Below are positions 1-64,000 of a stretch of 64,000 bases of DNA, piece after piece; the stretch's first letter is position 1, and each line of letters starts with the position of its first letter. The DNA is taken from contig NZ_CP027858.1 of NCBI RefSeq assembly GCF_005519465.1, positions 5,939,001 through 6,003,000 on the forward strand. Direction: 5' to 3'. Below the pieces are notes generated by a model. It made no database searches and had not been told where the DNA came from. It saw only the letters and a program-made list of their open reading frames with translations. Source of the DNA: Streptomyces clavuligerus (GTDB lineage Bacteria > Actinomycetota > Actinomycetes > Streptomycetales > Streptomycetaceae). The position numbers were made by a program, and so were the translations under genes.

Positions 1-2683
<2,683 letters not shown>

Positions 2684-2758
2684 TCAGTTGCTCGCGTCCA
2701 CTGTGTTGGTTCTGAAACCACGAACAACCCATTGCTGGTTTGTTGATTGTTTCATAGT

Positions 2759-2877
2759 GTTTCGGTGGTTATAGCGTTAGGGAAACGCCCGGTTACATTC
2801 CGAACCCGGAAGCTAAGCCTTTCAGCGCCGATGGTACTGCAGGGGGGACCCTGTGGGAGAGTAGGACGCCGCCGAAC
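2759..2877 (+). rRNA. 5S ribosomal RNA
   Basis: A block of about 119 nt matching Streptomyces 5S. It begins GTTTCGGTGG, contains the loop CCCGGTTACATTCCGAACCC and ends with a 3' strand that pairs with the 5' end (GGCGGTGG-type helix I against CCGCCGAAC). It sits about 75 nt after the 23S 3' end. Ends are judged by homology and may be off by 1-3 nt. Confidence 0.95.
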
Positions 2878-2890
2878 AATTTTTGGGGAA

Positions 2891-2919
2891 GGCCCCGCAC
2901 CGTATGGTGCGGGGCCTTT
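2891..2919 (+). terminator. rRNA operon terminator
   Basis: A perfect 11-bp inverted repeat (GGCCCCGCACC, 4-nt loop GTAT, GGTGCGGGGCC) followed by TTTC, placed 14 nt after 5S. A second, looser repeat (GGACACGG at 2944-2951 with CCGTGTCC at 2975-2982) may add termination before the next gene. Confidence 0.9.
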
Positions 2920-3039
2920 CGCATGTCCGGACCCTTTTCCACAGGACACGGTCGGTGGTTCACCCCGTGTCCGGTACGCCCCTGACTGACGGTAAGGTCG
3001 AGGGAGTCATCGGCACGTTACACATATGGAGGCCCACGG

Positions 3040-3648
3040 GTGGAGGTCCAGGAGACTCGCGTTCAGACGGACCGGGTACTCACCATCCCCAACATCCTCA
3101 GCATGGCCCGCCTCGTCGGTGTGCCGCTCTTCCTGTGGCTGATTCTCCGCCCGGTCTTCGGTGGCCCGAACAGCGACGGCTGGGCTCTGCTGGTCCTGAT
3201 GCTCAGCGGGATCAGTGACTATCTGGACGGCAAGCTGGCCCGGCGCTGGAACCAGATCAGCAGCCTCGGCAGACTGCTGGACCCCGCGGCCGATCGACTG
3301 TACATTCTGTCGACTCTGGTGGGGCTGACCTGGAGGGAGATCCTTCCGCTCTGGCTCACCGCAGTCCTCCTGGCGCGGGAGCTGATGCTGCTGGTGATGG
3401 TGGGAATCCTCCGTCGGCACGGTTATCCGCCGCCCCAGGTGAACTTCCTCGGCAAGGCCGCCACCTTCAACCTGATGTACGCCTTCCCCTTGCTGCTGCT
3501 CAGTGACGGCTCAGGGTGGCTTGCGTCACTCGCTGCTATTTTCGGATGGGCTTTCGCCGGATGGGGTACAACTCTGTATTGGTGGGCAGGGATTCTCTAT
3601 GTGGTCCAGGTCCGCCGTCTCGTCAAGGCGGACGCAGTGGCCGATTGA
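3040..3648 (+). CDS. CDP-alcohol phosphatidyltransferase, likely cardiolipin synthase (eukaryotic type)
   Basis: Membrane enzyme of 202 aa that transfers a phosphatidyl group from a CDP-activated lipid to an alcohol. The signature DG-x2-AR-x8-G-x3-D-x3-D is complete (DGKLARR, then GRLLD and D four residues later) at about residues 63-85, and several hydrophobic helices follow. S. coelicolor SCO1389, in the same position next to a mannose-1-P guanylyltransferase gene, is an experimentally established eukaryotic-type cardiolipin synthase. The mycobacterial positional counterpart is pgsA2. GTG start chosen because the conserved N-terminus begins there. Family is certain. Cardiolipin rather than PG or PI synthesis is inferred from synteny. 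Confidence 0.88.
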   Translation: MEVQETRVQTDRVLTIPNILSMARLVGVPLFLWLILRPVFGGPNSDGWALLVLMLSGISDYLDGKLARRWNQISSLGRLLDPAADRLYILSTLVGLTWREILPLWLTAVLLARELMLLVMVGILRRHGYPPPQVNFLGKAATFNLMYAFPLLLLSDGSGWLASLAAIFGWAFAGWGTTLYWWAGILYVVQVRRLVKADAVAD

Positions 3649-3759
3649 CCTCGTCGATGCGGGAGCCGTGCAGCGTGGCCGGCCCGCATGACGCCAGAGG
3701 GGCCTCTATGGGCGAGTGAAGTCGGCTGACCGTCGTCTCTCAAGGAGGACGCTTCCGAC

Positions 3760-6255
3760 ATGAAGGCCGTCGTAATGGCCGGTGGCGAAGGAACCCGCCT
3801 TCGCCCCATGACGTCGAGCATGCCCAAACCGCTCCTGCCGGTGGTCAACCGGCCGATCATGGAGCATGTGCTGCGGCTGCTCAAGCGGCATGGGCTCAAG
3901 GAAACCGTGGTCACGGTCCAGTTCCTCGCCTCGCTGGTCAAGAACTACTTCGGTGATGGCGAAGAGCTGGGCATGGAGCTGACCTACGCCAATGAGGAAA
4001 AGCCCCTGGGTACCGCCGGCAGTGTGAAGAACGCCGAGGAAGCACTCAAGGACGACGCGTTCCTCGTCATCTCGGGCGATGCGCTCACCGATTTCGATCT
4101 CACCGACCTGATCGCCTTCCACAAGGAGAAGGGCGCGCTGGTCACCGTCTGTCTGACCCGGGTGCCGAACCCGTTGGAGTTCGGAATCACCATCGTCGAC
4201 GAGGCCGGCAAGGTGGAACGTTTCCTGGAGAAACCCACCTGGGGCCAGGTGTTCTCCGACACCGTGAACACCGGTATCTACGTCATGGAGCCCGAGGTCT
4301 TCGACTATGTCGAGCCCGATGTTCCCGTGGACTGGTCCGGGGATGTCTTTCCCCAGCTCATGAAGGAAGGCAAGCCGATCTACGGCTATGTCGCGGAGGG
4401 CTACTGGGAGGACGTCGGCACCCACGAGAGCTATGTGAAGGCCCAGGCGGACGTCCTGGAGGGCAAGGTCGACGTCGAGATCGACGGCTTTGAGATCTCG
4501 CCCGGGGTCTGGGTGGCCGAGGGCGCGGAGGTACACCCCGACGCCGTACTGCGCGGGCCGCTGTACATCGGCGACTACGCCAAGGTCGAAGCCAATGTGG
4601 AACTCCGCGAGGACACCGTCGTGGGGTCCAACGTGGTCGTGAAGAGCGGCGCCTTTCTCCATCGGGCCGTGGTCCACGACAACGTCTACATCGGTGAGCA
4701 CTCCAATCTCCGCGGCTGTGTGATCGGCAAGAACACCGACATCATGCGCGCGGCCCGGATCGAGGACGGGGCCGTCATCGGGGACGAGTGCCTGATCGGC
4801 GAGGAGTCGATCGTCCAGGGAAACGTACGTGTCTACCCGTTCAAGACGATCGAGGCGGGTGCGTTCGTCAATACCTCGGTGATCTGGGAATCACGCGGTC
4901 AGGCACATCTCTTCGGGGCCCGGGGCGTTTCCGGGATCATCAATGTGGAGATCACCCCCGAGCTGGCGGTGCGGCTCGCCGGGGCCTATGCCACCACCCT
5001 CAAGAAGGGTTCCACGGTCACCACCGCACGCGATCACTCCCGTGGTGCCCGGGCACTCAAACGGGCGGTGATCTCCGCCCTTCAGGCCAGCGCCATCGAT
5101 GTGCGGGACCTGGAGAACGTACCGCTGCCCGTGGCCCGGCAGCAGACCGCGCGCGGCAGCGCTGGCGGGATCATGATCCGCACCACGCCGGGTGTCCCCG
5201 ACTCCATCGACATCATGTTCTTCGACGGGCGGGGAGCGGACCTCTCCCAGGCCGGACAGCGGAAGCTGGACCGGGTGTACGCGCGGCAGGAGTACCGGCG
5301 GGCCTTCCCCGGAGAGATCGGGGACCTGCGCTTCCCGGCGAGTGTCTTCGACTCGTACACCGGGTCATTGCTGCGGAACGTCGACATCACGGGTATCGCC
5401 GACTCCGGGCTCAAGGTCGTCGTCGACGCCTCCAACGGCAGTGCGGGGCTGGTTCTGCCGAGTCTGCTGGGGCGGCTCGGTGTGGACGCCCTGACCATCA
5501 ACCCGGGGCTGGACGAGGCGAGGCCGACCGAGACGGCGGACACCCGCCGGGCGGGTTTGGTCCGGCTCGGCGAGATCGTCGCGTCCGCCCGCGCGGCCTT
5601 CGGGGTGCGGTTCGACCCGGTCGGCGAGCGGCTGTCCCTGGTGGACGAGCGGGGAAGGATCATCGAGGACGACCGGGCGCTGCTGGTCCTGCTGGACCTG
5701 GTCGCTGCCGAGCGGCGCAGCGGGCGGGTGGCGCTGCCGGTGACCACGACACGGATCGCCGAGCAGGTGGCCGCGTACCACGGGACGCAGGTGGAGTGGA
5801 CGACGACCTCGCCCGACGACCTCACCCGGGTGGGCCGGGAGGAGACCACCATCTTCGGCGGCGACGGCCGCGGTGGCTTTATCGTGCCGGAGTTCAGCAG
5901 TGTCTTCGACGGTACGGCGGCGCTGGTGCGGCTGGTGGGGCTGGTGGCCAGAACGCAGCTCACGCTGAGCCAGATCGACGCCCGTATTCCCCGGGCGCAT
6001 GTGCTCAAACGCGATCTGGCCACTCCCTGGGCGGTCAAGGGTCTGGTGATGCGGAGGGTTGTCGAGGCGGCCGGTGACCGGCAGGTGGACACCACCGACG
6101 GAGTGCGTGTGGTGGAGCCCGACGGGCGCTGGGTGATGGTGCTGCCCGCTCCCTCGGAGGCCGTCACCCATTTGTGGGCGGAGGGACCCGACGACGCCTC
6201 GGCCCAGGCACTGCTCAACGAGTGGGCGGCGGTGGTGGACAGCGCAGGTGACTAG
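3760..6255 (+). CDS. Mannose-1-phosphate guanylyltransferase fused to a degenerate phosphomannomutase domain
   Basis: Protein of 831 aa. Residues 1-230 are a nucleotidyltransferase with the NTP-binding start [17 protein letters not shown]. Residues about 250-370 are left-handed beta-helix hexapeptide repeats. Residues about 385-831 are a phosphohexomutase-like module. The first domain should make GDP-mannose (or a related NDP-sugar) from a sugar-1-phosphate for mannosylated lipids, glycoproteins or wall polymers. The mutase module lacks its signatures: the phosphoserine loop TASHNP reads RTTPGVPD at 474-481, the metal loop DGDGDR reads DPVGER at 619-624, and the RPSGTEP phosphate loop is lost. 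Mutase activity is therefore doubtful. Start supported by AAGGAGG 10 nt upstream of ATG. Confidence 0.9.
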
Positions 6256-6274
6256 GGGGTAGCCAGGGGTACCG

Positions 6275-6319
6275 CCGGTGTGCCGGAAGCTTTCGGAACC
6301 GTTGCTTCCGGCACACCGG
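6275..6319 (+). terminator. Hairpin after the guanylyltransferase gene
   Basis: A perfect 16-bp stem (CCGGTGTGCCGGAAGC paired with GCTTCCGGCACACCGG) with a 13-nt loop starts 20 nt after the stop codon. No U-tract, which is common for streptomycete terminators. It separates this gene from the DUF881 operon. Confidence 0.75.
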
Positions 6320-6365
6320 TGGGGCCATTCGGCGGCAGGGGGCGCGACGTGCGACGATGTGCGGC

Positions 6366-7295
6366 ATGCCGCAGCAGCCCCCCATTCGGACCACTGGCTT
6401 TACGCCAGGACGCCCCGATGCGTCCATGTCGCTGCTGACGAATGTGATGGAGCACAGCCTCGACGAGGGCTATGCCGAGGCGGCTGCCCGCAGGAGGGCC
6501 GAGGGCGCTCCACTGCCCCGCCCGCTGCGGGCGAAACTGGGGCTTGCGGCCGGTCTGGTGCTCGCCGCGGCGGTGGTCACCGTGGGCGCGGCCGAGGCAC
6601 GGATATCCGCGCCGGTGCTGGCCAAGGAGCGCGAGGAACTGATCGACCGGGTCGACGCCAAGACCGCCGCCGCGGACGAGCTGGCGGACCGGGTGGACCG
6701 GCTGCGGGACGAGGTGGGGGAGCGGCAGCGGAAGGCGCTCAAGTCGGCGGGCGCGGCCGGGGAGCCGCTGGCCTCGTTGCTGGCGGGCGCCACCGAGGTC
6801 GAGGGGCCGGGTGTCCGGTTGGTGATCGACGATGCCAAGGGCACCGATCAGAGCGGCTCTGGCCCCCGGGAGAGCGGCGGTTTCAGCGACACGGGCCGGG
6901 TGCGCGACCGTGACATGCAGCGGATCGTCAACGGTCTGTGGGAGTCCGGCGCGGAGGCCATGGCCATCAATGGGCAGCGCCTGACGGCCCTGTCGGCGAT
7001 CCGGGCCGCCGGAGACGCCATACTGGTCGACAACAGGCCGTTGGTACCGCCGTACACGGTGCTTGCGGTGGGGGACGGCGAGAAACTGGACACCGCGTTC
7101 CGCGACAGCGTCGACGGCCTGTATCTGGAGCTGCTGCGGAAGGACTACGGCATCCGTTTCAGTGTCTCCGCCGAGGACGAGGTGCGTCTGCCCGCCGCCC
7201 CGAGCCTGATCGTACGTACAGCAGAGCCGGGTACCGCCATCGCCCGTGGGAACGGTGGACAGGGCACGGCAGAGACAGGGAAAGGCACAACGTGA
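6366..7295 (+). CDS. DUF881 family membrane-anchored protein (first copy)
   Basis: A 309-aa protein with a cytoplasmic N-terminus of about 55 residues, one transmembrane helix (about 58-78), a coiled-coil segment (about 85-120) and an extracytoplasmic DUF881 domain. Function is unknown. In actinobacteria two DUF881 genes flank a small basic protein gene, as here, next to garA and ftsR (compare Rv1823-Rv1825), which hints at a cell-envelope or division role. Stop codon overlaps the next GTG start by 4 nt, so translation is probably coupled. Start is uncertain: ATG at 6357, 6366 or 6426 are all in frame and none has a good ribosome-binding site. 6366 gives the MPQQP start I recall from homologues. 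Confidence 0.85.
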   Translation: MPQQPPIRTTGFTPGRPDASMSLLTNVMEHSLDEGYAEAAARRRAEGAPLPRPLRAKLGLAAGLVLAAAVVTVGAAEARISAPVLAKEREELIDRVDAKTAAADELADRVDRLRDEVGERQRKALKSAGAAGEPLASLLAGATEVEGPGVRLVIDDAKGTDQSGSGPRESGGFSDTGRVRDRDMQRIVNGLWESGAEAMAINGQRLTALSAIRAAGDAILVDNRPLVPPYTVLAVGDGEKLDTAFRDSVDGLYLELLRKDYGIRFSVSAEDEVRLPAAPSLIVRTAEPGTAIARGNGGQGTAETGKGTT

Positions 7296-7624
7296 TCGCC
7301 GTACTGGGCCTCGTCGTGGGAGTCGTGGCCGGATTGTTGCTGAGGCCCGAGGTCCCGGCGGTGGTCGAGCCCTATCTGCCGATCGCCGTGGTGGCGGCCC
7401 TGGACGCCGTCTTCGGGGGGCTGCGGGCCATGCTGGACGGGATCTTCGTCGACAAGGTGTTCGTGGTCTCCTTCCTGTCCAACGTGGTCGTGGCCGCGCT
7501 GATCGTGTACCTGGGGGACAAGCTGGGTGTCGGAGCCCAGCTCTCCACGGGTGTCGTCGTGGTGCTGGGCATCCGGATCTTCTCCAACGCTGCGGCGATC
7601 CGCCGGCATGTGTTCCGGGCGTGA
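7292..7624 (+). CDS. sbp: Small basic protein (Sbp, DUF1290) family membrane protein
   Basis: A 110-aa hydrophobic protein with three or four predicted membrane segments: residues 1-20, the LPIAVVAALDAVFGG region near 30-55, and about 60-105. It ends in a basic IRRHVFRA tail. It lies between two DUF881 genes with GTGA start/stop overlaps on the upstream side and near-overlap downstream, so the three are one translational unit. The family is conserved next to division and wall genes in Gram-positives, but its biochemical role is unknown. The GTG start is fixed by the overlap and by the hydrophobic N-terminus. Confidence 0.9.
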   Translation: MIAVLGLVVGVVAGLLLRPEVPAVVEPYLPIAVVAALDAVFGGLRAMLDGIFVDKVFVVSFLSNVVVAALIVYLGDKLGVGAQLSTGVVVVLGIRIFSNAAAIRRHVFRA

Positions 7625-7641
7625 GTGCGGTGGAGGAGCCG

Positions 7642-8457
7642 ATGAACGACGAATCGACCGGCCGGGGCGCCGGGGCCGCCGATGACGGTGCGCCGGGTGC
7701 GGCGCAGCCGCCGGTACCCGGTGGTCCGAGGGCGGGGATGACCGGCCGTCAGCGGCTGGTGGCCGGGCTCTGGCCGCCGCGGGTGACCCGGGCTCAATTG
7801 ACCGTGGCGGTGCTGTTGTTCGTCCTCGGTCTGGGGCTCGCCATCCAGGTGCGGTCCACCAGTGACAACAGCGCGTTGCGGGGGGCCCGCCAGGAGGACC
7901 TGGTGCGGATTCTGGACGAGCTGGACCATCGCACGGAGCGTCTGGAGGACGAGAGGCAGCGGCTCACGGCCCAGCGGGCGGAGCTGGAGAACAGCTCCGA
8001 CCAGGCGGAGGAGGCACGCAAGCAGACCCGGTTGAAGGAGCAGCAACTGGGCATTCTGGCGGGTACGGTCGCCGCGCGGGGCCCGGGCATCACGCTCACG
8101 GTCGCGGACCGCTCCGGTGCCGTGGAGCCGGACATGCTGCTCGACGCGATCCAGGAGCTGCGTGCCGCGGGGGCGGAGGCGATCCAGATCAATGGTGTCC
8201 GGGTGGTCGCCGACAGTTACTTCAGCGGCCTGAAGGGTGCTGTCGAGATCGACGGGAACCGGATCGGGGCGCCGTACATCTTCAAGGTCATCGGCAAACC
8301 GCACGATCTCGAACCTGCCCTGAACATTCCGGGCGGAGTCGTGCGGACACTGGAGAAGGAGCAGGCCACTGCCACGGTGGTCCGCTCGGAGAGGATCGTC
8401 GTGGACGCCTTGCGGGCCGCGAAGCGGCCTGACTACGCTCGGTCGTCGGCGCGGTGA
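7642..8457 (+). CDS. DUF881 family membrane-anchored protein (second copy)
   Basis: A 271-aa paralogue of the gene two places upstream. It has a short cytoplasmic N-terminus, one transmembrane helix (about 45-65), a strong coiled coil rich in Glu/Arg/Gln (about 75-130), and an extracytoplasmic DUF881 domain containing the VADRSGAVEPDMLLDAIQEL segment. The ATG is preceded by GGAGG at 5-nt spacing. An alternative GTG at 7621 overlaps the sbp stop (GTGA). Unknown function. Presumably partners with the other DUF881 protein and Sbp in the membrane (inference from conserved linkage). Confidence 0.87.
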   Translation: MNDESTGRGAGAADDGAPGAAQPPVPGGPRAGMTGRQRLVAGLWPPRVTRAQLTVAVLLFVLGLGLAIQVRSTSDNSALRGARQEDLVRILDELDHRTERLEDERQRLTAQRAELENSSDQAEEARKQTRLKEQQLGILAGTVAARGPGITLTVADRSGAVEPDMLLDAIQELRAAGAEAIQINGVRVVADSYFSGLKGAVEIDGNRIGAPYIFKVIGKPHDLEPALNIPGGVVRTLEKEQATATVVRSERIVVDALRAAKRPDYARSSAR

Positions 8458-8647
8458 GGCGGGCGCGTACGGTGCTCCGCCGACGAGGGCACGAGGTCGC
8501 GGGGGGTCGCCGCACAGAACTCGTGCCGTGTGGTGGAAACTGTCTGGTGGGTACGGACGTTGTGAGGATGTCCGGGTCGGCAGGTGTGATCAGTCAGGGT
8601 TCGTCCTGCCCCACGGGCGGGTCTATTTCGGTCAAGGGGAATCGCCC

Positions 8648-9487
8648 GTGAAGTTGTTTGCGAAGTTGTTCGGCAAGAGCGCACGCGAGGAAGGCGGCAA
8701 CGCCAGGCACCGTGCGCGGCGTCAGGGTCAGGAAGAGGTCCAGAGCGGGGAGCGTCCGCTCTTCCGGGACGAGTTCGCTGGTCCGGGCGGTGATATTCCC
8801 GGGGCGCGGGGCGCGTCGGCTGTTGACCCTGCCGGTCCCGGACGCATAGGTTTCGGGGAACCATCGACCTCGGGTGGAGGGTTTGCCCCCGATCCGTATG
8901 CGACCAATCCCCACGGGGGGCGGCCGCGGCAGGAGGATGATCCGTCCATGACGGGTGTCACGGTCTGCACGAGGTGCGGCAACCGCAATCCGCAGACGAG
9001 CAAGTTCTGCTCCAACTGCGGCGCGCCGCTGCGGGGCCAGCCGGCCGCGGAGCGGGCCTCGGAGACCACGTCGACGATCTCCATCTCCGGCCTGGAGGCC
9101 TATGACTCGGAGATGACGGGGCAGACCCAGCTGCCCTCCCTGTCGCCCGAGGCGCAGGCCGCGGTGGAGGCGCTGCCCCTGGGGTCGGCGCTGCTGGTGG
9201 TGCGGCGGGGGCCCAATTCGGGCAGCCGCTTCCTGCTCGACAGCGATCTGACGACGGCGGGCCGTCATCCGCAGAGCGACATCTTCCTGGACGACGTGAC
9301 CGTGTCGCGCCGCCACGTGGAGTTCCGCAGGGGCCGCGACGGCAGCTTCAGCGTGGCTGACGTGGGCAGCCTCAACGGCACGTATGTCAATCGCGAGCCG
9401 ATCGACTCGGCTTATCTGAACAACGGGGACGAGGTCCAGATCGGCAAGTACCGGCTGGTCTTCTACGGGAGCCAGCGGGCCGTGTAA
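8648..9487 (+). CDS. FHA-domain protein, GarA/OdhI-like, with internal zinc ribbon
   Basis: A 279-aa cytoplasmic protein. Residues 1-100 are polar and low complexity. A zinc ribbon follows with C107, C110, C121, C124. Next comes the motif ETTST at 139-143, then a C-terminal FHA domain (about 180-275) with GR, SRRH and NGTYVN signature positions. The ETTS segment matches the Ser/Thr-kinase phosphorylation motif of mycobacterial GarA and corynebacterial OdhI, which when phosphorylated binds its own FHA domain and stops inhibiting 2-oxoglutarate dehydrogenase and glutamate enzymes. Locus position equals Rv1827. GTG start chosen for AAGGGGA 7 nt upstream. An inverted repeat (GGCACGAG at 8488, CTCGTGCC at 8520) lies in the leader. 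Confidence 0.9.
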   Translation: MKLFAKLFGKSAREEGGNARHRARRQGQEEVQSGERPLFRDEFAGPGGDIPGARGASAVDPAGPGRIGFGEPSTSGGGFAPDPYATNPHGGRPRQEDDPSMTGVTVCTRCGNRNPQTSKFCSNCGAPLRGQPAAERASETTSTISISGLEAYDSEMTGQTQLPSLSPEAQAAVEALPLGSALLVVRRGPNSGSRFLLDSDLTTAGRHPQSDIFLDDVTVSRRHVEFRRGRDGSFSVADVGSLNGTYVNREPIDSAYLNNGDEVQIGKYRLVFYGSQRAV

Positions 9488-9504
9488 CCCGCAAGGGAAG
9501 GCAC

Positions 9505-10287
9505 ATGCGCACACCGACGGGCGGTGCCGGGCGTGGCACCGCCACCGCGGGGGGAAGGGTTCCCGCGGCCGAGCGGCTGATGAGTATCGGCACCGTCCTC
9601 GGTCAGCTGCGGGACGAGTTTCCCGAAGTCACGATTTCCAAGATCCGTTTTCTGGAGGCGGAGGGACTGGTCGAGCCGCGGCGCACCCCCTCCGGGTATC
9701 GGAAGTTCAGCCAGGAGGACGTGGAGCGGCTGGCGCAGGTGCTGCGGATGCAGCGGGACCACTATCTTCCGCTGAAGGTCATCCGTGAGCATCTCGACGC
9801 CGCGGACCGCGGGGAACAGGTCCAGCTGCCCGCTCAGAGCCCTGGGCGGGACGGGGCGGCCACCGGGGCCGGGGCGGGGGAGCCGGGCCCGTGGGAGGCC
9901 GTTGGTGAGCGCCGTACCGCCGCCCGGGTGGGGCGAGCGGAGCTGCTGGCCGCCGCGGAGGTGGGCGAGGAGGAGCTGGCCGAGTGGGAGTCGTACGGCC
10001 TGCTCGTCCCGGACGCCGCCGGTGCTTTCGACGCCGAGGCGGTGACCGTGGCGAGGCTGGTGGCCGATCTCGGCAGATTCGGTCTGGAGCCACGGCACCT
10101 TCGCGCCATGAGGGCCGCGGCCGAGCGGGAGGCCGGACTGGTCGAACAGGTGGTCGCACCGCTGCGGAGGCATCGCAATCCGCAGACCAGGGCCCATGCC
10201 GAGGCCACCGCCCGGGAGCTGGCGACTCTGTCGGTGCGGTTGCACGCCGCCCTGGTGCAGACGGCCCTGGGGGTGCGTCTCACGTGA
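9505..10287 (+). CDS. ftsR: MerR-family regulator, FtsR-like
   Basis: A 260-aa DNA-binding protein. The N-terminal MerR winged helix (about 25-95) contains the RFLEAEGLVEPRRTPSGYRKF recognition region. The C-terminal half (about 130-250) is helical and carries no metal-binding cysteines. It is 17 nt downstream of the garA-like gene and likely co-transcribed. It occupies the position of mycobacterial Rv1828 and corynebacterial ftsR, whose product activates ftsZ, so a division-related role is likely here. ATG preceded by AAGGGAAGG. Family certain. Gene name by synteny and domain layout. Confidence 0.86.
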   Translation: MRTPTGGAGRGTATAGGRVPAAERLMSIGTVLGQLRDEFPEVTISKIRFLEAEGLVEPRRTPSGYRKFSQEDVERLAQVLRMQRDHYLPLKVIREHLDAADRGEQVQLPAQSPGRDGAATGAGAGEPGPWEAVGERRTAARVGRAELLAAAEVGEEELAEWESYGLLVPDAAGAFDAEAVTVARLVADLGRFGLEPRHLRAMRAAAEREAGLVEQVVAPLRRHRNPQTRAHAEATARELATLSVRLHAALVQTALGVRLT

Positions 10288-10288
10288 T

Positions 10289-10331
10289 CTAGGACGTGCC
10301 CGACTACCCAAACAGGTCGGGCACGTCCTAG
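10289..10331 (+). terminator. 16-bp hairpin between ftsR-like gene and bifunctional nuclease gene
   Basis: Perfect stem CTAGGACGTGCCCGAC with GTCGGGCACGTCCTAG, 11-nt loop, beginning directly after the upstream stop codon and ending 9 nt before the next GTG start. It can act as a terminator, but its 3' arm overlaps the AGGG that would serve as ribosome-binding site of the downstream gene, so a translational role is also possible. Confidence 0.75.
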
Positions 10332-10340
10332 GGTTGCTGT

Positions 10341-10814
10341 GTGAACGAGCTCGACGTCGTGGGTGTCCGGGTGGAAATGCCCTCCAACCAACCGATCGTG
10401 CTCCTGCGTGAAGTGGGAGGCGACCGGTACCTCCCCATCTGGATCGGTCCCGGGGAGGCGACCGCCATTGCCTTTGCCCAGCAGGGCATGGCACCTGCCA
10501 GGCCGCTGACCCATGATCTCTTCAAGGATGTGCTGGAGGCGGTGGGCCAGGAGCTCACCGAGGTCCGCATCACCGATCTGCGTGAAGGGGTCTTCTACGC
10601 GGAGCTGGTCTTCGCCAGCGGAGTCGAGGTGAGCGCGCGTCCGTCCGACGCCATAGCGCTCGCTCTGCGCACCGGTACGCCGATCTACGGCAGTGACGGG
10701 GTCCTCGACGACGCGGGTATCGCGATTCCCGATGAGCAGGAGGACGAGGTGGAGAAGTTCCGCGAGTTCCTCGACCAGATCTCTCCCGAGGACTTCGGAA
10801 CCGGCAATCAGTGA
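10341..10814 (+). CDS. Bifunctional nuclease family protein (DUF151/BFN)
   Basis: A 157-aa protein of the BFN-domain family. The characteristic core runs from LDVVGVRVEMPSNQPIVLL through the LPIWIGPGEATAIA segment to SDAIALALRTGTPIY. Plant members show DNase and RNase activity, but bacterial function is not settled. Conserved beside ftsR and the second MerR gene as in Rv1829. GTG start. The weak AGGG ribosome site lies within the 3' arm of the preceding hairpin. The acidic C-terminal tail (DEQEDEVEKFREFLDQI) is typical. Confidence 0.9.
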   Translation: MNELDVVGVRVEMPSNQPIVLLREVGGDRYLPIWIGPGEATAIAFAQQGMAPARPLTHDLFKDVLEAVGQELTEVRITDLREGVFYAELVFASGVEVSARPSDAIALALRTGTPIYGSDGVLDDAGIAIPDEQEDEVEKFREFLDQISPEDFGTGNQ

Positions 10815-10984
10815 CTGCCGCACGCTGAGCAGGTGACCGTCGGTGGCCCGGCGGTCACCGGAGGCGGCTGCGGAAGCGGGTTCACCTGGCCGGTTCCAGG
10901 CCATTCGAGCACTGTTTCCCGGTTCTGGTCACTCCAAACCACTCTCAGGGTGATTATCACTCGGCGTGCCGAGCGCGGCGATCG

Positions 10985-11013
10985 TTGACGCACCCCTGGT
11001 GACTGCCTACCGT
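10985..11013 (+). promoter_or_regulatory. Sigma-70-type promoter for the second MerR gene
   Basis: TTGACG at 10985-10990 and TACCGT at 11008-11013 are separated by 17 nt, giving a transcription start near 11020 and a 25-nt leader. A perfect palindrome GTGATTATCAC (10950-10960) lies 25 nt before the -35 box and could be an operator. Confidence 0.7.
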
Positions 11014-11044
11014 CGAGTCGGCAGGTCAAGGACGGAGGGTCGGC

Positions 11045-11650
11045 GTGAGAAACAGCGGCGACGGTGCGGTGGGGGGCGTCCTCGGACGAGGTCTGGGGGA
11101 GAGCGGTCCGTATCCGCTCGGGGAGGGTACGACCGAGCGCTCCGGACGGCCGGAGGAGACCGTCGGCTACCGGGGGCCGACCGCCTGCGCGGCGGCGGGG
11201 ATCACCTACCGCCAGCTCGACTACTGGGCCCGTACGGGGCTGGTCGAGCCCAGCGTCCGCCCGGCGTACGGATCCGGCACCCAGCGGCTCTACAGCTTCC
11301 ACGACGTCGTCGTCCTCAAGATCGTCAAACGTTTCCTGGACACCGGCGTCGCCCTGCAGAACATCCGGGCCGCCGTCCGGCACCTGCGGGAGAGGGGCTG
11401 CGCCGACCTGGAGCGGATGACCCTGATGAGCGACGGGGCGACGGTGTACGAGTGCTCGTCGCCCGATGAGGTGGTGGATCTGCTCCAGGGCGGGCAGGGG
11501 GTCTTCGGGATCGCCGTGGGAGTCGTCCGGCGCGATGTCGAGGCGGCGCTGTCGCAGCTCCACGGGGAGCGGGTCGACACCGGTGAGACGCTCGCCGGCC
11601 ACCATCCGCTGGACGAGCTGGCGCGCCGTCGGCAGAACCGGGCCGGCTGA
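11045..11650 (+). CDS. MerR-family transcriptional regulator (Rv1830-like)
   Basis: A 201-aa regulator whose MerR DNA-binding domain spans about residues 35-105 (YRGPTACAAAGITYRQLDYW, then TGLVEPSVR and the wing GTQRLYSFHD). A helical C-terminal region follows, with no cysteine metal site. It corresponds in place and size to Rv1830, the partner MerR of the garA-ftsR block. It has its own promoter upstream. GTG start supported by GGAGGG with 5-nt spacing. Target genes cannot be told from sequence. Confidence 0.88.
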   Translation: MRNSGDGAVGGVLGRGLGESGPYPLGEGTTERSGRPEETVGYRGPTACAAAGITYRQLDYWARTGLVEPSVRPAYGSGTQRLYSFHDVVVLKIVKRFLDTGVALQNIRAAVRHLRERGCADLERMTLMSDGATVYECSSPDEVVDLLQGGQGVFGIAVGVVRRDVEAALSQLHGERVDTGETLAGHHPLDELARRRQNRAG

Positions 11651-11684
11651 GCCCGCGCCGGGCTCCGGGGGTGCCGGAGGGGCA

Positions 11685-11707
11685 CTGTCAGTGGCGTGAG
11701 GCAGCAT
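11685..11707 (+). promoter_or_regulatory. PafBC/RecA-NDp-type promoter for dinB
   Basis: CTGTCAGTG, an 8-nt spacer and CAGCAT match the actinobacterial DNA-damage promoter pattern TTGTCRGTG-N8-TAnnnT with one mismatch in each box. The -10 element ends 8 nt before the dinB GTG, so the transcript would be leaderless or nearly so. Confidence 0.72.
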
Positions 11708-11714
11708 CGGAGAT

Positions 11715-13202
11715 GTGAGATCCGCGCCGACGATCCTGCATCTGGACATGGATGCGTTCTTCGCCGCCGCCGAGCAGGCGGCGAAGCCCAGCCTGCGCGG
11801 AAAACCCGTGATCGTCGGGGGGCTGGGCCCCCGCGGGGTCGTCGCCACCGCCTCGTACGAGGCCCGGCGTTTCGGGGTGCACTCGGCGATGCCGATGGCG
11901 CAGGCCCGGCGGCTCGCGCCGAACGCGGCCTACCTCGTACCCCGCTTCGCCTTCTACCGCTCCATCAGCGAGCAGGTGATGGAGCTGCTGCGGGCGCTGT
12001 CGCCCCTGGTGGAGCCGTTGAGCCTGGACGAGGCGTTCGTGGACCTGGAGGCCACCGGGGCGGTCGACGCGGCGGCGGCCCGAGCGGCCGGTGAGCGGCT
12101 GCGGGCGGACATCCTGGCGGTCACCGGGCTGACCGGCTCGGTGGGGCTCGCCGGGTCCAAGATGCTGGCGAAGATCGGCTCGGAGCGGGCCAAGCCCGAC
12201 GGCCTGGCGCTGATCGAACCCGGCACCGAGCGGGAGCTGCTGGGGCCGCTGTCCGTACGGATCCTGCCCGGGGTGGGGCCCGCCACCGGGGAGCATCTGC
12301 GCCGGGCCGGGATGACGGCCTGCGCCGATCTCGTGGAGGCGGGCGAGGACGAGCTGGTACGGCTGCTCGGCAGGGCGCACGGGACGGCGCTGTTCCGGAT
12401 GGCGCTCGGCCAAGACGACCGGCCCGTGGTGGCCGAGCGGGACACCAAGTCGGTGTCGGTGGAGGACACCTTCGACGTGGATCTGCACGACCGGGTCGGA
12501 ATCCGGGTCGAGGTGGAGCGGCTCGCCGAGCGCTGCACGGCCCGGCTGCGGGCCTCCGGGCACTCGGGGCGGACGATCGTCCTGAAGGTGCGGAGGTACG
12601 ACTTCTCCACGCTGACCCGCTCCGAGACGCTGCGCGGGCCCACGGACGACCCGTCCGTGGTGCGGGAGGCCGCGGGGCGGCTGCTGGAGTCCGTCGACAC
12701 CACGGGCGGGGTGCGGCTGCTCGGCGTGGGGGTGTCCGGGCTGGCCGACTACACCCAGGAGGATCTGTTCGCCCAGGCCGCGGTGGAGGAGGCGACGGAC
12801 CGGGACCCGGGGGCGGACCCGCCGCCCGCCCCGGCCGAGGGGCCCGGCCCCGCCGAGCCCGTCGAGCGCCACTGGCCCGCCGGTTCCGACGTTCGGCACA
12901 GCACCCACGGTCCGGGGTGGGTCCAGGGCAGCGGGGTGGGCCGGGTCACCGTCCGGTTCGAACGGCCGGACTCCCCGCCCGGACGGGTGCGCACCTTCCG
13001 CGTCGACGACCCCGAGCTGTCACCGTCCGATCCCCTGCCCCTGGTGGCCGCCCCCGCCGGGGCCGGGGCGGACGACGGGCCCCCGGGGCCTCAGTCGCCG
13101 GCGGGAGCCGCGCGGCCGTCCTCCCCGGCCACCCGGCCGAAGGAGCGGTCCCCCGGGGGACCGGGATCGCCGGAATCCGCCGCGGGGAGGTCGAGGCCGT
13201 AG
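11715..13202 (+). CDS. dinB: DNA polymerase IV (Y-family translesion polymerase)
   Basis: A 495-aa Y-family polymerase that copies past damaged bases. Catalytic carboxylates are in LHLDMDAFF (D11) and LSLDEAF (D105, E106). Palm/fingers, thumb with helix-hairpin-helix (about 170-210) and little finger (to about 345) are complete. A beta-clamp-binding QEDLF lies at 348-352. Residues about 375-495 are an extra tail containing a small SH3-like strand pattern (HSTHGPGWVQGSGVGRVTV) and a disordered Pro/Gly/Ala end, seen in other actinobacterial DinB proteins. No ribosome-binding site, consistent with the leaderless damage promoter just upstream. The last 112 nt overlap the convergent PRC-barrel gene. 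Confidence 0.95.
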   Translation: MRSAPTILHLDMDAFFAAAEQAAKPSLRGKPVIVGGLGPRGVVATASYEARRFGVHSAMPMAQARRLAPNAAYLVPRFAFYRSISEQVMELLRALSPLVEPLSLDEAFVDLEATGAVDAAAARAAGERLRADILAVTGLTGSVGLAGSKMLAKIGSERAKPDGLALIEPGTERELLGPLSVRILPGVGPATGEHLRRAGMTACADLVEAGEDELVRLLGRAHGTALFRMALGQDDRPVVAERDTKSVSVEDTFDVDLHDRVGIRVEVERLAERCTARLRASGHSGRTIVLKVRRYDFSTLTRSETLRGPTDDPSVVREAAGRLLESVDTTGGVRLLGVGVSGLADYTQEDLFAQAAVEEATDRDPGADPPPAPAEGPGPAEPVERHWPAGSDVRHSTHGPGWVQGSGVGRVTVRFERPDSPPGRVRTFRVDDPELSPSDPLPLVAAPAGAGADDGPPGPQSPAGAARPSSPATRPKERSPGGPGSPESAAGRSRP

Positions 13203-13495
13203 TGGCGATAGAGCTGGAGCTCCTGCTCCGGGGAGAGGTGGCGGCCCACGCCGAAGTCCGGGGCGTCCCTGATCAGAGCGCGTTCGTACGGCACGCTCAG
13301 CGCGTCGTCCACCAGCGTGCTCGGGGCAAGCGGGACGAAGGCGTCCCGTCCGAAGAGTCCGGTCCGCACGGCGGCCCATTCGGGCGAGCCGGTCGCGTCG
13401 TCGAGATACACCTCGTCCACGGTCCCGATCTTGGTCCCGTCGCGGTCGAACGCCTTGCGGCCGATCAGACTGCGCGGATCGACATCGGTCTGCAC
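13091..13495 (-). CDS. PRC-barrel domain protein
   Basis: A 134-aa protein with a PRC-barrel (about 5-75: LIGRKAFDRDGTKIGTVDEV and the VPLAPSTLVDD strand region) followed by a YRHYGLDLP segment and a disordered Pro/Gly tail. PRC-barrels occur in RNA-processing and stress-adaptation proteins. The role here is unknown. Start is GTG with GGAGGGA just upstream. The coding end runs 112 nt into the 3' end of dinB on the other strand. The overlapping part encodes low-complexity residues in both proteins, so neither conserved domain is compromised. Confidence 0.85.
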   Translation of the reverse strand: MQTDVDPRSLIGRKAFDRDGTKIGTVDEVYLDDATGSPEWAAVRTGLFGRDAFVPLAPSTLVDDALSVPYERALIRDAPDFGVGRHLSPEQELQLYRHYGLDLPAADSGDPGPPGDRSFGRVAGEDGRAAPAGD

Positions 13496-13593
13496 GGTCC
13501 CTCCAAGAGTTCGCAGCTATCCATCCTTAAGGCCCACCAAAGAGCAGATCGGTGGTATCGGCCACTTGAGCGATCGTCGAAGGGGTCCGCTGG

Positions 13594-13860
13594 TAGGCTG
13601 ACATTGGCTGTTGACCCCACGCGGGAGAGTCCACCGGCACACCGCCGGCGGCGCCGAAGGAGCAAATCCTCCCCGGAATCTCTCAGGCACCCCGTACCGC
13701 ATGGGTGAGGTCACTCTGGAAAGCAGAGCGGACGCCGGACGGCGGCATCCGCTCTCACCGACGGTGAAAACCGGGCGCCGAGCGCGTGCCGCCCGGTGAA
13801 GCTCTCAGGTTGAGATGACAGAGGGGGAGGCCGTCCGGGGCACCCGCGCCGTGGTGCCCC
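13594..13860 (+). promoter_or_regulatory. Tandem glycine riboswitch upstream of gcvP
   Basis: A -10-like TAGGCT (13594-13599) precedes two glycine aptamers. Aptamer 1 (about 13615-13722) has GCGGGAGAGT, CGCCGAAGGAGCAA and TCTCAGGCA. Aptamer 2 (about 13725-13835) has the matching GGACGCCGGACGG, CACCGACGGTGAAA and CTCTCAGGT elements, with the GAGGGGGA closing strand. This is the classic gcvT motif that binds two glycines and switches on glycine cleavage genes. A GGGGCACC/GGTGCCCC hairpin at 13837-13860, between aptamer 2 and the AGGAGG of gcvP, is the probable expression platform. Confidence 0.93.
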
Positions 13861-13894
13861 TCACAGGTCGCGTCAGACCAGGAGGCCTCCGATC

Positions 13895-16780
<2,886 letters not shown>

Positions 16781-16809
16781 CGGCGCGAGCCGCGGGGACG
16801 GACGGCAAA

Positions 16810-16829
16810 AGGCGCCCCTGGGGGCGCCT
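16810..16829 (+). terminator. Terminator of gcvP
   Basis: Inverted repeat AGGCGCCCC/GGGGCGCCT beginning 30 nt after the gcvP stop, preceded by an A-run (CAAAA) that would give a U-run on the opposite strand. It may also stop transcription from the convergent small gene. Confidence 0.7.
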
Positions 16830-16927
16830 GAGCCTGGAGTCCGGGGCCGGTGCGGAGAGGTCCGTGCCGGCCCTGAGGTGTCGGTGCGGGGTGGCGCTGT
16901 ACCGGTGCGGTGGGCGGAGCCGCGGTG

Positions 16928-17125
16928 CTATGCGGCTGCCGTGGCGAGGCAGAGCCGGTGCGGTGCGATGACCTGGCCGTCCGGCAGCAGTTCGCCGGTG
17001 TCCTCGAAGAGGAGGACGCCATTGCACAACAGGCTCCAGCCTTGTTCGGGGTGGTGCGCCACGCGGCGCGCCGCGTCCCGGTCGGCCGATTCGGATGTGG
17101 GGCAGGATGGCTGATGCTGGCACAT
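16928..17125 (-). CDS. DUF5999 family small protein
   Basis: A 65-aa soluble protein starting MCQHQPSCPT and containing the conserved core AHHPEQGWSLLCNGVLLFEDTG (about 25-46) and a LLPDGQVIAPHR end. It is a widespread Streptomyces family of unknown function. The Cys/His-rich start (C2, H4, C8) could bind metal. An in-frame ATG at 17182 with a GGGGGG upstream would add 19 polar residues. I prefer the shorter form because the family begins MCQHQ. Confidence 0.8.
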   Translation of the reverse strand: MCQHQPSCPTSESADRDAARRVAHHPEQGWSLLCNGVLLFEDTGELLPDGQVIAPHRLCLATAAA

Positions 17126-17406
17126 GGATGGGTTCTTTCGCTGCGAAGTAGTGACTGTGCTGCGGCTCGCTGAGGTGTTCATGGCCGCCCCCCGTATCTG
17201 TAGAGTCCGGTCCCAGTGTCGCCTTGTCGGCGTTATCTCGCAGGGATTTCGCGGCAGCTCGTCCTACTGATGTAAGACGTTCCTCCGGGGGAGTTGGTTC
17301 AACTCAAGTCCCTTGTACTTTCGGGTGGTTCAGAGGGTCGGGAAGGACTAGTCCGTCCGAAAACCGATGGCGTGGAAGAGAACGAAAGAGCCCCGGACAC
17401 ACGACG

Positions 17407-17440
17407 GCGCCCCGCGACCCTCGGAAGGGTCGCGGGGCGC
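17407..17440. terminator. Hairpin downstream of the minus-strand hypothetical gene
   Basis: Perfect 14-bp stem GCGCCCCGCGACCC / GGGTCGCGGGGCGC with a 6-nt loop, 33 nt past the stop codon of the gene transcribed toward it from the right. On the minus strand it is the natural terminator. Confidence 0.75.
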
Positions 17441-17472
17441 GGCGGCGGACGTCCGCGGGTGCCCGGCGGCGG

Positions 17473-18063
17473 TCAGGCGGGTGAGCCGAGCAGGGGTCCG
17501 GGAGCGATCCGAAGGCTCATCAGGGGCAGCAGTTCGGCGACCCGGTGCGGCCGGTGGGCCGCGATGCCCGGCGGTGCGGGGGCGAGTGGTACCAGGATGT
17601 CGGTGGGCTGCGGAGTGCCGGAGTCCGCGTCGGCGTCCGTGCCCCGGTGCAGCCAGAGGGTGAGCATGTACAGCTCGGGGATGGAGAGCAGCCGTGGCTG
17701 ATAGGGGGTCGTCATCGCCTCCGCCTGGCGCAGGGCGCGTTCGGTCGAGGTGAGATAGGGGCCTTCGAAGAAGTGCGAGAAGGTCCAGCCGTCCGCGGTG
17801 AGGACCGTCTCGGCGGCGGCGACATAGCGCTCGCCGCCGCGGATCAGAAAGCGCCAGCCCGTGAGCCGGGTGCAGGGGCGGTCGCCGGGGGTCGGGACGA
17901 TCTGGTCGAGCACATGGACCGGGAGCGGTGACTCGGGGCTCACCGGACCCTGGGCGGAACGGAGTGCGGGAGTGCGGTCCTCGCGGACTGCGGTCGGGGA
18001 ACCGAGTGCCGTGAGGACGCTGCGGAGCGCGGGTGCGGGAGCCGGGAGGACGTGCAGCGGCAT
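17473..18063 (-). CDS. Conserved hypothetical protein
   Basis: A 196-aa soluble protein that I do not recognise beyond being actinomycete-like. It has no signal peptide or membrane helix. The middle section (about 65-140) has mixed alpha/beta character with aromatic motifs GWRFLIRGGERYVAAAE and GWTFSHFFEGPYL. The ends are Pro/Ala/Leu-rich. It is a single gene with its own terminator and a long AT-richer upstream region containing TTTATA near 18190. ATG chosen as the first start after that region. Function unknown. Confidence 0.7.
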   Translation of the reverse strand: MPLHVLPAPAPALRSVLTALGSPTAVREDRTPALRSAQGPVSPESPLPVHVLDQIVPTPGDRPCTRLTGWRFLIRGGERYVAAAETVLTADGWTFSHFFEGPYLTSTERALRQAEAMTTPYQPRLLSIPELYMLTLWLHRGTDADADSGTPQPTDILVPLAPAPPGIAAHRPHRVAELLPLMSLRIAPGPLLGSPA

Positions 18064-18565
18064 GGTGGGACGCCTCTCACTAGGGGAGACACGGTGAGGC
18101 AGGGCAGGGTGCGGACGGCGCTGTCAGCGAGCGGGGCCAGAGGGGCCGAAGGGGCCACTGGGCGCCAACTATCTGCCTTCTGTACAGAGTTTATACGACC
18201 TGTGTTCTCCCAGTGATTCCGCTAGCGCCGCCGTGTATTCACCGCAAGAGTGGATCAGGACTTTCGGGCGCGGCGGATCCGCCGGTTCTCCCTGGAAATA
18301 TCCTTCCCGGCCAGGGCGTTTCCCCGGTGACTGGTAGGCCGAAACTCATCGGTGTTTTTCACCATGCCGGGGGCAGTGGTAGGTGAGTACTGCGCCCTGC
18401 ATGAGGCGGTCCCATGGCGCCGATGTGACGTACAGCTCGCCACTTCGGACACCCTACCGGTTGCCGGCTGTCTCCGTGGCGTTATCGATCAGCCAGGGTG
18501 GGCATTATCGTCCGGGGCGCGGGCGACCGGAGCCGCGCGATGTCCAGTCGAGGAAGGACACTTCG
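18064..18565. other. Long divergent intergenic region, regulatory
   Basis: About 500 nt between divergent genes with lower GC than its flanks. Minus side: a TATAAA-like element (18190-18195) may serve the hypothetical gene. Plus side: TTGCCG (18461) and ATCGAT (18484) at 17-nt spacing are a possible promoter for the ligase gene. Short open frames occur (for example minus strand 18255-18452) but have poor codon bias and no ribosome sites, so I call no gene. Confidence 0.45.
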
Positions 18566-20092
18566 ATGGGGGACAAGGACGTGGCAAGAGGCTTTGCGCC
18601 GGCCGATCGCCAGAGATACCGGCGCAAGCTGCAACAGTGCCTGGCGGGGCTGGGGCGACTGCTGGACGAGAAGCGGTTCGACCGGCCCAAGAATCTGCTG
18701 GGCCTGGAGATCGAGTTGAATCTCGCAGGGGCGGACGGCCTGCCCCGGATGATGAATGCGGAAGTTCTTGAGCGAATCGCCAGCAACGATTTCCAAACCG
18801 AGCTGGGGATGTTCAATCTGGAGGTGAACGTTGTTCCGCACCGGCTCGGCGGCCGTGTTCTCGACCAACTCGCCGAGGAGTTGCGGGCCGGGCTCGGATA
18901 TGCCGACCGGAAAGCGAACGAGGTTGGCGCAGGGATCGTGATGATCGGTATTCTTCCGACCCTCACCCAGGACCATCTGGTCCATGGGAACCTGTCGGAC
19001 GTCGACCGTTATACCCTGCTCAATGATCAGATCCTCACCGCCCGCGGCGAGGATTTCTCACTCGACATCAGCGGTATAGAGCGGCTGACCTGCACCTCCG
19101 CTTCGATAGCCCCGGAAGCGGCCTGCACCTCGGTGCAGTTGCACCTCCAGGTCACCCCCGGCCGTTTCGCCGATGTGTGGAACGCGGCGCAGGCGGTGGC
19201 GGCGGTGCAGATCGCGGTGGGGGCCAACGCGCCCTTCCTCTTCGGCAAGGAGCTGTGGCGCGAGTCGCGGCCACCGCTGTTCACGCAGGCCACGGACACC
19301 CGGCCGCCCGAGCTCCAGGCCCAGGGCGTCCGGCCGCGCACCTGGTTCGGCGAACGGTGGGTGGAGTCCGCGTACGACCTCTTCGAGGAGAACCTGCGCT
19401 TCTTCCCCTCGCTGCTGCCGATCTGCGACGAGGAGGACCCGCTGCGGGCCATCGACCAGGGAAACGCCCCTGAGCTGCGGGAACTCGTACTGCACAATGG
19501 CACGATCTATCGCTGGAACCGCCCGGTCTACTCGGTCGCGGACGGTGTGCCCCATCTGCGGGTGGAGAACCGTGTCCTCCCCGCCGGGCCCACGGTCACC
19601 GATGTCATCGCCAACGCCGCCTTCTTCTACGGGCTGGTACGGGCGCTCGCCGAGGAGCCGCGGCCGGTGTGGAGCCGACTGCCGTTCCGGACCGCCGAGG
19701 AGAATTTTGACACTGCGTGCCGCCACGGCATCGACGCGGAGCTGTACTGGCCCCGTCCGGGCCGGACCGGCGGGGTGACCCGGGTGCCCGCCGTGAAACT
19801 CGTCCGTGACGAGTTGCTGCCGCTGGCCGCCGCCGGTCTCGACGCCTGGCAGGTGGCCCCCGCCGACCGCGACCGCTATCTCGGGGTCATCGAGGAGCGG
19901 TGCCGACGGCGCGTCAACGGGGCCGTCTGGCAGTCCGAGACCTATCACCGCGCCCGTGCGGCAGGGCTGGGGCGGGACGCGGCGCTCGCCGCGATGACCC
20001 GGCGCTATCGCGAGCTGATGCTCCAGGGCGAGCCCGTGCACTCCTGGCCGGTCGGCTTCCCCGGCGGGCAGAACGGCGGACCGGGGGAGTGA
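18566..20092 (+). CDS. Glutamate-cysteine ligase family (GCS2-like) protein
   Basis: A 508-aa cytoplasmic protein with the ATP-grasp-like carboxylate-amine ligase fold. LLGLEIELNL (about 48-57) holds the first metal/substrate glutamates. The NDFQTELGMFNLEVNVVP stretch (about 80-97) and FGERWVESAYDLFEENLRFF (about 260) are further family blocks. Members join glutamate to cysteine or another amine. Streptomyces makes mycothiol and ergothioneine, so the substrate cannot be assigned. No partner gene adjoins. The ATG is preceded by AGGAAGGA. An upstream in-frame GTG would add unconserved residues. Confidence 0.8.
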   Translation: MGDKDVARGFAPADRQRYRRKLQQCLAGLGRLLDEKRFDRPKNLLGLEIELNLAGADGLPRMMNAEVLERIASNDFQTELGMFNLEVNVVPHRLGGRVLDQLAEELRAGLGYADRKANEVGAGIVMIGILPTLTQDHLVHGNLSDVDRYTLLNDQILTARGEDFSLDISGIERLTCTSASIAPEAACTSVQLHLQVTPGRFADVWNAAQAVAAVQIAVGANAPFLFGKELWRESRPPLFTQATDTRPPELQAQGVRPRTWFGERWVESAYDLFEENLRFFPSLLPICDEEDPLRAIDQGNAPELRELVLHNGTIYRWNRPVYSVADGVPHLRVENRVLPAGPTVTDVIANAAFFYGLVRALAEEPRPVWSRLPFRTAEENFDTACRHGIDAELYWPRPGRTGGVTRVPAVKLVRDELLPLAAAGLDAWQVAPADRDRYLGVIEERCRRRVNGAVWQSETYHRARAAGLGRDAALAAMTRRYRELMLQGEPVHSWPVGFPGGQNGGPGE

Positions 20093-20232
20093 TGCCCGGG
20101 GCATCGGCCGGACGCGCCCCGCAGCTCCGGACACGGGGCCCTGCCGGGCCCGCCCGGGTGCCCGACCTAGGATGACGGTCGTCCCCGGCCGCCCGGTGCG
20201 GTCCGGGGCGGGACCAGTCACAGGGAGGCAGG

Positions 20233-21036
20233 GTGCGGATGGAGGCCGGGGGCGTGGCCGACGCTCTTCCCCGGGAGGAACTGCCGCCGAAGGTGCTGCG
20301 GTCCGAACTGCTGCTGGTGCTCGCCCTGTCGCTGGGCGCCAGCGCCATGTCCTCACTGATCAGCTTCGCGGGCGCGCTGACCAGGCCGGGCGGGCTCAGC
20401 GAACAGGCGGCGAAGCTCAACGGCTCGGCCGCCCCCGGGCGGCCCTGGCTGGATCTCGCCTGGCAGCTCTTCGGGATCACGACCGCGCTGGTGCCGGTGG
20501 CACTGGTGGCGCATCTGCTCACCCGGGAGGGCGCGGGCGGGCTGCGTTCGCTCGGCTTCGACCGCAGCCGCCCCTGGCCCGACCTGGGCCGCGGCACCCT
20601 GATCGCGGCGGGCATCGGCAGCGCCGGGCTCGCCTTCTATCTCGTCGCGCAGGCCACGGGCCTCAACCTCACCGTGGTGCCCGAGTCCCTGCCCGGGGTG
20701 TGGTGGAAGTTCCCCGTCCTGATCCTCTCCGCGATCCAGAACTCGGTGGTCGAGGAAGTGATCGTGGTCGGGTATCTGCTGCGCAGACTCGACCAGCTCG
20801 GGTGGACGCCGACGGCTTCCCTGATGACCAGCTCCGTGCTGCGCGGCTCGTACCACCTCTATCAGGGGATCGGCGGGTTCATCGGGAACATGGTCATGGG
20901 CGTCGTCTTCGTCCTGCTCTACCGCAGGTGGGGACGGGTCGGGCCGCTGGTCGTGGCGCACGCGCTGCTCGACATCGTGGCCTTCGTCGGATACGCGCTG
21001 CTGGCGGGGAAGGTCGGCTGGCTGCCCACGGCCTGA
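20233..21036 (+). CDS. CPBP family intramembrane protease (CAAX/Abi type)
   Basis: A 267-aa polytopic membrane protein with about seven hydrophobic helices. The protease core is visible as VVEEVIVVGYLLRRL (glutamate pair), LRGSYHLYQG (histidine) and VAHALLDIVAF (second histidine). The first motif is usually EExxxR, but here the arginine position is valine (EEVIVV), while both histidine motifs are intact. Actinobacterial members are poorly studied; other members process prenylated proteins or act in bacteriocin immunity. GTG start 5 nt after AGGGAGG, with ATG two codons later also possible. Confidence 0.87.
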   Translation: MRMEAGGVADALPREELPPKVLRSELLLVLALSLGASAMSSLISFAGALTRPGGLSEQAAKLNGSAAPGRPWLDLAWQLFGITTALVPVALVAHLLTREGAGGLRSLGFDRSRPWPDLGRGTLIAAGIGSAGLAFYLVAQATGLNLTVVPESLPGVWWKFPVLILSAIQNSVVEEVIVVGYLLRRLDQLGWTPTASLMTSSVLRGSYHLYQGIGGFIGNMVMGVVFVLLYRRWGRVGPLVVAHALLDIVAFVGYALLAGKVGWLPTA

Positions 21037-21080
21037 GCCCTGGGTCCGCGCTGAGCCCCGGGCCTGTCCTGAGCCCTTCA

Positions 21081-21113
21081 TGCCCGGACCCCGGGGATAT
21101 CGAGGTCCGGGCA
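21081..21113. terminator. Bidirectional terminator between convergent genes
   Basis: Stem TGCCCGGACC / GGTCCGGGCA (10 bp, 13-nt loop) midway between the CPBP gene stop and the phzF-like gene stop. Confidence 0.65.
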
Positions 21114-21153
21114 CGCGGATGGCGGGGCCGGTCGGAGGCCCGGGGCCCCGGGG

Positions 21154-21978
21154 TCAGGGACGGGTCAGCAGCTCGCCGTCGACGACGGTGACCGCTCGTC
21201 CGCCGAGCAGGGTGCGCTCTCCGGCCAGCTCGGTCCTGACCAGTCCGGAGCGTGCGGACGCCTGAAGTCCGGTCAGCTCCGCGCGGCCCAGCCGGGCCGA
21301 CCAGAACGGGGCCAGCGCGGTGTGGGCGCTGCCCGTCACCGGGTCCTCGTCGATCCCGGCCCGGGGGAAGAACCCGCGGGAGACGAAGTCGTACGGCAGG
21401 TCCGGCCGTTCGGCGGCGGCGGTGACGACGACACCGCGAGCGGCGTACGCGGTCAGCGCCCGCAGATCCGGGGCGAGGTCGCGCACGGTCCGTTCGTCCG
21501 CCAGCTCCACCAGCAGATCGCCGAGGTGCGGGCCGGTGTCGTGCGCCGAGACCACCGGCGCCCCCAGCGTCTGTGCCAGCCCCTCGGGGGTCGGGCGCGG
21601 GGTGAGCGGGGACGTGGGGAAGTCCAGGGTGATCGCGCCGTCCTCATGGGCGGTCGTCCGCAGGACGCCGGAGCGCGAGGCGAAGCGGACCGTGCCGCCG
21701 GCGATGCCGCTGGTGTGCAGGACATGCGCGGTGGCGAGGGTGGCGTGGCCGCAGAGGTCGACCTCGACGGCGGGGGTGAACCAGCGCAGGGCCCAGTCGG
21801 CGTCGCCTCCGGCGGGCAGCGGGTGGGCGAAGGCGGTCTCGGAGAGATTGACCTCGCGGGCCACGTCCTGGAGCCAGCCGGGCTCGGGGAACGCCGTCGC
21901 GTCGGGGAGCAGTACGACGGCGGCGGGGTTGCCGGTGAACGGGGTGTCGGTGAAGGCGTCGACGATTCTGATGCGCAT
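21154..21978 (-). CDS. PhzF family isomerase/epimerase
   Basis: A 274-aa two-lobed protein of the PhzF (diaminopimelate epimerase-like) fold. It starts MRIRIVDAFTDTPFTGNPAAVVLL and contains NLSETAF, whose glutamate is the catalytic acid/base in PhzF. DLCGHATLATAHVL and DPVTGSAHTALAPFW are the other two signatures, so catalysis looks intact. There are no phenazine genes nearby and the substrate is unknown. A -10-like TAGCGT lies 8 nt before the ATG on the minus strand, suggesting a leaderless transcript. It is divergent from a PadR regulator. Confidence 0.9.
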   Translation of the reverse strand: MRIRIVDAFTDTPFTGNPAAVVLLPDATAFPEPGWLQDVAREVNLSETAFAHPLPAGGDADWALRWFTPAVEVDLCGHATLATAHVLHTSGIAGGTVRFASRSGVLRTTAHEDGAITLDFPTSPLTPRPTPEGLAQTLGAPVVSAHDTGPHLGDLLVELADERTVRDLAPDLRALTAYAARGVVVTAAAERPDLPYDFVSRGFFPRAGIDEDPVTGSAHTALAPFWSARLGRAELTGLQASARSGLVRTELAGERTLLGGRAVTVVDGELLTRP

Positions 21979-22058
21979 GTGCCCGACGCTAGCGAGCGGA
22001 CCGACGCCGGGGAAAAAGCCAATTCGCGATGACTGGACCGCATACCGATGGGCGACGC

Positions 22059-22095
22059 TTGTCGGACGAGCTATTCCGATATATCTTTGAGGTAT
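22059..22095 (+). promoter_or_regulatory. Promoter and probable PadR operator
   Basis: TTGTCG (22059-22064), 17-nt spacer and TATCTT (22082-22087) form a good promoter. An imperfect palindrome ATATCT-TTG-AGGTAT (22081-22095) covers the -10, the kind of AT-rich site PadR proteins use for autorepression. Confidence 0.6.
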
Positions 22096-22133
22096 CGCGA
22101 CAGATCAAGATCCACGATGGAAGGAGTGTCGTG

Positions 22134-22739
22134 ATGTGTACCCATGGACATGAGCAGGAGTTCGGGCGCGGTCGCTGCGGGCCCGGCCACGGGGAACGTG
22201 GTGGCTTCGAGGGGCGCCGTGGCGCGTTCGGGCCGTTCGGGCCGCCCTTCGGCGGGCCTTTCGGCGGCGGCGGGCACGGCCGGGGCGGCGGCAGGGGAAG
22301 GGCGCGGCGCGGCGATGTGCGGGCCTCGATCCTCGCCCTGCTGAAGGACCGGCCGATGCACGGCTACGAGATGATCCAGGAGATCGGCGAGCGCAGCCGC
22401 GGGGCCTGGAAGCCCAGTCCGGGATCGGTCTACCCCACCCTTCAGATGCTGGAGGACGAGGGGCTGATCGTGAGCGCCGCGGACGGCGGCAAGCGGCTGT
22501 TCACCCTCACCGACGCGGGACGTCAGGAGGCCGAGGCCGGTCCGGACGCCCCGTGGGAGGAGGCCGGGCGCACGGTCGACTGGGACGCGCTCAACGAGGT
22601 CCGGCAGGCGGGCTGGGGCCTCATGGAAGCCTTCGGCCAGGTCTGGAAGACGGGCAGCCCCGAGCAGCGGACCAAGGCCGTCGAGGTGATCGGCGAGGCC
22701 CGGAAGAAGCTCTATCTGATCCTCGCCGACGAGAGCTGA
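22134..22739 (+). CDS. PadR-family transcriptional regulator
   Basis: A 201-aa regulator. The first 60 residues are a His/Gly/Phe/Arg-rich tail (MCTHGHEQEFGRG, then Gly-Phe-Gly-Pro runs). Residues about 65-140 are the PadR winged helix (ILALLKDRPMHGYEMIQEI, SPGSVYPTLQMLEDEGL). A C-terminal dimerisation helix follows. The tail resembles that of other streptomycete PadR proteins and might bind metal through its His/Cys residues (inference). ATG preceded by AAGGAG at 7 nt; a GTG immediately before is in frame. Likely represses itself and perhaps the divergent phzF-like gene. Confidence 0.9.
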   Translation: MCTHGHEQEFGRGRCGPGHGERGGFEGRRGAFGPFGPPFGGPFGGGGHGRGGGRGRARRGDVRASILALLKDRPMHGYEMIQEIGERSRGAWKPSPGSVYPTLQMLEDEGLIVSAADGGKRLFTLTDAGRQEAEAGPDAPWEEAGRTVDWDALNEVRQAGWGLMEAFGQVWKTGSPEQRTKAVEVIGEARKKLYLILADES

Positions 22740-22767
22740 GCGGAATCGACGGGAGCGGGAGGGGTGT

Positions 22768-23205
22768 TCAGCGGGTCAGCTCGGGCAGCGCCGCGAGCCT
22801 GCGCAGGGACTCCTCAAGCGCCGCCGTCGCCGACTGGGTGAGCTTCGCGGCCATCAGCGACACGGCGGCGCCGGTGAACTCGCCCTCGATCCGCACCACG
22901 GTGGTGTCCCCGTCGGGGATGAGGGCATAGCGGTTGCGGAGTGTGACGCCCATGGGGCCCTGGCCCGTGATCCCGAGGAGTCGGCCCGGCTCGTACTCGA
23001 CGACTGTCCAGGTCACCTCGGCGGGAAAGCCCATCAGGCGCATGTTCTCCTGGTACCGGGCCCCGGACTCCAGGGTGGCGGGTCCGCCCCCGGGGAACCC
23101 GGTGTGTGTGCTGCTCCACCGGTGGTGGCCGCTGAAGTCGGTGAGCTGGGCCCAGATCTCCGCCGCGGGCGCTGCGATCCTGGCCTCCGCGCTGACCTCG
23201 GCCAT
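22768..23205 (-). CDS. SRPBCC (START-like) family protein
   Basis: A 145-aa single-domain protein with the helix-grip fold: EARIAAPAAEIWAQLTDFSGHHRWSS at the start, a central beta sheet, and a long C-terminal helix (AVSLMAAKLTQSATAALEESLRRLAAL). Such proteins bind hydrophobic ligands or act as cyclases. The ligand is unknown. The ATG (MAEVSAEAR) follows GGAGGGG. An upstream ATG at 23253 would add a non-conserved stretch. Convergent with the PadR gene, 28 nt apart. Confidence 0.85.
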   Translation of the reverse strand: MAEVSAEARIAAPAAEIWAQLTDFSGHHRWSSTHTGFPGGGPATLESGARYQENMRLMGFPAEVTWTVVEYEPGRLLGITGQGPMGVTLRNRYALIPDGDTTVVRIEGEFTGAAVSLMAAKLTQSATAALEESLRRLAALPELTR

Positions 23206-23329
23206 AGGGCCACCCCTCCCTGTCGGGTCCTGCCGCCACGGTGTCGCGGCCATGTGTCGCGATGTCGCGGAAGGTAGCCGCCGCCGGTGGAGAACTCAAG
23301 ACTGACGGACCGTCAGAAAAAGAGGGGGG

Positions 23330-23434
23330 CTGAGGTTCTCCTCCGTAAGGAGGATTGTCCGGCGGTGGTGCCCACCTTGCGTGGGAGGTGGACATAGACC
23401 TCTACGGGGATGTAAAGGGTGCTTGTCCCTGATG
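23330..23434 (+). other. Structured leader upstream of the Clp-N gene
   Basis: Three successive small hairpins can be drawn: CTCCTCC/GGAGGA around GTAA (about 23336-23354, which would hide an AAGGAGG), CCCACC/GGTGGG-type pairing at about 23370-23392, and AGGG/CCCT at about 23415-23430. No U-tract. Could be an RNA regulatory leader or coincidence of G/C-rich sequence. Confidence 0.4.
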
Positions 23435-23457
23435 AGGTGGGAGATGTGCAGCTCCCT

Positions 23458-24111
23458 ATGCCGAAACCGCCCGTCAGGCCCGCAGAGATCCACAGTGACA
23501 TCCGCAGTGATGTCCGCAGCGACGTCCGTCTCGACATCGACTCACGATCCACGACTCACGATCCACGACTCACCGCCGAGCTGGTCTCGGTGGTGACGGC
23601 GGCCCGGCGCAGGGCGGTGCGCGACGGCGACCGGCAGATCGACACCGCCCACCTCCTGCACTCGCTCATCGAGGCGGATGCCGAGGTACGGGCCGTCCTC
23701 GGCCCCGGCCCCCGGCTCGCCAGGGTCCTCGGCTATCTCGCCCAGCGCAGCATCGGCTACGGGCTGCGCTGGCGGGGCTCGGTGGAGGACCGCGGGGCGC
23801 TGCGGGCCGCCCCGGGCGGTGGAGCGGCGGCGGTGCCCGGTCCCGGTACGGCGGCGTCCGCTCGCGGCGGGGCGCCCCGGGCCCGTGCCGATACGCCGGG
23901 CGGACGCCCGGTCCTCCGGGGTGTCTCACCCGCCGCCGTCGGCGCGCTCGAAGGGGCACTGGCGTACGCGGAGTCGCGCGGCGCCCGGCGGGCCACCGGG
24001 CAGGATCTGCTCCGTGCCCTGGCGGCGGACGGCGGCTGCCGCGCGGTGGAGGTGCTGCGGTGGGCGGGAGCCGACACGGTCCGGCTCGGCGGGCGCGCCG
24101 AAGCGCCCTGA
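23458..24111 (+). CDS. Clp N-terminal repeat domain protein (stand-alone)
   Basis: A 217-aa protein with two Clp-N (double helical repeat) halves, about 40-105 (VTAARRRAVRDGDRQIDTAHLLHSLI) and about 155-215 (LEGALAYAESRGARRATGQDLLRAL), joined by a low-complexity Gly/Ala/Pro linker. No ATPase domain, so it resembles ClpS/ClpN-type adaptors or the ClpX-independent Clp-N regulators of actinobacteria. Role unknown. The first 35 codons (Asp/Arg/Ser repeats) contain DNA tandem repeats not a multiple of three, so the true start may be further downstream (for example GTG near 23590). Starts at 23419 and 23446 are also open. Confidence 0.75.
   Translation: MPKPPVRPAEIHSDIRSDVRSDVRLDIDSRSTTHDPRLTAELVSVVTAARRRAVRDGDRQIDTAHLLHSLIEADAEVRAVLGPGPRLARVLGYLAQRSIGYGLRWRGSVEDRGALRAAPGGGAAAVPGPGTAASARGGAPRARADTPGGRPVLRGVSPAAVGALEGALAYAESRGARRATGQDLLRALAADGGCRAVEVLRWAGADTVRLGGRAEAP
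23538..23573 (+). repeat. 14-bp direct repeat, about 2.6 copies
   Basis: Unit CGACTCACGATCCA occurs at 23538-23551 and 23552-23565, with a partial third copy. It sits within the annotated 5' coding part of the Clp-N gene; 14 is not a multiple of three. Confidence 0.85.
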
Positions 24112-24189
24112 GAACGGGCCCGGGGACGGTGCGTAAGCCAGCACCCTGAAGGGGTTACGGTCCTGACGGCGTGCTGTCATGATGTGCCG

Positions 24190-25290
24190 ATGCACGGGTC
24201 ACAGGGAAGAAACAGGGGCCTGGGGATCGCCCTGGTCTCAGCGCTCGCGTTCGGAGGATCGGGGGTCGCGGCCAAACCGCTGATCGAGGCGGGCGTCGAC
24301 CCGTTGCACATGGTGTGGCTGCGGGTCACCGGCGCCGCGCTGCTGATGCTGCCGCTCGCCTGGCGCCATCGCGCGCTGCTCCGCCGCAGGCCCGCACTGC
24401 TTCTCGGGTTCGGGACGCTCGCCGTCGCGGGTGTCCAGGCGTTCTACTTCGCCTCCATATCCCGCATCCCTGTCGGGGTGGCCCTGCTCGTCGAATATCT
24501 CGGCCCGGCCCTGGTGCTCGGCTGGATCCGCTTTGTCCAGCGCCGACCGGTCACCCGCGCGGCGGCCGTCGGCGTGGTGCTCGCCGTCACCGGACTCGCC
24601 TGTGTGGTCGAGGTCTGGTCGGGGCTGGGCTTCGACCCCCTCGGGCTGCTGCTCGCGCTGGGCGCGGCGTGCTGCCAGGCGTGCTACTTCATCCTGGCGG
24701 ACCATGGCGCCGACGGGACGGAACCGGCCGATCCGCTGGGAGTCATCGCGTACGGCCTCCTGGTCGGCGCGCTGGTGCTGACGGTGGTCGCCCGGCCCTG
24801 GAATCTGGACTTCGGGCTGCTCGCCCAGGATGTCGCCGTGGGGGACACGGGCAGGCTCGTCCCGGCGCTGCTGCTGCTCGGATGGGTGGTACTGATCGCC
24901 ACCGTGCTCGCGTACATCACCGGAGTCGTCTCGGTGCGCTCACTGTCCCCGCAGGTCGCGGGGGTGGTCGCCTGTCTGGAGGCGGTGATCGCCACCGTGC
25001 TGGCCTGGGTGCTGCTGCGGGAGCACCTGTCGCTGCCGCAACTGCTGGGCGGCGCCCTGGTGCTGCTCGGGGCCCTCATCGCCCAGTCGCAGGCGCCGAA
25101 GGCCCCCGCGTCGGAGCCGGTGGCCTCGGGCACGCCGGTACGGCCCGGGTCCGCGGAGGGCGTGTCGGCGGAGGGCGTGTCGGCGGAGCGCGCGTTGGCG
25201 GTGAACGCGTCGGCGGTGGACGAGCGTGCGGACGGCCCGGAGGGCGGATCGGCGGACCGTCCGGCGGATGTGCCTCGCGTACGCACCTGA
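24190..25290 (+). CDS. EamA/DMT-family transporter (first of three)
   Basis: A 366-aa inner-membrane exporter with ten predicted helices in two EamA halves (about 8-145 and 150-295). Helical hallmarks are GIALVSALAFGGSGVAAKPLI at the start and LEAVIATVLAWVLLREHLSLPQLLGGALVLLGALIAQS at the end of the second half. The remaining 70 residues are a hydrophilic Ala/Ser/Glu/Val repeat tail. Family members move amino acids, nucleobases or drugs. Substrate unknown. ATG at 24190 or GTG two codons earlier; neither has a clear ribosome site. Confidence 0.87.
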   Translation: MHGSQGRNRGLGIALVSALAFGGSGVAAKPLIEAGVDPLHMVWLRVTGAALLMLPLAWRHRALLRRRPALLLGFGTLAVAGVQAFYFASISRIPVGVALLVEYLGPALVLGWIRFVQRRPVTRAAAVGVVLAVTGLACVVEVWSGLGFDPLGLLLALGAACCQACYFILADHGADGTEPADPLGVIAYGLLVGALVLTVVARPWNLDFGLLAQDVAVGDTGRLVPALLLLGWVVLIATVLAYITGVVSVRSLSPQVAGVVACLEAVIATVLAWVLLREHLSLPQLLGGALVLLGALIAQSQAPKAPASEPVASGTPVRPGSAEGVSAEGVSAERALAVNASAVDERADGPEGGSADRPADVPRVRT

Positions 25291-25294
25291 AGGG

Positions 25295-25316
25295 CCTCCC
25301 GCGCCCGCGCGGGAGG
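25295..25316 (+). terminator. Terminator after the first EamA gene
   Basis: CCTCCCGCGC/GCGCGGGAGG hairpin 5 nt after the stop codon, with almost no loop (effective loop four bases). Confidence 0.7.
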
Positions 25317-25450
25317 ACGTCCCGCCGCGCGCCGCGACGGGACGCTCCTCCGCGCCGAGGAGGTCCGCGCGGACACGGCGGCGGGCGGACTCCCGTGCCG
25401 GCCGGACCGCCGAGCCGTCGGCGGCGGAAGGCCGGGCGCCCGGAGGGAAG

Positions 25451-25480
25451 TTGTCCGCCGAAGCCGCCGGACCGTAGAGT
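25451..25480 (+). promoter_or_regulatory. Promoter for leader peptide and second EamA gene
   Basis: TTGTCC (25451-25456) and TAGAGT (25475-25480) at 18-nt spacing. The expected transcription start falls at 25487-25488, exactly on the ATG of a short open frame, which predicts a leaderless mRNA. Confidence 0.68.
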
Positions 25481-25487
25481 GCCGATC

Positions 25488-25523
25488 ATGCATTCGACTG
25501 TCCTCCCGCCGCCTGCCGCCTAG
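25488..25523 (+). CDS. Putative leaderless leader peptide MHSTVLPPPAA
   Basis: An 11-codon open frame beginning at the predicted transcription start and ending in TAG, 113 nt before an EamA transporter gene. It contains three consecutive prolines, a ribosome-stalling sequence. It is followed by a CCCGGG-GCGT-CCCGGG hairpin (25554-25569) and by a wider GCGGGC (25525) / GCCCGC (25582) pairing that encloses it. This is the arrangement of a translation-coupled attenuator or sensor peptide. No experimental support is known to me; peptide conservation in other species would decide. Confidence 0.55.
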   Translation: MHSTVLPPPAA

Positions 25524-25553
25524 CGCGGGCGGTCTGCCGTTGACGAAGACGGG

Positions 25554-25569
25554 CCCGGGGCGTCCCGGG
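25554..25569 (+). promoter_or_regulatory. Hairpin between leader peptide and EamA gene
   Basis: Six-pair perfect stem CCCGGG/CCCGGG with GCGT loop, preceded by GGG and followed by TTG. It is nested inside a longer-range GCGGGC/GCCCGC pairing, so alternative folds are possible depending on where the ribosome sits on the leader frame. Confidence 0.5.
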
Positions 25570-25636
25570 TTGATGCGCGCTGCCCGCACGCCGGAGCCGA
25601 GCGTTCATCCTCCCGTTCTTCTCACGGAGACCTCTC

Positions 25637-26659
25637 GTGTCGCATTCCTCGCAGCCCTCGGCTGCCGCTGTGTCCGCACGGGCCGCCGCGCCCCTCTCCG
25701 CCGGACGCGGCCTGCTCTGTCTGGTCGTCGCCGGGATCGCCTGGGGGACCGCGGGCGCCGCCGCCTCGCTGGTCTTCCGGGCCAGTGATCTCGGGCCGCT
25801 GTCCCTGTCGTTCTGGCGCTGCGCCGGTGCCCTGCTGCTGCTTCTGCCGGTGCTCGCCCTGCGCGCACGGCGTTCGCGCGCCGTCGCCGGCTCCGCCGCC
25901 CTGGGCGGGGCCGGGGCGCCCGCCGCGGCCGGGTCGCGCCGCCGCCGCACGGTCCGGATGCTCGGGACCGGAATCGGCCTCACCGTCTTCCAGGGCGGGT
26001 ACTTCGCCGCCGTGGAGGCCACCGGCCTCGCCGTCGCCACCGTCGTCACCCTGGGCGCGGGTCCGCTGCTGATCGCGCTGGGGGCCCGGCTGACGCTGGG
26101 GGAGCGGCTGGGCGCGGGCGGTGTGTTCGCGGTCGGCGGGGCGCTCTGCGGTCTCACCGTCCTGGTCCTGGGCGGTGAGGGCGGTACGGTCCGGCCCGCC
26201 GGGATCGCGTCGGCGCTGCTCTCCGCCACCGGGTACGCGGTGACCACGCTGCTCGCGCGCCGACCGGGCCCGCGTGGCGGGGCCGACCCGCTCGTCACCA
26301 CCGTGTGGTCCTTCGTGATCGGCGCGGTCGCGATGCTGCCCCCGGCCCTCGCCGAGGGGCTGCTGCCGGGCTCCGGGGACACGGTCCGCGTGGTCCTGCT
26401 GCTGGCGTATGTCGCGGCGGTCCCGACGGCGCTGGCGTATGTCCTCTACTTCGCGGGAGCCGCCCGCGTCCGGGCCGCCACCGTGTCGGTGGTCATGCTC
26501 CTGGAGCCGGTGAGCGCCGCCGTGATCGCGGTGACCCTGCTGGGGGAGCGGCTGACCCCGGCGACCGTGCTCGGCACCGCCCTGCTGCTGACGGCGGTCA
26601 CGGGACTGGCCTGGGCCGAGACGGCACCGGGGCGCCGGACCCGGGCCGCACGGCGCTGA
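25637..26659 (+). CDS. EamA/DMT-family transporter with upstream leader (second of three)
   Basis: A 340-aa exporter with ten helices in two EamA repeats (about 20-170, 185-330). Distinctive pieces are [28 protein letters not shown] and, in the second half, [42 protein letters not shown] start with GGAGA 6 nt upstream. The gene lies downstream of a promoter, a leaderless polyproline leader peptide and a hairpin, so its expression may respond to translation status, and the substrate might relate to that signal (inference). It ends in a short basic tail. Confidence 0.9.
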
Positions 26660-26750
26660 CATCCCTCCCGTGCGTCCCCTTCCGCGGCCCGGTGCCGTGC
26701 GGAGGGGACGCACGGGGTGTGCTCGACGGGCCCGGCGGCCGGGCGGCGGG

Positions 26751-27458
26751 TCAACCGGCGGGCAGATACCCCGGGGTCCCGGTCGCCGGGTCGAGGTCGT
26801 CCGCCGGGACCGGGGCCCCGTACGAGGTCCGCACCGGCACGACCCCCGCCCAGTACGGAAGGTCCAGATCCTCCGGGTCGTCGACCGGCGGGCCGGTGCG
26901 GACCTTCGCCGAGACCTCCTCCAGATCCAGCCGCAGGACGGCCGTCGCCGCCAGCTCACGGGCGTTGGGCGGGCGGGAGTCCCGGGAGCGGCCCGGCGCC
27001 ACCGCGTCCACCAGGGCGTCGAGGGCGGCGCGCCGCTCCCCGGGGTCCACGACCTGGTGGGCGGTGCCGTGGATGACGACCGAGCGGTAGTTGACGGAGT
27101 GGTGGAACGCGGAGCGCGCCAGCACCAGCCCGTCGAGGTGGGTGACGGTCAGACAGACCGGGAGACCGGGGGCCTCCCCGTCCGCCCCGGAGGCCATCCG
27201 CAGCGGCCGGGAACCGGTCGAGCCATGGACGTACACGCGCTCCCCGACGCGCGCGTACAGCGTCGGCAGCACCACCGGGGCGCCGTCCCGGACGAAACCG
27301 AGGTGGCAGAGGTATGCCCCGTCGAGGATGGAGTGCACCTGCTCGCGGTCGTACACCGCGCGTTCCCTGGAACGGGTGGGGACGGTGCGGCCGGTCGGTT
27401 CGTAGGCGCCGGTGCCGACGGCGGGGGCGGCGGCGGATTCGGTCCGGGTGTCCGGCAT
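26751..27458 (-). CDS. Pyridoxamine 5'-phosphate oxidase-like FMN/F420 split-barrel protein
   Basis: A 235-aa PPOX-fold protein. The split barrel begins near residue 35 (REQVHSILDGAYLCHLGFVRDGAPVVLPTLYARVGERVYVHGS), where a flavin phosphate would bind. The remainder matches the NimA-type flavin-dependent reductases (FHHSVNYRSVVIHGTAHQV). Not a true PdxH: the PLP/substrate tail is absent. The ATG follows GGAGG. It is divergent, with only 26 nt between starts, from a MocR-type regulator, which probably controls it. MocR proteins often respond to PLP or related ligands. Confidence 0.85.
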   Translation of the reverse strand: MPDTRTESAAAPAVGTGAYEPTGRTVPTRSRERAVYDREQVHSILDGAYLCHLGFVRDGAPVVLPTLYARVGERVYVHGSTGSRPLRMASGADGEAPGLPVCLTVTHLDGLVLARSAFHHSVNYRSVVIHGTAHQVVDPGERRAALDALVDAVAPGRSRDSRPPNARELAATAVLRLDLEEVSAKVRTGPPVDDPEDLDLPYWAGVVPVRTSYGAPVPADDLDPATGTPGYLPAG

Positions 27459-27470
27459 GGCGGCCTCCAT

Positions 27471-27503
27471 TGCACTAGTGCATAATGTTATTTGTGCTAG
27501 GAG
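27471..27503. promoter_or_regulatory. Divergent operator region between PPOX and MocR genes
   Basis: A perfect 12-bp palindrome TGCACTAGTGCA (27471-27482) overlaps the upstream edge of both genes. A related CTAG half-site (TGTGCTAG, 27493-27500) follows in inverted sense. The sequence is much more AT-rich than its surroundings. Likely the MocR autoregulatory site covering both promoters. Confidence 0.6.
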
Positions 27504-28825
27504 AGTATCTGATCACTGGTCGGCGCGCAGCGGAGATCGCGGCCGACATCGAACGCGCGGTGGGCGCCGGGAAGCTGAGGCCCGGTCAGTCGCTGCCCCC
27601 GATGCGGGAGCTGGCGGCCGGTCTCGGCGTCAACCCGAACACCGTGGCCGCCGCCTACCGCACCCTGCGCGAGCGCGGCGTCATCGAGACGGCGGGCCGC
27701 CGGGGCAGCCGGGTGCGCCCCCGTCCGGCCAGCACCTCGCGCGGCTCCATCGGGGGCGGGGCGCCGCCGGGGGTACGGGACGTGGGCGGGGGCAACCCCG
27801 ACCCGGCGCTGCTGCCGCCGCTCCGCGAGGTGCTCGACGCGGTGGCGCGACGCGCCGACGAGCGGCCCGTGCTCTACGGCGAGGAGCCCCTGGACGAGGA
27901 GTTCGCCCGGCTCGCCCGGGCCGCGCTGGACGCCGACGGGGTGCCCGCCGGACCCGTTGTCGCCACCTCCGGCTCGCTCGACGCCATCGAACGGGTGCTC
28001 GCGGCGCGGCTGCGGCCCGGTGACGCCGTCGCCGTCGAGGACCCCGGCTGGCACAGTCTGCTGGACCTCGTCCCGGCGCTCGGGCTCCGTGCCGTCCCCG
28101 TCCCCGTCGACGACGAGGGGCCCCGCACCGCCGGGGTGGAGCGGGCCCTCGCGGCGGGGGCGCGGGCGCTGATCGTCACCGACCGCGCCCAGAACCCCAC
28201 GGGGGCCGTCGTGGGGGCGGACCGGGCGGAGGAGCTGCGGGGCGTGCTCGCCCGCCATCCGCAGGTGCTGCTGATCGAGGACGACCACGGGCACGGGATC
28301 GTCGACCAGCCGCTGCACCCGCTCGCCGGGGCCACCGGGAACTGGGCCTTCGTCCGTTCCACGGCCAAGGCGTACGGGCCCGATCTGCGGGTCGCGGTGC
28401 TCACCGGCGACCCGCTCACCCTCGACCGGGTCGCAGGGCGGCAGCGGCTCGGGCCCGGCTGGGTCAGCAGGCTGCTCCAGCGCACCGTCGCCGGGCTCTG
28501 GGCCTCGGGGGCCGTCGACCCGCGCACGGTGGCCCGCGCGTACGGGGAGCGGCGCGAGGCGTTGGTGCGGGCGCTGGCCGGTCATGGGATCGCGGCGCAC
28601 GGGCGCAGCGGGATGAATGTGTGGGTGCCGGTGCCGGACGAGACGGCGGCGGTGGCACGGCTGGTGCACGAGGGGTGGGCCGTCGCCCCCGGCGCGCGGT
28701 TCCGGATGGCGGCACCGCCCGGTGTGCGGATCACCGTCTCGGGGCTGTCACCCGCCGACATCGACGCGGTGGCCGCGGCGGTCGCCGTGGCCACCGCACC
28801 CGCGCCGGCCCGCAGCTACGGCTGA
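27485..28825 (+). CDS. MocR-type (GntR/aminotransferase) transcriptional regulator
   Basis: A 446-aa regulator (counted from ATG). The N-terminal GntR winged helix (about 15-80) has PGQSLPPMRELAAGLGVNPNTVAAAYRTL. A fold-type-I aminotransferase domain (about 105-440) has the PLP lysine K295 in STAKAYGPDLRV and the DDHGHGI and NPTGAV motifs. MocR proteins sense PLP or aldimines of their ligands. The start is unclear: ATG 27485 would place a TTA codon second; GTG 27494 is in frame; and the only good ribosome site (AGGAG, 27499-27503) sits 5 nt before an in-frame CTG at 27509. The short operator overlap suggests autoregulation. Confidence 0.9.
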   Translation: MLFVLGEYLITGRRAAEIAADIERAVGAGKLRPGQSLPPMRELAAGLGVNPNTVAAAYRTLRERGVIETAGRRGSRVRPRPASTSRGSIGGGAPPGVRDVGGGNPDPALLPPLREVLDAVARRADERPVLYGEEPLDEEFARLARAALDADGVPAGPVVATSGSLDAIERVLAARLRPGDAVAVEDPGWHSLLDLVPALGLRAVPVPVDDEGPRTAGVERALAAGARALIVTDRAQNPTGAVVGADRAEELRGVLARHPQVLLIEDDHGHGIVDQPLHPLAGATGNWAFVRSTAKAYGPDLRVAVLTGDPLTLDRVAGRQRLGPGWVSRLLQRTVAGLWASGAVDPRTVARAYGERREALVRALAGHGIAAHGRSGMNVWVPVPDETAAVARLVHEGWAVAPGARFRMAAPPGVRITVSGLSPADIDAVAAAVAVATAPAPARSYG

Positions 28826-28942
28826 GCGGCCCCGGCGACGGCGGGGCTCCGGCCGCGGTCGTGCAGAACGTGGCCGCACGGGCTGCGGAGGGACGGTCCA
28901 CGGCTGACCGGTCCGCGGTGGTGTGGTCCGCGGTCGCGCGGC

Positions 28943-30109
28943 CTACGGCTGGGCGGGGGTGCTCGCGGCGGACCGTCCGGCGGCGGTCGCGCGGGCCATG
29001 GCCTCGGTTCCGGCCGCCGCGCCGGTCGTGGTGGGCGCCGTCCGCACGTCTCCGGGGAGTCCGTCCGCCGGGAGGTCGCCCTTCGGGGGGCGGAGGCCCT
29101 GTTCCGGCCGCCCGCCTGCCCGGACGGTGCCGCCGCTGTTCCGCCCCCGTCCCCGGCTCTGCGCCAGCGCGGCCCCGGCCAGCACGATCGCGGCACCCAC
29201 CGGGGTGTTCCAGCTCAACTGCTCGCCCAGCAGTGCGACACCCGCCGCCGTGGCGATGACCGGGATGAAGTACGTGACCATGGTCGCGGTAGTCGGCCCG
29301 ACCTCCTCCACCAGGCCGTACTGGACCAGCAGGGCGAACCCGGTCCCCAGGACGCCGAGGGCCACCACCGCCAGCAGCGGCACCGGCGCGAACGACGACG
29401 GAAGCTCGGTGAAGAGCGGGGTCACCACAGCGAGCTGGACCGTGGCCAGCAGAAGCTGCGCACCGGTCAGGGAGAGGTGCGACTCCTCGCGGCCCGCGAG
29501 CGTCCGGCGTACGTATATCCAGCCGACCGGGTAGCAGAACGAGGCCAGCAGGGCCAGCGCCGTGCCCCGGACATCGAGCCCGGAGAAGCCCTGCCAGGCG
29601 CCGAGCACGGTCAGCACACCGAGGAAGCCGACGCCGAGCCCCGCCACCCGGCGCCGGGTGGGCCGGTCCTCGGAGAGCGCGACCAGGGAGAGCAGCATGC
29701 CCCACAGCGGTGAGGTGGCGTTGCAGATACCCGCCAGGGTCGACGGGATCGTCAGCTCCGCGTAGGCGAAGAGCGAGAACGGCACCGCGTTGAGCAGCAG
29801 CGCGGCCACGGTGAGATGGGCCCAGACCCGGATGCCGCGCGGCAGTCGGTCGCGCCGTACGGCCATGGCCACGGCGAGTACCGCCGTACCGAAGAAGAGC
29901 CGGCCGAACGTCACCTGGAACGGTGCGTATCCCTCGGTGCCGACCTTGATCAGCAGAAAGCTGAACCCCCACACCAGGGACAGCACCGCGAAGCGGACAC
30001 GCCAGTCGAGGCGGGGGCGCCGATCGGGACCGGGGTGCTGGTCACGGCGGGGGCGGCGGCCCCGCTCGACGGGGGAGCGCGGGGTGGTGCGGGCGGGGAC
30101 GCTGGTCAT
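28943..30109 (-). CDS. EamA/DMT-family transporter (third of three)
   Basis: A 388-aa exporter with a 40-residue basic N-terminal tail, then ten helices: VLSLVWGFSFLLIKVGTEGYAPFQVTFGRLFFG opens the first half, and the second half has the GLDVRGTALALLASFCYPVGW segment. A disordered Gly/Pro/Thr tail follows residue 330. ATG preceded by GGGTGG; a start 15 nt upstream is also open. It is divergent from a LysR regulator, the usual arrangement for LysR-controlled amino-acid or metabolite exporters. Substrate unknown. Confidence 0.9.
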   Translation of the reverse strand: MTSVPARTTPRSPVERGRRPRRDQHPGPDRRPRLDWRVRFAVLSLVWGFSFLLIKVGTEGYAPFQVTFGRLFFGTAVLAVAMAVRRDRLPRGIRVWAHLTVAALLLNAVPFSLFAYAELTIPSTLAGICNATSPLWGMLLSLVALSEDRPTRRRVAGLGVGFLGVLTVLGAWQGFSGLDVRGTALALLASFCYPVGWIYVRRTLAGREESHLSLTGAQLLLATVQLAVVTPLFTELPSSFAPVPLLAVVALGVLGTGFALLVQYGLVEEVGPTTATMVTYFIPVIATAAGVALLGEQLSWNTPVGAAIVLAGAALAQSRGRGRNSGGTVRAGGRPEQGLRPPKGDLPADGLPGDVRTAPTTTGAAAGTEAMARATAAGRSAASTPAQP

Positions 30110-30130
30110 GCGTTCCACCCTCACCCCTGC

Positions 30131-30184
30131 GAACTTCTTAGCACAAGCGAGAATTTGTTCAGGGTTTTGCTTAGCATTGCTTAC
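30131..30184. promoter_or_regulatory. Divergent promoter/operator of EamA and LysR genes
   Basis: An AT-rich 75-nt spacer with two TTAGCA direct repeats 33 nt apart (30138 and 30171). TTGT-like (30155) and TAGCAT (30172-30177) elements sit directly before the LysR ATG, only 8 nt away, so that transcript is probably leaderless. LysR-type T-N11-A half-sites can be fitted but not uniquely. Confidence 0.55.
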
Positions 30185-31180
30185 ATGTTGAATCTGGAGC
30201 GCCTACGGACCCTGGACGCCCTCGCCCGTCTCGGCTCGGTCAGCGGGGCCGCCGAAGGGCTGCATGTCACCACATCCGCCGTCTCGCAGCAGCTCGCCAA
30301 GTTGGAACGGGAGGTGGGGCAGCGGCTCCTGGCCAGAAACGGGCGCGGGGTCCGCCTCACCGACGCCGGGCGGCTGCTCGCCGACCACGCGGCCCGCATC
30401 CTCTCCCAGGTCGAGCTGGCCCAGGCGGACATCGAGGCCCAGAGCGGCCAGGTCGTCGGCGAGGTGCGGATCGGCGGCTTTCCGACCGCCGCGCGCGGAC
30501 TGTTCCCCGCGGCCCTCGCCCGGCTCCGCGCGGACCACCCCGACCTGCGCGTCCGCACCCAGGAGCTGGAGCCCGAGCGGGGGGTGCGCGGAGTCGTCCG
30601 GGGCGATCTCGACCTCGCGGTGGTGCTCGACTGGAGCAACCGGAGACTGCCGGTGCCCGGCGGCCTCGCGCAGACGCATCTGCTGGACGACTCCGCCGAC
30701 ATCGCCATGCCCGCGGGCCATCCGCTCGCGGGACGCGCCGACGTCGAACTGGCGGAGTTCGCCGACGACGAGTGGATCTCCTGGCCGGAGGGGGAGTTCT
30801 GCCACGAGTGGCTGATGTTCACCCTGCGCTCCCAGGGCATCGAACCCCGGATCGGCCATCTGGCCGCCGAACACCACACCCAGCTCGCGCTGATCGCGGC
30901 CGGGCTCGGCGTCTGCGTGGCCCCCCGCCTCGGCCGCGGACCCGTGCCCGAGGGGGTCGCCGTCGTCCCCGTGCGCAGCGGCATGCGGCGCCATGTGTAC
31001 GCGGTCTGGCGCACCGACGCGGAACGGCGCCCCTCGCTGCGGGCCGCGGTCGCCGCGATGCGTCAGGCCGTACGGGATCAGTCCCTGCTGGAGCGCGCGC
31101 CGGCGGGATCGTCCGCTGAGGAGCGCGGCACGGGTGGCGGCTCACTCCGCCCGGGGGCGGGGCGCTCCCCCGTGCGGTGA
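30185..31180 (+). CDS. LysR-family transcriptional regulator
   Basis: A 331-aa regulator. The N-terminal helix-turn-helix is at 1-60 (LNLERLRTLDALARLGSVSGAAEGLHVTTSAVSQQLAKLEREVG), followed by a linker helix and a periplasmic-binding-like effector domain (about 90-300). The ATG is at the predicted leaderless start. Divergent from an EamA exporter, which it likely activates when the exporter substrate accumulates. The last 39 nt overlap the convergent PPOX gene. Confidence 0.93.
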   Translation: MLNLERLRTLDALARLGSVSGAAEGLHVTTSAVSQQLAKLEREVGQRLLARNGRGVRLTDAGRLLADHAARILSQVELAQADIEAQSGQVVGEVRIGGFPTAARGLFPAALARLRADHPDLRVRTQELEPERGVRGVVRGDLDLAVVLDWSNRRLPVPGGLAQTHLLDDSADIAMPAGHPLAGRADVELAEFADDEWISWPEGEFCHEWLMFTLRSQGIEPRIGHLAAEHHTQLALIAAGLGVCVAPRLGRGPVPEGVAVVPVRSGMRRHVYAVWRTDAERRPSLRAAVAAMRQAVRDQSLLERAPAGSSAEERGTGGGSLRPGAGRSPVR

Positions 31181-31636
31181 GAGCTTGCGGAAGTCCCAGG
31201 AGGTGATCGCCTCCGGAGTCAGCCGGAGCCAGGCGTGGCGGCCGTCGTGGGGCATGGCGTCGAGGGCGAAGTTCTTGCGGGCGAAGAGGCGTTCCGGGGC
31301 CTCCAGCTCCGGGCAGGGGCGGCCGGTGCGGGGGGACTCGCCGACGAACTCCGCGCGGCCGGACAGCTCCGCGCCCCGCAGCTCCCCGTACTCCTCGCCG
31401 GAGTCGACCACCACCGCGAGCCGGGGATCGCGCCGCAGCTCCGCCCAGCGGCGGCTGCGGACCAGCGAGTACAGCCAGAGCGAGGTCCCGTCCCAGGCGA
31501 ACCACAGGGCGCTGACATGGGGCCGCCCGTCCGCCGCCACCGTGGCCACCCGGCAGGTGCGCCGCTCGGACAGAAAGGCGTCCAGCTCCTCGGGGGTCAT
31601 CATGATCCGGCGGCCCCGGCGCTGTACGGCGGCCAT
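31142..31636 (-). CDS. Pyridoxamine 5'-phosphate oxidase family protein (second copy)
   Basis: A 164-aa PPOX/split-barrel protein, likely binding FMN or F420: MMTPEELDAFLSERRTCRVATVAADGRPHVSALWFAWDG is the classical opening strand pair and LRRDPRLAVVVDSGEEYGELRGAELSGRAEF forms the barrel. It differs from the copy near 27 kb by lacking N-terminal extension and by length. The substrate is unknown. ATG follows GGGAGGGG. The 3' end overlaps the LysR gene by 39 nt. Confidence 0.85.
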   Translation of the reverse strand: MAAVQRRGRRIMMTPEELDAFLSERRTCRVATVAADGRPHVSALWFAWDGTSLWLYSLVRSRRWAELRRDPRLAVVVDSGEEYGELRGAELSGRAEFVGESPRTGRPCPELEAPERLFARKNFALDAMPHDGRHAWLRLTPEAITSWDFRKLSPHGGAPRPRAE

Positions 31637-31663
31637 GGCGGTCCCCTCCCGGGAGCAGTAGAA

Positions 31664-31678
31664 CTGACTGGGCGTCAG
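31664..31678 (-). promoter_or_regulatory. Palindrome upstream of second PPOX gene
   Basis: CTGAC-N5-GTCAG inverted repeat 28 nt upstream of the PPOX start and 66 nt upstream of the divergent isochorismatase-like gene; the size and spacing fit a TetR-type operator. Confidence 0.5.
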
Positions 31679-31743
31679 AGAAAGGCGCCCCGAAAGCATG
31701 CGCGCTCCGCCGGAGCGGCGCAATGGAGCGGGAGGGGGAGCGC

Positions 31744-32553
31744 ATGCCGTCCGACGCCGGGGACAGCCGCACCGCACACCGGGACAGCCGGGCCGCGCCC
31801 GTGGCGCGGGAGCGCCTCGCCCGGCGGATCGATCCGGCGACTACCGCGCTGCTCACCGTCGAGTGTCAGCAGGGCGTGGTGGGGCCGGGGAGCGCGCTGC
31901 CGGAGCTGGCCGCCGAGGCCCGTTCGTCCGGGGCGCTCGCCGCCGTCGCCCGCCTGGTCGCCGCCGCCCACACCGCCGGGGTGCAGGTGCTGCACGCCGT
32001 GGCCGAACGGCGGCCCGACGGCCGGGGCACCGGCCGCAACGCCCCGCTGCTCCGCGCCGCCGAGCGCCTTCCCGTCCGGCAGTACTCCGGGACGGCGGCC
32101 GTGCGGATCGCGCCGCCCATCGAACCGGCGGCCGGGGACATCGTCGTACGGCGGCTGCACGGGCTCACCCCGCTGGCCGGGACCGGTGTCGACGGGATGC
32201 TGCGCCACCTCGGCTGCCGGACCCTCCTGATCGCCGGGGTCTCGGCGAACGTCGCCGTCCCCAACGCCGTGTTCGACGCCGTCAACCTCGGCTACACGGC
32301 CGTCGTCGCGAGCGACGCCGTCGCGGGGGTGCCCGCCGACTACACCCCGGCGATGATCCGTCACACCCTCGCCCTCGTCGCCACCATCGCCACCAGCGAC
32401 GAGATCATCGCCTGCTGGGCGGCGGGCAGCGGGTCGAGGGACGACATGCAGGCGGATGACACGTCGGCGGGCAGCGGATCGGCGGACGACACGTCGACGG
32501 ATGGCATGTCGGCGGACGGCACGGCGCCCGGCGGGCCCGCTACGCCAGTGTGA
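31744..32553 (+). CDS. Isochorismatase-like hydrolase family protein, catalytic triad altered
   Basis: A 269-aa cysteine-hydrolase-fold protein (about 30-225), with ALLTVECQ at the first strand and GVSANVAVPNAVFDAVNLGY in place of the usual cysteine loop. Family catalysis uses Asp-Lys-Cys. Here Asp is Glu40, the lysine position falls in an Arg pair, and the cysteine position is Ala171, so classical hydrolase chemistry is unlikely. A Ser/Asp/Met/Thr tail with DD(M/T) repeats follows residue 235. ATG after GGAGGGGG. Possibly a binding protein or an enzyme with different chemistry. Confidence 0.8.
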   Translation: MPSDAGDSRTAHRDSRAAPVARERLARRIDPATTALLTVECQQGVVGPGSALPELAAEARSSGALAAVARLVAAAHTAGVQVLHAVAERRPDGRGTGRNAPLLRAAERLPVRQYSGTAAVRIAPPIEPAAGDIVVRRLHGLTPLAGTGVDGMLRHLGCRTLLIAGVSANVAVPNAVFDAVNLGYTAVVASDAVAGVPADYTPAMIRHTLALVATIATSDEIIACWAAGSGSRDDMQADDTSAGSGSADDTSTDGMSADGTAPGGPATPV

Positions 32554-33007
32554 TCGAGCCCCCCTCGACCTTGATCTTCTGCTCCGGCAGCGGCGAGGTG
32601 GCCGGACCGCTCTTCACACTGCCGTCGGCGGCGTCGAAGTTGCTGTTGTGGCAGGGACAGTTGATGACGTTGTCCGAGACCGACTTCACCGCGCACCCCT
32701 GATGGGTGCACTTGGACGAGAACGCCTTGAACGTGCCCGCCTGCGGCTGGGTGATCACCACGGCGCCGACGACCTTGCCGCCGCCCTCGGGGATGTCCGC
32801 CACCTTGGCGATCTCCGCGCCGCCGCCGGTGCCGCTCCCGGTGCCGCCTCCCGTGCTGCCGCCGGCCGACGGGTCGCCCGCGCCGCTCCCGCCGCTGTCC
32901 GTGTCACCGCCGCAGGCGACGAGCGCGGCGCCGAGCCCGGCCGCCCCCATCGCGGTCATGACGGTCCGGCGCCCGACGGCCCGCGCTGTCCCCTTCGATC
33001 CGCTCAT
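32540..33007 (-). CDS. Rieske (2Fe-2S) lipoprotein, Tat-exported
   Basis: A 155-aa protein with a twin-arginine signal (GRRTVMTAMGAAGLGAALVAC, lipobox cysteine at the end), a Gly/Ser/Thr spacer of about 40 residues and a small Rieske domain whose cluster ligands appear as CTHQGC and CPCHNSNF. It sits on the outer face of the membrane and likely passes electrons in a respiratory or redox step, as QcrA-like small Rieske proteins do. AAGGAG before the ATG. Its end overlaps the isochorismatase-like gene by 14 nt on the opposite strand. Confidence 0.9.
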   Translation of the reverse strand: MSGSKGTARAVGRRTVMTAMGAAGLGAALVACGGDTDSGGSGAGDPSAGGSTGGGTGSGTGGGAEIAKVADIPEGGGKVVGAVVITQPQAGTFKAFSSKCTHQGCAVKSVSDNVINCPCHNSNFDAADGSVKSGPATSPLPEQKIKVEGGSITLA

Positions 33008-33104
33008 CTGACGTGCTCCTTTGTCTTCACGGTCCCCGCCCGGCCCAGGTCCGGCCGGTTGTTCTTGGTGTTCTACGGCTCGTGGATCAGGAACGTTCAG
33101 ATTC

Positions 33105-35264
33105 TCAAGAACACACATGTCTCCTCAGGAACATCACCTCGTGGCTCAGCAGCCCCATGAGTTGCTCCTCCCGGGAGACCCGGTGACCGGCCCCGGCCAG
33201 CGGCAGCACGCTGTGCGGACGGCCCGCCGCGAGCAGCGCCGAGGACAGCCGCAGGGTGTGCGCCGCGTACACGTTGTCGTCGGCGAGCCCGTGCACGAGC
33301 AGCAGCGGCCGGGAGAGCCGGTCCGCGTACGGGATCAGCGAACTGCGCCGGTACGCCTCGGGGAAGACCTCCGGATGGCCGAGGAAGCGCTCCTCCCAGT
33401 GGGTGTCGTAGAGCCGCCGGTCGGTCGGGGCGGCCCCCGCCACCGCCGCGTGGAAGACCTCGGGATGGTGCAGCACCGCGCCCACCGCGAGATAGCCGCC
33501 GTACGACCAGCCACGGATCGCCACCCGGCCGGGATCGAGGGCCGGATGCTCTGCGGCCGCCGCGTGCAGCGCGTCGATCTGATCGTCGAGCGCGGGCCCG
33601 AGCCGGTCGCCGTGCACCGCCTTCGCCCAGTCCCGGCCGCGGCCCGGGGTGCCCCGGCCGTCGGTGACCAGGACCGCGAACCCCTGCTCGGCGAACCACT
33701 GCGAGACACAGCTCCACCAGGTGCGCGCCCGGACCACCGTTTGCAGGCCGGGACCCGCGTACGGGTTGAGCAGCACCGGCAGCGGACCGGAGCCCTCCGC
33801 GCCCTCCCGGTACCAGGACGGAAGGAAGAGCTGGCTGCGCAGCTCGCGCGCGCCGAGTGTGCGGAAGCGGGGCCGGGGGGCGGGAACCGGCTCCTCGGCG
33901 AGGACCGCGATCCGACCGGCGGGCTTCCCCTCACGGACCACCCGCACCTCGTGCCCCGACCCGGTCCTGCTCCCCAGGACGACGGTGCCGCCGCCGACCG
34001 AGGCCATGTGCACCCCGGGGCCCTCGCTGACCCGGACGAATCCGGACGCCGGGCCGTACCGCCAGACATGGACCTCGGTCGGGTCCTCCTGGGCACTGAA
34101 CCAGACATCCTCGCCGTCGACAGCGAACACCTCCCGCACCCCCGCGGGGGAGACCGCCTCCCCGATCCGCAGCGCGCCCGGCCCGCCGGCGGCGCGGTCC
34201 ACGGGGCACACGGTGACCGGCACACCGGACGCGGTACGGGCCAAGAGCCCGGGCACCGGCTCCACCCACGCGGGGTCGTGCTCCGTGTGCAGCACCTCGC
34301 TCGCGCCGGTGTCCGGGTCGACCGCGAGCAGGACGGCGGTCCGCTGATCCCGGGTCTGCACCCGGGCCATCGGCCCGAGCCCGTCCCAGCCCGCGTCCGT
34401 CAGGTACTCGAACGCGGTGTCCGTCCAGGCGCCGGGCGGATGCGCCGCCGGGTCGGCGTGCGCGGGCAGCCGCACCGGCAGCCGGGTGCCGTCCAGGCGT
34501 ATCAGCTCCAGCGAGACGTCCGCGTTCGCGGTGCCCGCCGCCGGGTAGGGGATCACCCGCGGTGGCTGTGCCGGGTCGGCGGGGTCGGTGAGGTAGCGGC
34601 GTTCCACCCGGGCGGTGTCCACCCGGGTCACCAGCAGCGCGTCGCTCCCCGGCGACCACCAGTGGCCCCGCGTGCGCCCCATGGACTCCGCCGCCGCGTG
34701 CTCCGGCAGCCCGTGCGTCACATCCGGCCCGTCCGGTGCGGCCAGCAGCCGGTCACCGCCGCCGCGCACCCCGACGACACGGAACGAGCCCCCGCTGACG
34801 TACGCGACCCAGCGGCCGTCGGGGGAGGGGCGGGGGTCGGTCACCGGACCCGCGGTGGTGATCCGCCGGGGCGCCGCGCCGTCCGTGGTCACCACCCACA
34901 CCACCCCGCCCAGCGCGAACGCGGCGAGGCGCACCTCCGCGTCCGTCGCGTAGGCCACCACCCCCGACGCGGTCTCCCGCGTCCGCTCCCGGAGCGCTCG
35001 CTCCGCCTCCGGGACCTCGCCCTCCGCCCCGTCCAGGGCCGTCGGGTCGGCGAGCATCCGCTCCCGTCCGCCGGAGTACAGCCAGAGCCTGCTGACGGGG
35101 TCGTCGCCGCGGGTGGAGCGCAGGAACAGCACCCGTTCGCCGTCCGGGGAGACGGTGAACCGCCGGGGGACGCCCAGCGAGAACCGATGGGTACGGGCGA
35201 GTTGTCGGGGAAAGCCGGGACACTGGAGGTCGGCGGTCGCGCCGTCGGCGGAGATGGGGGGCAC
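33105..35264 (-). CDS. S9 family peptidase (prolyl oligopeptidase / DPP IV-like)
   Basis: A 719-aa serine peptidase with an N-terminal beta-propeller (about 30-430) and a C-terminal alpha/beta-hydrolase domain (about 450-719). The nucleophile serine is in GWSYGGYL, the acid in HGLADDNVY and the histidine in AGAGHRV. It would remove dipeptides or cleave after proline, probably in the cytoplasm as no signal peptide is visible. The GTG start is inferred from the first in-frame start ahead of FPRQLARTHRFSLG; no ribosome-binding site is obvious and longer in-frame upstream extension is possible but unlikely. Confidence 0.88.
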   Translation of the reverse strand: MPPISADGATADLQCPGFPRQLARTHRFSLGVPRRFTVSPDGERVLFLRSTRGDDPVSRLWLYSGGRERMLADPTALDGAEGEVPEAERALRERTRETASGVVAYATDAEVRLAAFALGGVVWVVTTDGAAPRRITTAGPVTDPRPSPDGRWVAYVSGGSFRVVGVRGGGDRLLAAPDGPDVTHGLPEHAAAESMGRTRGHWWSPGSDALLVTRVDTARVERRYLTDPADPAQPPRVIPYPAAGTANADVSLELIRLDGTRLPVRLPAHADPAAHPPGAWTDTAFEYLTDAGWDGLGPMARVQTRDQRTAVLLAVDPDTGASEVLHTEHDPAWVEPVPGLLARTASGVPVTVCPVDRAAGGPGALRIGEAVSPAGVREVFAVDGEDVWFSAQEDPTEVHVWRYGPASGFVRVSEGPGVHMASVGGGTVVLGSRTGSGHEVRVVREGKPAGRIAVLAEEPVPAPRPRFRTLGARELRSQLFLPSWYREGAEGSGPLPVLLNPYAGPGLQTVVRARTWWSCVSQWFAEQGFAVLVTDGRGTPGRGRDWAKAVHGDRLGPALDDQIDALHAAAAEHPALDPGRVAIRGWSYGGYLAVGAVLHHPEVFHAAVAGAAPTDRRLYDTHWEERFLGHPEVFPEAYRRSSLIPYADRLSRPLLLVHGLADDNVYAAHTLRLSSALLAAGRPHSVLPLAGAGHRVSREEQLMGLLSHEVMFLRRHVCS

Positions 35265-35468
35265 GGGGCATCGTGCGCACCCTCCGGCGGGACCCGGCAA
35301 GTCCTTTTCGACGGCTGCCGCCGGTGCCACCGGTGCGCCCCCTGCCGCCGGTGTGCCGCCCGCGTCGCCTGCGCGTCGTTGCGCGCCACCGGTCCGTCCG
35401 TCCCCTTGGCGCGCGCCCCGGCGGTAAACCACGAGGCCCCCTTCCCCGGTGCGGCATAGGGTGGAGCG

Positions 35469-36305
35469 ATGCTCACCGAAGTCATCGCGACCCGCTATGT
35501 CACGCCCTTGCGTGAGGGCGGCTCGCTCCCGGGCATCGTCGAGGCGGACGACCTGGGTACGTATGTCATGAAGTTCACCGGCGCGGGACAGGGCCGCAAG
35601 ACGCTGGTCGCCGAGGTCGTCTGCGGCGAACTGGGCCGCCGGCTCGGACTGCGCGTCCCCCGGCTGGCCGCGATCCAGCTCGACCCGGTGATCGGACTCG
35701 GCGAGCCGGACCAGGAGGTGCAGGAGCTGCTGAAGGCCAGCGGCGGACTCAACCTCGCCATGGACTTCCTGCCCGGGTCGATCGGCTTCGACCCGCTGGC
35801 GTACGAGGTGGACCCCGCCGAGGCCGGCCGTGTGGTCTGGTTCGACGCGCTGATCAACAACGTCGACCGCTCCTGGCGCAACCCGAACCTGTTGGTGTGG
35901 CACGGAGATCTATGGCTCATCGATCATGGAGCCACCATGATCTGGCACCACAACTGGCCCTCGGCCGCCGCGTCGGCCGCCAAGCCGTACAACGCCTCCG
36001 ACCATGCCCTCGCCCGTTTCCGGCCCGATGTCCGGGCCGCCGCGGCCGAGCTGGCCCCGCTCGTCACCGAGGAGCTGCTCACCGAGGTGGCCGCGGACGT
36101 CCCCGACGCCTGGCTGGTGGACGAGCCCGGGTTCGACACACCGGACGCGCTGCGCCGGGCCTATGTGGAGGCCCTGCTGCCGCGGGCGGCCACCGTCCAC
36201 ACCCGGATCACCCTGGACGAGCCCACCCCCGACCGGCCCTCGCAGGCCCCCGGCTGGCTGACCGCCCGTCTGGACCCCACCGCACGGAAGGGAGACCGCG
36301 CATGA
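35469..36305 (+). CDS. HipA-like kinase family protein
   Basis: A 278-aa protein with a HipA/PI3-4-kinase-like fold. K35 in YVMKFTG is the probable ATP lysine. ALINNVDRSWRNPNLLV (127-143) holds D133, R134 and N138 in HipA-type catalytic arrangement, and LIDHG (150-154) is the metal-binding DFG equivalent. So the kinase signature is intact. No HipB antitoxin gene adjoins. Instead the stop codon overlaps the start of a DUF3037 gene (ATGA). This pair is seen together in many bacteria but its function has not been described to my knowledge. A -10-like TAGGGT 7 nt before the ATG suggests a leaderless transcript. Confidence 0.85.
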   Translation: MLTEVIATRYVTPLREGGSLPGIVEADDLGTYVMKFTGAGQGRKTLVAEVVCGELGRRLGLRVPRLAAIQLDPVIGLGEPDQEVQELLKASGGLNLAMDFLPGSIGFDPLAYEVDPAEAGRVVWFDALINNVDRSWRNPNLLVWHGDLWLIDHGATMIWHHNWPSAAASAAKPYNASDHALARFRPDVRAAAAELAPLVTEELLTEVAADVPDAWLVDEPGFDTPDALRRAYVEALLPRAATVHTRITLDEPTPDRPSQAPGWLTARLDPTARKGDRA

Positions 36306-36685
36306 GCGAGCGCCAGGTCTTCGAGTACGCGCTGCTGCGCGTGGTGCCCCGGGTCGAGCGCGGGGAGTGCTTCAACGCCGGGGTCGTGGTCTACAGCCGG
36401 GCCAGGTCCCTCGTCGCCGCCCGGACCCATCTGGACGAGAACAAGCTCAGGGCGCTCGACCCGGCGGCCGATGTGACGGGGGTACGGGCCGCGCTGCACG
36501 CCGTCGAGTCGGTCTGCCGCGGCGGTGCGGAGTCCGGGCAGGCGGCCGGGGACGACGCGGGGCGCCGGTTCCGCTGGCTGATCGCGCCGCGCTCCACGGT
36601 GGTGCAGCCGGGGCCCGTGCACACGGGGCTGACCGCCGACCCGGAGGCCGAGGTGGAGCGGCTGCTGGAGCTGCTCGTCCGCTGA
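36302..36685 (+). CDS. DUF3037 family protein, partner of HipA-like kinase
   Basis: A 127-aa soluble protein with the DUF3037 core (FEYALLRVVPRVERGECFNAGVVVY and RFRWLIAPRSTVVQPGPVHTGL). Start overlaps the stop of the upstream kinase gene by 4 nt, so synthesis is coupled in near 1:1 ratio. Function unknown. The coupling suggests a complex or a substrate/regulator relation with the kinase. A strong hairpin 14 nt after the stop closes the two-gene operon. Confidence 0.85.
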   Translation: MSERQVFEYALLRVVPRVERGECFNAGVVVYSRARSLVAARTHLDENKLRALDPAADVTGVRAALHAVESVCRGGAESGQAAGDDAGRRFRWLIAPRSTVVQPGPVHTGLTADPEAEVERLLELLVR

Positions 36686-36698
36686 GGACGAAGGGCCC

Positions 36699-36738
36699 CC
36701 GTGCCCCGGGCCCGGCCATCGGCCGCCCCGGGGCACGG
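36699..36738 (+). terminator. Terminator of the HipA-DUF3037 operon
   Basis: 12-bp stem CCGTGCCCCGGG / CCCGGGGCACGG around a 16-nt GC-rich loop. Confidence 0.75.
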
Positions 36739-36793
36739 CCGTGTTCGTGGCCCCGGCGTACGCATGGGGTGATGCGCCGCACCCGGTGGGCCG

Positions 36794-36854
36794 TTGACAC
36801 CGGCTGCGGGGGCTTCTAGCGTCTCGTCTGCCGAAGGTACTAAGCGGTCGCTCA
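36794..36854 (+). promoter_or_regulatory. Consensus promoter with TetR-like operator for fabG
   Basis: TTGACA (36794-36799), exactly 17 nt, TAGCGT (36817-36822): the best sigma-70-type promoter in the window. Start near 36829. Downstream at 36841-36854 lies TAAGCGGTCGCTCA, a 10/14-matched palindrome (AGCG-GT-CGCT core) resembling TetR-family sites found before fatty-acid metabolism genes in actinobacteria. About 165 nt of leader follow before the fabG ATG. Confidence 0.75.
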
Positions 36855-36995
36855 CTCGTCCGTGCACATCGCCCGCCCGACCGGTTCCGCCGGGGCGGGC
36901 GGTGATCCGGGCACAGGGCCGTACCCCGGGGCACCCACCGGCGCCCCGGGGCCTTCCGGGGTATCGGGCCACTCATGGGCGAGGAGAAGAGAAGC

Positions 36996-37757
36996 ATGTC
37001 CACCACCGAGCAGCGTGTCGCCGTCGTGACCGGAGCGGCGCGGGGGATCGGCGCCGCGACCGCCGTACGGCTGGCCGCCGACGGCCGCGCCGTGGCCGTA
37101 CTCGACCTCGATGAGGCGGCCTGCGGGGAGACGGTCGAGAAGATCACCGCGGCGGGCGGCACCGCGCTCGCGGTCGGCTGCGACGTCTCCGACAGTAACC
37201 AGGTGGAGGCCGCCGTCACCCGGGTCGCCGCCGAACTCGGCCCGCCGGTCGTCCTGGTCAACAACGCGGGTGTGCTCCGCGACAACCTGCTCTTCAAGAT
37301 GAGCGAGTCCGACTGGGACACCGTGATGAACGTGCATCTCAAGGGCGCCTTCCTGATGACGCGGGCCTGCCAGAAGTACATGGTCGACGCCGGTTTCGGC
37401 CGGATCGTCTCGCTCTCCTCGTCCTCCGCCCTCGGCAACCGCGGACAGGCCAACTACGCGGCCGTCAAGGCGGGGCTCCAGGGCTTCACCAAGACCCTCG
37501 CCAAGGAGCTGGGCAAGTTCGGCATCACGGCCAACGCCGTCGCCCCCGGCTTCATCGTCACCGACATGACGGCGCAGACGGCGCAGCGCGTCGGCATGGA
37601 CTTCGAGGAGTTCCAGGCGGTCGCGGCCACCCAGATCCCGGTGCAGCGCGTCGGCCGCCCCGAGGACATCGCCGGGGCCATCGCGTTCTTCACCGGCGAC
37701 GACACGGGCTTTGTCTCCGGACAGGTCCTGTACGTGGCGGGCGGACCGCTGAACTGA
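36996..37757 (+). CDS. fabG: Short-chain dehydrogenase/reductase, FabG-like (3-oxoacyl-ACP reductase)
   Basis: A 253-aa classical SDR: TGAARGIGAA nucleotide-binding loop, NNAGVL, catalytic SSSSALGNRGQANYAAVK with Ser, Tyr and Lys in place, and a long C-terminal segment ending in GGPLN. NADP-dependent keto reduction of acyl-ACP or acyl-CoA is expected. Preceded by a consensus promoter with a TetR-like site; followed after 63 nt by a second SDR in the same direction. ATG after a GAGGAG, with an earlier in-frame ATG at 36975. Confidence 0.9.
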   Translation: MSTTEQRVAVVTGAARGIGAATAVRLAADGRAVAVLDLDEAACGETVEKITAAGGTALAVGCDVSDSNQVEAAVTRVAAELGPPVVLVNNAGVLRDNLLFKMSESDWDTVMNVHLKGAFLMTRACQKYMVDAGFGRIVSLSSSSALGNRGQANYAAVKAGLQGFTKTLAKELGKFGITANAVAPGFIVTDMTAQTAQRVGMDFEEFQAVAATQIPVQRVGRPEDIAGAIAFFTGDDTGFVSGQVLYVAGGPLN

Positions 37758-37820
37758 TCCCTGCGCAGCACGCAGCGGACAAGCGGGGACGAGAGCCGAC
37801 AGCGGAAAGGAGCGGCGGAG

Positions 37821-38582
37821 ATGGCCGCTGAGGTACCCGAGAGCGGAAAGGTCGCGCTGATCACGGGCGCGAGCCGGGGCATCGGTTTCGGGGTCGCGCG
37901 GGCGCTGGTCGCCCGGGGCGACCGGGTCTGCGTCACCGGGCGGGGCGAGGACGCGCTCAAGGAGGCCGTGGCCGAACTCGGCCCGGACCGGGCGATCTTC
38001 GTCGCGGGCAAGGCGCACGACGAGGCCCATCAGGCGGAAGCCGTGGAACGCGCCATGGAGACCTTCGGGCGGGTCGACTTCCTGGTGAACAACGCCGGGA
38101 CCAACCCGGTGTACGGGTCCATGGCGGAGCTGGACCTCCAGGTCGTGCGCAAGGTGTTCGAGACCAATGTGATCTCGGCGCTCGGCTTCGCCCAGCAGAC
38201 CTACCGGGCCTGGCAGCGGGAGCACGGCGGGGCGATCGTGAACATCGCCTCCGTGGCGGGCCTGGCCCCGTCCCCGTTCATCGGCGCCTACGGCATGAGC
38301 AAGGCGGCGATGGTGAATCTGACGCTCCAGCTCGCCCATGAGTTCGCGCCGGGGGTACGGGTCAACGCGATCGCGCCCGCGGTGGTGAAGACCCGGTTCG
38401 CCCAGGCGCTGTGGGAGGGCAGGGAGGAGGAAGCGGCCTCCGGGTATCCCCTGGGGCGGCTCGGGGTGCCCGAGGACATCGGCGGTGCCGCCGCCTTCCT
38501 CACCTCCGACCAGGCGGACTGGATCACCGGGCAGACCCTGGTGGTCGACGGCGGCCTCTTCCTCGGCGCCGGGGTCCACTGA
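37821..38582 (+). CDS. SDR family oxidoreductase
   Basis: A 253-aa classical SDR: TGASRGIGFG, NNAGTNPVYG, catalytic S in IASVAG, YGMSK motif, and C-terminal GQTLVVDGG. It resembles glucose-dehydrogenase-like or acyl-CoA-related SDRs and is likely co-transcribed with the preceding FabG-like gene. Specific substrate unknown. GGAAAGGAGCGG precedes the ATG. Confidence 0.88.
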   Translation: MAAEVPESGKVALITGASRGIGFGVARALVARGDRVCVTGRGEDALKEAVAELGPDRAIFVAGKAHDEAHQAEAVERAMETFGRVDFLVNNAGTNPVYGSMAELDLQVVRKVFETNVISALGFAQQTYRAWQREHGGAIVNIASVAGLAPSPFIGAYGMSKAAMVNLTLQLAHEFAPGVRVNAIAPAVVKTRFAQALWEGREEEAASGYPLGRLGVPEDIGGAAAFLTSDQADWITGQTLVVDGGLFLGAGVH

Positions 38583-38749
38583 CAGGACGGACGAGGCCCG
38601 CGCGGGAGTGGTGGACGGCACCCCGTTCCGGCGCGGCCGTTCCCGGATATCGGACGGTGTTCCACGGGCATCGGTCATGGTTCCCGGGCGCCGGTCCGGT
38701 GGCCGGGAGGTGTGGAACGAGGACGCAAAGGCCCTGCCGGGCTTGCCAG

Positions 38750-38777
38750 TTGATCCGGTGGGGCGCTGCGGTAGGGT
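38750..38777 (+). promoter_or_regulatory. Promoter for the solute-binding lipoprotein gene
   Basis: TTGATC (38750-38755), 16-nt spacer, TAGGGT (38772-38777). Confidence 0.6.
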
Positions 38778-38810
38778 CGGCCCCCTCATGGCCGAACGAG
38801 GAGCGTCCAC

Positions 38811-40391
38811 GTGTTCCATCGAACCTGTCTCCGGGCCTCTGCCGCCCTGGCGTCCATAACCCTGCTGGCCGGGTGCGGGCTGCTCACCGACGAAGCGTCG
38901 GGCGGGAAGAAGAGGATCACTGTCGGCACCACGAGCGAGCCCACCACGCTCGATCCGGCCGAAGCCTGGGACGGTTCCTGGGAGCTGTACCGCAATGTGT
39001 TCCAGACCCTGCTCAGCCTGCCCACAGGGAGCACAAGTCCACAGCCCGACGCCGCGAAGAGCTGCGGTTTCGTGGACGCGGGCCATCGCGTCTACAGCTG
39101 TGAGCTGCGGGAGGGCCTGGAGTTCTCCAACGGGGAGAAACTCGACGCCGCGGCGGTCAAGCACTCCATCGACCGCATCGTGACCATCGACAGACGGGGC
39201 GGTCCCCGCGGCCTGCTGAACTCGCTCGACCGCATCGAGGTGACCGGAGAGCGGACGGTCCGGTTCCGGCTGAAGTCCGCGGACGCCACCTTCCCCTTCA
39301 TCCTCGCGACCCCGGCGACCTCCCTCGTACCGCCCGGCGAGTACCCCGCCGACCGGCCGCGCCGGGACGGCCGGCTGACCGGCTCGGGGCCCTATGTCCT
39401 GGAGGCGTACGCCGCGGGGGAGCGGGCGGAGCTGAAACGGAACAAGAACTACCGGGGCTTCGCCGAGCGCAGAAACGATGCCGTGACCATCCGTTACTAC
39501 CGGGACTCCGACTCCATGGTGAAGGCGCTGGAGGACGAGCGCGTCGACCTCACCTACCGGGGACTGGGCGCGCAGGACGTCGTGGACCTCCAGCAGCAGG
39601 GGACGCGGGACAGCCGGCTGCGGCTCGTGGAGACGGTCGGCGCGGACATCCGCTACCTCGTCTTCAACGCGAAGGACCCCCAGGCGGGCAAGCTCGCCGT
39701 GCGGCGGGCCGTCGCCCAGCTCGTCGACCGGGGCGCGCTGGTCTCGAAGGTCTACCACGGCACCGCGGAGCCGCTGTACTCGATGGTTCCCAAGGGGATC
39801 GCCGGGCACAGCACCGTCTTCTTCGACCGCTACGGCGAGCCGGACACCGCCAAGGCGCGCGAGATCCTGCGGGACGCGGGCATCACCGCGCCGGTCGAGC
39901 TGGAGCTGTGGTTCACGACGGACCGCTACGGCTCGGCGACCCGCGCGGAGTTCGCCGAGCTGAAGCGGCAGCTCGAAGCGTCCGGACTGTTCCGGGTCAC
40001 CGTTCAGGGCAGGCCGGAGCAGGAGTTCAAACGCGGCTACACCTCCGCCCGCTACCCGGTCTTCGGCCGGGGCTGGTTCCCCGACTTCCCCGACCCGGAC
40101 AACTTCATCGCCCCGTTCGTCGGCGAGAACAATGTGCTCGCCACTCCGTACGAGAGCACCGAGATCACGGACGAGCTGCTGCCCGCGTCCCGGCGGGAGA
40201 CCGACCGGGGAGCGGTGACCAAGGACTTCGAACGGGCGCAGGAGATCATCGCGAAGGACGTACGGCTGCTGCCGCTGTGGCAGGGCAAGCTGTATCTCGC
40301 GGTGAGCGAGGAGATCGGCGGCGGTGAGCGGGCCCTCGACCCGCAGACCGTCATGCAGCTGTGGGAGCTGTACCGCAAGGCGAGCTGGTAG
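38811..40391 (+). CDS. ABC-transporter solute-binding lipoprotein, family 5 (peptide type)
   Basis: A 526-aa secreted lipoprotein with signal MFHRTCLRASAALASITLLAGC (lipobox LAGC) and an SBP_bac_5 domain, TLDPAEAWDGSWELYRNVFQTLL at the start and FPDPDNFIAPF near the end. It would capture oligopeptides or similar solutes. No permease or ATPase gene adjoins, so it is an orphan. Usual oligopeptide operons carry these genes next to the binding protein. GTG start with GAGGAG 7 nt upstream. Confidence 0.9.
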   Translation: MFHRTCLRASAALASITLLAGCGLLTDEASGGKKRITVGTTSEPTTLDPAEAWDGSWELYRNVFQTLLSLPTGSTSPQPDAAKSCGFVDAGHRVYSCELREGLEFSNGEKLDAAAVKHSIDRIVTIDRRGGPRGLLNSLDRIEVTGERTVRFRLKSADATFPFILATPATSLVPPGEYPADRPRRDGRLTGSGPYVLEAYAAGERAELKRNKNYRGFAERRNDAVTIRYYRDSDSMVKALEDERVDLTYRGLGAQDVVDLQQQGTRDSRLRLVETVGADIRYLVFNAKDPQAGKLAVRRAVAQLVDRGALVSKVYHGTAEPLYSMVPKGIAGHSTVFFDRYGEPDTAKAREILRDAGITAPVELELWFTTDRYGSATRAEFAELKRQLEASGLFRVTVQGRPEQEFKRGYTSARYPVFGRGWFPDFPDPDNFIAPFVGENNVLATPYESTEITDELLPASRRETDRGAVTKDFERAQEIIAKDVRLLPLWQGKLYLAVSEEIGGGERALDPQTVMQLWELYRKASW

Positions 40392-40461
40392 CCGGCAGCC
40401 GGTGGTCGGCGGCGCCGCCGGACGCCGTTCGCGCGGGGTTGGTCCGGCCTCGGGGAGCCCG

Positions 40462-40484
40462 TTGTCAGTGGCTCCCGGTAGGTT
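40462..40484 (+). promoter_or_regulatory. PafBC/RecA-NDp-type promoter for ung
   Basis: TTGTCAGTG, 8-nt spacer GCTCCCGG, TAGGTT: an exact match to the actinobacterial DNA-damage promoter pattern. Expected start is near 40491, 33 nt before the ung GTG. Confidence 0.85.
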
Positions 40485-40523
40485 CTGTGATCAGCAACTG
40501 AAAGCGTTCCGGAGGTTCTTGAC

Positions 40524-41219
40524 GTGACCGACACCGACCTGCTGCCCGAGTCCTGGCGTGGCGTCCTCGGCGATGAACTGGCCCAGCCCTGGTTCAAGGA
40601 GCTGACCGAGTTCGTGGCGGAGGAGCGGACGAAGGGGGCGGTCTATCCGCCGCGCGAAGAGGTCTTCGCCGCCCTGGAGGCCACCCCGTACGACAAGGTC
40701 AAGGTGCTCATCCTGGGGCAGGACCCCTACCACGGCGAGGGCCAGGGGCACGGGCTCTGCTTCTCCGTGCGGCCGGGCGTCAGGATTCCGCCGTCCCTGC
40801 GGAACATCTACAAGGAGATGCACACCGAGCTGGGCCTGCCCATCCCGGACAACGGCTATCTGATGCCCTGGGCCCAGCAGGGCGTCCTGCTGCTCAACGC
40901 GGTGCTGACCGTGCGGGCGGGCGAGGCCAATTCCCACAAGGGCAAGGGCTGGGAGAAGGTGACCGACGCGGTGATCAGGGCGGTGGCCGAGCGGCCCGAC
41001 CCGGCGGTCTTCGTCCTCTGGGGCAATTACGCGCAGAAGAAGCTGCCGCTGATCGACGAGACCCGCCATGTGGTGGTCAAGGGGGCGCACCCCTCGCCGC
41101 TGTCGGCGAAGAAGTTCTTCGGCTCCCACCCCTTCACCCAGATCAACGAGGCGGTGGCCGCGCAGGGGCACGAGCCCATCGACTGGCGCATCCCGGACCT
41201 CGGTCCGTCGGCCTCCTGA
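40524..41219 (+). CDS. ung: Uracil-DNA glycosylase
   Basis: A 231-aa family-1 UDG that removes uracil from DNA in base-excision repair. Catalytic GQDPYHGEGQGHGLCFSV (D67), VLLLNAVLTV, and the leucine-loop HPSPLSAKKFFGSHPF are all present. Complete length for the family. GTG with GGAGG before it. Damage-type promoter upstream. Confidence 0.97.
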   Translation: MTDTDLLPESWRGVLGDELAQPWFKELTEFVAEERTKGAVYPPREEVFAALEATPYDKVKVLILGQDPYHGEGQGHGLCFSVRPGVRIPPSLRNIYKEMHTELGLPIPDNGYLMPWAQQGVLLLNAVLTVRAGEANSHKGKGWEKVTDAVIRAVAERPDPAVFVLWGNYAQKKLPLIDETRHVVVKGAHPSPLSAKKFFGSHPFTQINEAVAAQGHEPIDWRIPDLGPSAS

Positions 41220-41449
41220 GGACGGCCCCCGCCGCGGCCCAGGCTCCCCCTGGGCCGCTCCCCGGCGGGCCGGTGGCGCCCTCCCGTGCGGGACGGAGGC
41301 CCACCGGTACGGGCCCCGGGCGGGGTCGATCCTGTGCGGGTTCGCTCCGGGTGGCTTAGCGTCGTTTCGCGTGGACCCTCCGCCCCCGCGGGGCGCGGAG
41401 AGCCTCGCGGATCGTCGTCGCCGTGCGCGGTACGGACGCGGGAGGCCGC

Positions 41450-41905
41450 ATGAGGGAGCAGGAGGCGTCGGACGACGCCGTGATGACCCGGATCGGGCAG
41501 GCGGTCATCCTGCTGCACGGGGGCGACCGGGAGGAGGCGCGGAACCGGTTCGGCGCGCTCTGGTCGGAGATCGGGGCCTCGGCCGACGCCTTCCGCCGCT
41601 GCGCGCTGGCCCACTATCTGGCCGACGCCCAGGACGACCCGGGGGACGAGCTGGCCTGGGACCTCAGGGCGCTGGCGGCGGCCGACGGGGGCGGCGCCGG
41701 GGCGGCGATCCGGGCCTTCTACCCCGCGCTCCATCTCAATCTCGCCGCCGACTATCTGAAGCTCCAGCGCCCCGGGGCGGCCCGTATCCATCTGGACCGG
41801 GCGCGCGAGGCGATGGCGGCCCTGGGGGACGGGGGACACGGCCCCGGGGTCCGCACCGCCGTGGAGCGGCTGGAACGCAGACTCGCCGAGGCCGAGGAGT
41901 GCTGA
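41450..41905 (+). CDS. Tetratricopeptide-like conserved protein
   Basis: A 151-aa all-helical protein with two or three helical repeats of TPR character (QAVILLHGGDREEARNRFGALWSEIG and LNLAADYLKLQRPGAARIHLDRAREAMAAL), probably a protein-binding scaffold. Its partner is unknown. ATG after GGGAGG at 4 nt; a longer reading from a GTG at 41423 has no ribosome site. It ends in a charged helix. Confidence 0.75.
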   Translation: MREQEASDDAVMTRIGQAVILLHGGDREEARNRFGALWSEIGASADAFRRCALAHYLADAQDDPGDELAWDLRALAAADGGGAGAAIRAFYPALHLNLAADYLKLQRPGAARIHLDRAREAMAALGDGGHGPGVRTAVERLERRLAEAEEC

Positions 41906-42016
41906 CCCGCACAGGCCCGCACGGGGCTCGGCCCGGGGCTCGCGTGCGCCCCGGAGCGCGGGGCCGGACGCTTGACGGGCGCGGTGCGGCGGCCGGTCCG
42001 GGGCCGCCGGTCCCGG

Positions 42017-42523
42017 TCAGCGGCCGGTGAGCCTGCCGTAGACCTGGCGGCACGCCCTGGACTGGGCGCTCTCCCGCCGCCAGCCGCCGTGGGCCTCGCC
42101 CAGACGGCAGACGTCCGGTGGGAGCACGACCCGCGGCGGCGCCGGGACCCGGCGGGGCCGGGGCGCCGGACGGGGGAGGGTCCGGGGCGCGCCCCGGACC
42201 CCGGCGGCCGTCGGGGGACGGACCCGTTCCGCCGCCGGAGCAGGTACGGGAGCGGGCGGCGGGGGCGGCGGAAGCGGGGCGGTGCCCCCGGCCGCTGAGT
42301 CGGGCGGAGGCGGGTCGACCGGCTCGTCCGGCGCCGCCCGCAGCACCTCCCGGGCGGGCCCCTGCACGATCCGCGCGTCGGCGGTCGGCTCCGGACGGCC
42401 GCCGCGCGGCGGCGGCCCGGAGGGCGGCGGCTCCACGGTCACACAGCCGGAGAGCGCGAGCTGGGCCATGACCCAGACGGCGAGCGAGACCACGGCCTTT
42501 GTCGTGGTTGTCGTACGGTCCAC
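42017..42523 (-). CDS. Proline-rich lipoprotein, hypothetical
   Basis: A 168-aa exported lipoprotein: signal with lipobox VWVMAQLALSGC, then a long Pro/Ala/Arg low-complexity stretch (CVTVEPPPSGPPPRGGRPEP onward), and a conserved C-terminal block ending in the CRQVYGRLTG segment with two cysteines (DVCRLGEAHGG and ACRQVYG). This streptomycete family has no known function. A GTG start at 42523 fits the signal peptide; an ATG 16 codons earlier is possible. Confidence 0.75.
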   Translation of the reverse strand: MDRTTTTTKAVVSLAVWVMAQLALSGCVTVEPPPSGPPPRGGRPEPTADARIVQGPAREVLRAAPDEPVDPPPPDSAAGGTAPLPPPPPPAPVPAPAAERVRPPTAAGVRGAPRTLPRPAPRPRRVPAPPRVVLPPDVCRLGEAHGGWRRESAQSRACRQVYGRLTGR

Positions 42524-42686
42524 AGCCGCCACTGTGGACCGTCGGCGGCCCTCTGGACAGGGGAAGGACACACAAGGGCCCGCACGGGTGACCCCAGGTC
42601 AGCCGGGCGGGTCGGGCTGCCCCGGACCCGCCCCCGTATGCTGACCGGGCGCCGCACGGGCGCCAGGGCTGTCGGGGAGGCATCGG

Positions 42687-43598
42687 GTGAAGGTCGGCTG
42701 CATCGGACTCGGAGACATCGCGCAGAAGGCGTATCTGCCCGTCCTCGGCACCATCCCCGGCGTCGAACTGCACCTCCAGACCCGGACCCCCGCCACTCTG
42801 GACCGGGTCGGCGACGCGTACCACGTCCCCGGGGAACGGCGGCACACCACCCTGGAGTCGCTGCTCGCCCAGGGGCTCGACGCCGCGCTCGTCCACGCCC
42901 CGACCGAGACCCACCCCGGGATCGTGACGGCGCTGCTGGACGCCGGGGTGGCGACCTACGTCGACAAGCCGCTCGCCTATGAACTCGGCGCGGCGGAACG
43001 GCTGGTGCGCCTCGCCGAGGAGCGCGGCACCACGCTCACCGTGGGCTTCAACCGCCGTCACGCGCCCGCCTACGCCCAGTGCCGTGAACACCCGCGCGAT
43101 CTGATCCTCCTGCAGAAGAACCGCGTCGGGCTCGCCGAGGACGCGCGCACGCTCGTCTACGACGACTTCATCCATGTCGTGGACACCCTGCGTTTCCTGG
43201 TGCCCGGCACCGTCGACCACACCGACGTGCGCGCCAAGGTCGTCGACGGGCTCGTCCACCATGTGATGCTCCAGCTCTCCGGCGACGGATTCACCGCCAT
43301 CGGGGTGATGAACCGCAAGAGCGGTTCCACCCAGGAGATCCTGGAGGTCTCCGGCCAGGACACCAAGCGCGAGGTGCGCGATATCGCCGAGATCGTCGAC
43401 CACAAGGGGCAGCCCAGCGTCCGCAGGCGCGGCGACTGGGTCCCGGTCGCCCGGCAGCGCGGCATCGAGCAGGTGGTGCTCTCCTTCCTGGACGCGGTGC
43501 GCGCGGGGACGGTCCTCAGCGCACGGGACGCCCTGCTCACCCATGAGCTGTGCGAACGGGTGGTGCTCGGGATCCAGGAGCGCTCGGCCCGTCCCTGA
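42687..43598 (+). CDS. Gfo/Idh/MocA family oxidoreductase
   Basis: A 303-aa NAD(P)-dependent dehydrogenase. The Rossmann fold (1-120) begins KVGCIGLGDIAQKAYLPVL, and the EKP-type lysine motif is VDKPLAYE. The C-terminal domain (125-300) is shorter than in sugar dehydrogenases, including FNRRHAPAYAQCREHPRD and DDFIHVVDTLRF. Likely oxidises or reduces a sugar or cyclitol. GTG with GGGGAGG 6 nt upstream. The reverse strand of its 3' half is open as an extension of the downstream convergent gene. Confidence 0.88.
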   Translation: MKVGCIGLGDIAQKAYLPVLGTIPGVELHLQTRTPATLDRVGDAYHVPGERRHTTLESLLAQGLDAALVHAPTETHPGIVTALLDAGVATYVDKPLAYELGAAERLVRLAEERGTTLTVGFNRRHAPAYAQCREHPRDLILLQKNRVGLAEDARTLVYDDFIHVVDTLRFLVPGTVDHTDVRAKVVDGLVHHVMLQLSGDGFTAIGVMNRKSGSTQEILEVSGQDTKREVRDIAEIVDHKGQPSVRRRGDWVPVARQRGIEQVVLSFLDAVRAGTVLSARDALLTHELCERVVLGIQERSARP

Positions 43599-45244
43599 CC
43601 CGCCGCCCCCGGGCCGCGTCCCCGACCGCCTGCCTGCCCCGGGTCCCGTTCCCGACCCGCTGACCGGCCCGGTCTCCGCTGGTGTCCGGCCGCCCGGCCC
43701 GCGCCCCCTCCCCGGTCCGTGTCCTGCCCCCGGTCCGCGCGGCGGATCAGCCGCAGTCCGCCGCCCGCCGCGCCCCACGCCGACAGGGCGATCAGCGCGG
43801 CGCCCGCCGACCAGTTCCCGAGCCGGACGTACGCTGTCATCCCTTGTACGAGCGGGACCTCGTACACCGCCGCCGCGCTCGTCTCCGTGGACAGCGCCGG
43901 GCCGATCCGCCCGCCGTCCGCGCCATGGACGGCGGAGACCCCGGTGAGGGTGGCGTGCGCCACCGGGCGGCCGGTCTCGGCGGCCCGCAGCGCGGCGAGC
44001 GAGGCGTGCTGCTCGGGCGCCCAGCCGCTCTGGAAGGTCGAGGTCGCGGACTGCACGACCAGAAGGTCCGCCCCGTCCCGCACCAGCCGTCGGCCCATGT
44101 CGGGGAAGGCCGACTCGAAACAGACCAGCGGCCCCACCCGGGGCCGCGCGCCGGAGAGCGTCAGCACCACCGGCCGGGTGCCGCGCGACCGGTCCTCGGC
44201 CGCGGCCTTCCCCACGGATGTCGCCCAGCCGAGGAGCCCCCGGGCCGGGACGTACTCACCGAACGGAACCAGCCGCATCTTGTCGTAGCGTTCCCCCGTC
44301 GGCCCCTGCGGCCCCACCAGTACCGCGCTCTTGAAGATCCCCCCACCGCCGGCGCCGGTGCGCCGCGCGTCCACATTGACCAGGAGATCCGCCCCCACCG
44401 CACGGGAGAGCGCCGCGAGCCGCGCGGCGAGATCCGGCCGCTGCCCGAGATCCGCGCCCACGCTGCTCTCGCCCCACACCACCAGATCGGGATCGCGCCC
44501 GGCGAGCGTACGGGTCAGCTCCTCCGCCCGCGCGAACCGCCGGTCGGCCCCGTCCGGCCCGTCGAAGACCCCCGGCTGGACGAGGGCGATCCGGGCCCGG
44601 CCCGCCTCCCCGGGGCGCGGGGCCCCGGCCGCGCCCGCGGTGACCAGGACGGCCCCGAGCACCGCCGCGCAGACCACCGCCGTACGGGTACGGGGCAGCG
44701 CGACCACCTCGGTGACAGCCGTGTTCACCGCCACCACCAGCAGACTCAGCAGCCACACCCCGCCGAGGGACGCCAGCCGCAGCGCCGGGTCGATCCGCCA
44801 CTCGGCGGCCCCCAGCAGCCCCCAGGGCCCGCCGAGCCCCTCCCAGGAGCGGATCAGCTCGATCAGCAGCCAGCCCGAGGGGAGCACGACGAGGGCCGCG
44901 AGCGCCCGGCCGGGGCCCGGGCCCCGCAGCAGGGAGCGGACGAGCAGCCCCCAGGGGGCCCAGAGCAGCCCGAGCAGCGCCCCCAGCACCACGGTGAAGA
45001 CATGCAGGCTGGGTATCAGCCAGTGGTGCACGGCGACGATGAAACCGAGGCCGCCGAGCCAGCCCTCGACAGCGGCCCGCCGCCCCGTCGGTGCGGTCCG
45101 CAGCAGCAGCATCCACGGGACGAGCGCGAGGAACGCCCACCACCACAGGGACGGCTCGGGAAAGGCGAGCACGGGCAGCGCACCGGCGACGACCGCGGCG
45201 GCGGAGCGCCGGGCGGATCTCGCCACGCCGCTCGTGAACTGCAC
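43157..45244 (-). CDS. lnt: Apolipoprotein N-acyltransferase, with extended antisense C-terminus
   Basis: A membrane enzyme that N-acylates the lipobox cysteine of mature lipoproteins. About eight helices in the first 200 residues, then a nitrilase-like domain with Glu-Lys-Cys triad visible as WGESSVGAD, DKMRLVPFGEYVP and CFESAFPD, then a last helix near residue 500. The family normally ends there. In this frame there is no stop, and 190 more residues of low-complexity, Arg-rich sequence run antisense through the 3' half of the convergent oxidoreductase gene. These residues are probably not functional. GTG start after GAGGAGG. Confidence 0.8.
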   Translation of the reverse strand: MQFTSGVARSARRSAAAVVAGALPVLAFPEPSLWWWAFLALVPWMLLLRTAPTGRRAAVEGWLGGLGFIVAVHHWLIPSLHVFTVVLGALLGLLWAPWGLLVRSLLRGPGPGRALAALVVLPSGWLLIELIRSWEGLGGPWGLLGAAEWRIDPALRLASLGGVWLLSLLVVAVNTAVTEVVALPRTRTAVVCAAVLGAVLVTAGAAGAPRPGEAGRARIALVQPGVFDGPDGADRRFARAEELTRTLAGRDPDLVVWGESSVGADLGQRPDLAARLAALSRAVGADLLVNVDARRTGAGGGGIFKSAVLVGPQGPTGERYDKMRLVPFGEYVPARGLLGWATSVGKAAAEDRSRGTRPVVLTLSGARPRVGPLVCFESAFPDMGRRLVRDGADLLVVQSATSTFQSGWAPEQHASLAALRAAETGRPVAHATLTGVSAVHGADGGRIGPALSTETSAAAVYEVPLVQGMTAYVRLGNWSAGAALIALSAWGAAGGGLRLIRRADRGQDTDRGGGAGRAAGHQRRPGRSAGRERDPGQAGGRGRGPGAAGQGRAERSWIPSTTRSHSSWVSRASRALRTVPARTASRKESTTCSMPRCRATGTQSPRLRTLGCPLWSTISAISRTSRLVSWPETSRISWVEPLLRFITPMAVNPSPESWSITWWTSPSTTLARTSVWSTVPGTRKRRVSTTWMKSS

Positions 45245-45340
45245 GGCCGCGCCTCCTCGTCCCCTCCCGGAAGAGTTCCCTCCAGTGTCGCCGGGTGCGT
45301 GGCCCGCCTCAACACGGCCCCGGTGCCGCGGCGGGACGTC

Positions 45341-45862
45341 TCAGCCGCCGCCCGCCGCCTCCCGGGGCTCCGCGCCGAGCCCGGAATCCGTCCCACCGCC
45401 TTGGCCCCCCTCGGCCCGCGGCCCGGGCCCCTGGCGCCACTTCTCCTCGATGACCAGGGAACTCAGCCGCCAGCCCGCGTCCGTCCGCACCGCTCCGAAG
45501 GCGTACCGCCCGCCGGAGACATGGGTGTCGCCGGACGCCCGTCCCATCGGGTTGAGGTAGTCCGCCCGTACCTCGGCGGAATCCCCGGGGTAGCCGCCCA
45601 GATCCTGGAGCCGCAGCCGTCGGTTGACGATGAGGTGCTGGCGTACGGGAAAGAGGGTCATGGCCCGCGCCACCCACGCGGCGGCCTCGGCGGCGGGGGC
45701 GGCGATCCCGCCCGCGCCGCGGTAGTCGATCCGGGCGTCCTCCGTGAACAGGGCCCGGAAGGCGGCCCAGTCCCCGTCGTCCACGGCTGCCGCGTAGCCG
45801 CTGATCAAATCGTCGATGGCCAGCCGGTCCAGCACCGTCGCGAGATCCACGCGCTGTGTCAT
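45341..45862 (-). CDS. NTF2-like (SnoaL) family protein
   Basis: A 173-aa cone-fold protein with the start VDLATVLDRLAIDDLISGYAAAVDDGDWAAFRALF, a beta-sheet core (YRGAGGIAAPAAEAAAWVARAM...) and a YAFGAVRTDAGWRLSSLVIEEKWR end strand, followed by a Gly/Pro tail. The fold binds small hydrophobic ligands or catalyses isomerisation. No specific substrate can be given. ATG just before the long upstream Arg/Pro region. Confidence 0.8.
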   Translation of the reverse strand: MTQRVDLATVLDRLAIDDLISGYAAAVDDGDWAAFRALFTEDARIDYRGAGGIAAPAAEAAAWVARAMTLFPVRQHLIVNRRLRLQDLGGYPGDSAEVRADYLNPMGRASGDTHVSGGRYAFGAVRTDAGWRLSSLVIEEKWRQGPGPRAEGGQGGGTDSGLGAEPREAAGGG

Positions 45863-45999
45863 CGCCTCAGTGTCGGCCCCGCCCCGGCCCGGAGCCAAGA
45901 GCCGTGCGCCGGGGGAAACGCGTGGGCCGGGAGCCCCGGGGGCGTGCGGACCGGGCCGTCCGCCCCCGGGGCTCCCGGCCCGGCTCCGCCGGGCGCGGT

Positions 46000-47244
46000 T
46001 CAGCGCCGTACCGCGCGCAGGACCACGAATTTCGGGTCGCTCGCCACGACCTCGGCATTCCCGAAGAGACGGCGCAGCCGTACGTGATAGCCGAGATGGC
46101 GGTTCCCGATGACCCACAGCTCACCCCCGGGCCGCAGGGCCCGCCGGGCGCCGGAGAACATCCGCCGGGCGGTGGTGTCGGTGGTGGCGCGGTGCGAGTG
46201 GAACGGGGGGTTGTTGAGCACCAGGTCCACGGAGGCGTCCGGCACCGGGTCCATCCCGTCCCCGACGAGGAAACGGGCGGGTGCGCCGCCGGTGACATTG
46301 GCGCGGTAGGTGGCCTCGGCGGAGGCCACGGCCGAGTACGACTCGTCGATGAAGGTCACCGACGCCCCGGGGTCGGCCAGCGCGACCGCCGTGCCGACGA
46401 CACCGTTGCCGCAGCCCAGGTCCACCACCTGGACCGGTCCCGCGCGCTCGGGCAGGCTGCGCAGGAACAGCCGGGTGCCGATGTCGAGCCGGTCGGCGCA
46501 GAAGATGCCCGCGTGGTTGGTCACGGTGCGGCCCGCGAGGGCCCCGATGTCCGCGGGCAGGTCGTACCGGAGCGGCCAGGGGCTCGGGCCGGGGGTGAGC
46601 GAGCGGTCCGGCGTGCTGAGGATCAGCCGGGCCTTGCGCACCGCCAGCGAGGTCCGGGTGGGGCCGATGATCCGTTCGAAGAGCCGGAGCGTGGAGGTGT
46701 GGATCTCGCTGACCATGCCGGTGCCGATCACCACGGTGTCCGCGTGGACGGCGGGCGCGAGCCGGTGGAGCTGGTCCTCCAGCAGCGCCAGGCTCTTCGG
46801 TACGCGCACCAGCAGGACGTCGATCCGCTCCGGCGGGGTGTCCCGGGGGGAGAGCAGCCGTACGTCCGCCGCCGCGCCGGAGCCGGGCGGTGTGTTCCGG
46901 GCGAGATTGGCGAGGGTCGCCTGACGGCCGAGGAAGGAGTCGCTGATCTGGCTGATCCGGTCGGCCCCCACGAGCGGGTGGGCCGCGAGCGCCGTCGTGA
47001 GCGCCCCCCAGCGGTCACCGACGACGACCACCGCCCCGGCGGTCCCGGAGAGCGGGCCTGCCCCGCTCTCCGTCCTGGACCCGGCCCTGCCGTCCGGTGT
47101 CCCGGTCTCGGCCTCGGCTTCGGTCTCGGCGAGCCGACGCAGCAGATACTCGTCGGCCGCGTCCCAGGCGCGCAGCGGCTCGCGGGGGTCTTCGGGGAAG
47201 CGGGTGAGGGCGAAGTCGCCCCAGGACGTGCTCAAACGGTTCAT
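46000..47244 (-). CDS. RlmG-like 23S rRNA (guanine-N2) methyltransferase
   Basis: A 414-aa protein with two tandem methyltransferase-like lobes: an N-terminal degenerate lobe (1-180) and a C-terminal active one (about 220-400). SAM-binding VVDLGCGNGVVGTAVALADPG and catalytic NNPPFHSH are intact. Family RsmC/RlmG methylates a guanine in rRNA. RlmG of E. coli acts on 23S G1835, and this protein is a good fit by length and architecture. Located in the same window as a 23S gene, but that is coincidental. ATG start at the first methionine. Confidence 0.85.
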   Translation of the reverse strand: MNRLSTSWGDFALTRFPEDPREPLRAWDAADEYLLRRLAETEAEAETGTPDGRAGSRTESGAGPLSGTAGAVVVVGDRWGALTTALAAHPLVGADRISQISDSFLGRQATLANLARNTPPGSGAAADVRLLSPRDTPPERIDVLLVRVPKSLALLEDQLHRLAPAVHADTVVIGTGMVSEIHTSTLRLFERIIGPTRTSLAVRKARLILSTPDRSLTPGPSPWPLRYDLPADIGALAGRTVTNHAGIFCADRLDIGTRLFLRSLPERAGPVQVVDLGCGNGVVGTAVALADPGASVTFIDESYSAVASAEATYRANVTGGAPARFLVGDGMDPVPDASVDLVLNNPPFHSHRATTDTTARRMFSGARRALRPGGELWVIGNRHLGYHVRLRRLFGNAEVVASDPKFVVLRAVRR

Positions 47245-47373
47245 CGTGCAGTCAGGCTAGCCCAGTGCGCCGCGCGTGATCTCCCCGCGCCGCCCGGCGC
47301 CGCGTGCGCCGGCCTTCCCGTTCTTCGCTTGTGCGATGCGGCCGGGGCCGCCAAGCGGGTGACAGGGTTCCGT

Positions 47374-47565
47374 TCAGGCGGCGGGCTCGACGTTCTCGGC
47401 CCGCTCCAGCGCGGCCGCCGCCCACCTGAGGACGAGCGCCTCGTACTCACCGCGCCGTTCCTCGGGGAGCTGACCGTCGGCCCACAGCTCACGGATGCGA
47501 GCGTTGAGCTCAGCGGCGGACAAGGCGGACAAAGCAGTCTCTGACTCGCGGGGAAGGGGGGACAT
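47374..47565 (-). CDS. Small conserved actinomycete protein, hypothetical
   Basis: A 63-aa acidic protein (MSPLPRESETALSALSAAELNARIRELWADGQLPEE...), mostly helical and Ala/Glu-rich. It resembles short conserved streptomycete proteins of unknown function. A TAATCT element 9 nt before the ATG on the minus strand suggests leaderless transcription. No ribosome site is present. Alternative longer starts upstream in the same frame lack family support. Confidence 0.6.
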   Translation of the reverse strand: MSPLPRESETALSALSAAELNARIRELWADGQLPEERRGEYEALVLRWAAAALERAENVEPAA

Positions 47566-48007
47566 GCCGAACAGATTACGGCCTCGGGGATGGCGCCGTC
47601 TCCCCTGTCGCAGGTGCGGTCGGTCACCCGAATCACCGCTGTCCGGGCACGGATGTCCGTCATCGCCGGGGTGAACTGGGCGATTCCCCGGCGGGCATGG
47701 TGAACCGTGTGTACGAAGAGGGCCCCGCAGAGTGATGAACCTCATGGATTGAGGAGCGCCGACCCGTTCCGCCGGGACGGTCGGCACGGGTCGGCCGTGC
47801 CGTGCCGCAAAGGTCACAGGTGCAACAGCGCGCCGCGGTGAGGGTTTCGGACCTCGTCGCGCCGCGGCGGTGGCCGCCTTGAGGAACCCCTGACGCGTCA
47901 GGTATTGGAATATGTCATATGCACATGTAAGGCTACGGAGTGCGACGGGGGAAACGTTACTGCGGTCCATTCGGAAGGCCGGGTGGACCTGGGGAGGGGA
48001 AGTTTTC
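47566..48007. other. Intergenic region with palindromes
   Basis: About 440 nt between divergent genes. It holds the TGACGCGTCA palindrome (47891-47900) and ATGT-N7-ACAT (47912-47926), a pattern like PadR/LytTR-type sites. No convincing promoter pair was found for the downstream small gene. Confidence 0.4.
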
Positions 48008-48187
48008 GTGTTCAACAGACTGAAGGCCGCGGCGGTTCTGGTGGGTGCTCTGGCGGCGATCGCCGTGGGCGCCACGGTCGCGGGGGGCGGGGCCGTCGTG
48101 GAGCCCGCTCAGGTGACGGCGTCGGAGATCTCCGCGGCGGCCGTTCCGGCGCCCAGGGCGGGCCGGCCCGACCCCACGTGGGACTGA
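48008..48187 (+). CDS. Small putative exported peptide
   Basis: A 59-aa peptide: MFNRLKAAAVLVGALAAIAVGATVAGGG looks like a signal or transmembrane segment, followed by a short charged tail ending RAGRPDPTWD. No cysteine. GTG start after GGGGAGGGGA at 7-nt spacing, one of the best ribosome sites in the region. Function unknown; could be a secreted peptide, a signal peptide precursor or a small membrane protein. Confidence 0.6.
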   Translation: MFNRLKAAAVLVGALAAIAVGATVAGGGAVVEPAQVTASEISAAAVPAPRAGRPDPTWD

Positions 48188-48212
48188 TCCCTCAGAGGTA
48201 GGCCCCGGCCGC

Positions 48213-48256
48213 AAGCCCGGTGGGCCCGTCGTGGAGACGACGGGCCCACCGGGCTT
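48213..48256. terminator. Strong bidirectional terminator
   Basis: A perfect 20-bp stem from AAGCCCGGTGGGCCCGTCGT to its complement, with loop GGAG, beginning 25 nt after the small peptide gene and ending near the convergent uppP stop. The longest perfect hairpin in the window, with U-tracts on both strands (CTTTC and reverse AAGC). Confidence 0.9.
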
Positions 48257-48315
48257 TCCCGGCGCCCCTCAAGAGCCTCCGGCCTCCGGCCCCGCCGGAC
48301 CCGCGGGCATGGGCC

Positions 48316-49188
48316 CTAGCCGCCCGACTCGCCCGCGTGCGGGCTCAGCACACCTGCTCCGACCAGCGCGAACAGCAGGATTCCCAGCAGGATTCGGTAG
48401 ATGACGAAGGGCATGAAGCTCTTGGTCGTGATGTACCGCATGAACCATGCGATGACGGCGTATCCCACCGCGAAAGCGACCACCGTCGCGAACAGGGTGG
48501 GCCCCCAGGCCACATGCCCCTCGCCCGCGTCCTTCAGCTCGTACACACCCGAGGCCAGGACCGCCGGGATGGCGAGGAGGAACGAGTAACGGGCCGCCGC
48601 CTCACGGGTGTAGCCCATCAGCAGACCGCCGCTGATGGTGGCGCCGGAGCGGGAGACGCCCGGGATCAGGGCCATCGCCTGGCAGAAGCCGTAGATCAGA
48701 CCGTCCTTGACGCTCAGCTCGCGGAGCGTTTTGCGCTGTTTCACGGCGCGGTGCCGACCGCCCGACTCGTCGCGGGCCGCGAGCCGGTCCGCGACACCGA
48801 GGACGACACCCATGACGATCAGAGTGGTCGCGATCAGCCGCAGATCGCGGAACGGGCCCTCGATCTGGTCCTTCAGGGTGACCCCGAGCACCCCGATCGG
48901 AATCGACCCGACGATGACCAGCCAGCCCATCCGGGCGTCGTGGTCGTGGCGCATCGCCCTGTCGGTGAGCGAGCGGAACCAGGCCCGGACGATCCTGCCG
49001 ATGTCCTCGCGGAAATAGATGAGTACGGCCGTCTCGGTGCCGATCTGTGTGATCGCCGTGAAGGCCGCGCCGGGATCCTCCCAGCCCGCGAACGCGGCGG
49101 TGAGGCGCAGATGCGCGCTGGAGGAGATCGGCAGGAATTCGGTCAGCCCCTGGACGAGGCCGAGGATGAGGGATTCGAACCACGACAT
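48316..49188 (-). CDS. uppP: Undecaprenyl-diphosphate phosphatase
   Basis: A 290-aa membrane enzyme of the BacA family that dephosphorylates undecaprenyl pyrophosphate to recycle the lipid carrier of peptidoglycan synthesis; it can confer bacitracin resistance. Signature [13 protein letters not shown] at the N-terminus and [13 protein letters not shown] in the middle are intact. About eight helices. The first in-frame ATG ([10 protein letters not shown]) is preferred over the GTG five codons earlier. Confidence 0.95.
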
Positions 49189-49425
49189 GGAAAAGCGCGC
49201 CACCCAAAGATGATCGTTTCCGAACGGCGCGGAGCGGAGCGGATCAAAGGTGCGCCGGTGCGGAATGAGCGTAGCGCTCCGAAGTGAACGTGACGTGGCG
49301 TTCGGGCGGCGTCCTCCCGGTGAACTGCTGTACGGGACGGCTTTCGTGACAGTGCCCCGCTCCGGCGTTTCGCGCGGCGGTCCGCGCTCGGGCGCGCCGT
49401 CGGCCCGTTGTCCGGGGCGGGCCGT

Positions 49426-50133
49426 TCACCCGGCTTTCAGGGCGCGCCGCTTGCGCCAGGCGACCACGGCCGCGATCAGCCCCGTCGCCACGATGAAACC
49501 CATCGCGAGCAGAAACGCCGGTGATGTCGGTGAGCCCGCGCGCGCACCCGCCACCACATACGCCGCGGTATTGGGAATCGTCCCCACCGCGGTCGCCAGC
49601 AGAAAAGGTGTGTACCCCATACGGGAGACCGCGGCGCAGTAATTGGCCGCGGCGAACGGAATCCCGGGAAAAAGCCTGACCGCCAGCATCGAACGGAATC
49701 CGTGGTCGCTGAGCTGCCGGTCGACGGTGGTCAGGACCCGTCCCCGCAGCAGCGGGCGGAGGGCGTCCTGCCCCAGTACCCGTCCGAGGGTGAAGGCGAC
49801 CCCCGCGCCCAGGACCGTTCCCGCGACCGCCGCGACCAGGCCCGCCTGGGTCCCGAAGAGCGCCCCCGCCGCGAGGTTGAGGATCGGCCGGGGGACGAAC
49901 GCGGCGGTGCAGGCCCCGTAGCCGACCGCGAACAGCACCACCGCCGCCGCGCCGCTCAGCCGGGCGGCGGGCCAGCCGTCCGCGAGCAGCCGCTGCGGCT
50001 CGTACAGCACGACCAGGGTGCCGGCCGTGGCCAGCATCGTGAACAGCAGCGCCAGCCGGGACCACGGGGAGAGCAGCACCCTTCCGCAGCGGACGGCGAG
50101 AGCGGTGGACGGTCTAGGGGCGGGCTCGAACAT
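49426..50133 (-). CDS. TVP38/TMEM64 family membrane protein
   Basis: A 235-aa protein of the DedA/VTT superfamily with several helices and the conserved stretch around FPGIPFAAANYCAAVSRMGYTPFLLATAVG. Bacterial members are thought to be lipid scramblases or transporters. The polybasic end WRKRRALKAG is typical. ATG start. Downstream 220 nt lack genes. Confidence 0.85.
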   Translation of the reverse strand: MFEPAPRPSTALAVRCGRVLLSPWSRLALLFTMLATAGTLVVLYEPQRLLADGWPAARLSGAAAVVLFAVGYGACTAAFVPRPILNLAAGALFGTQAGLVAAVAGTVLGAGVAFTLGRVLGQDALRPLLRGRVLTTVDRQLSDHGFRSMLAVRLFPGIPFAAANYCAAVSRMGYTPFLLATAVGTIPNTAAYVVAGARAGSPTSPAFLLAMGFIVATGLIAAVVAWRKRRALKAG

Positions 50134-50433
50134 CCGGGGAGACTAACCGACGAGCGCATGTGATCGCCGTCATGGGGGTCTCGGGGCCGGGAAAACCATT
50201 CGACGGGCCGGGTGCCCGCAGCGATGATCGCATCATGTTCCGGCCGGCCCGCACCGCAGCGCTCCGCACGGTGGCACCGCTGCCCCCGGCCGCCCACCGC
50301 CTCACCGCCCCCTCAGCGGCACGCGCCGTCCGCCCGCCGGTCCGCACGGCCGACGCGGCGGGCCGCCCCTGCGCCAGTCCGGTGCACAGCGCCGTCGCCG
50401 CCGCCGTGGCGCTTCCCCCCGGCTGCGGCTGAC
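50134..50433 (+). other. tuf3 upstream region, 5' part
   Basis: Contains a possible promoter (TTCGAC at 50199-50204, 18 nt, GATGAT) overlapping the inverted repeat ATGAT-CGC-ATCAT (50224-50236). A 65-codon open frame starts at 50235 and stops at 50432, exactly where the leader hairpins begin. It is Arg/Ala/Pro-rich, like many chance frames in GC-rich DNA, and I do not call it a gene. Confidence 0.45.
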
Positions 50434-50495
50434 GCGGGCCCTTCCCGGATCGTCCGGCCCCCGCGGGGGAGGGCCCGCCCGCAGCGGGGCCCTCC
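50434..50495 (+). promoter_or_regulatory. Mutually exclusive hairpins upstream of tuf3
   Basis: Segment 1 GCGGGCCC (50434-50441), segment 2 GGAGGGCCCGC (50468-50478) and segment 3 GGGCCCTCC (50487-50495). Segment 2 can pair with 1 or with 3, not both. This is attenuator/antiattenuator geometry. The 2:3 hairpin ends 24 nt before the AGGAAGAG ribosome site. Confidence 0.55.
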
Positions 50496-50530
50496 CTGAC
50501 CTCCACCGTGACGGATTCCGAGGAAGAGCC

Positions 50531-51784
50531 ATGTCCACAGACCCGTTCGCCGGGAACACCCGTAGCACTCGTCCGCGCACTCCCCGTACCGCGTGCTCCG
50601 CTGCCGCCGCCCTCCGGCCCGGCGCCCGGACCGAACCCGCGGTGAACATCGGCACGATCGGCCATGTCGACCACGGCAAGACCACGCTGACCGCGGCCGT
50701 CACCCAGGTGCTCGCCGCCCGGGGCGGCGGCGCCTTCGTGCCCTTCGACCGGCTCGACCGGACACCCGAGGAGCGGATTCGCGGCATCACCGTCCATCCC
50801 GGCCTGGTGGAGTACGCGACCGACACCCGCCGCTACACCCATGTCGACCTCCCCGGTCACGCCGACCACACCCGCACGACGGCCGCCGGGCTCTGCGGGC
50901 TCGACGGGGCGATCCTCGTCGTCTCCGCCGCCGACGGCGTCATGCCCCAGACCGCCGAACATGTGCTGCTCGCCCGCCAGGCCGGGGTCGCCCATGTCGT
51001 CGTCGCGCTCAACAAGGCCGAGACCTGCGAGGACGACGACGCCGTACGGGTCGAGCAGAGCGTCCGGCGGCTGCTGACCGCGCAGGGGTACGAGGGAGGG
51101 TCCGCCCCCGTCGTCCAGGTCTCCGCCGTCGGGGCCCTGGCGGGCCGCCCGCGCTGGACAGCGGCGGTGGACGCCCTCCTCGACGCCGTGGAGACCTATG
51201 TGCCGCCGCCGGCGCGCGCGGTCGCCGCGCCGCTGCTGCTGCCGGTGGTCCGGGTCCTCACCGTCACCGGACGGGGCACCGTGGTCACCGGCGCCGTGGA
51301 ACGCGGCACGGTACGCGTCGGCGATCCCGTCCACCTCGTCGGCGCGGACGGCGGGCCCCGGGCGTGCACCGTCACCGGACTCCAGTCCTTCGGCCGGCCG
51401 CTGGAGCGGGCGGCGGCCGGGGACCGCGTCGCCCTGCTGCTGCGGGGGGTGCCCCGGGAGGCCGTCCGGCGCGGGCATGTGGTCGCCGCGCCCGGCACCC
51501 TGACACCGGGGCGCGACTTCGCCGCCCGGGTCCGGCTGCTGTCCGGCCGGGAGGGCGGCAGGACCGCTCCGGTGCGCACCGGCTTCCGGCCACAGTTCCA
51601 TCTGCGGACCGCCGACCTCACCGGCGGCGTCGACCTCGGTGCCCCCGCCCTCGCCCGCCCCGGGACCACGGTCGCCATGACCGTACGGCTGGGCCGTCCC
51701 GCGCCGCTCGAAGCGGGTCTCGGCTTCGCGGTCCGCGAGGGCGGCCGGACCATCGGCGCGGGCACCGTGACCGAGGTCCTGTGA
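50531..51784 (+). CDS. tuf3: Elongation factor Tu paralogue, tuf3 type
   Basis: A 417-aa translational GTPase that delivers aminoacyl-tRNA to the ribosome, of the divergent Tuf3 class (S. coelicolor SCO1321). GTP-binding loops: G1 GHVDHGKT (from 44), switch I RGIT, G3 DLPGHADH, G5 SAVGAL. G4 is NKAE (161-164), where EF-Tu is normally NKxD. An N-terminal extension of about 26 residues of Thr/Arg/Pro precedes the conserved VNIGTIGH. Several normally invariant EF-Tu segments are changed, such as DHTRTTAAGLCG after the G3 box. Tuf3 genes are induced in the stringent response and linked to elfamycin resistance. ATG after AGGAAGAG. Confidence 0.93.
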   Translation: MSTDPFAGNTRSTRPRTPRTACSAAAALRPGARTEPAVNIGTIGHVDHGKTTLTAAVTQVLAARGGGAFVPFDRLDRTPEERIRGITVHPGLVEYATDTRRYTHVDLPGHADHTRTTAAGLCGLDGAILVVSAADGVMPQTAEHVLLARQAGVAHVVVALNKAETCEDDDAVRVEQSVRRLLTAQGYEGGSAPVVQVSAVGALAGRPRWTAAVDALLDAVETYVPPPARAVAAPLLLPVVRVLTVTGRGTVVTGAVERGTVRVGDPVHLVGADGGPRACTVTGLQSFGRPLERAAAGDRVALLLRGVPREAVRRGHVVAAPGTLTPGRDFAARVRLLSGREGGRTAPVRTGFRPQFHLRTADLTGGVDLGAPALARPGTTVAMTVRLGRPAPLEAGLGFAVREGGRTIGAGTVTEVL

Positions 51785-51991
51785 ACGGGCCGGTGGCCTG
51801 TGCGCGTCCCGGGTGGCCGAAACCCGGCGTCCGGGCCATGGCCCTCCGCACCCGGCACCGCGTACCCGGCGCCGCCCGTCCGGGGCGCCCCCGGACACCG
51901 CTCCGCTCCGCGCCCGGTGTCCGCCGCGCGGCAGGCGGCAGCCCGCGCACCCCGTACCGCCGCCCCCGCCGGGACCGACGACAATGGCCCG

Positions 51992-52837
51992 GTGAACGAG
52001 CCCCTTCCGGTGACCAGATCCGTGGACTTCGGCACCGCCAGACTGCTGCCCGACATCGACTGCGACCGGGCCTGGCTGCTGACGGTCGACGGAGCGCCCC
52101 AGTCCTACGTCGACCTCGACGACCCCGCCCGGCTGGAGTTCGAGTACACCCGGCGGCTCGCCCATGTCATCGACGTCCAGGAGCCCCGGGACGCCCCGCT
52201 GGACGTCGTGCACCTCGGCGGCGGGGCCCTCACCCTGCCGCGCTATGTCGCCGCCGCGCGGCCCGGCTCCCGGCAGCTCGCTGTCGAAGCCGACCGTGGC
52301 CTGATCTCATTGGTCGAGGACGTGCTGCCGCTGCCGCCCGGCGCCGGGGTCGAGGTGTGCGCGGCGGACGCCCGTGCCTGGGTCGAGGCCGCCCCCGAGA
52401 ACTCGGCGGACCTCGTCGTCGCCGATGTCTTCAGCGGCTCCCGCATCCCCGCGGGCCTCACCTCGGTCGAGTACGCGCGGGCCGCGGCCCGGATGCTGCG
52501 CCCCGGCGGGACGTACGCCGCGAACATCGCCGACGGCGCGCCCTTCGGCTTCCTCCGCTCCCAGCTCGCCGCCTTCCGCGAGGTCTTCGCCGAACTCGCC
52601 GTGATCGCCGAACCGGCCGTGCTGCGCGGCCGCCGCTTCGGCAATGTGGTGCTGCTCGCCTCCCGGACCCCGGTCGACCTCGCCGCGCTGGCCCGCCGCT
52701 GTGCCGCCGACCCCTTCCCGGCCCGGGTGGAGCACGGCGCGCCGCTGACCCGGCTCATCGGGGACGCGGTCCCGGTCGCGGACCAGGAGGCCCAGCCGTC
52801 CCCGGAGCCGCCGGACGGGGCCTTCGGCATCGGCTGA
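51992..52837 (+). CDS. Spermidine synthase-like methyltransferase-fold protein
   Basis: A 281-aa protein with a Rossmann-like fold of the spermidine synthase/methyltransferase superfamily: VHLGGGALTLPRYVAAARPGSRQLAVEADRGL binds an adenosyl substrate and ADVFSGSRIPAGLTSVEYARAA matches the family. The aspartate pair that handles polyamines is not clearly conserved, so the real substrate is unknown. GTG start 207 nt after tuf3. An overlapping alternative frame starting at the tuf3 stop is a chance ORF. Confidence 0.78.
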   Translation: MNEPLPVTRSVDFGTARLLPDIDCDRAWLLTVDGAPQSYVDLDDPARLEFEYTRRLAHVIDVQEPRDAPLDVVHLGGGALTLPRYVAAARPGSRQLAVEADRGLISLVEDVLPLPPGAGVEVCAADARAWVEAAPENSADLVVADVFSGSRIPAGLTSVEYARAAARMLRPGGTYAANIADGAPFGFLRSQLAAFREVFAELAVIAEPAVLRGRRFGNVVLLASRTPVDLAALARRCAADPFPARVEHGAPLTRLIGDAVPVADQEAQPSPEPPDGAFGIG

Positions 52838-52958
52838 GGGACCCCGCGCCCCACACCCCCGCCCCACCGCCGCGGCCGAGCCGCGGCACCGTCACGGAGC
52901 AAGGGGAAGGGGAGGGGAGAACGGAGCGGGGGAGGGGTCGGGTGCCGACGGGTTCCGG

Positions 52959-54056
52959 TCAGCCGGTGGGTGTTCCCGAGAGCCGGAGCGTGCGCAGTAT
53001 CCGTTCCACGGTGGCGTCCGGGATCTCGTCCGGGACACCCGCGTCGGCGTAGAGGACCCAGGTCCGGAACTCGCCGCTCGGGTCCTTGAAGGTGAACGCG
53101 GCCGACTTGCCGTCGGTGGCGCACGGGGCGTTCCCGCGCACCCCGGCCGCCGTCGCGGTCGCGAGGCTGCCCTTCAGTCCCGAGGCGGTGGTGAACGGCC
53201 TGGCGGGGGTGGCCCTGACCGTCTCCTTCGGCTCCGTCTGGGCATAGGCGCCCCAGGCCCAGGCCGCGGCCTCGCCGCGCGCGGCGGTCGCGGTGTCCCT
53301 GGCTCCCTTGGCTCCCTTGGTGCCGACCGTGGCCCGGCCGGACGGCTCCGCCACGCCGTCGCCGTCGGTGTCGCCGGTGCAGGACTCCGGTTTGAGGTGC
53401 GCCGGGGCGGACATGGTGATCAGCGGGGTGCCACCGCCCTTCGCCCGGTCCTCGACGAAGGTGCTCATGCCGGAGGCGGACACCGACCAGTCGGGCGGCA
53501 CGTCGAACCGGGTGCCGTGCTTGGGGTTGGTGACGACCTTCCAGCCCTTGACGGTGGGCACGCTCTCGCCGCCCTCCCGCGGGTTCGCGCCCCCGGGCGC
53601 GGCGGGGTCCCCGGCCTCCCCCGCCCCCTCGGGCTCCGTGGCGCCCTCGGCGGACTCCGGGCCGGTCGATCCGGCCACCCCTGCCCCTGCCTCCGGCCGC
53701 TGCGCGCCCGGCTCCCGGGTGTCACCGGTCCCGAGGACCACCGCACCCGTGATCACCGCCGTGGTGACGACCGCCGCGACCGCACCGATCGCGAACGCCC
53801 TCGTCCGCTTCCTGTCGGCCTCGGCCGCCGCGGCTTCCGCCGTCCTGGTGTGTGCCCCTGCGCCACCGGGTCCGTACGGCGGGGAGGGTGTGTGCGCAAA
53901 GGGCCCGTACGGGGAGGTCCCCGGCTGTCCGCCCGCTTGTGTCCGCTGCTGCGGGGCGTAGGGGTTCGGCTGCTGAGGTCCGGACGCGGGGTACCCGGGC
54001 CGCTGATACGGATTCGGCTGCCCCGGCTCTCCGGGCTGCTGCTGTCCTGGCCACAT
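52959..54056 (-). CDS. Pro-rich membrane-anchored protein with extracytoplasmic domain (DUF8017-like)
   Basis: A 365-aa protein. Residues 1-75 are Pro/Gln/Tyr-rich cytoplasmic (QQPGEPGQPNPYQRPGYP). One transmembrane helix at about 85-110 (AFAIGAVAAVVTTAVITGAVVLG). A Glu/Ala/Gly spacer follows, then a globular extracellular domain (about 170-365) with a cysteine pair in CTGDTDGDG and NAPCATDG. Similar streptomycete proteins are annotated DUF8017, function unknown. The ATG is 94 nt from a divergent gene, without a good ribosome site. Confidence 0.75.
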   Translation of the reverse strand: MWPGQQQPGEPGQPNPYQRPGYPASGPQQPNPYAPQQRTQAGGQPGTSPYGPFAHTPSPPYGPGGAGAHTRTAEAAAAEADRKRTRAFAIGAVAAVVTTAVITGAVVLGTGDTREPGAQRPEAGAGVAGSTGPESAEGATEPEGAGEAGDPAAPGGANPREGGESVPTVKGWKVVTNPKHGTRFDVPPDWSVSASGMSTFVEDRAKGGGTPLITMSAPAHLKPESCTGDTDGDGVAEPSGRATVGTKGAKGARDTATAARGEAAAWAWGAYAQTEPKETVRATPARPFTTASGLKGSLATATAAGVRGNAPCATDGKSAAFTFKDPSGEFRTWVLYADAGVPDEIPDATVERILRTLRLSGTPTG

Positions 54057-54127
54057 GGCGGTCAACCATAGAGGCCGGCGTGCCGCCCGGACCGTCCCGG
54101 CCTCCCCTGGAGGATGGCCAAGGTCAC

Positions 54128-54139
54128 TACCCATGGGTA
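54128..54139. promoter_or_regulatory. Perfect 12-bp palindrome in a divergent spacer
   Basis: TACCCATGGGTA between the divergent membrane protein and hotdog gene; its centre contains an in-frame ATG for the latter. Possible operator. Confidence 0.5.
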
Positions 54140-54150
54140 ACATCGCGGTC

Positions 54151-54603
54151 ATGAGCGCTGATCAGATGTCCGTCGGCGAACTGCTCGCCGCCACCGTCCC
54201 CATGGCCAGGACCCTGAAGCTGGAGTTCCTGGAAACCACGGCGGAGCGCGCCGTACTGCGCCTGCCGGACCAGCCCGAGTACCACAACCACGTCGGCGGA
54301 CCGCACGCCGGAGCGATGTTCACCCTCGCCGAATCCGCGAGCGGCGCCATCGTCGTCGCCGCCTTCGGCGACCGGATGGACCGGGCCGTACCGCTCGCGG
54401 TGAAGGCGGAGATCGCGTACCGCAAGCTGGCGATGGGCGAGGTGACCGCGACGGCCACGCTCGGCCGCCCGATCGCCGACATCGTCGCCGAACTGGACGC
54501 GGGCGGACGCCCCGAGTTCTCCGTCCAGGTCTCCATCGCCCGCGCCGACGGCGCCGTGACCGGTGAGATGGAGATCGTCTGGACACTGCGTCCGCACTCC
54601 TGA
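54151..54603 (+). CDS. Hotdog-fold thioesterase-like protein (DUF4442)
   Basis: A 150-aa single hotdog domain: EYHNHVGGPHAGAMFTLAESASG is the active-site helix region, with the usual catalytic residue position occupied by glycine/histidine neighbours. Acyl-CoA thioester hydrolysis or acyl binding is likely. Residue 1 taken at MSADQM, six codons after an earlier ATG inside the TACCCATGGGTA palindrome. A TAACAT 8 nt upstream suggests leaderless transcription. Confidence 0.82.
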   Translation: MSADQMSVGELLAATVPMARTLKLEFLETTAERAVLRLPDQPEYHNHVGGPHAGAMFTLAESASGAIVVAAFGDRMDRAVPLAVKAEIAYRKLAMGEVTATATLGRPIADIVAELDAGGRPEFSVQVSIARADGAVTGEMEIVWTLRPHS

Positions 54604-54693
54604 GCGCTCCCGACCGCCCCTGATCGTCTCTGATCACCTCCTGGGTAGGCTGCCCGGCGTGCGCCGAGGGGCGCACGCCGGAAGGAGAGCGCG

Positions 54694-55227
54694 ATGACCG
54701 CAGCACCATGGATCGCCGGGGTCGGGGGCAAGGAACCGGACATCGCGCCGGACGCCTTCACCGCGCCCACGTCCGTCGTCGTCGGCGAGGTCGCCCTGGC
54801 CCCGGGGGCCAGCGTCTGGTACCACGCCGTGCTGCGCGCCGACTGCGGCCCCATCGCCATCGGCGCGGACTCCAACATCCAGGACAACTGCACCGTCCAT
54901 GTCGACCCCGGCTTTCCCGTCACCGTCGGCGAACGGGTCTCCGTCGGCCACAACGCCGTCCTGCACGGCTGCACCGTGGACGACGACGTGCTGATCGGCA
55001 TGGGTGCCACGGTCCTCAACGGCGCGCACATCGGGGCCGGTTCGCTCGTCGCCGCCCAGGCGCTCGTCCCGCAGGGCATGATGGTCCCTCCCGGCTCCCT
55101 GGTCGCGGGCGTCCCCGCCCGGGTCCGGCGCGAGCTGACCGAGGAGGAGCGCGAGGGCATCCGGCTCAACGCCGTCATGTACCGGGAGCTGACGGAAGTC
55201 CATCGCGAGGCGGCCCCCCGCGGCTGA
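54694..55227 (+). CDS. Gamma-carbonic anhydrase family (left-handed beta-helix) protein
   Basis: A 177-aa hexapeptide-repeat trimer of the gamma-CA family. NCTVHVDPGF and VSVGHNAVLHGC hold three histidines that bind zinc in this class, and GMGATVLNGAHIGAGSLVAAQALV continues the helix. Whether it hydrates CO2 or has lost activity cannot be told. ATG after GGAAGGAG. Likely transcribed alone or with the thioesterase gene. Confidence 0.9.
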   Translation: MTAAPWIAGVGGKEPDIAPDAFTAPTSVVVGEVALAPGASVWYHAVLRADCGPIAIGADSNIQDNCTVHVDPGFPVTVGERVSVGHNAVLHGCTVDDDVLIGMGATVLNGAHIGAGSLVAAQALVPQGMMVPPGSLVAGVPARVRRELTEEEREGIRLNAVMYRELTEVHREAAPRG

Positions 55228-55327
55228 GCCCTTGGGCACCGTCCGGACTCGGCCAAGATCCATCTGTCCCGGCCGAGTCCGCGGCGCCTAGCGTAAGGGC
55301 TGTCGTCCATTACGCCGAGGGAGCGCC

Positions 55328-56554
55328 ATGGCCACCCCGCACCACGTACCCGACATCCTCTCGCCGGAGTTCGCCGAGAATCCCTATCCCGTCTACCGGG
55401 CCATGCGCGAGCACACCCCGCTGCTGTGGCACGAGGCCACCCGCAGCCATGTCCTCTCCCGCCACGAGGACGTGGAGCGCGCCTTCAAGGACAAGGAGGG
55501 GCTGTTCACCACGGACAACTACGGGTGGCAGATCGAGCCGGTGCACGGGCGGACCATCCTCCAGCTCAGCGGGCGGGAGCACGCCGTACGACGGGCCCTG
55601 GTCGCGCCCGCGTTCCGGGGCGACGAACTGCGCGAGAAGTTCCTCCCGGTGATCGAACGCAACGCCCGGGAGCTGATCGACGCCTTCCGGTACACCGGCG
55701 CCACCGATCTCGTGGACTCCTTCGCGACCCGCTTCCCCGTCAACGTCATCGCCGACATGCTCGGCCTGGACAAGGCCGACCACGCGCGGTTCCACCGCTG
55801 GTACAGCAGCGTCGTCGCCTATCTCGGCAACCTCACCGGCGACCCGGAGGTCACCGCGGCGGGCGAGCGCACCCGGGTGGAGTTCGCGGAGTATCTGCTC
55901 CCCGTGATCCGGGAGCGCCGGAGGAACCCGGGGGACGATCTGCTCTCCACACTGTGTCTCGCGGAGGTCGACGGGGTGCGGATGAGCGACGAGGACGTCA
56001 AGGCGTTCTGCAGTCTGCTGCTCGCCGCCGGGGGTGAGACGACCGACAAGGCGATCGGCTCCGTCTTCGCCCATCTGCTCGCGCATCCCGAGCAGTTCGC
56101 GGCGGTGCGCGAGGACCGCTCGCTGATCGGCCGGGCGTTCGCGGAGACCCTCCGGTACACCCCGCCGGTCCAGATGATCATGCGGCAGACGGCGGCGGAG
56201 GTCACCGTCAGCGGGGGCACCATACCCGCCGGAGCCACCGTCATCTGTCTGATCGGCTCCGCCAACCGGGACGCCGCGCGCTACCGCGATCCGGACACCT
56301 TCGACATCTTCCGCGACGACCTCGACGCGGACACCGCCTTCTCGGCCGCCGCCGGTCATCTGGCCTTCGCGCTGGGGCGCCACTTCTGCGTCGGCGCCCT
56401 GCTGGCCAGGGCGGAGGTGGAGACCGGCATCGGCATGCTGCTCGACGCGATGCCCGGTCTGCGGCTCGCCGACGGCTTCGTCCCCGCGGAACAGGGCGTC
56501 TTCACCCGCGGCCATCCGGCGCTCCCGGTACGTTTCGACCCGGTGACCCGGTGA
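55328..56554 (+). CDS. Cytochrome P450
   Basis: A 408-aa class I bacterial P450. Heme-binding FALGRHFCVG (C354), K-helix ExxR (AETLRYTP) and oxygen-binding I-helix AGGETTDK are intact, so it should be active. Substrate unknown. Close to a conservon but on the opposite strand. ATG 8 nt after a GAGG. The last codons and stop lie inside an 8-bp tandem repeat array. Confidence 0.92.
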   Translation: MATPHHVPDILSPEFAENPYPVYRAMREHTPLLWHEATRSHVLSRHEDVERAFKDKEGLFTTDNYGWQIEPVHGRTILQLSGREHAVRRALVAPAFRGDELREKFLPVIERNARELIDAFRYTGATDLVDSFATRFPVNVIADMLGLDKADHARFHRWYSSVVAYLGNLTGDPEVTAAGERTRVEFAEYLLPVIRERRRNPGDDLLSTLCLAEVDGVRMSDEDVKAFCSLLLAAGGETTDKAIGSVFAHLLAHPEQFAAVREDRSLIGRAFAETLRYTPPVQMIMRQTAAEVTVSGGTIPAGATVICLIGSANRDAARYRDPDTFDIFRDDLDADTAFSAAAGHLAFALGRHFCVGALLARAEVETGIGMLLDAMPGLRLADGFVPAEQGVFTRGHPALPVRFDPVTR

Positions 56555-56600
56555 CCCGGTGACCCGGTGACCCGGTGACCCGGTGACCCGGTGACCCGGT
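56537..56600. repeat. 8-bp tandem repeat, eight perfect copies
   Basis: GACCCGGT repeated eight times without mismatch, spanning the C-terminus, stop codon and beginning of the 3' flank of the P450 gene. Unit length is not a multiple of three. Confidence 0.95.
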
Positions 56601-56683
56601 GACCGTGGCCCGCGGGCGCGTGCGGCCCGTACCGCGTGCGGGTACGGGCCGGTCGGCGGCCCCGGCGGGTCCCGTCCCGGTGG

Positions 56684-58063
56684 TCAGCCCCCGGCCGGGG
56701 TGAACCGTACCGGGAGCGCGGTCAGCCCCCGCATCCAGATCGACGGACGCCAGGTCAGCTCCTGCGGCTCCACCGCGAGCACCAGATCGGGCAGCCGCTC
56801 CAGCAGGGTCTCGATCGCCGTCCGGGAGACGCAGTCGGCCAGCAGCGGCGCCGGGTAGGGGCAGCGGTGCTCGCCGTTGCTGAAGGAGAGATGGGCGGAG
56901 TTCTCCGCGCCCACATGCCCCTCGGGCCAGATCTGCGGATCGGTGTTGGCGGCGGCCAGCCCCAGGACGAGACAGTCCCCGGCCCGGATGCTCCGGCCCC
57001 CGAGCCGGGTGTCGCGGACCGCCCACCGTCCGATGAAGTTCTGGGTGGGCGTGTCCAGCCACAGCACCTCGTTGAGCGCCTGGCCCACGCTCAGCCGTCC
57101 GCCGGAGACGTTCAGCGCGAACCGGTCGTCGGTGAGCATCAGTCGCAGCGCGTTGCAGATCCAGTTGGCGGTGGGCTGCTGTGCCGCCGCGATGACCGAG
57201 ATCAGATCCTGGACGATCTCCTCGTCCGTCAGGCCCGCGGGGTGGGTGATCATCCGGGAGGTGACATCGGCGCCCGGCTCCCGGCGCTTGTCCCGTACGA
57301 GCCGCTGGATGCGCTCTCCGACCCGGACGTACGCGGCCACCGGGTCGTCGCCCTCGTGGGCGTCCAGTGATATCCGCAGATCGGTCACCAGGTCCTCGGT
57401 GTCGTCGCCCGACGGCATGCCGCACATCCGGAGGGCCGCCCGCATCGGCAGGGCATGGGCGTACGAGGCCATCAGCTCGGCCCGGCCGCTCCCGGCGAAC
57501 ACGTCGATCAGCCGGTGCGCGATCTCACGGCACCACTGGGCGAGTTCGAACTGGTCGACCCCCTCCAGCGCCTGGGTGATCACCCCCGCCCGCCGCTGGT
57601 GCTCGGCCCCCTCGGTGAAGAGAACGGACGGCTGATGGCCGACGTAGGGGAGCAGCGGCCAGTCCGCCGGGATCGAGGGCCACTGGTTCCAGCGGCGTGA
57701 GTCCCGGGCGAACAGCTCGTCGTGGGCGGTGACATGGGTGACCTCGGCATAGCCCAGAACAAGCCAGGCGGGGATGTCACCGTCGAGCAGCACGGGCGCG
57801 ACCGGACCGTGCTCCCGGCGCATGCTGCGGTACAGCTCGGCGGGGGTCTGCTGGTACTCCAGACCGCTGAGGCGGATCGCTCCCGCGGGGTGCGCGAGGT
57901 GTGCGGGGCAGCCGGTCGGCGGTGCACCGGCGGGCCTGGCCGGATCGGTCGGGTCCGCCGGGTCGGCGGGGCCGGAGAAAGCGGAAATGTCGGAGAGACC
58001 CGAGAGGCCCGAGAGATCGGGATGGTCGGAAAAGTCGGACGCGGTGAAGTCGGCTTCGGTCAT
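56684..58063 (-). CDS. CYP157-family cytochrome P450 of the conservon
   Basis: A 459-aa P450 with an N-terminal Ser/Asp/Ala-rich extension of about 60 residues. Heme cysteine C401 in NGEHRCPYP. The K-helix ExxR motif is EVLW (E332, W335), the known CYP157 deviation where the arginine is absent. The I-helix also lacks the usual acid-alcohol pair (AAAQQPTAN). Such P450s accompany conservons; their reactions are unknown. Start overlaps the upstream GTPase gene stop by 4 nt, making this the last gene of the operon. ATG. Confidence 0.93.
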   Translation of the reverse strand: MTEADFTASDFSDHPDLSGLSGLSDISAFSGPADPADPTDPARPAGAPPTGCPAHLAHPAGAIRLSGLEYQQTPAELYRSMRREHGPVAPVLLDGDIPAWLVLGYAEVTHVTAHDELFARDSRRWNQWPSIPADWPLLPYVGHQPSVLFTEGAEHQRRAGVITQALEGVDQFELAQWCREIAHRLIDVFAGSGRAELMASYAHALPMRAALRMCGMPSGDDTEDLVTDLRISLDAHEGDDPVAAYVRVGERIQRLVRDKRREPGADVTSRMITHPAGLTDEEIVQDLISVIAAAQQPTANWICNALRLMLTDDRFALNVSGGRLSVGQALNEVLWLDTPTQNFIGRWAVRDTRLGGRSIRAGDCLVLGLAAANTDPQIWPEGHVGAENSAHLSFSNGEHRCPYPAPLLADCVSRTAIETLLERLPDLVLAVEPQELTWRPSIWMRGLTALPVRFTPAGG

Positions 58064-58677
58064 GGCGTTGTCTCCCTGGCCCTGGCCAGTCGCTGAAGAT
58101 GGTCGACGAGGGTGATCAGCACCTGCTTCCCGGAGGCGCGGACCCGGGCGTCACAGTCGATCAGCGGTACCCGGGCGTCCAGCGCGAGGGCCTGGCGGAT
58201 CTCCTCCAGCGGGAAGGAGGGGTGGTCGCCGTCGAAGCGGTTGACCGCCACCACGAACGGTGTCCGGTGGTGTTCGAGGCGGTCGATGGCGTACCAGGAG
58301 TCGCTCATCCGGCGGGTGTCGACCAGGACGACCGCCCCCAGGGTGCCGGAGAAGAGCCGGTCCCACAGAAACCAGAACCTCTCCTGCCCCGGTGCGCCGA
58401 ACAAGTACAGGACCATCCGGTCGTTGAGGCTGATCCGGCCGAAGTCGAAGGCCACCGTGGTCGTGGTCTTGGTGGTGACACAGGCCGGTTCGTCCACACC
58501 GATCCCGGCCTGGGTCATCACCTCCTCGGTGTTCAGCGGGCGGATCTCGCTGACGGACCGCACCAGGGTGGTCTTGCCGACGCCGAAGCCGCCGACGACC
58601 ACGATCTTCAGCCCGGTCTCGGCGGAGTGCGCGAGCGGGGTGCGGTGGCGGGGCGGGTCAGAGATTGCGGAGTCCAT
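58060..58677 (-). CDS. Conservon small GTPase (CvnD-type)
   Basis: A 205-aa Ras-like GTPase: P-loop GGFGVGKTT at 29-37, switch region TTKTTTTVAFDFG, DxxG-type LFGAPGQERFWF, and NRFDGD as G4. In S. coelicolor CvnD binds GTP and interacts with CvnB/CvnC. Overlaps the CYP157 start by 4 nt and the DUF742 end by 20 nt. ATG start. Confidence 0.95.
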   Translation of the reverse strand: MDSAISDPPRHRTPLAHSAETGLKIVVVGGFGVGKTTLVRSVSEIRPLNTEEVMTQAGIGVDEPACVTTKTTTTVAFDFGRISLNDRMVLYLFGAPGQERFWFLWDRLFSGTLGAVVLVDTRRMSDSWYAIDRLEHHRTPFVVAVNRFDGDHPSFPLEEIRQALALDARVPLIDCDARVRASGKQVLITLVDHLQRLARARETTP

Positions 58678-59020
58678 GGAGCACCTCCTCCAAGAAGGAC
58701 GGGTCGGGCAGGTCGACCAGGGACCGTCCCGCCCGGGGGTGGCGTGCGGTGATACGCCCCGTCGACAGAAGGTCGCCGAGCAGAATCCGTACCACCGTGA
58801 TCGGCAGCCGCATTTCGGCGGAGATCTCCACGACGGCGGTGGGGTGTCGGCACAGTTCGAGTATCCGGACGTGCTCCGACTGCATGCCGGGCGTCGGTCC
58901 GCACTCGCTGACCACCAGGGTGACCAGGTCGAAGGAGGAGTCGTCGACGGGGTGACTGCGGCCCTGTGTGACGGTGTAGAGCCGGTCGGGGTCCCCCGTG
59001 TCGACGGGGCGTCGCACCAT
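58658..59020 (-). CDS. DUF742 protein (CvnC-type)
   Basis: A 120-aa protein with the DUF742 winged-helix-like block (DRLYTVTQGRSHPVDDSSFDLVTLV, LPITVVRILLGDLLSTGRI, PDPSFLEEVLHGLRNL). A fixed conservon member; in S. coelicolor, CvnC-type proteins bind GTPase and roadblock partners. Start overlaps the stop of the roadblock gene by one nucleotide (TGATG). Confidence 0.95.
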   Translation of the reverse strand: MVRRPVDTGDPDRLYTVTQGRSHPVDDSSFDLVTLVVSECGPTPGMQSEHVRILELCRHPTAVVEISAEMRLPITVVRILLGDLLSTGRITARHPRAGRSLVDLPDPSFLEEVLHGLRNL

Positions 59021-59436
59021 CAGAGACGGGTCTCGGGGGCCGTCGTGCGCGGCTCGGCCCGCAGGTGCTCGCCGATCTGCTCGACCAGCTCGGTCATCTG
59101 ATGGCCCACGGCCCCCGGGTCCGCGCCGTCCTCGGCGACGACGGCCAGATGCGCCCCGGTGCCCGCCTCCACGATGAAGAGCAGCCCGCCGTGGAACTCC
59201 GTCATGGAGTGGCGCACACCGCCCTGGCCGTTGCCGAACTCGACGGACGCGCCCTGCGCCAGCGCCTGGATGCCGGAGCAGATCGCGGCGAGCTGGTCGG
59301 CCTGGTCGAGGGTCAGATGGGGGGTCCAGCAGAGCTTCAGCCCGTCCCGGGAGAGCACCAGGGCGTGCCGGGTGCCCGGGGTCCGGTCGAGCAGGGTTTC
59401 CAGTAGCCAGGTCAGGCTGTTGTCCGTGGTCTGCAT
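59020..59436 (-). CDS. Roadblock/LC7-domain protein (CvnB-type)
   Basis: A 138-aa single roadblock domain (about 5-115) with the start LTWLLETLLDRTPGTRHALVLSRDGLKLC and GASVEFGNGQGGVRHSMTEFHGG region. In conservons this protein acts as an activator or scaffold of the CvnD GTPase. The ATG lacks an evident ribosome site; the sequence upstream lies between kinase and this gene. Confidence 0.93.
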   Translation of the reverse strand: MQTTDNSLTWLLETLLDRTPGTRHALVLSRDGLKLCWTPHLTLDQADQLAAICSGIQALAQGASVEFGNGQGGVRHSMTEFHGGLLFIVEAGTGAHLAVVAEDGADPGAVGHQMTELVEQIGEHLRAEPRTTAPETRL

Positions 59437-59676
59437 GGTGCGTGGGGCGGGTGTCGCCGGACGGTCCGGCCCACCGGCCCGTGCCTCCTGTCTTCCGTGG
59501 GTTCGCTGATCCGATGGTTCCGATGGACTGATGCGATGGGTGGTGGGTGAGCGGGGTGGGTGAGAGGGGTGACGGATGAGGGACGGGGGAACGGGAGGCC
59601 GGGGCACGCGGCGGCGTGGCAGTGGGGCGGCACGGCGACAGACGAGGGCGGGAGCGGCTCCGCCGCCACTCCGCGA

Positions 59677-61467
59677 TCACCCTCTGTCGTGCCCCTTCGC
59701 CTCCTTGCGGGCCCGGTGGAAGGCCCCGAACTGCGTTCCGGCGTCGCGCGGCGGCGGGGCGGGGGAGTGCGCCGCCCGGGACTCGGCCTCGGGACGGCCC
59801 CGTTCCGCGGCGGCCATGGTGCGCCCCGGGGGACGCACGGGCAGCCCGCCGGGGGTGGAGAGCTGCGGCCCGGTGCCGCCGCCCCGGGACGGCAGCGGGG
59901 GCCGTGGACCGACCGGACCGACCGGTTCGGCGGGGGACGGCGGCGCGGCGGAGGCCGGGAGGGCCGGGACGGTGTGGACCGTGGCACCGCGGCCGACGGC
60001 GGCTCGGGTGGCACGCTCCGGGGACCCGGCCGCGGCGGGACGCGGCTCGGGGGCCCGGGTCCCGGTCGGCTCCGGGGGCAGGGCCGCCGTCCCCGACAGC
60101 GCCGCCGCTTCCTCGCCCACCGTGTGCCGCGTCTGGTGCAGCAGCTCCGGCGGGAAGAGCACCACGACCCCGGTGCCGCCCCGGGACGAGGGCCGGAAGC
60201 TCACGCTCATCCGGTACTTCACGGCCAGCAGCCCCACCACCACCAGCCCCAGCCGGGTGCTCTGGAGCCGGGCCAGATCGTGGTCGCGGCCCGATACCGC
60301 CTCCTCGGCCCGCCGCAGCGCGGCCTCGGGCATCTTCAGCCCGCTGTCCTCGACGGTGACGACCAGCCCGGCCGTCCGCTCCTCGACATAGACATGGACC
60401 TCGTCGATCGGCGGGGAGAAGTTGGCCGCGTTGTCCATCAGTTCGGCCAGCAGATGCATCACGCCCTCGGCCGCGTACCCCACGATCGAGGCGGTGCTGG
60501 AGGAGTGGAGCCGTACCCGCCGGTAGGCGGCGATCCGGCCGACGGCGCCGCGGAGAATCGACTCCATCACGATCGGCTTGTTCCACGCCCGGCTGGTCCG
60601 GCCGCCCATCAGCAGCGCCAGCCGGTCCGTGAGCAGTCCGAGCTGCGAGGTGTTGTGATCGAGGCGCAGCAGATCCCCGAACACCTCTTCGCTGTGACGA
60701 TCCTGCATGTCCCGGAGATCGGCCAGGGTGCTCACGGCCTTCGCCTGCACCCGGCTCAGCACCTTGGTGCTCACCTCGCGAGCCGCCGCCGCCCGGCGCT
60801 CGCTGAAGGCCAGCGCGCGGACGGTGTTCTCCAGGACCGCGCGCAGCCGCTCGTCGTCCGGTCGTTCCAGCTCGGCGAGGACGGTGTCGGCGGAGGCGCC
60901 GCCGCCCAGCCGCTCCACGGCGGCGGGCAGGGTCACGCCCGTCAGCCGGTCCAGCCCGCCGACGGTGTGCGCCAGCCGCTCGGCGGCCGCGGCACGCCCC
61001 GCCTCGGCGGCCCTGGCGCGGACCTCGGCCGCCGTGATCTCGTCGGTGAAGAGCTGGAGCGCCCGTCGCAGCGCGGGCTCGGACGGCGGCATGACCCCCG
61101 CGCCGCGGGCGCTCCCGCCCTCACGGAGCCGTTTGAGCACGGAGGGGAGGGTGACATCGGCGAGCTGCGCGGACTCCGCCGCCGCCCGGGTCCCCTGCGC
61201 GCGCAGACCGCGCAGCTCGTCGTCCGCCGCGCCCACGGCCCGGTGCAGCCGGCGGGCCGTCCGCGTGGTGAGGAGAACGGTGAGCGCCAGCCAGACCCAG
61301 GCGACCGCGACCGTCCCCGCGACCCAGGGACGGGCCCCCGGGGGCGCCAGCACGCTCACGGCGCCGCCGCCCGCGCCCGCTGCGAGGAGAGGGGCCAGAA
61401 GGGCGGCCGGATGCCGGGGCCGTGGCGTACGTATACGGCGCGGGGCGGGCGTGACGGGCACTGACAT
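59677..61467 (-). CDS. Conservon sensor histidine kinase-like protein (CvnA-type)
   Basis: A 596-aa membrane protein: two helices near residues 25-65, a coiled-coil linker, a dimerisation region and a HATPase domain with the N-box around N346 (ELMDNAANFSPP) and DSGLKM as G1-like box. No response regulator gene adjoins. It heads the four-gene conservon plus CYP157. It ends in a long Pro/Gly/Ala-rich tail, variable among conservons. ATG after GAGGGA. In S. coelicolor the signal input is unknown and the output runs through CvnB-C-D. Confidence 0.93.
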   Translation of the reverse strand: MSVPVTPAPRRIRTPRPRHPAALLAPLLAAGAGGGAVSVLAPPGARPWVAGTVAVAWVWLALTVLLTTRTARRLHRAVGAADDELRGLRAQGTRAAAESAQLADVTLPSVLKRLREGGSARGAGVMPPSEPALRRALQLFTDEITAAEVRARAAEAGRAAAAERLAHTVGGLDRLTGVTLPAAVERLGGGASADTVLAELERPDDERLRAVLENTVRALAFSERRAAAAREVSTKVLSRVQAKAVSTLADLRDMQDRHSEEVFGDLLRLDHNTSQLGLLTDRLALLMGGRTSRAWNKPIVMESILRGAVGRIAAYRRVRLHSSSTASIVGYAAEGVMHLLAELMDNAANFSPPIDEVHVYVEERTAGLVVTVEDSGLKMPEAALRRAEEAVSGRDHDLARLQSTRLGLVVVGLLAVKYRMSVSFRPSSRGGTGVVVLFPPELLHQTRHTVGEEAAALSGTAALPPEPTGTRAPEPRPAAAGSPERATRAAVGRGATVHTVPALPASAAPPSPAEPVGPVGPRPPLPSRGGGTGPQLSTPGGLPVRPPGRTMAAAERGRPEAESRAAHSPAPPPRDAGTQFGAFHRARKEAKGHDRG

Positions 61468-61977
61468 GGTGCGGTCCCTCGCTGCTGGAGTCCGGGGATG
61501 CGGATGGGAGCCGCTGGTCGGGCGGCTGAACACACGAGCGGGCACCGGGAGTTGGGTGGTGATCATCCGCACGTATGTGGCGCTCATGCTAGTCACGTGT
61601 CACGGCCACAGGCCCCGTCCAGGGCCTTGTGGGCCACAGAACGGAGGAGTTAGACCCGAAGTCGTCGTCCGGTGCGGGGCGGCGTGATAGGCGCGGGATT
61701 CCGCAAGACCCTTGGAAATGGTGGCAGGACCCCGGGCAAAGACCCCTCGGGGCCGGGCCCGTCTCCGGCCGTCCCCCGGCTGTCAGCGGCCTCCGAGGGC
61801 CCGGGGAGCGAGATCGGGCGATGCTTTTCGGTCATCCATGGTCGGCGGAGGGCTTCGGAAGGCCCTCTCTCACGGGGCTCCCACGGGGCTTCCACTGACT
61901 CCCCACGGGCTCTCATGGGGCGAAGATCACAGGTCGGAGCCGGGAACGGCCTCGACCGGGCCGATTACCGTGAGCGG
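61468..61977. other. Conservon promoter region, and long leader of the acyltransferase
   Basis: About 510 nt between divergent genes. It contains GTCACGTGTCAC (61592-61603), a CACGTG-centred element, and a GC-rich hairpin around 61604-61635, both candidates for conservon regulation on the minus strand. Several frames are open through here (61672-61977 in the acyltransferase frame), but the segment has no conserved residues, so I do not extend that gene. Confidence 0.45.
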
Positions 61978-62871
61978 GTGCCCCTCAACGGAAACCTGTT
62001 CCCGTCCCCGGCCGTCTGGTGCCGTGGCGCGCTCACCCGGGCCGTCCACCGCGGCTGGCGCTGGGTGCAGCGGGCGGGCTCCGTCACCGCCGCACACCCC
62101 GGGCGGCTCCGTTTCCGCCGACTGGGGCCGGGCACACGGCTCGCCTTCCCACAGGGGACCGTCTTCGGCGAGGCATGGATCGAACTGGGCGACCACTGCA
62201 TCATCGGTGAGCAGGTCACCCTCACGGCGGGCATGATGCCGGGGCTCGACCTCGGCCCCGAGCCGATCCTCACCCTGGGCAACGGCGTCGTCCTCGGCCG
62301 CGGCAGCCATGTCATCGCCGACACCCGGGTGACCATCGGCTCGGACACCTACTGCGGGCCCTATGTCTACATCACCTCCACCAACCACAGCTACGACGAC
62401 CCCCAGCAGCCGGTCGGCAAGCAGTGGCCGCGCGCCGAGCCGGTCGAGATAGGGCCGGGCTGCTGGCTGGGCACCGGCGCCGTGGTGCTGCCCGGCGCCC
62501 GGCTCGGCCGCAATGTCGTGGTCGCCGCCGGAGCGGTGGTACGGGGCGAGGTCCCCGACCACTGTGTCGTCGCGGGCGCCCCGGCGCGCATCGTCCGCCG
62601 CTGGGACCAGGCCCGGGGCTGGCAGCCCCCGCTGCGCACCCCCGCGCCCGTGCCGCTCCCGGAGGACATCACCCCGGAGCAGTTGCTCGCCCTCGCTGAT
62701 CAGCCGGATCAGCCGGATCAGCCGGATCAGCCGGATCAGCCGGAACGGGAAGCCGGACGGGGCAGGGAGCGGGGACGCGGGCCGGAGCGGGGGACCCAGC
62801 AGTCGGCGGAGGCCGAGCCGCCCGTCGTCGGGCCGCCGGTGCCGCCGCCGGAGGGCACGGAACGGCCCTGA
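61978..62871 (+). CDS. Acyltransferase, left-handed beta-helix (hexapeptide repeat) family
   Basis: A 297-aa sugar or antibiotic O-acetyltransferase of the LbH_MAT type: IELGDHCIIGEQVTLTAG, GSHVIADTRVTIGSDTYCGPYVYITSTNHSYDDP and GAVVLPGARLGRNVVVAAGAVV form the coil, with H in TNHSY as the catalytic histidine. The C-terminus has five DQP repeats then a Pro/Glu/Arg tail. GTG start chosen at the beginning of homology; an upstream extension of 102 codons is open but shows no family features. TACCGT 7 nt before GTG suggests leaderless mRNA. Confidence 0.85.
   Translation: MPLNGNLFPSPAVWCRGALTRAVHRGWRWVQRAGSVTAAHPGRLRFRRLGPGTRLAFPQGTVFGEAWIELGDHCIIGEQVTLTAGMMPGLDLGPEPILTLGNGVVLGRGSHVIADTRVTIGSDTYCGPYVYITSTNHSYDDPQQPVGKQWPRAEPVEIGPGCWLGTGAVVLPGARLGRNVVVAAGAVVRGEVPDHCVVAGAPARIVRRWDQARGWQPPLRTPAPVPLPEDITPEQLLALADQPDQPDQPDQPDQPEREAGRGRERGRGPERGTQQSAEAEPPVVGPPVPPPEGTERP
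62698..62742 (+). repeat. 9-bp in-frame tandem repeat, five copies
   Basis: GATCAGCCG repeated five times, encoding (Asp-Gln-Pro)x5 in the tail of the acyltransferase. Being in frame, it can change length without truncating the protein. Confidence 0.9.
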
Positions 62872-62922
62872 CGGCGCCGTTCCGCTCCGCCCGGCGGCTG
62901 CGCGTTCCCGCGTCCCGGCGGC

Positions 62923-63444
62923 TCAGCGGGCGTCGAGGCCCAGCGCTCCGATCTCGATCGCGGGGCAGCGGTCCATCACCATGTCCAGACCGGCGGACCG
63001 CGTCCGGGCGTACGCCTCCTCGTCGACCACGCCAAGCTGGAACCACACCGCCTTCGCCCCGATCGTGACGGCCTCGTCCGCGACCGCCCCGGCCAGAGCG
63101 GAGTTGACGAAGACATCCACCACGTCCACCGGGAAGGGGATCTCCGCCAGCGTCGCGTACCCCCGCTCGCCGTGCACGGTCTCTGCCTTGGGGTGCACGG
63201 GAACCACCCGCTTGCCGAAGTCCTGGAGTACGCGGGCCACGCCGTACGCCGCCCGCGCGCTGTTGTCCGAGAGGCCCACCACGGCCCAGGTGTCGCCCGT
63301 GGCGGTCAGAATCCGCTCGGCGGCGGCCCGTGCCGCCGCCGCGTCCTGGCTGCGCTCCGCCCCGTGCGCGCCCGCCGTGCCCGCCGTCCCGGTGGTCCGC
63401 TCCGCCCCGGCCGTCCCCTGTGCTTCCTCGCGCTCTGCGTTCAT
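62923..63444 (-). CDS. CoA-binding domain protein
   Basis: A 173-aa Rossmann-like CoA-binding protein (YccU-type), TGDTWAVVGLSDNSARAAYGVARVLQDFGKRVVPVHP, with a 40-residue Ala/Gly/Glu-rich N-terminus. Members bind CoA or acyl-CoA and may take part in redox balance. No partner gene nearby. Divergent from the YigZ-family gene, 61 nt apart. Confidence 0.9.
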   Translation of the reverse strand: MNAEREEAQGTAGAERTTGTAGTAGAHGAERSQDAAAARAAAERILTATGDTWAVVGLSDNSARAAYGVARVLQDFGKRVVPVHPKAETVHGERGYATLAEIPFPVDVVDVFVNSALAGAVADEAVTIGAKAVWFQLGVVDEEAYARTRSAGLDMVMDRCPAIEIGALGLDAR

Positions 63445-63505
63445 GCCAGGACAACGGGCGACCCGCGCGGAGCATTCCCCTCCGGGCGCGGCTTAGGGTG
63501 GACTG

Positions 63506-64000
63506 ATGCAGGAGCAGTACCGGACAGTCGCCCACGAGGGCGTTTACGAGACAGAGATCAACAGATCGCGCTTCCTCTGCGCGCTCGCACCCGCCGCGAC
63601 CGAGGAGGAGGCCCAGGCGTTCGTCGCGCGCATCCGCAAGGAGCACCCGACCGCCACCCACAACTGCTTCGCGTATGTCATCGGCGCCGACGCCTCCGTC
63701 CAGAAGGCCAGCGACGACGGCGAACCCGGCGGCACCGCCGGAGTCCCGATGCTCCAGATGCTGATGCGGCGCGAGGTCCGCTACACGGCGGCGGTGGTCA
63801 CCCGCTACTACGGCGGTGTGAAACTGGGCGCCGGCGGGCTGATCAGGGCGTACGGGGGAGTGGTCGGCGAAGCCCTGGACGCGGTCGGCACCCGCACCCG
63901 GCGGCGCTTCCGGCTCGCCACCGTCACGGCCGAGCTCCAGCGGGCGGGCAAGCTGGAGAACGAGCTGCGGGCGACGGGGCGGGCCGTGCGCGAGGTGCGG
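63506..64000 (+). CDS. YigZ/IMPACT-family protein, 5' part (runs off window)
   Basis: The first 165 codons of a YigZ-type protein: MQEQYRTVAHEGVYETEINRSRFLCAL, the family block SDDGEPGGTAGVPMLQMLMRREV and RYYGGVKLGAGGLIRAYGGVVGEAL. Full-length homologues are about 205-220 aa, so the C-terminal half is missing only because the window ends. Related IMPACT proteins modulate translation stress kinases in eukaryotes; bacterial function unknown. TAGGGT 7 nt before ATG predicts leaderless transcription. Confidence 0.9.
   Translation, partial: MQEQYRTVAHEGVYETEINRSRFLCALAPAATEEEAQAFVARIRKEHPTATHNCFAYVIGADASVQKASDDGEPGGTAGVPMLQMLMRREVRYTAAVVTRYYGGVKLGAGGLIRAYGGVVGEALDAVGTRTRRRFRLATVTAELQRAGKLENELRATGRAVREVR

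Follow-up and report, generated by a model that had tools for sequence, protein, structure and literature searches.

A near-universal, syntenic HipA_2 kinase-DUF3037 gene pair in Streptomyces, probably a housekeeping branch of the HipAD-like family

Results

Layout of the locus

The window, by which we mean the whole 64,000-nt stretch of DNA analysed, covers positions 5939001-6003000 of its contig in the 8.54-Mb genome of Streptomyces clavuligerus. It carries a kinase gene followed by a DUF3037 gene, and the features of interest are the following:

35469..36305, + strand: HipA_2 Ser/Thr kinase gene, 278 aa, stop included (PF20613, PDC-M66A, AF2 model)
35571..35573, + strand: codon of K35, the ATP lysine
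35865..35882, + strand: catalytic loop D133-R-S-W-R-N138
35922..35930, + strand: D152-H-G metal motif
36302..36305, + strand: ATGA overlap of kinase stop and DUF3037 start
36302..36685, + strand: DUF3037 gene, presumed restrainer of the kinase, 127 aa, stop included (PF11236, PDC-M66B)
36699..36738, + strand: GC-rich hairpin 3' of the pair, not conserved and with no T tract
36975..37757, + strand: first downstream SDR gene (Pfam adh_short_C2), synteny marker in 17 of 17 Streptomyces loci
37821..38582, + strand: second downstream SDR gene (Pfam adh_short_C2), synteny marker in 17 of 17 Streptomyces loci

An earlier note on this DNA had placed the pair correctly at 35469-36685 (kinase 35469-36305, DUF3037 36302-36685, both on the + strand), and the DUF3037 start does lie inside the kinase stop, the ATGA being common to both genes. 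The reading frames allow such a 4-nt overlap in 76 of 85 loci (GTGA in 58, ATGA in 17 and CTGA in 1), and the remaining 9 were arranged otherwise. The kinase stop lay at GTGA, ATGA or TTGA in all the 73 named loci read, and in 42 of them the matched DUF3037 started exactly there.

Regarding the neighbours, a divergent S9 peptidase gene lies upstream of the pair, and the two SDR genes and a family-5 solute-binding protein gene lie downstream. A scan of six neighbours (the S9 peptidase, the two SDRs, the family-5 solute-binding protein, a Rieske protein and an isochorismatase) gave no HipB-like gene. To this extent the absence of a HipB partner reported before is right; however, to call the pair one without an antitoxin is misleading, because DUF3037 serves as antitoxin in the Retron-Sda1 relative, as described in parts of PMC12548924. 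The whole-genome scan gave one match each to HipA_2 and DUF3037. No HipA_C (PF07804) was found in this genome, only HipA_2 being matched for the kinase.

The hairpin at 36699-36738 had been described as a strong one closing the operon. The hairpin exists (the 81-nt fold has -53.1 kcal/mol and z -2.65, and 2 of 200 shuffles were equally good), but no T tract was found after it. Moreover, z was below -2 in only 6 of the 30 relatives checked from 80 named loci (mean z -0.54), and therefore the hairpin is not a conserved part of the pair.

The kinase

The kinase matched Pfam HipA_2 (PF20613) with 56.7 bits (cut-off 27) and PADLOC PDC-M66A, a model with no stated cut-off, with 55.4 bits. K35, E49, D133, N138 and D152 are all intact, and the window kinase has the whole active-site set of HipA-type kinases: the lysine that binds ATP, the Asp and Asn of catalysis and the Asp that binds metal. 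The ATP lysine, DRxxxN and IDHG motifs that had been read in the sequence are present (K35, D133-R-x-x-x-N138 and I-D152-H-G) and kept across relatives. Among 111 aligned kinases linked to DUF3037, 108 have K35 and E49, and three rows are without that region, one at a contig end (L022) and two with a frame break (L102, genome G090, and L130, genome G081). D133, N138, N140 and D152 were kept in 111 of 111, so the replacement of kinase residues in most homologues, which the earlier note had considered, was not seen among them.

The nearest fold to the AF2 kinase model was CtkA, with PI4KII second and then HipA. The conserved REGGSLPG loop comes after only about 14 residues, K35 is residue 35, and no listed structural alignment to HipA begins before HipA residue 64. 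This leaves no space for the N-subdomain 1 of HipA (about 100 aa there), which the HipBST kinase lacks too. Both genes of the pair are under purifying selection, with dN/dS between 0.08 and 0.20 in 13 comparisons (7 of DUF3037 and 6 of the kinase).

The DUF3037 protein

The DUF3037 protein matched PF11236 with 146.1 bits (cut-off 22.6). PDC-M66B, again with no stated cut-off, was matched with 31.6 bits over only positions 2-128 of its 281. The protein is 127 aa of DUF3037 only, and the C-terminal DUF1829/DNA-binding part of the DS-6B type is absent; the lengths were 122-155 aa in the 129 extracted loci, duplicates included. Every one of the 115 short DUF3037 proteins compared, which come from three phyla (Actinomycetes, one cyanobacterium and two Bacteroidota), has R20, E22, N25, G27, D57, R89, S98, Q102, H107 and G109. 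Polar residues fixed over three phyla go beyond what is usual in an antitoxin that does no more than bind. The structural model had pLDDT 62 and no fold match, so its comparison with the N-subdomain-1 fold of HipS is of low confidence, and among solved structures the DUF3037 profile matched no HipS chain.

A long DUF3037 of about 290 aa was found in the divergent copies of two genomes (G388 and G443, loci L121 and L123), adjoining phage integrases. These two sequences, the only ones of the long form compared and loosely aligned in this part, keep E22, N25, G27 and Q102 and differ at R20, D57, R89, S98, H107 and G109. In L123:4061-12489 the long HipAD-like pair has a phage integrase on one side and a type ISP restriction enzyme of 1618 aa on the other, and this region looks like a defence island.

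Distribution and co-occurrence

DUF3037 was found in 116 of 121 Streptomyces genomes, in one copy each. Among the five negatives, G010 has an assembly N run and G050 a contig end; G008 had neither DUF3037 nor kinase, and G017 and G079 had only HipA_2 kinases of the aceB type (see below) or chimeric ones. The wider search for HipA-DUF3037 neighbours that had been proposed found the genes adjacent almost everywhere, and not rarely: a kinase sequence adjoins DUF3037 in all the 116 DUF3037-positive Streptomyces genomes, 103 from listed rows and 13 from fetched DNA (L004, L022, L097, L100, L102 and L127-L134). Within these 13, a frame break interrupts the kinase in G090 and G081, and a contig end splits that of G030. 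This adjacency is far beyond chance.

In the order, DUF3037 was present in 243 of 245 genomes (the rows being inspected in part); three genomes had a second copy, and in G194 it was a 68-residue remnant. In the class (197 genomes), DUF3037 was found in 85 genomes and HipA_2 in 84, with both families in 83 and neither in 111; DUF3037 was alone in 2 genomes (G428, and G414 below cut-off) and the kinase in 1 (G481). The kinase was upstream of DUF3037 in the 80 named loci kept from the wider scan (73 by motif and 7 by tblastn). By contrast, a scan of 41 Streptomyces genomes for canonical HipA_C gave a single positive, whereas 38 of these genomes had DUF3037. The DUF3037 gene of G459 is split over two frames.

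The pair also occurs in Bacteroidota, and DUF3037 in one cyanobacterium. On a Leptolyngbya plasmid (L148:3739-5075, NZ_CP092420.1), an EamA transporter gene follows DUF3037, transposases are near, and the overlapping 88-aa hypothetical protein encoded just before DUF3037 may be what is left of a kinase. L107, L116 and L122 likewise have EamA and/or NUDIX genes close to the pair.

Losses and the DUF3037-free paralogue

Losses were skewed. DUF3037 without kinase was found in the one-contig genome G428, and open DUF3037 genes stand beside kinases with a frame break, which may be a sequencing error, near residue 120 in G090 (L102:5031-5833) and near residue 60 in the draft genome G081 (L130). Where DUF3037 was gone (G307, G008 and G124) no kinase was matched either, G194 had its DUF3037 remnant and no kinase, and the kinase that G481 has without DUF3037 stops after about 120 aa and does not reach the catalytic loop. 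The main counter-example is G017, whose kinase has the catalytic residues of the DUF3037-linked type, N138 included, with no DUF3037 found. This pattern would fit the restraint of a harmful kinase by DUF3037, although the events are few and are no proof of it.

The only HipA_2 kinase of G017 (L138:9873-10757) is chimeric, as it switches to likeness with the aceB-linked paralogue near residue 150, close to a contig end, and it could come from recombination or misassembly. This DUF3037-free paralogue adjoins malate synthase A (aceB) in the 12 loci fetched, L135-L146 (11 second copies and the only copy of G017; L104 and L105 belong to this paralogue as well), and a SelT/SelW-like Rdx gene is near it in 6 of the 12. 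N138 is changed to Ser in 12 of 13 aceB-linked paralogues, which may weaken catalysis.

Synteny, inheritance and mobility

We fetched 20 Streptomyces loci with up to 13 kb, 17 of them with DUF3037, and the same two SDR genes follow the pair in all 17. Outside its own family the flanks vary, and only the two genes are constant across 22 loci of 14 families. Five families (f15, f20, f21, f28 and f35, with 2 to 9 members each) were monophyletic on the joint FastTree tree, whereas f19 and f30 were not, nor was f35 on the DUF3037-only tree. L108, which belongs to the same family as the window but to a different genus, clusters with f19 and is without the synteny. The pair is inherited far more than moved, and its inheritance is not strictly vertical.

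Among 50,697 phage records there was no match, and the viral-contig scan gave 22 candidate stretches, with none confirmed. The search of 72,556 plasmid records gave 6 with a match, including a chromosome-sized Nonomuraea record of 11.85 Mb. With a single copy in 116 of 121 genomes and the same flank in 17 of 17 loci, the distribution is not the patchy, mobile one of mobile type II toxin-antitoxin systems.

A second pair in a polyketide cluster

Three Streptomyces genomes carry a second HipA_2-DUF3037 pair inside a factumycin-type polyketide cluster (L147:5243-6384 on an S. globosus plasmid, NZ_CP030864.1, and L257 and L258). The order is PPTase, pair, ccrA, TetR and the facT efflux pump, and the pair in the other two genomes is 87-94% identical to the plasmid copy. 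Elfamycins act on EF-Tu, and a self-protection through EF-Tu modification is possible for this pair.

Comparison with known systems

The pairing itself is already known from PADLOC PDC-M66, DS-6/HipAD and Retron-Sda1, and it was therefore wrong to regard it as not yet described. According to parts of PMC12548924, the HipA/DUF3037 pair of Retron-Sda1 functions without the retron; deletion of DUF3037 is toxic and deletion of the kinase abolishes phage defence, the kinase being toxin-like and DUF3037 antitoxin-like. Because of these deletions, we take DUF3037 to hold the place of HipB. Parts of PMC13092281 describe DS-6/HipAD of E. coli as a DUF3037 protein paired with a HipA-like kinase; defence is lost when a catalytic residue of DS-6A is mutated, and DS-6B is DUF3037 plus DUF1829, with predicted DNA binding.

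As in HipAD/DS-6 and PDC-M66, a HipA-like kinase gene adjoins a DUF3037 gene in the window. The hits to the two PADLOC models are of uncertain weight, as neither model has a stated cut-off and the hit to M66B spans under half of its profile. Compared by the published description in those parts, DS-6B has DUF1829 whereas here a 127-aa DUF3037 stands alone in a core, syntenic setting. With neither that C-terminal part nor a mobile setting, the pair was not filed as HipAD proper. Retron-Sda1, compared likewise by the available description, shares the kinase and DUF3037, but its DUF3037 has a C-terminal region resembling a retron-associated protein, with the retron adjoining. From HipBA the pair differs in having no HipB, no room for N-subdomain 1 and HipA_2 instead of HipA_C, and from HipBST (HipT) in that no HipS or HipB gene was found beside it. 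CtkA of Helicobacter pylori is 13% identical to the window kinase and is not known to have a DUF3037 partner.

Among the matches listed in the literature searched, the short actinobacterial core form was not described. DUF3037 was named in three papers there, one of which concerns the RNA exosome of plants. Term searches of main texts found no Streptomyces in PMC12548924 or PMC13092281, no "core gene" in the former and no "core genome" in the latter, and no HipA, PDC or DUF3037 in the actinobacterial defence survey PMC10482375.

Discussion

What is new here is the setting and distribution: the pair is a near-universal, single-copy, syntenic core pair in Streptomyces. The pair is real and intact and probably has a cellular role, and its near-fixed single copy suggests an everyday job in the cell. 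We think it probable that it represents a housekeeping branch of the HipAD-like (HipA_2-DUF3037) kinase/antitoxin family, one that is inherited vertically and whose DUF3037 keeps a Ser/Thr kinase in check. Single copy (116/121), adjacency (116/116), the counts in the order (243/245) and the class (83/1/2/111) argue for it, as do the synteny (17/17), the five monophyletic families, the low dN/dS, the skewed loss and the rarity of HipA_C (1/41). By analogy, so do the Retron-Sda1 deletions (PMC12548924) and the DS-6A mutant (PMC13092281), as far as the parts of both papers describe them. Against it stand the kinase without DUF3037 of G017 and the aceB-linked paralogue, also without DUF3037, the departures from vertical inheritance (L108, f19 and f30), the invariant polar DUF3037 residues across three phyla, the remnant without kinase of G194 and the split gene of G459.

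In the mechanism that we propose, DUF3037 would be translated from the kinase mRNA by stop-start coupling, and would bind the kinase and hold it off, as the analogy with Retron-Sda1 suggests. A signal would then free the kinase, which would phosphorylate a target in the cell, and the output may be a brake on growth, in a function that would be cellular and not anti-phage.

The confidence that we give to the alternatives overlaps, and not all the readings exclude each other. DUF3037 could be an enzyme or ligand sensor, for instance an eraser of the kinase mark or a small-molecule switch, which would make the pair a signalling module and not a toxin-antitoxin; the core distribution and the residues R20, E22, N25, D57, R89, S98, Q102, H107 and G109, invariant in all 115 short proteins, speak for this, and we hold it as a tentative option, less probable than not. 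With the same tentativeness, the core pair may be an ancient housekeeping signalling module of Actinomycetes whose DUF3037 has a conserved functional site and works as eraser or sensor, not just as a plug, the mobile HipAD being a derived offshoot that lost this site and gained a C-terminal DNA-binding part. Somewhat less credit goes to an anti-phage abortive-infection toxin-antitoxin of the DS-6/HipAD kind that merely became fixed in the chromosome. The two families and their order are those of L121 and L123, PDC-M66A/B gave hits, and defence is described for two relatives in parts of PMC12548924 and PMC13092281; but almost every species has the pair once and in a fixed syntenic place, the phage (0/50,697), viral-contig (0/22) and plasmid (6/72,556) scans gave next to nothing, and the long forms of L121 and L123 adjoin integrases and differ at six invariant DUF3037 residues.

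That the kinase acts on a small molecule (a metabolite, a lipid or an antibiotic precursor), with DUF3037 as its subunit, seems to us rather improbable. The second pair in the factumycin-type cluster of three Streptomyces genomes would suit it, and so would the place of the lipid kinase PI4KII above HipA among the fold matches of the predicted model; nevertheless CtkA comes first among those matches, the kinase falls into a HipA-like Pfam family, and no widely recurring metabolic gene was seen in 22 loci of 14 families, with EamA and/or NUDIX in only 3 of them. The constant adjacency and the invariant serine S98 are what a mere kinase substrate could also show, but the toxicity of the DUF3037 deletion in Retron-Sda1, given in parts of PMC12548924, and the persistence of DUF3037 without kinase in G428 make this role of DUF3037 very improbable. 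The earlier note had left substrate and regulator side by side, and of the two a kinase-regulator pair is the one supported, by the co-occurrence (83 genomes with both, 1 and 2 with a single family and 111 with neither, of 197) and, through the relative, by that same deletion.

Toxin-antitoxin and defence pairs are usually patchy. A near-universal, syntenic pair in an antibiotic-producing genus is a natural test of whether such a pair served cell physiology first and defence later, or the reverse, and this question can be tested in a single laboratory strain. Furthermore, if every HipA_2-DUF3037 pair is counted as phage defence, the defence counts of Actinomycetes may be inflated.
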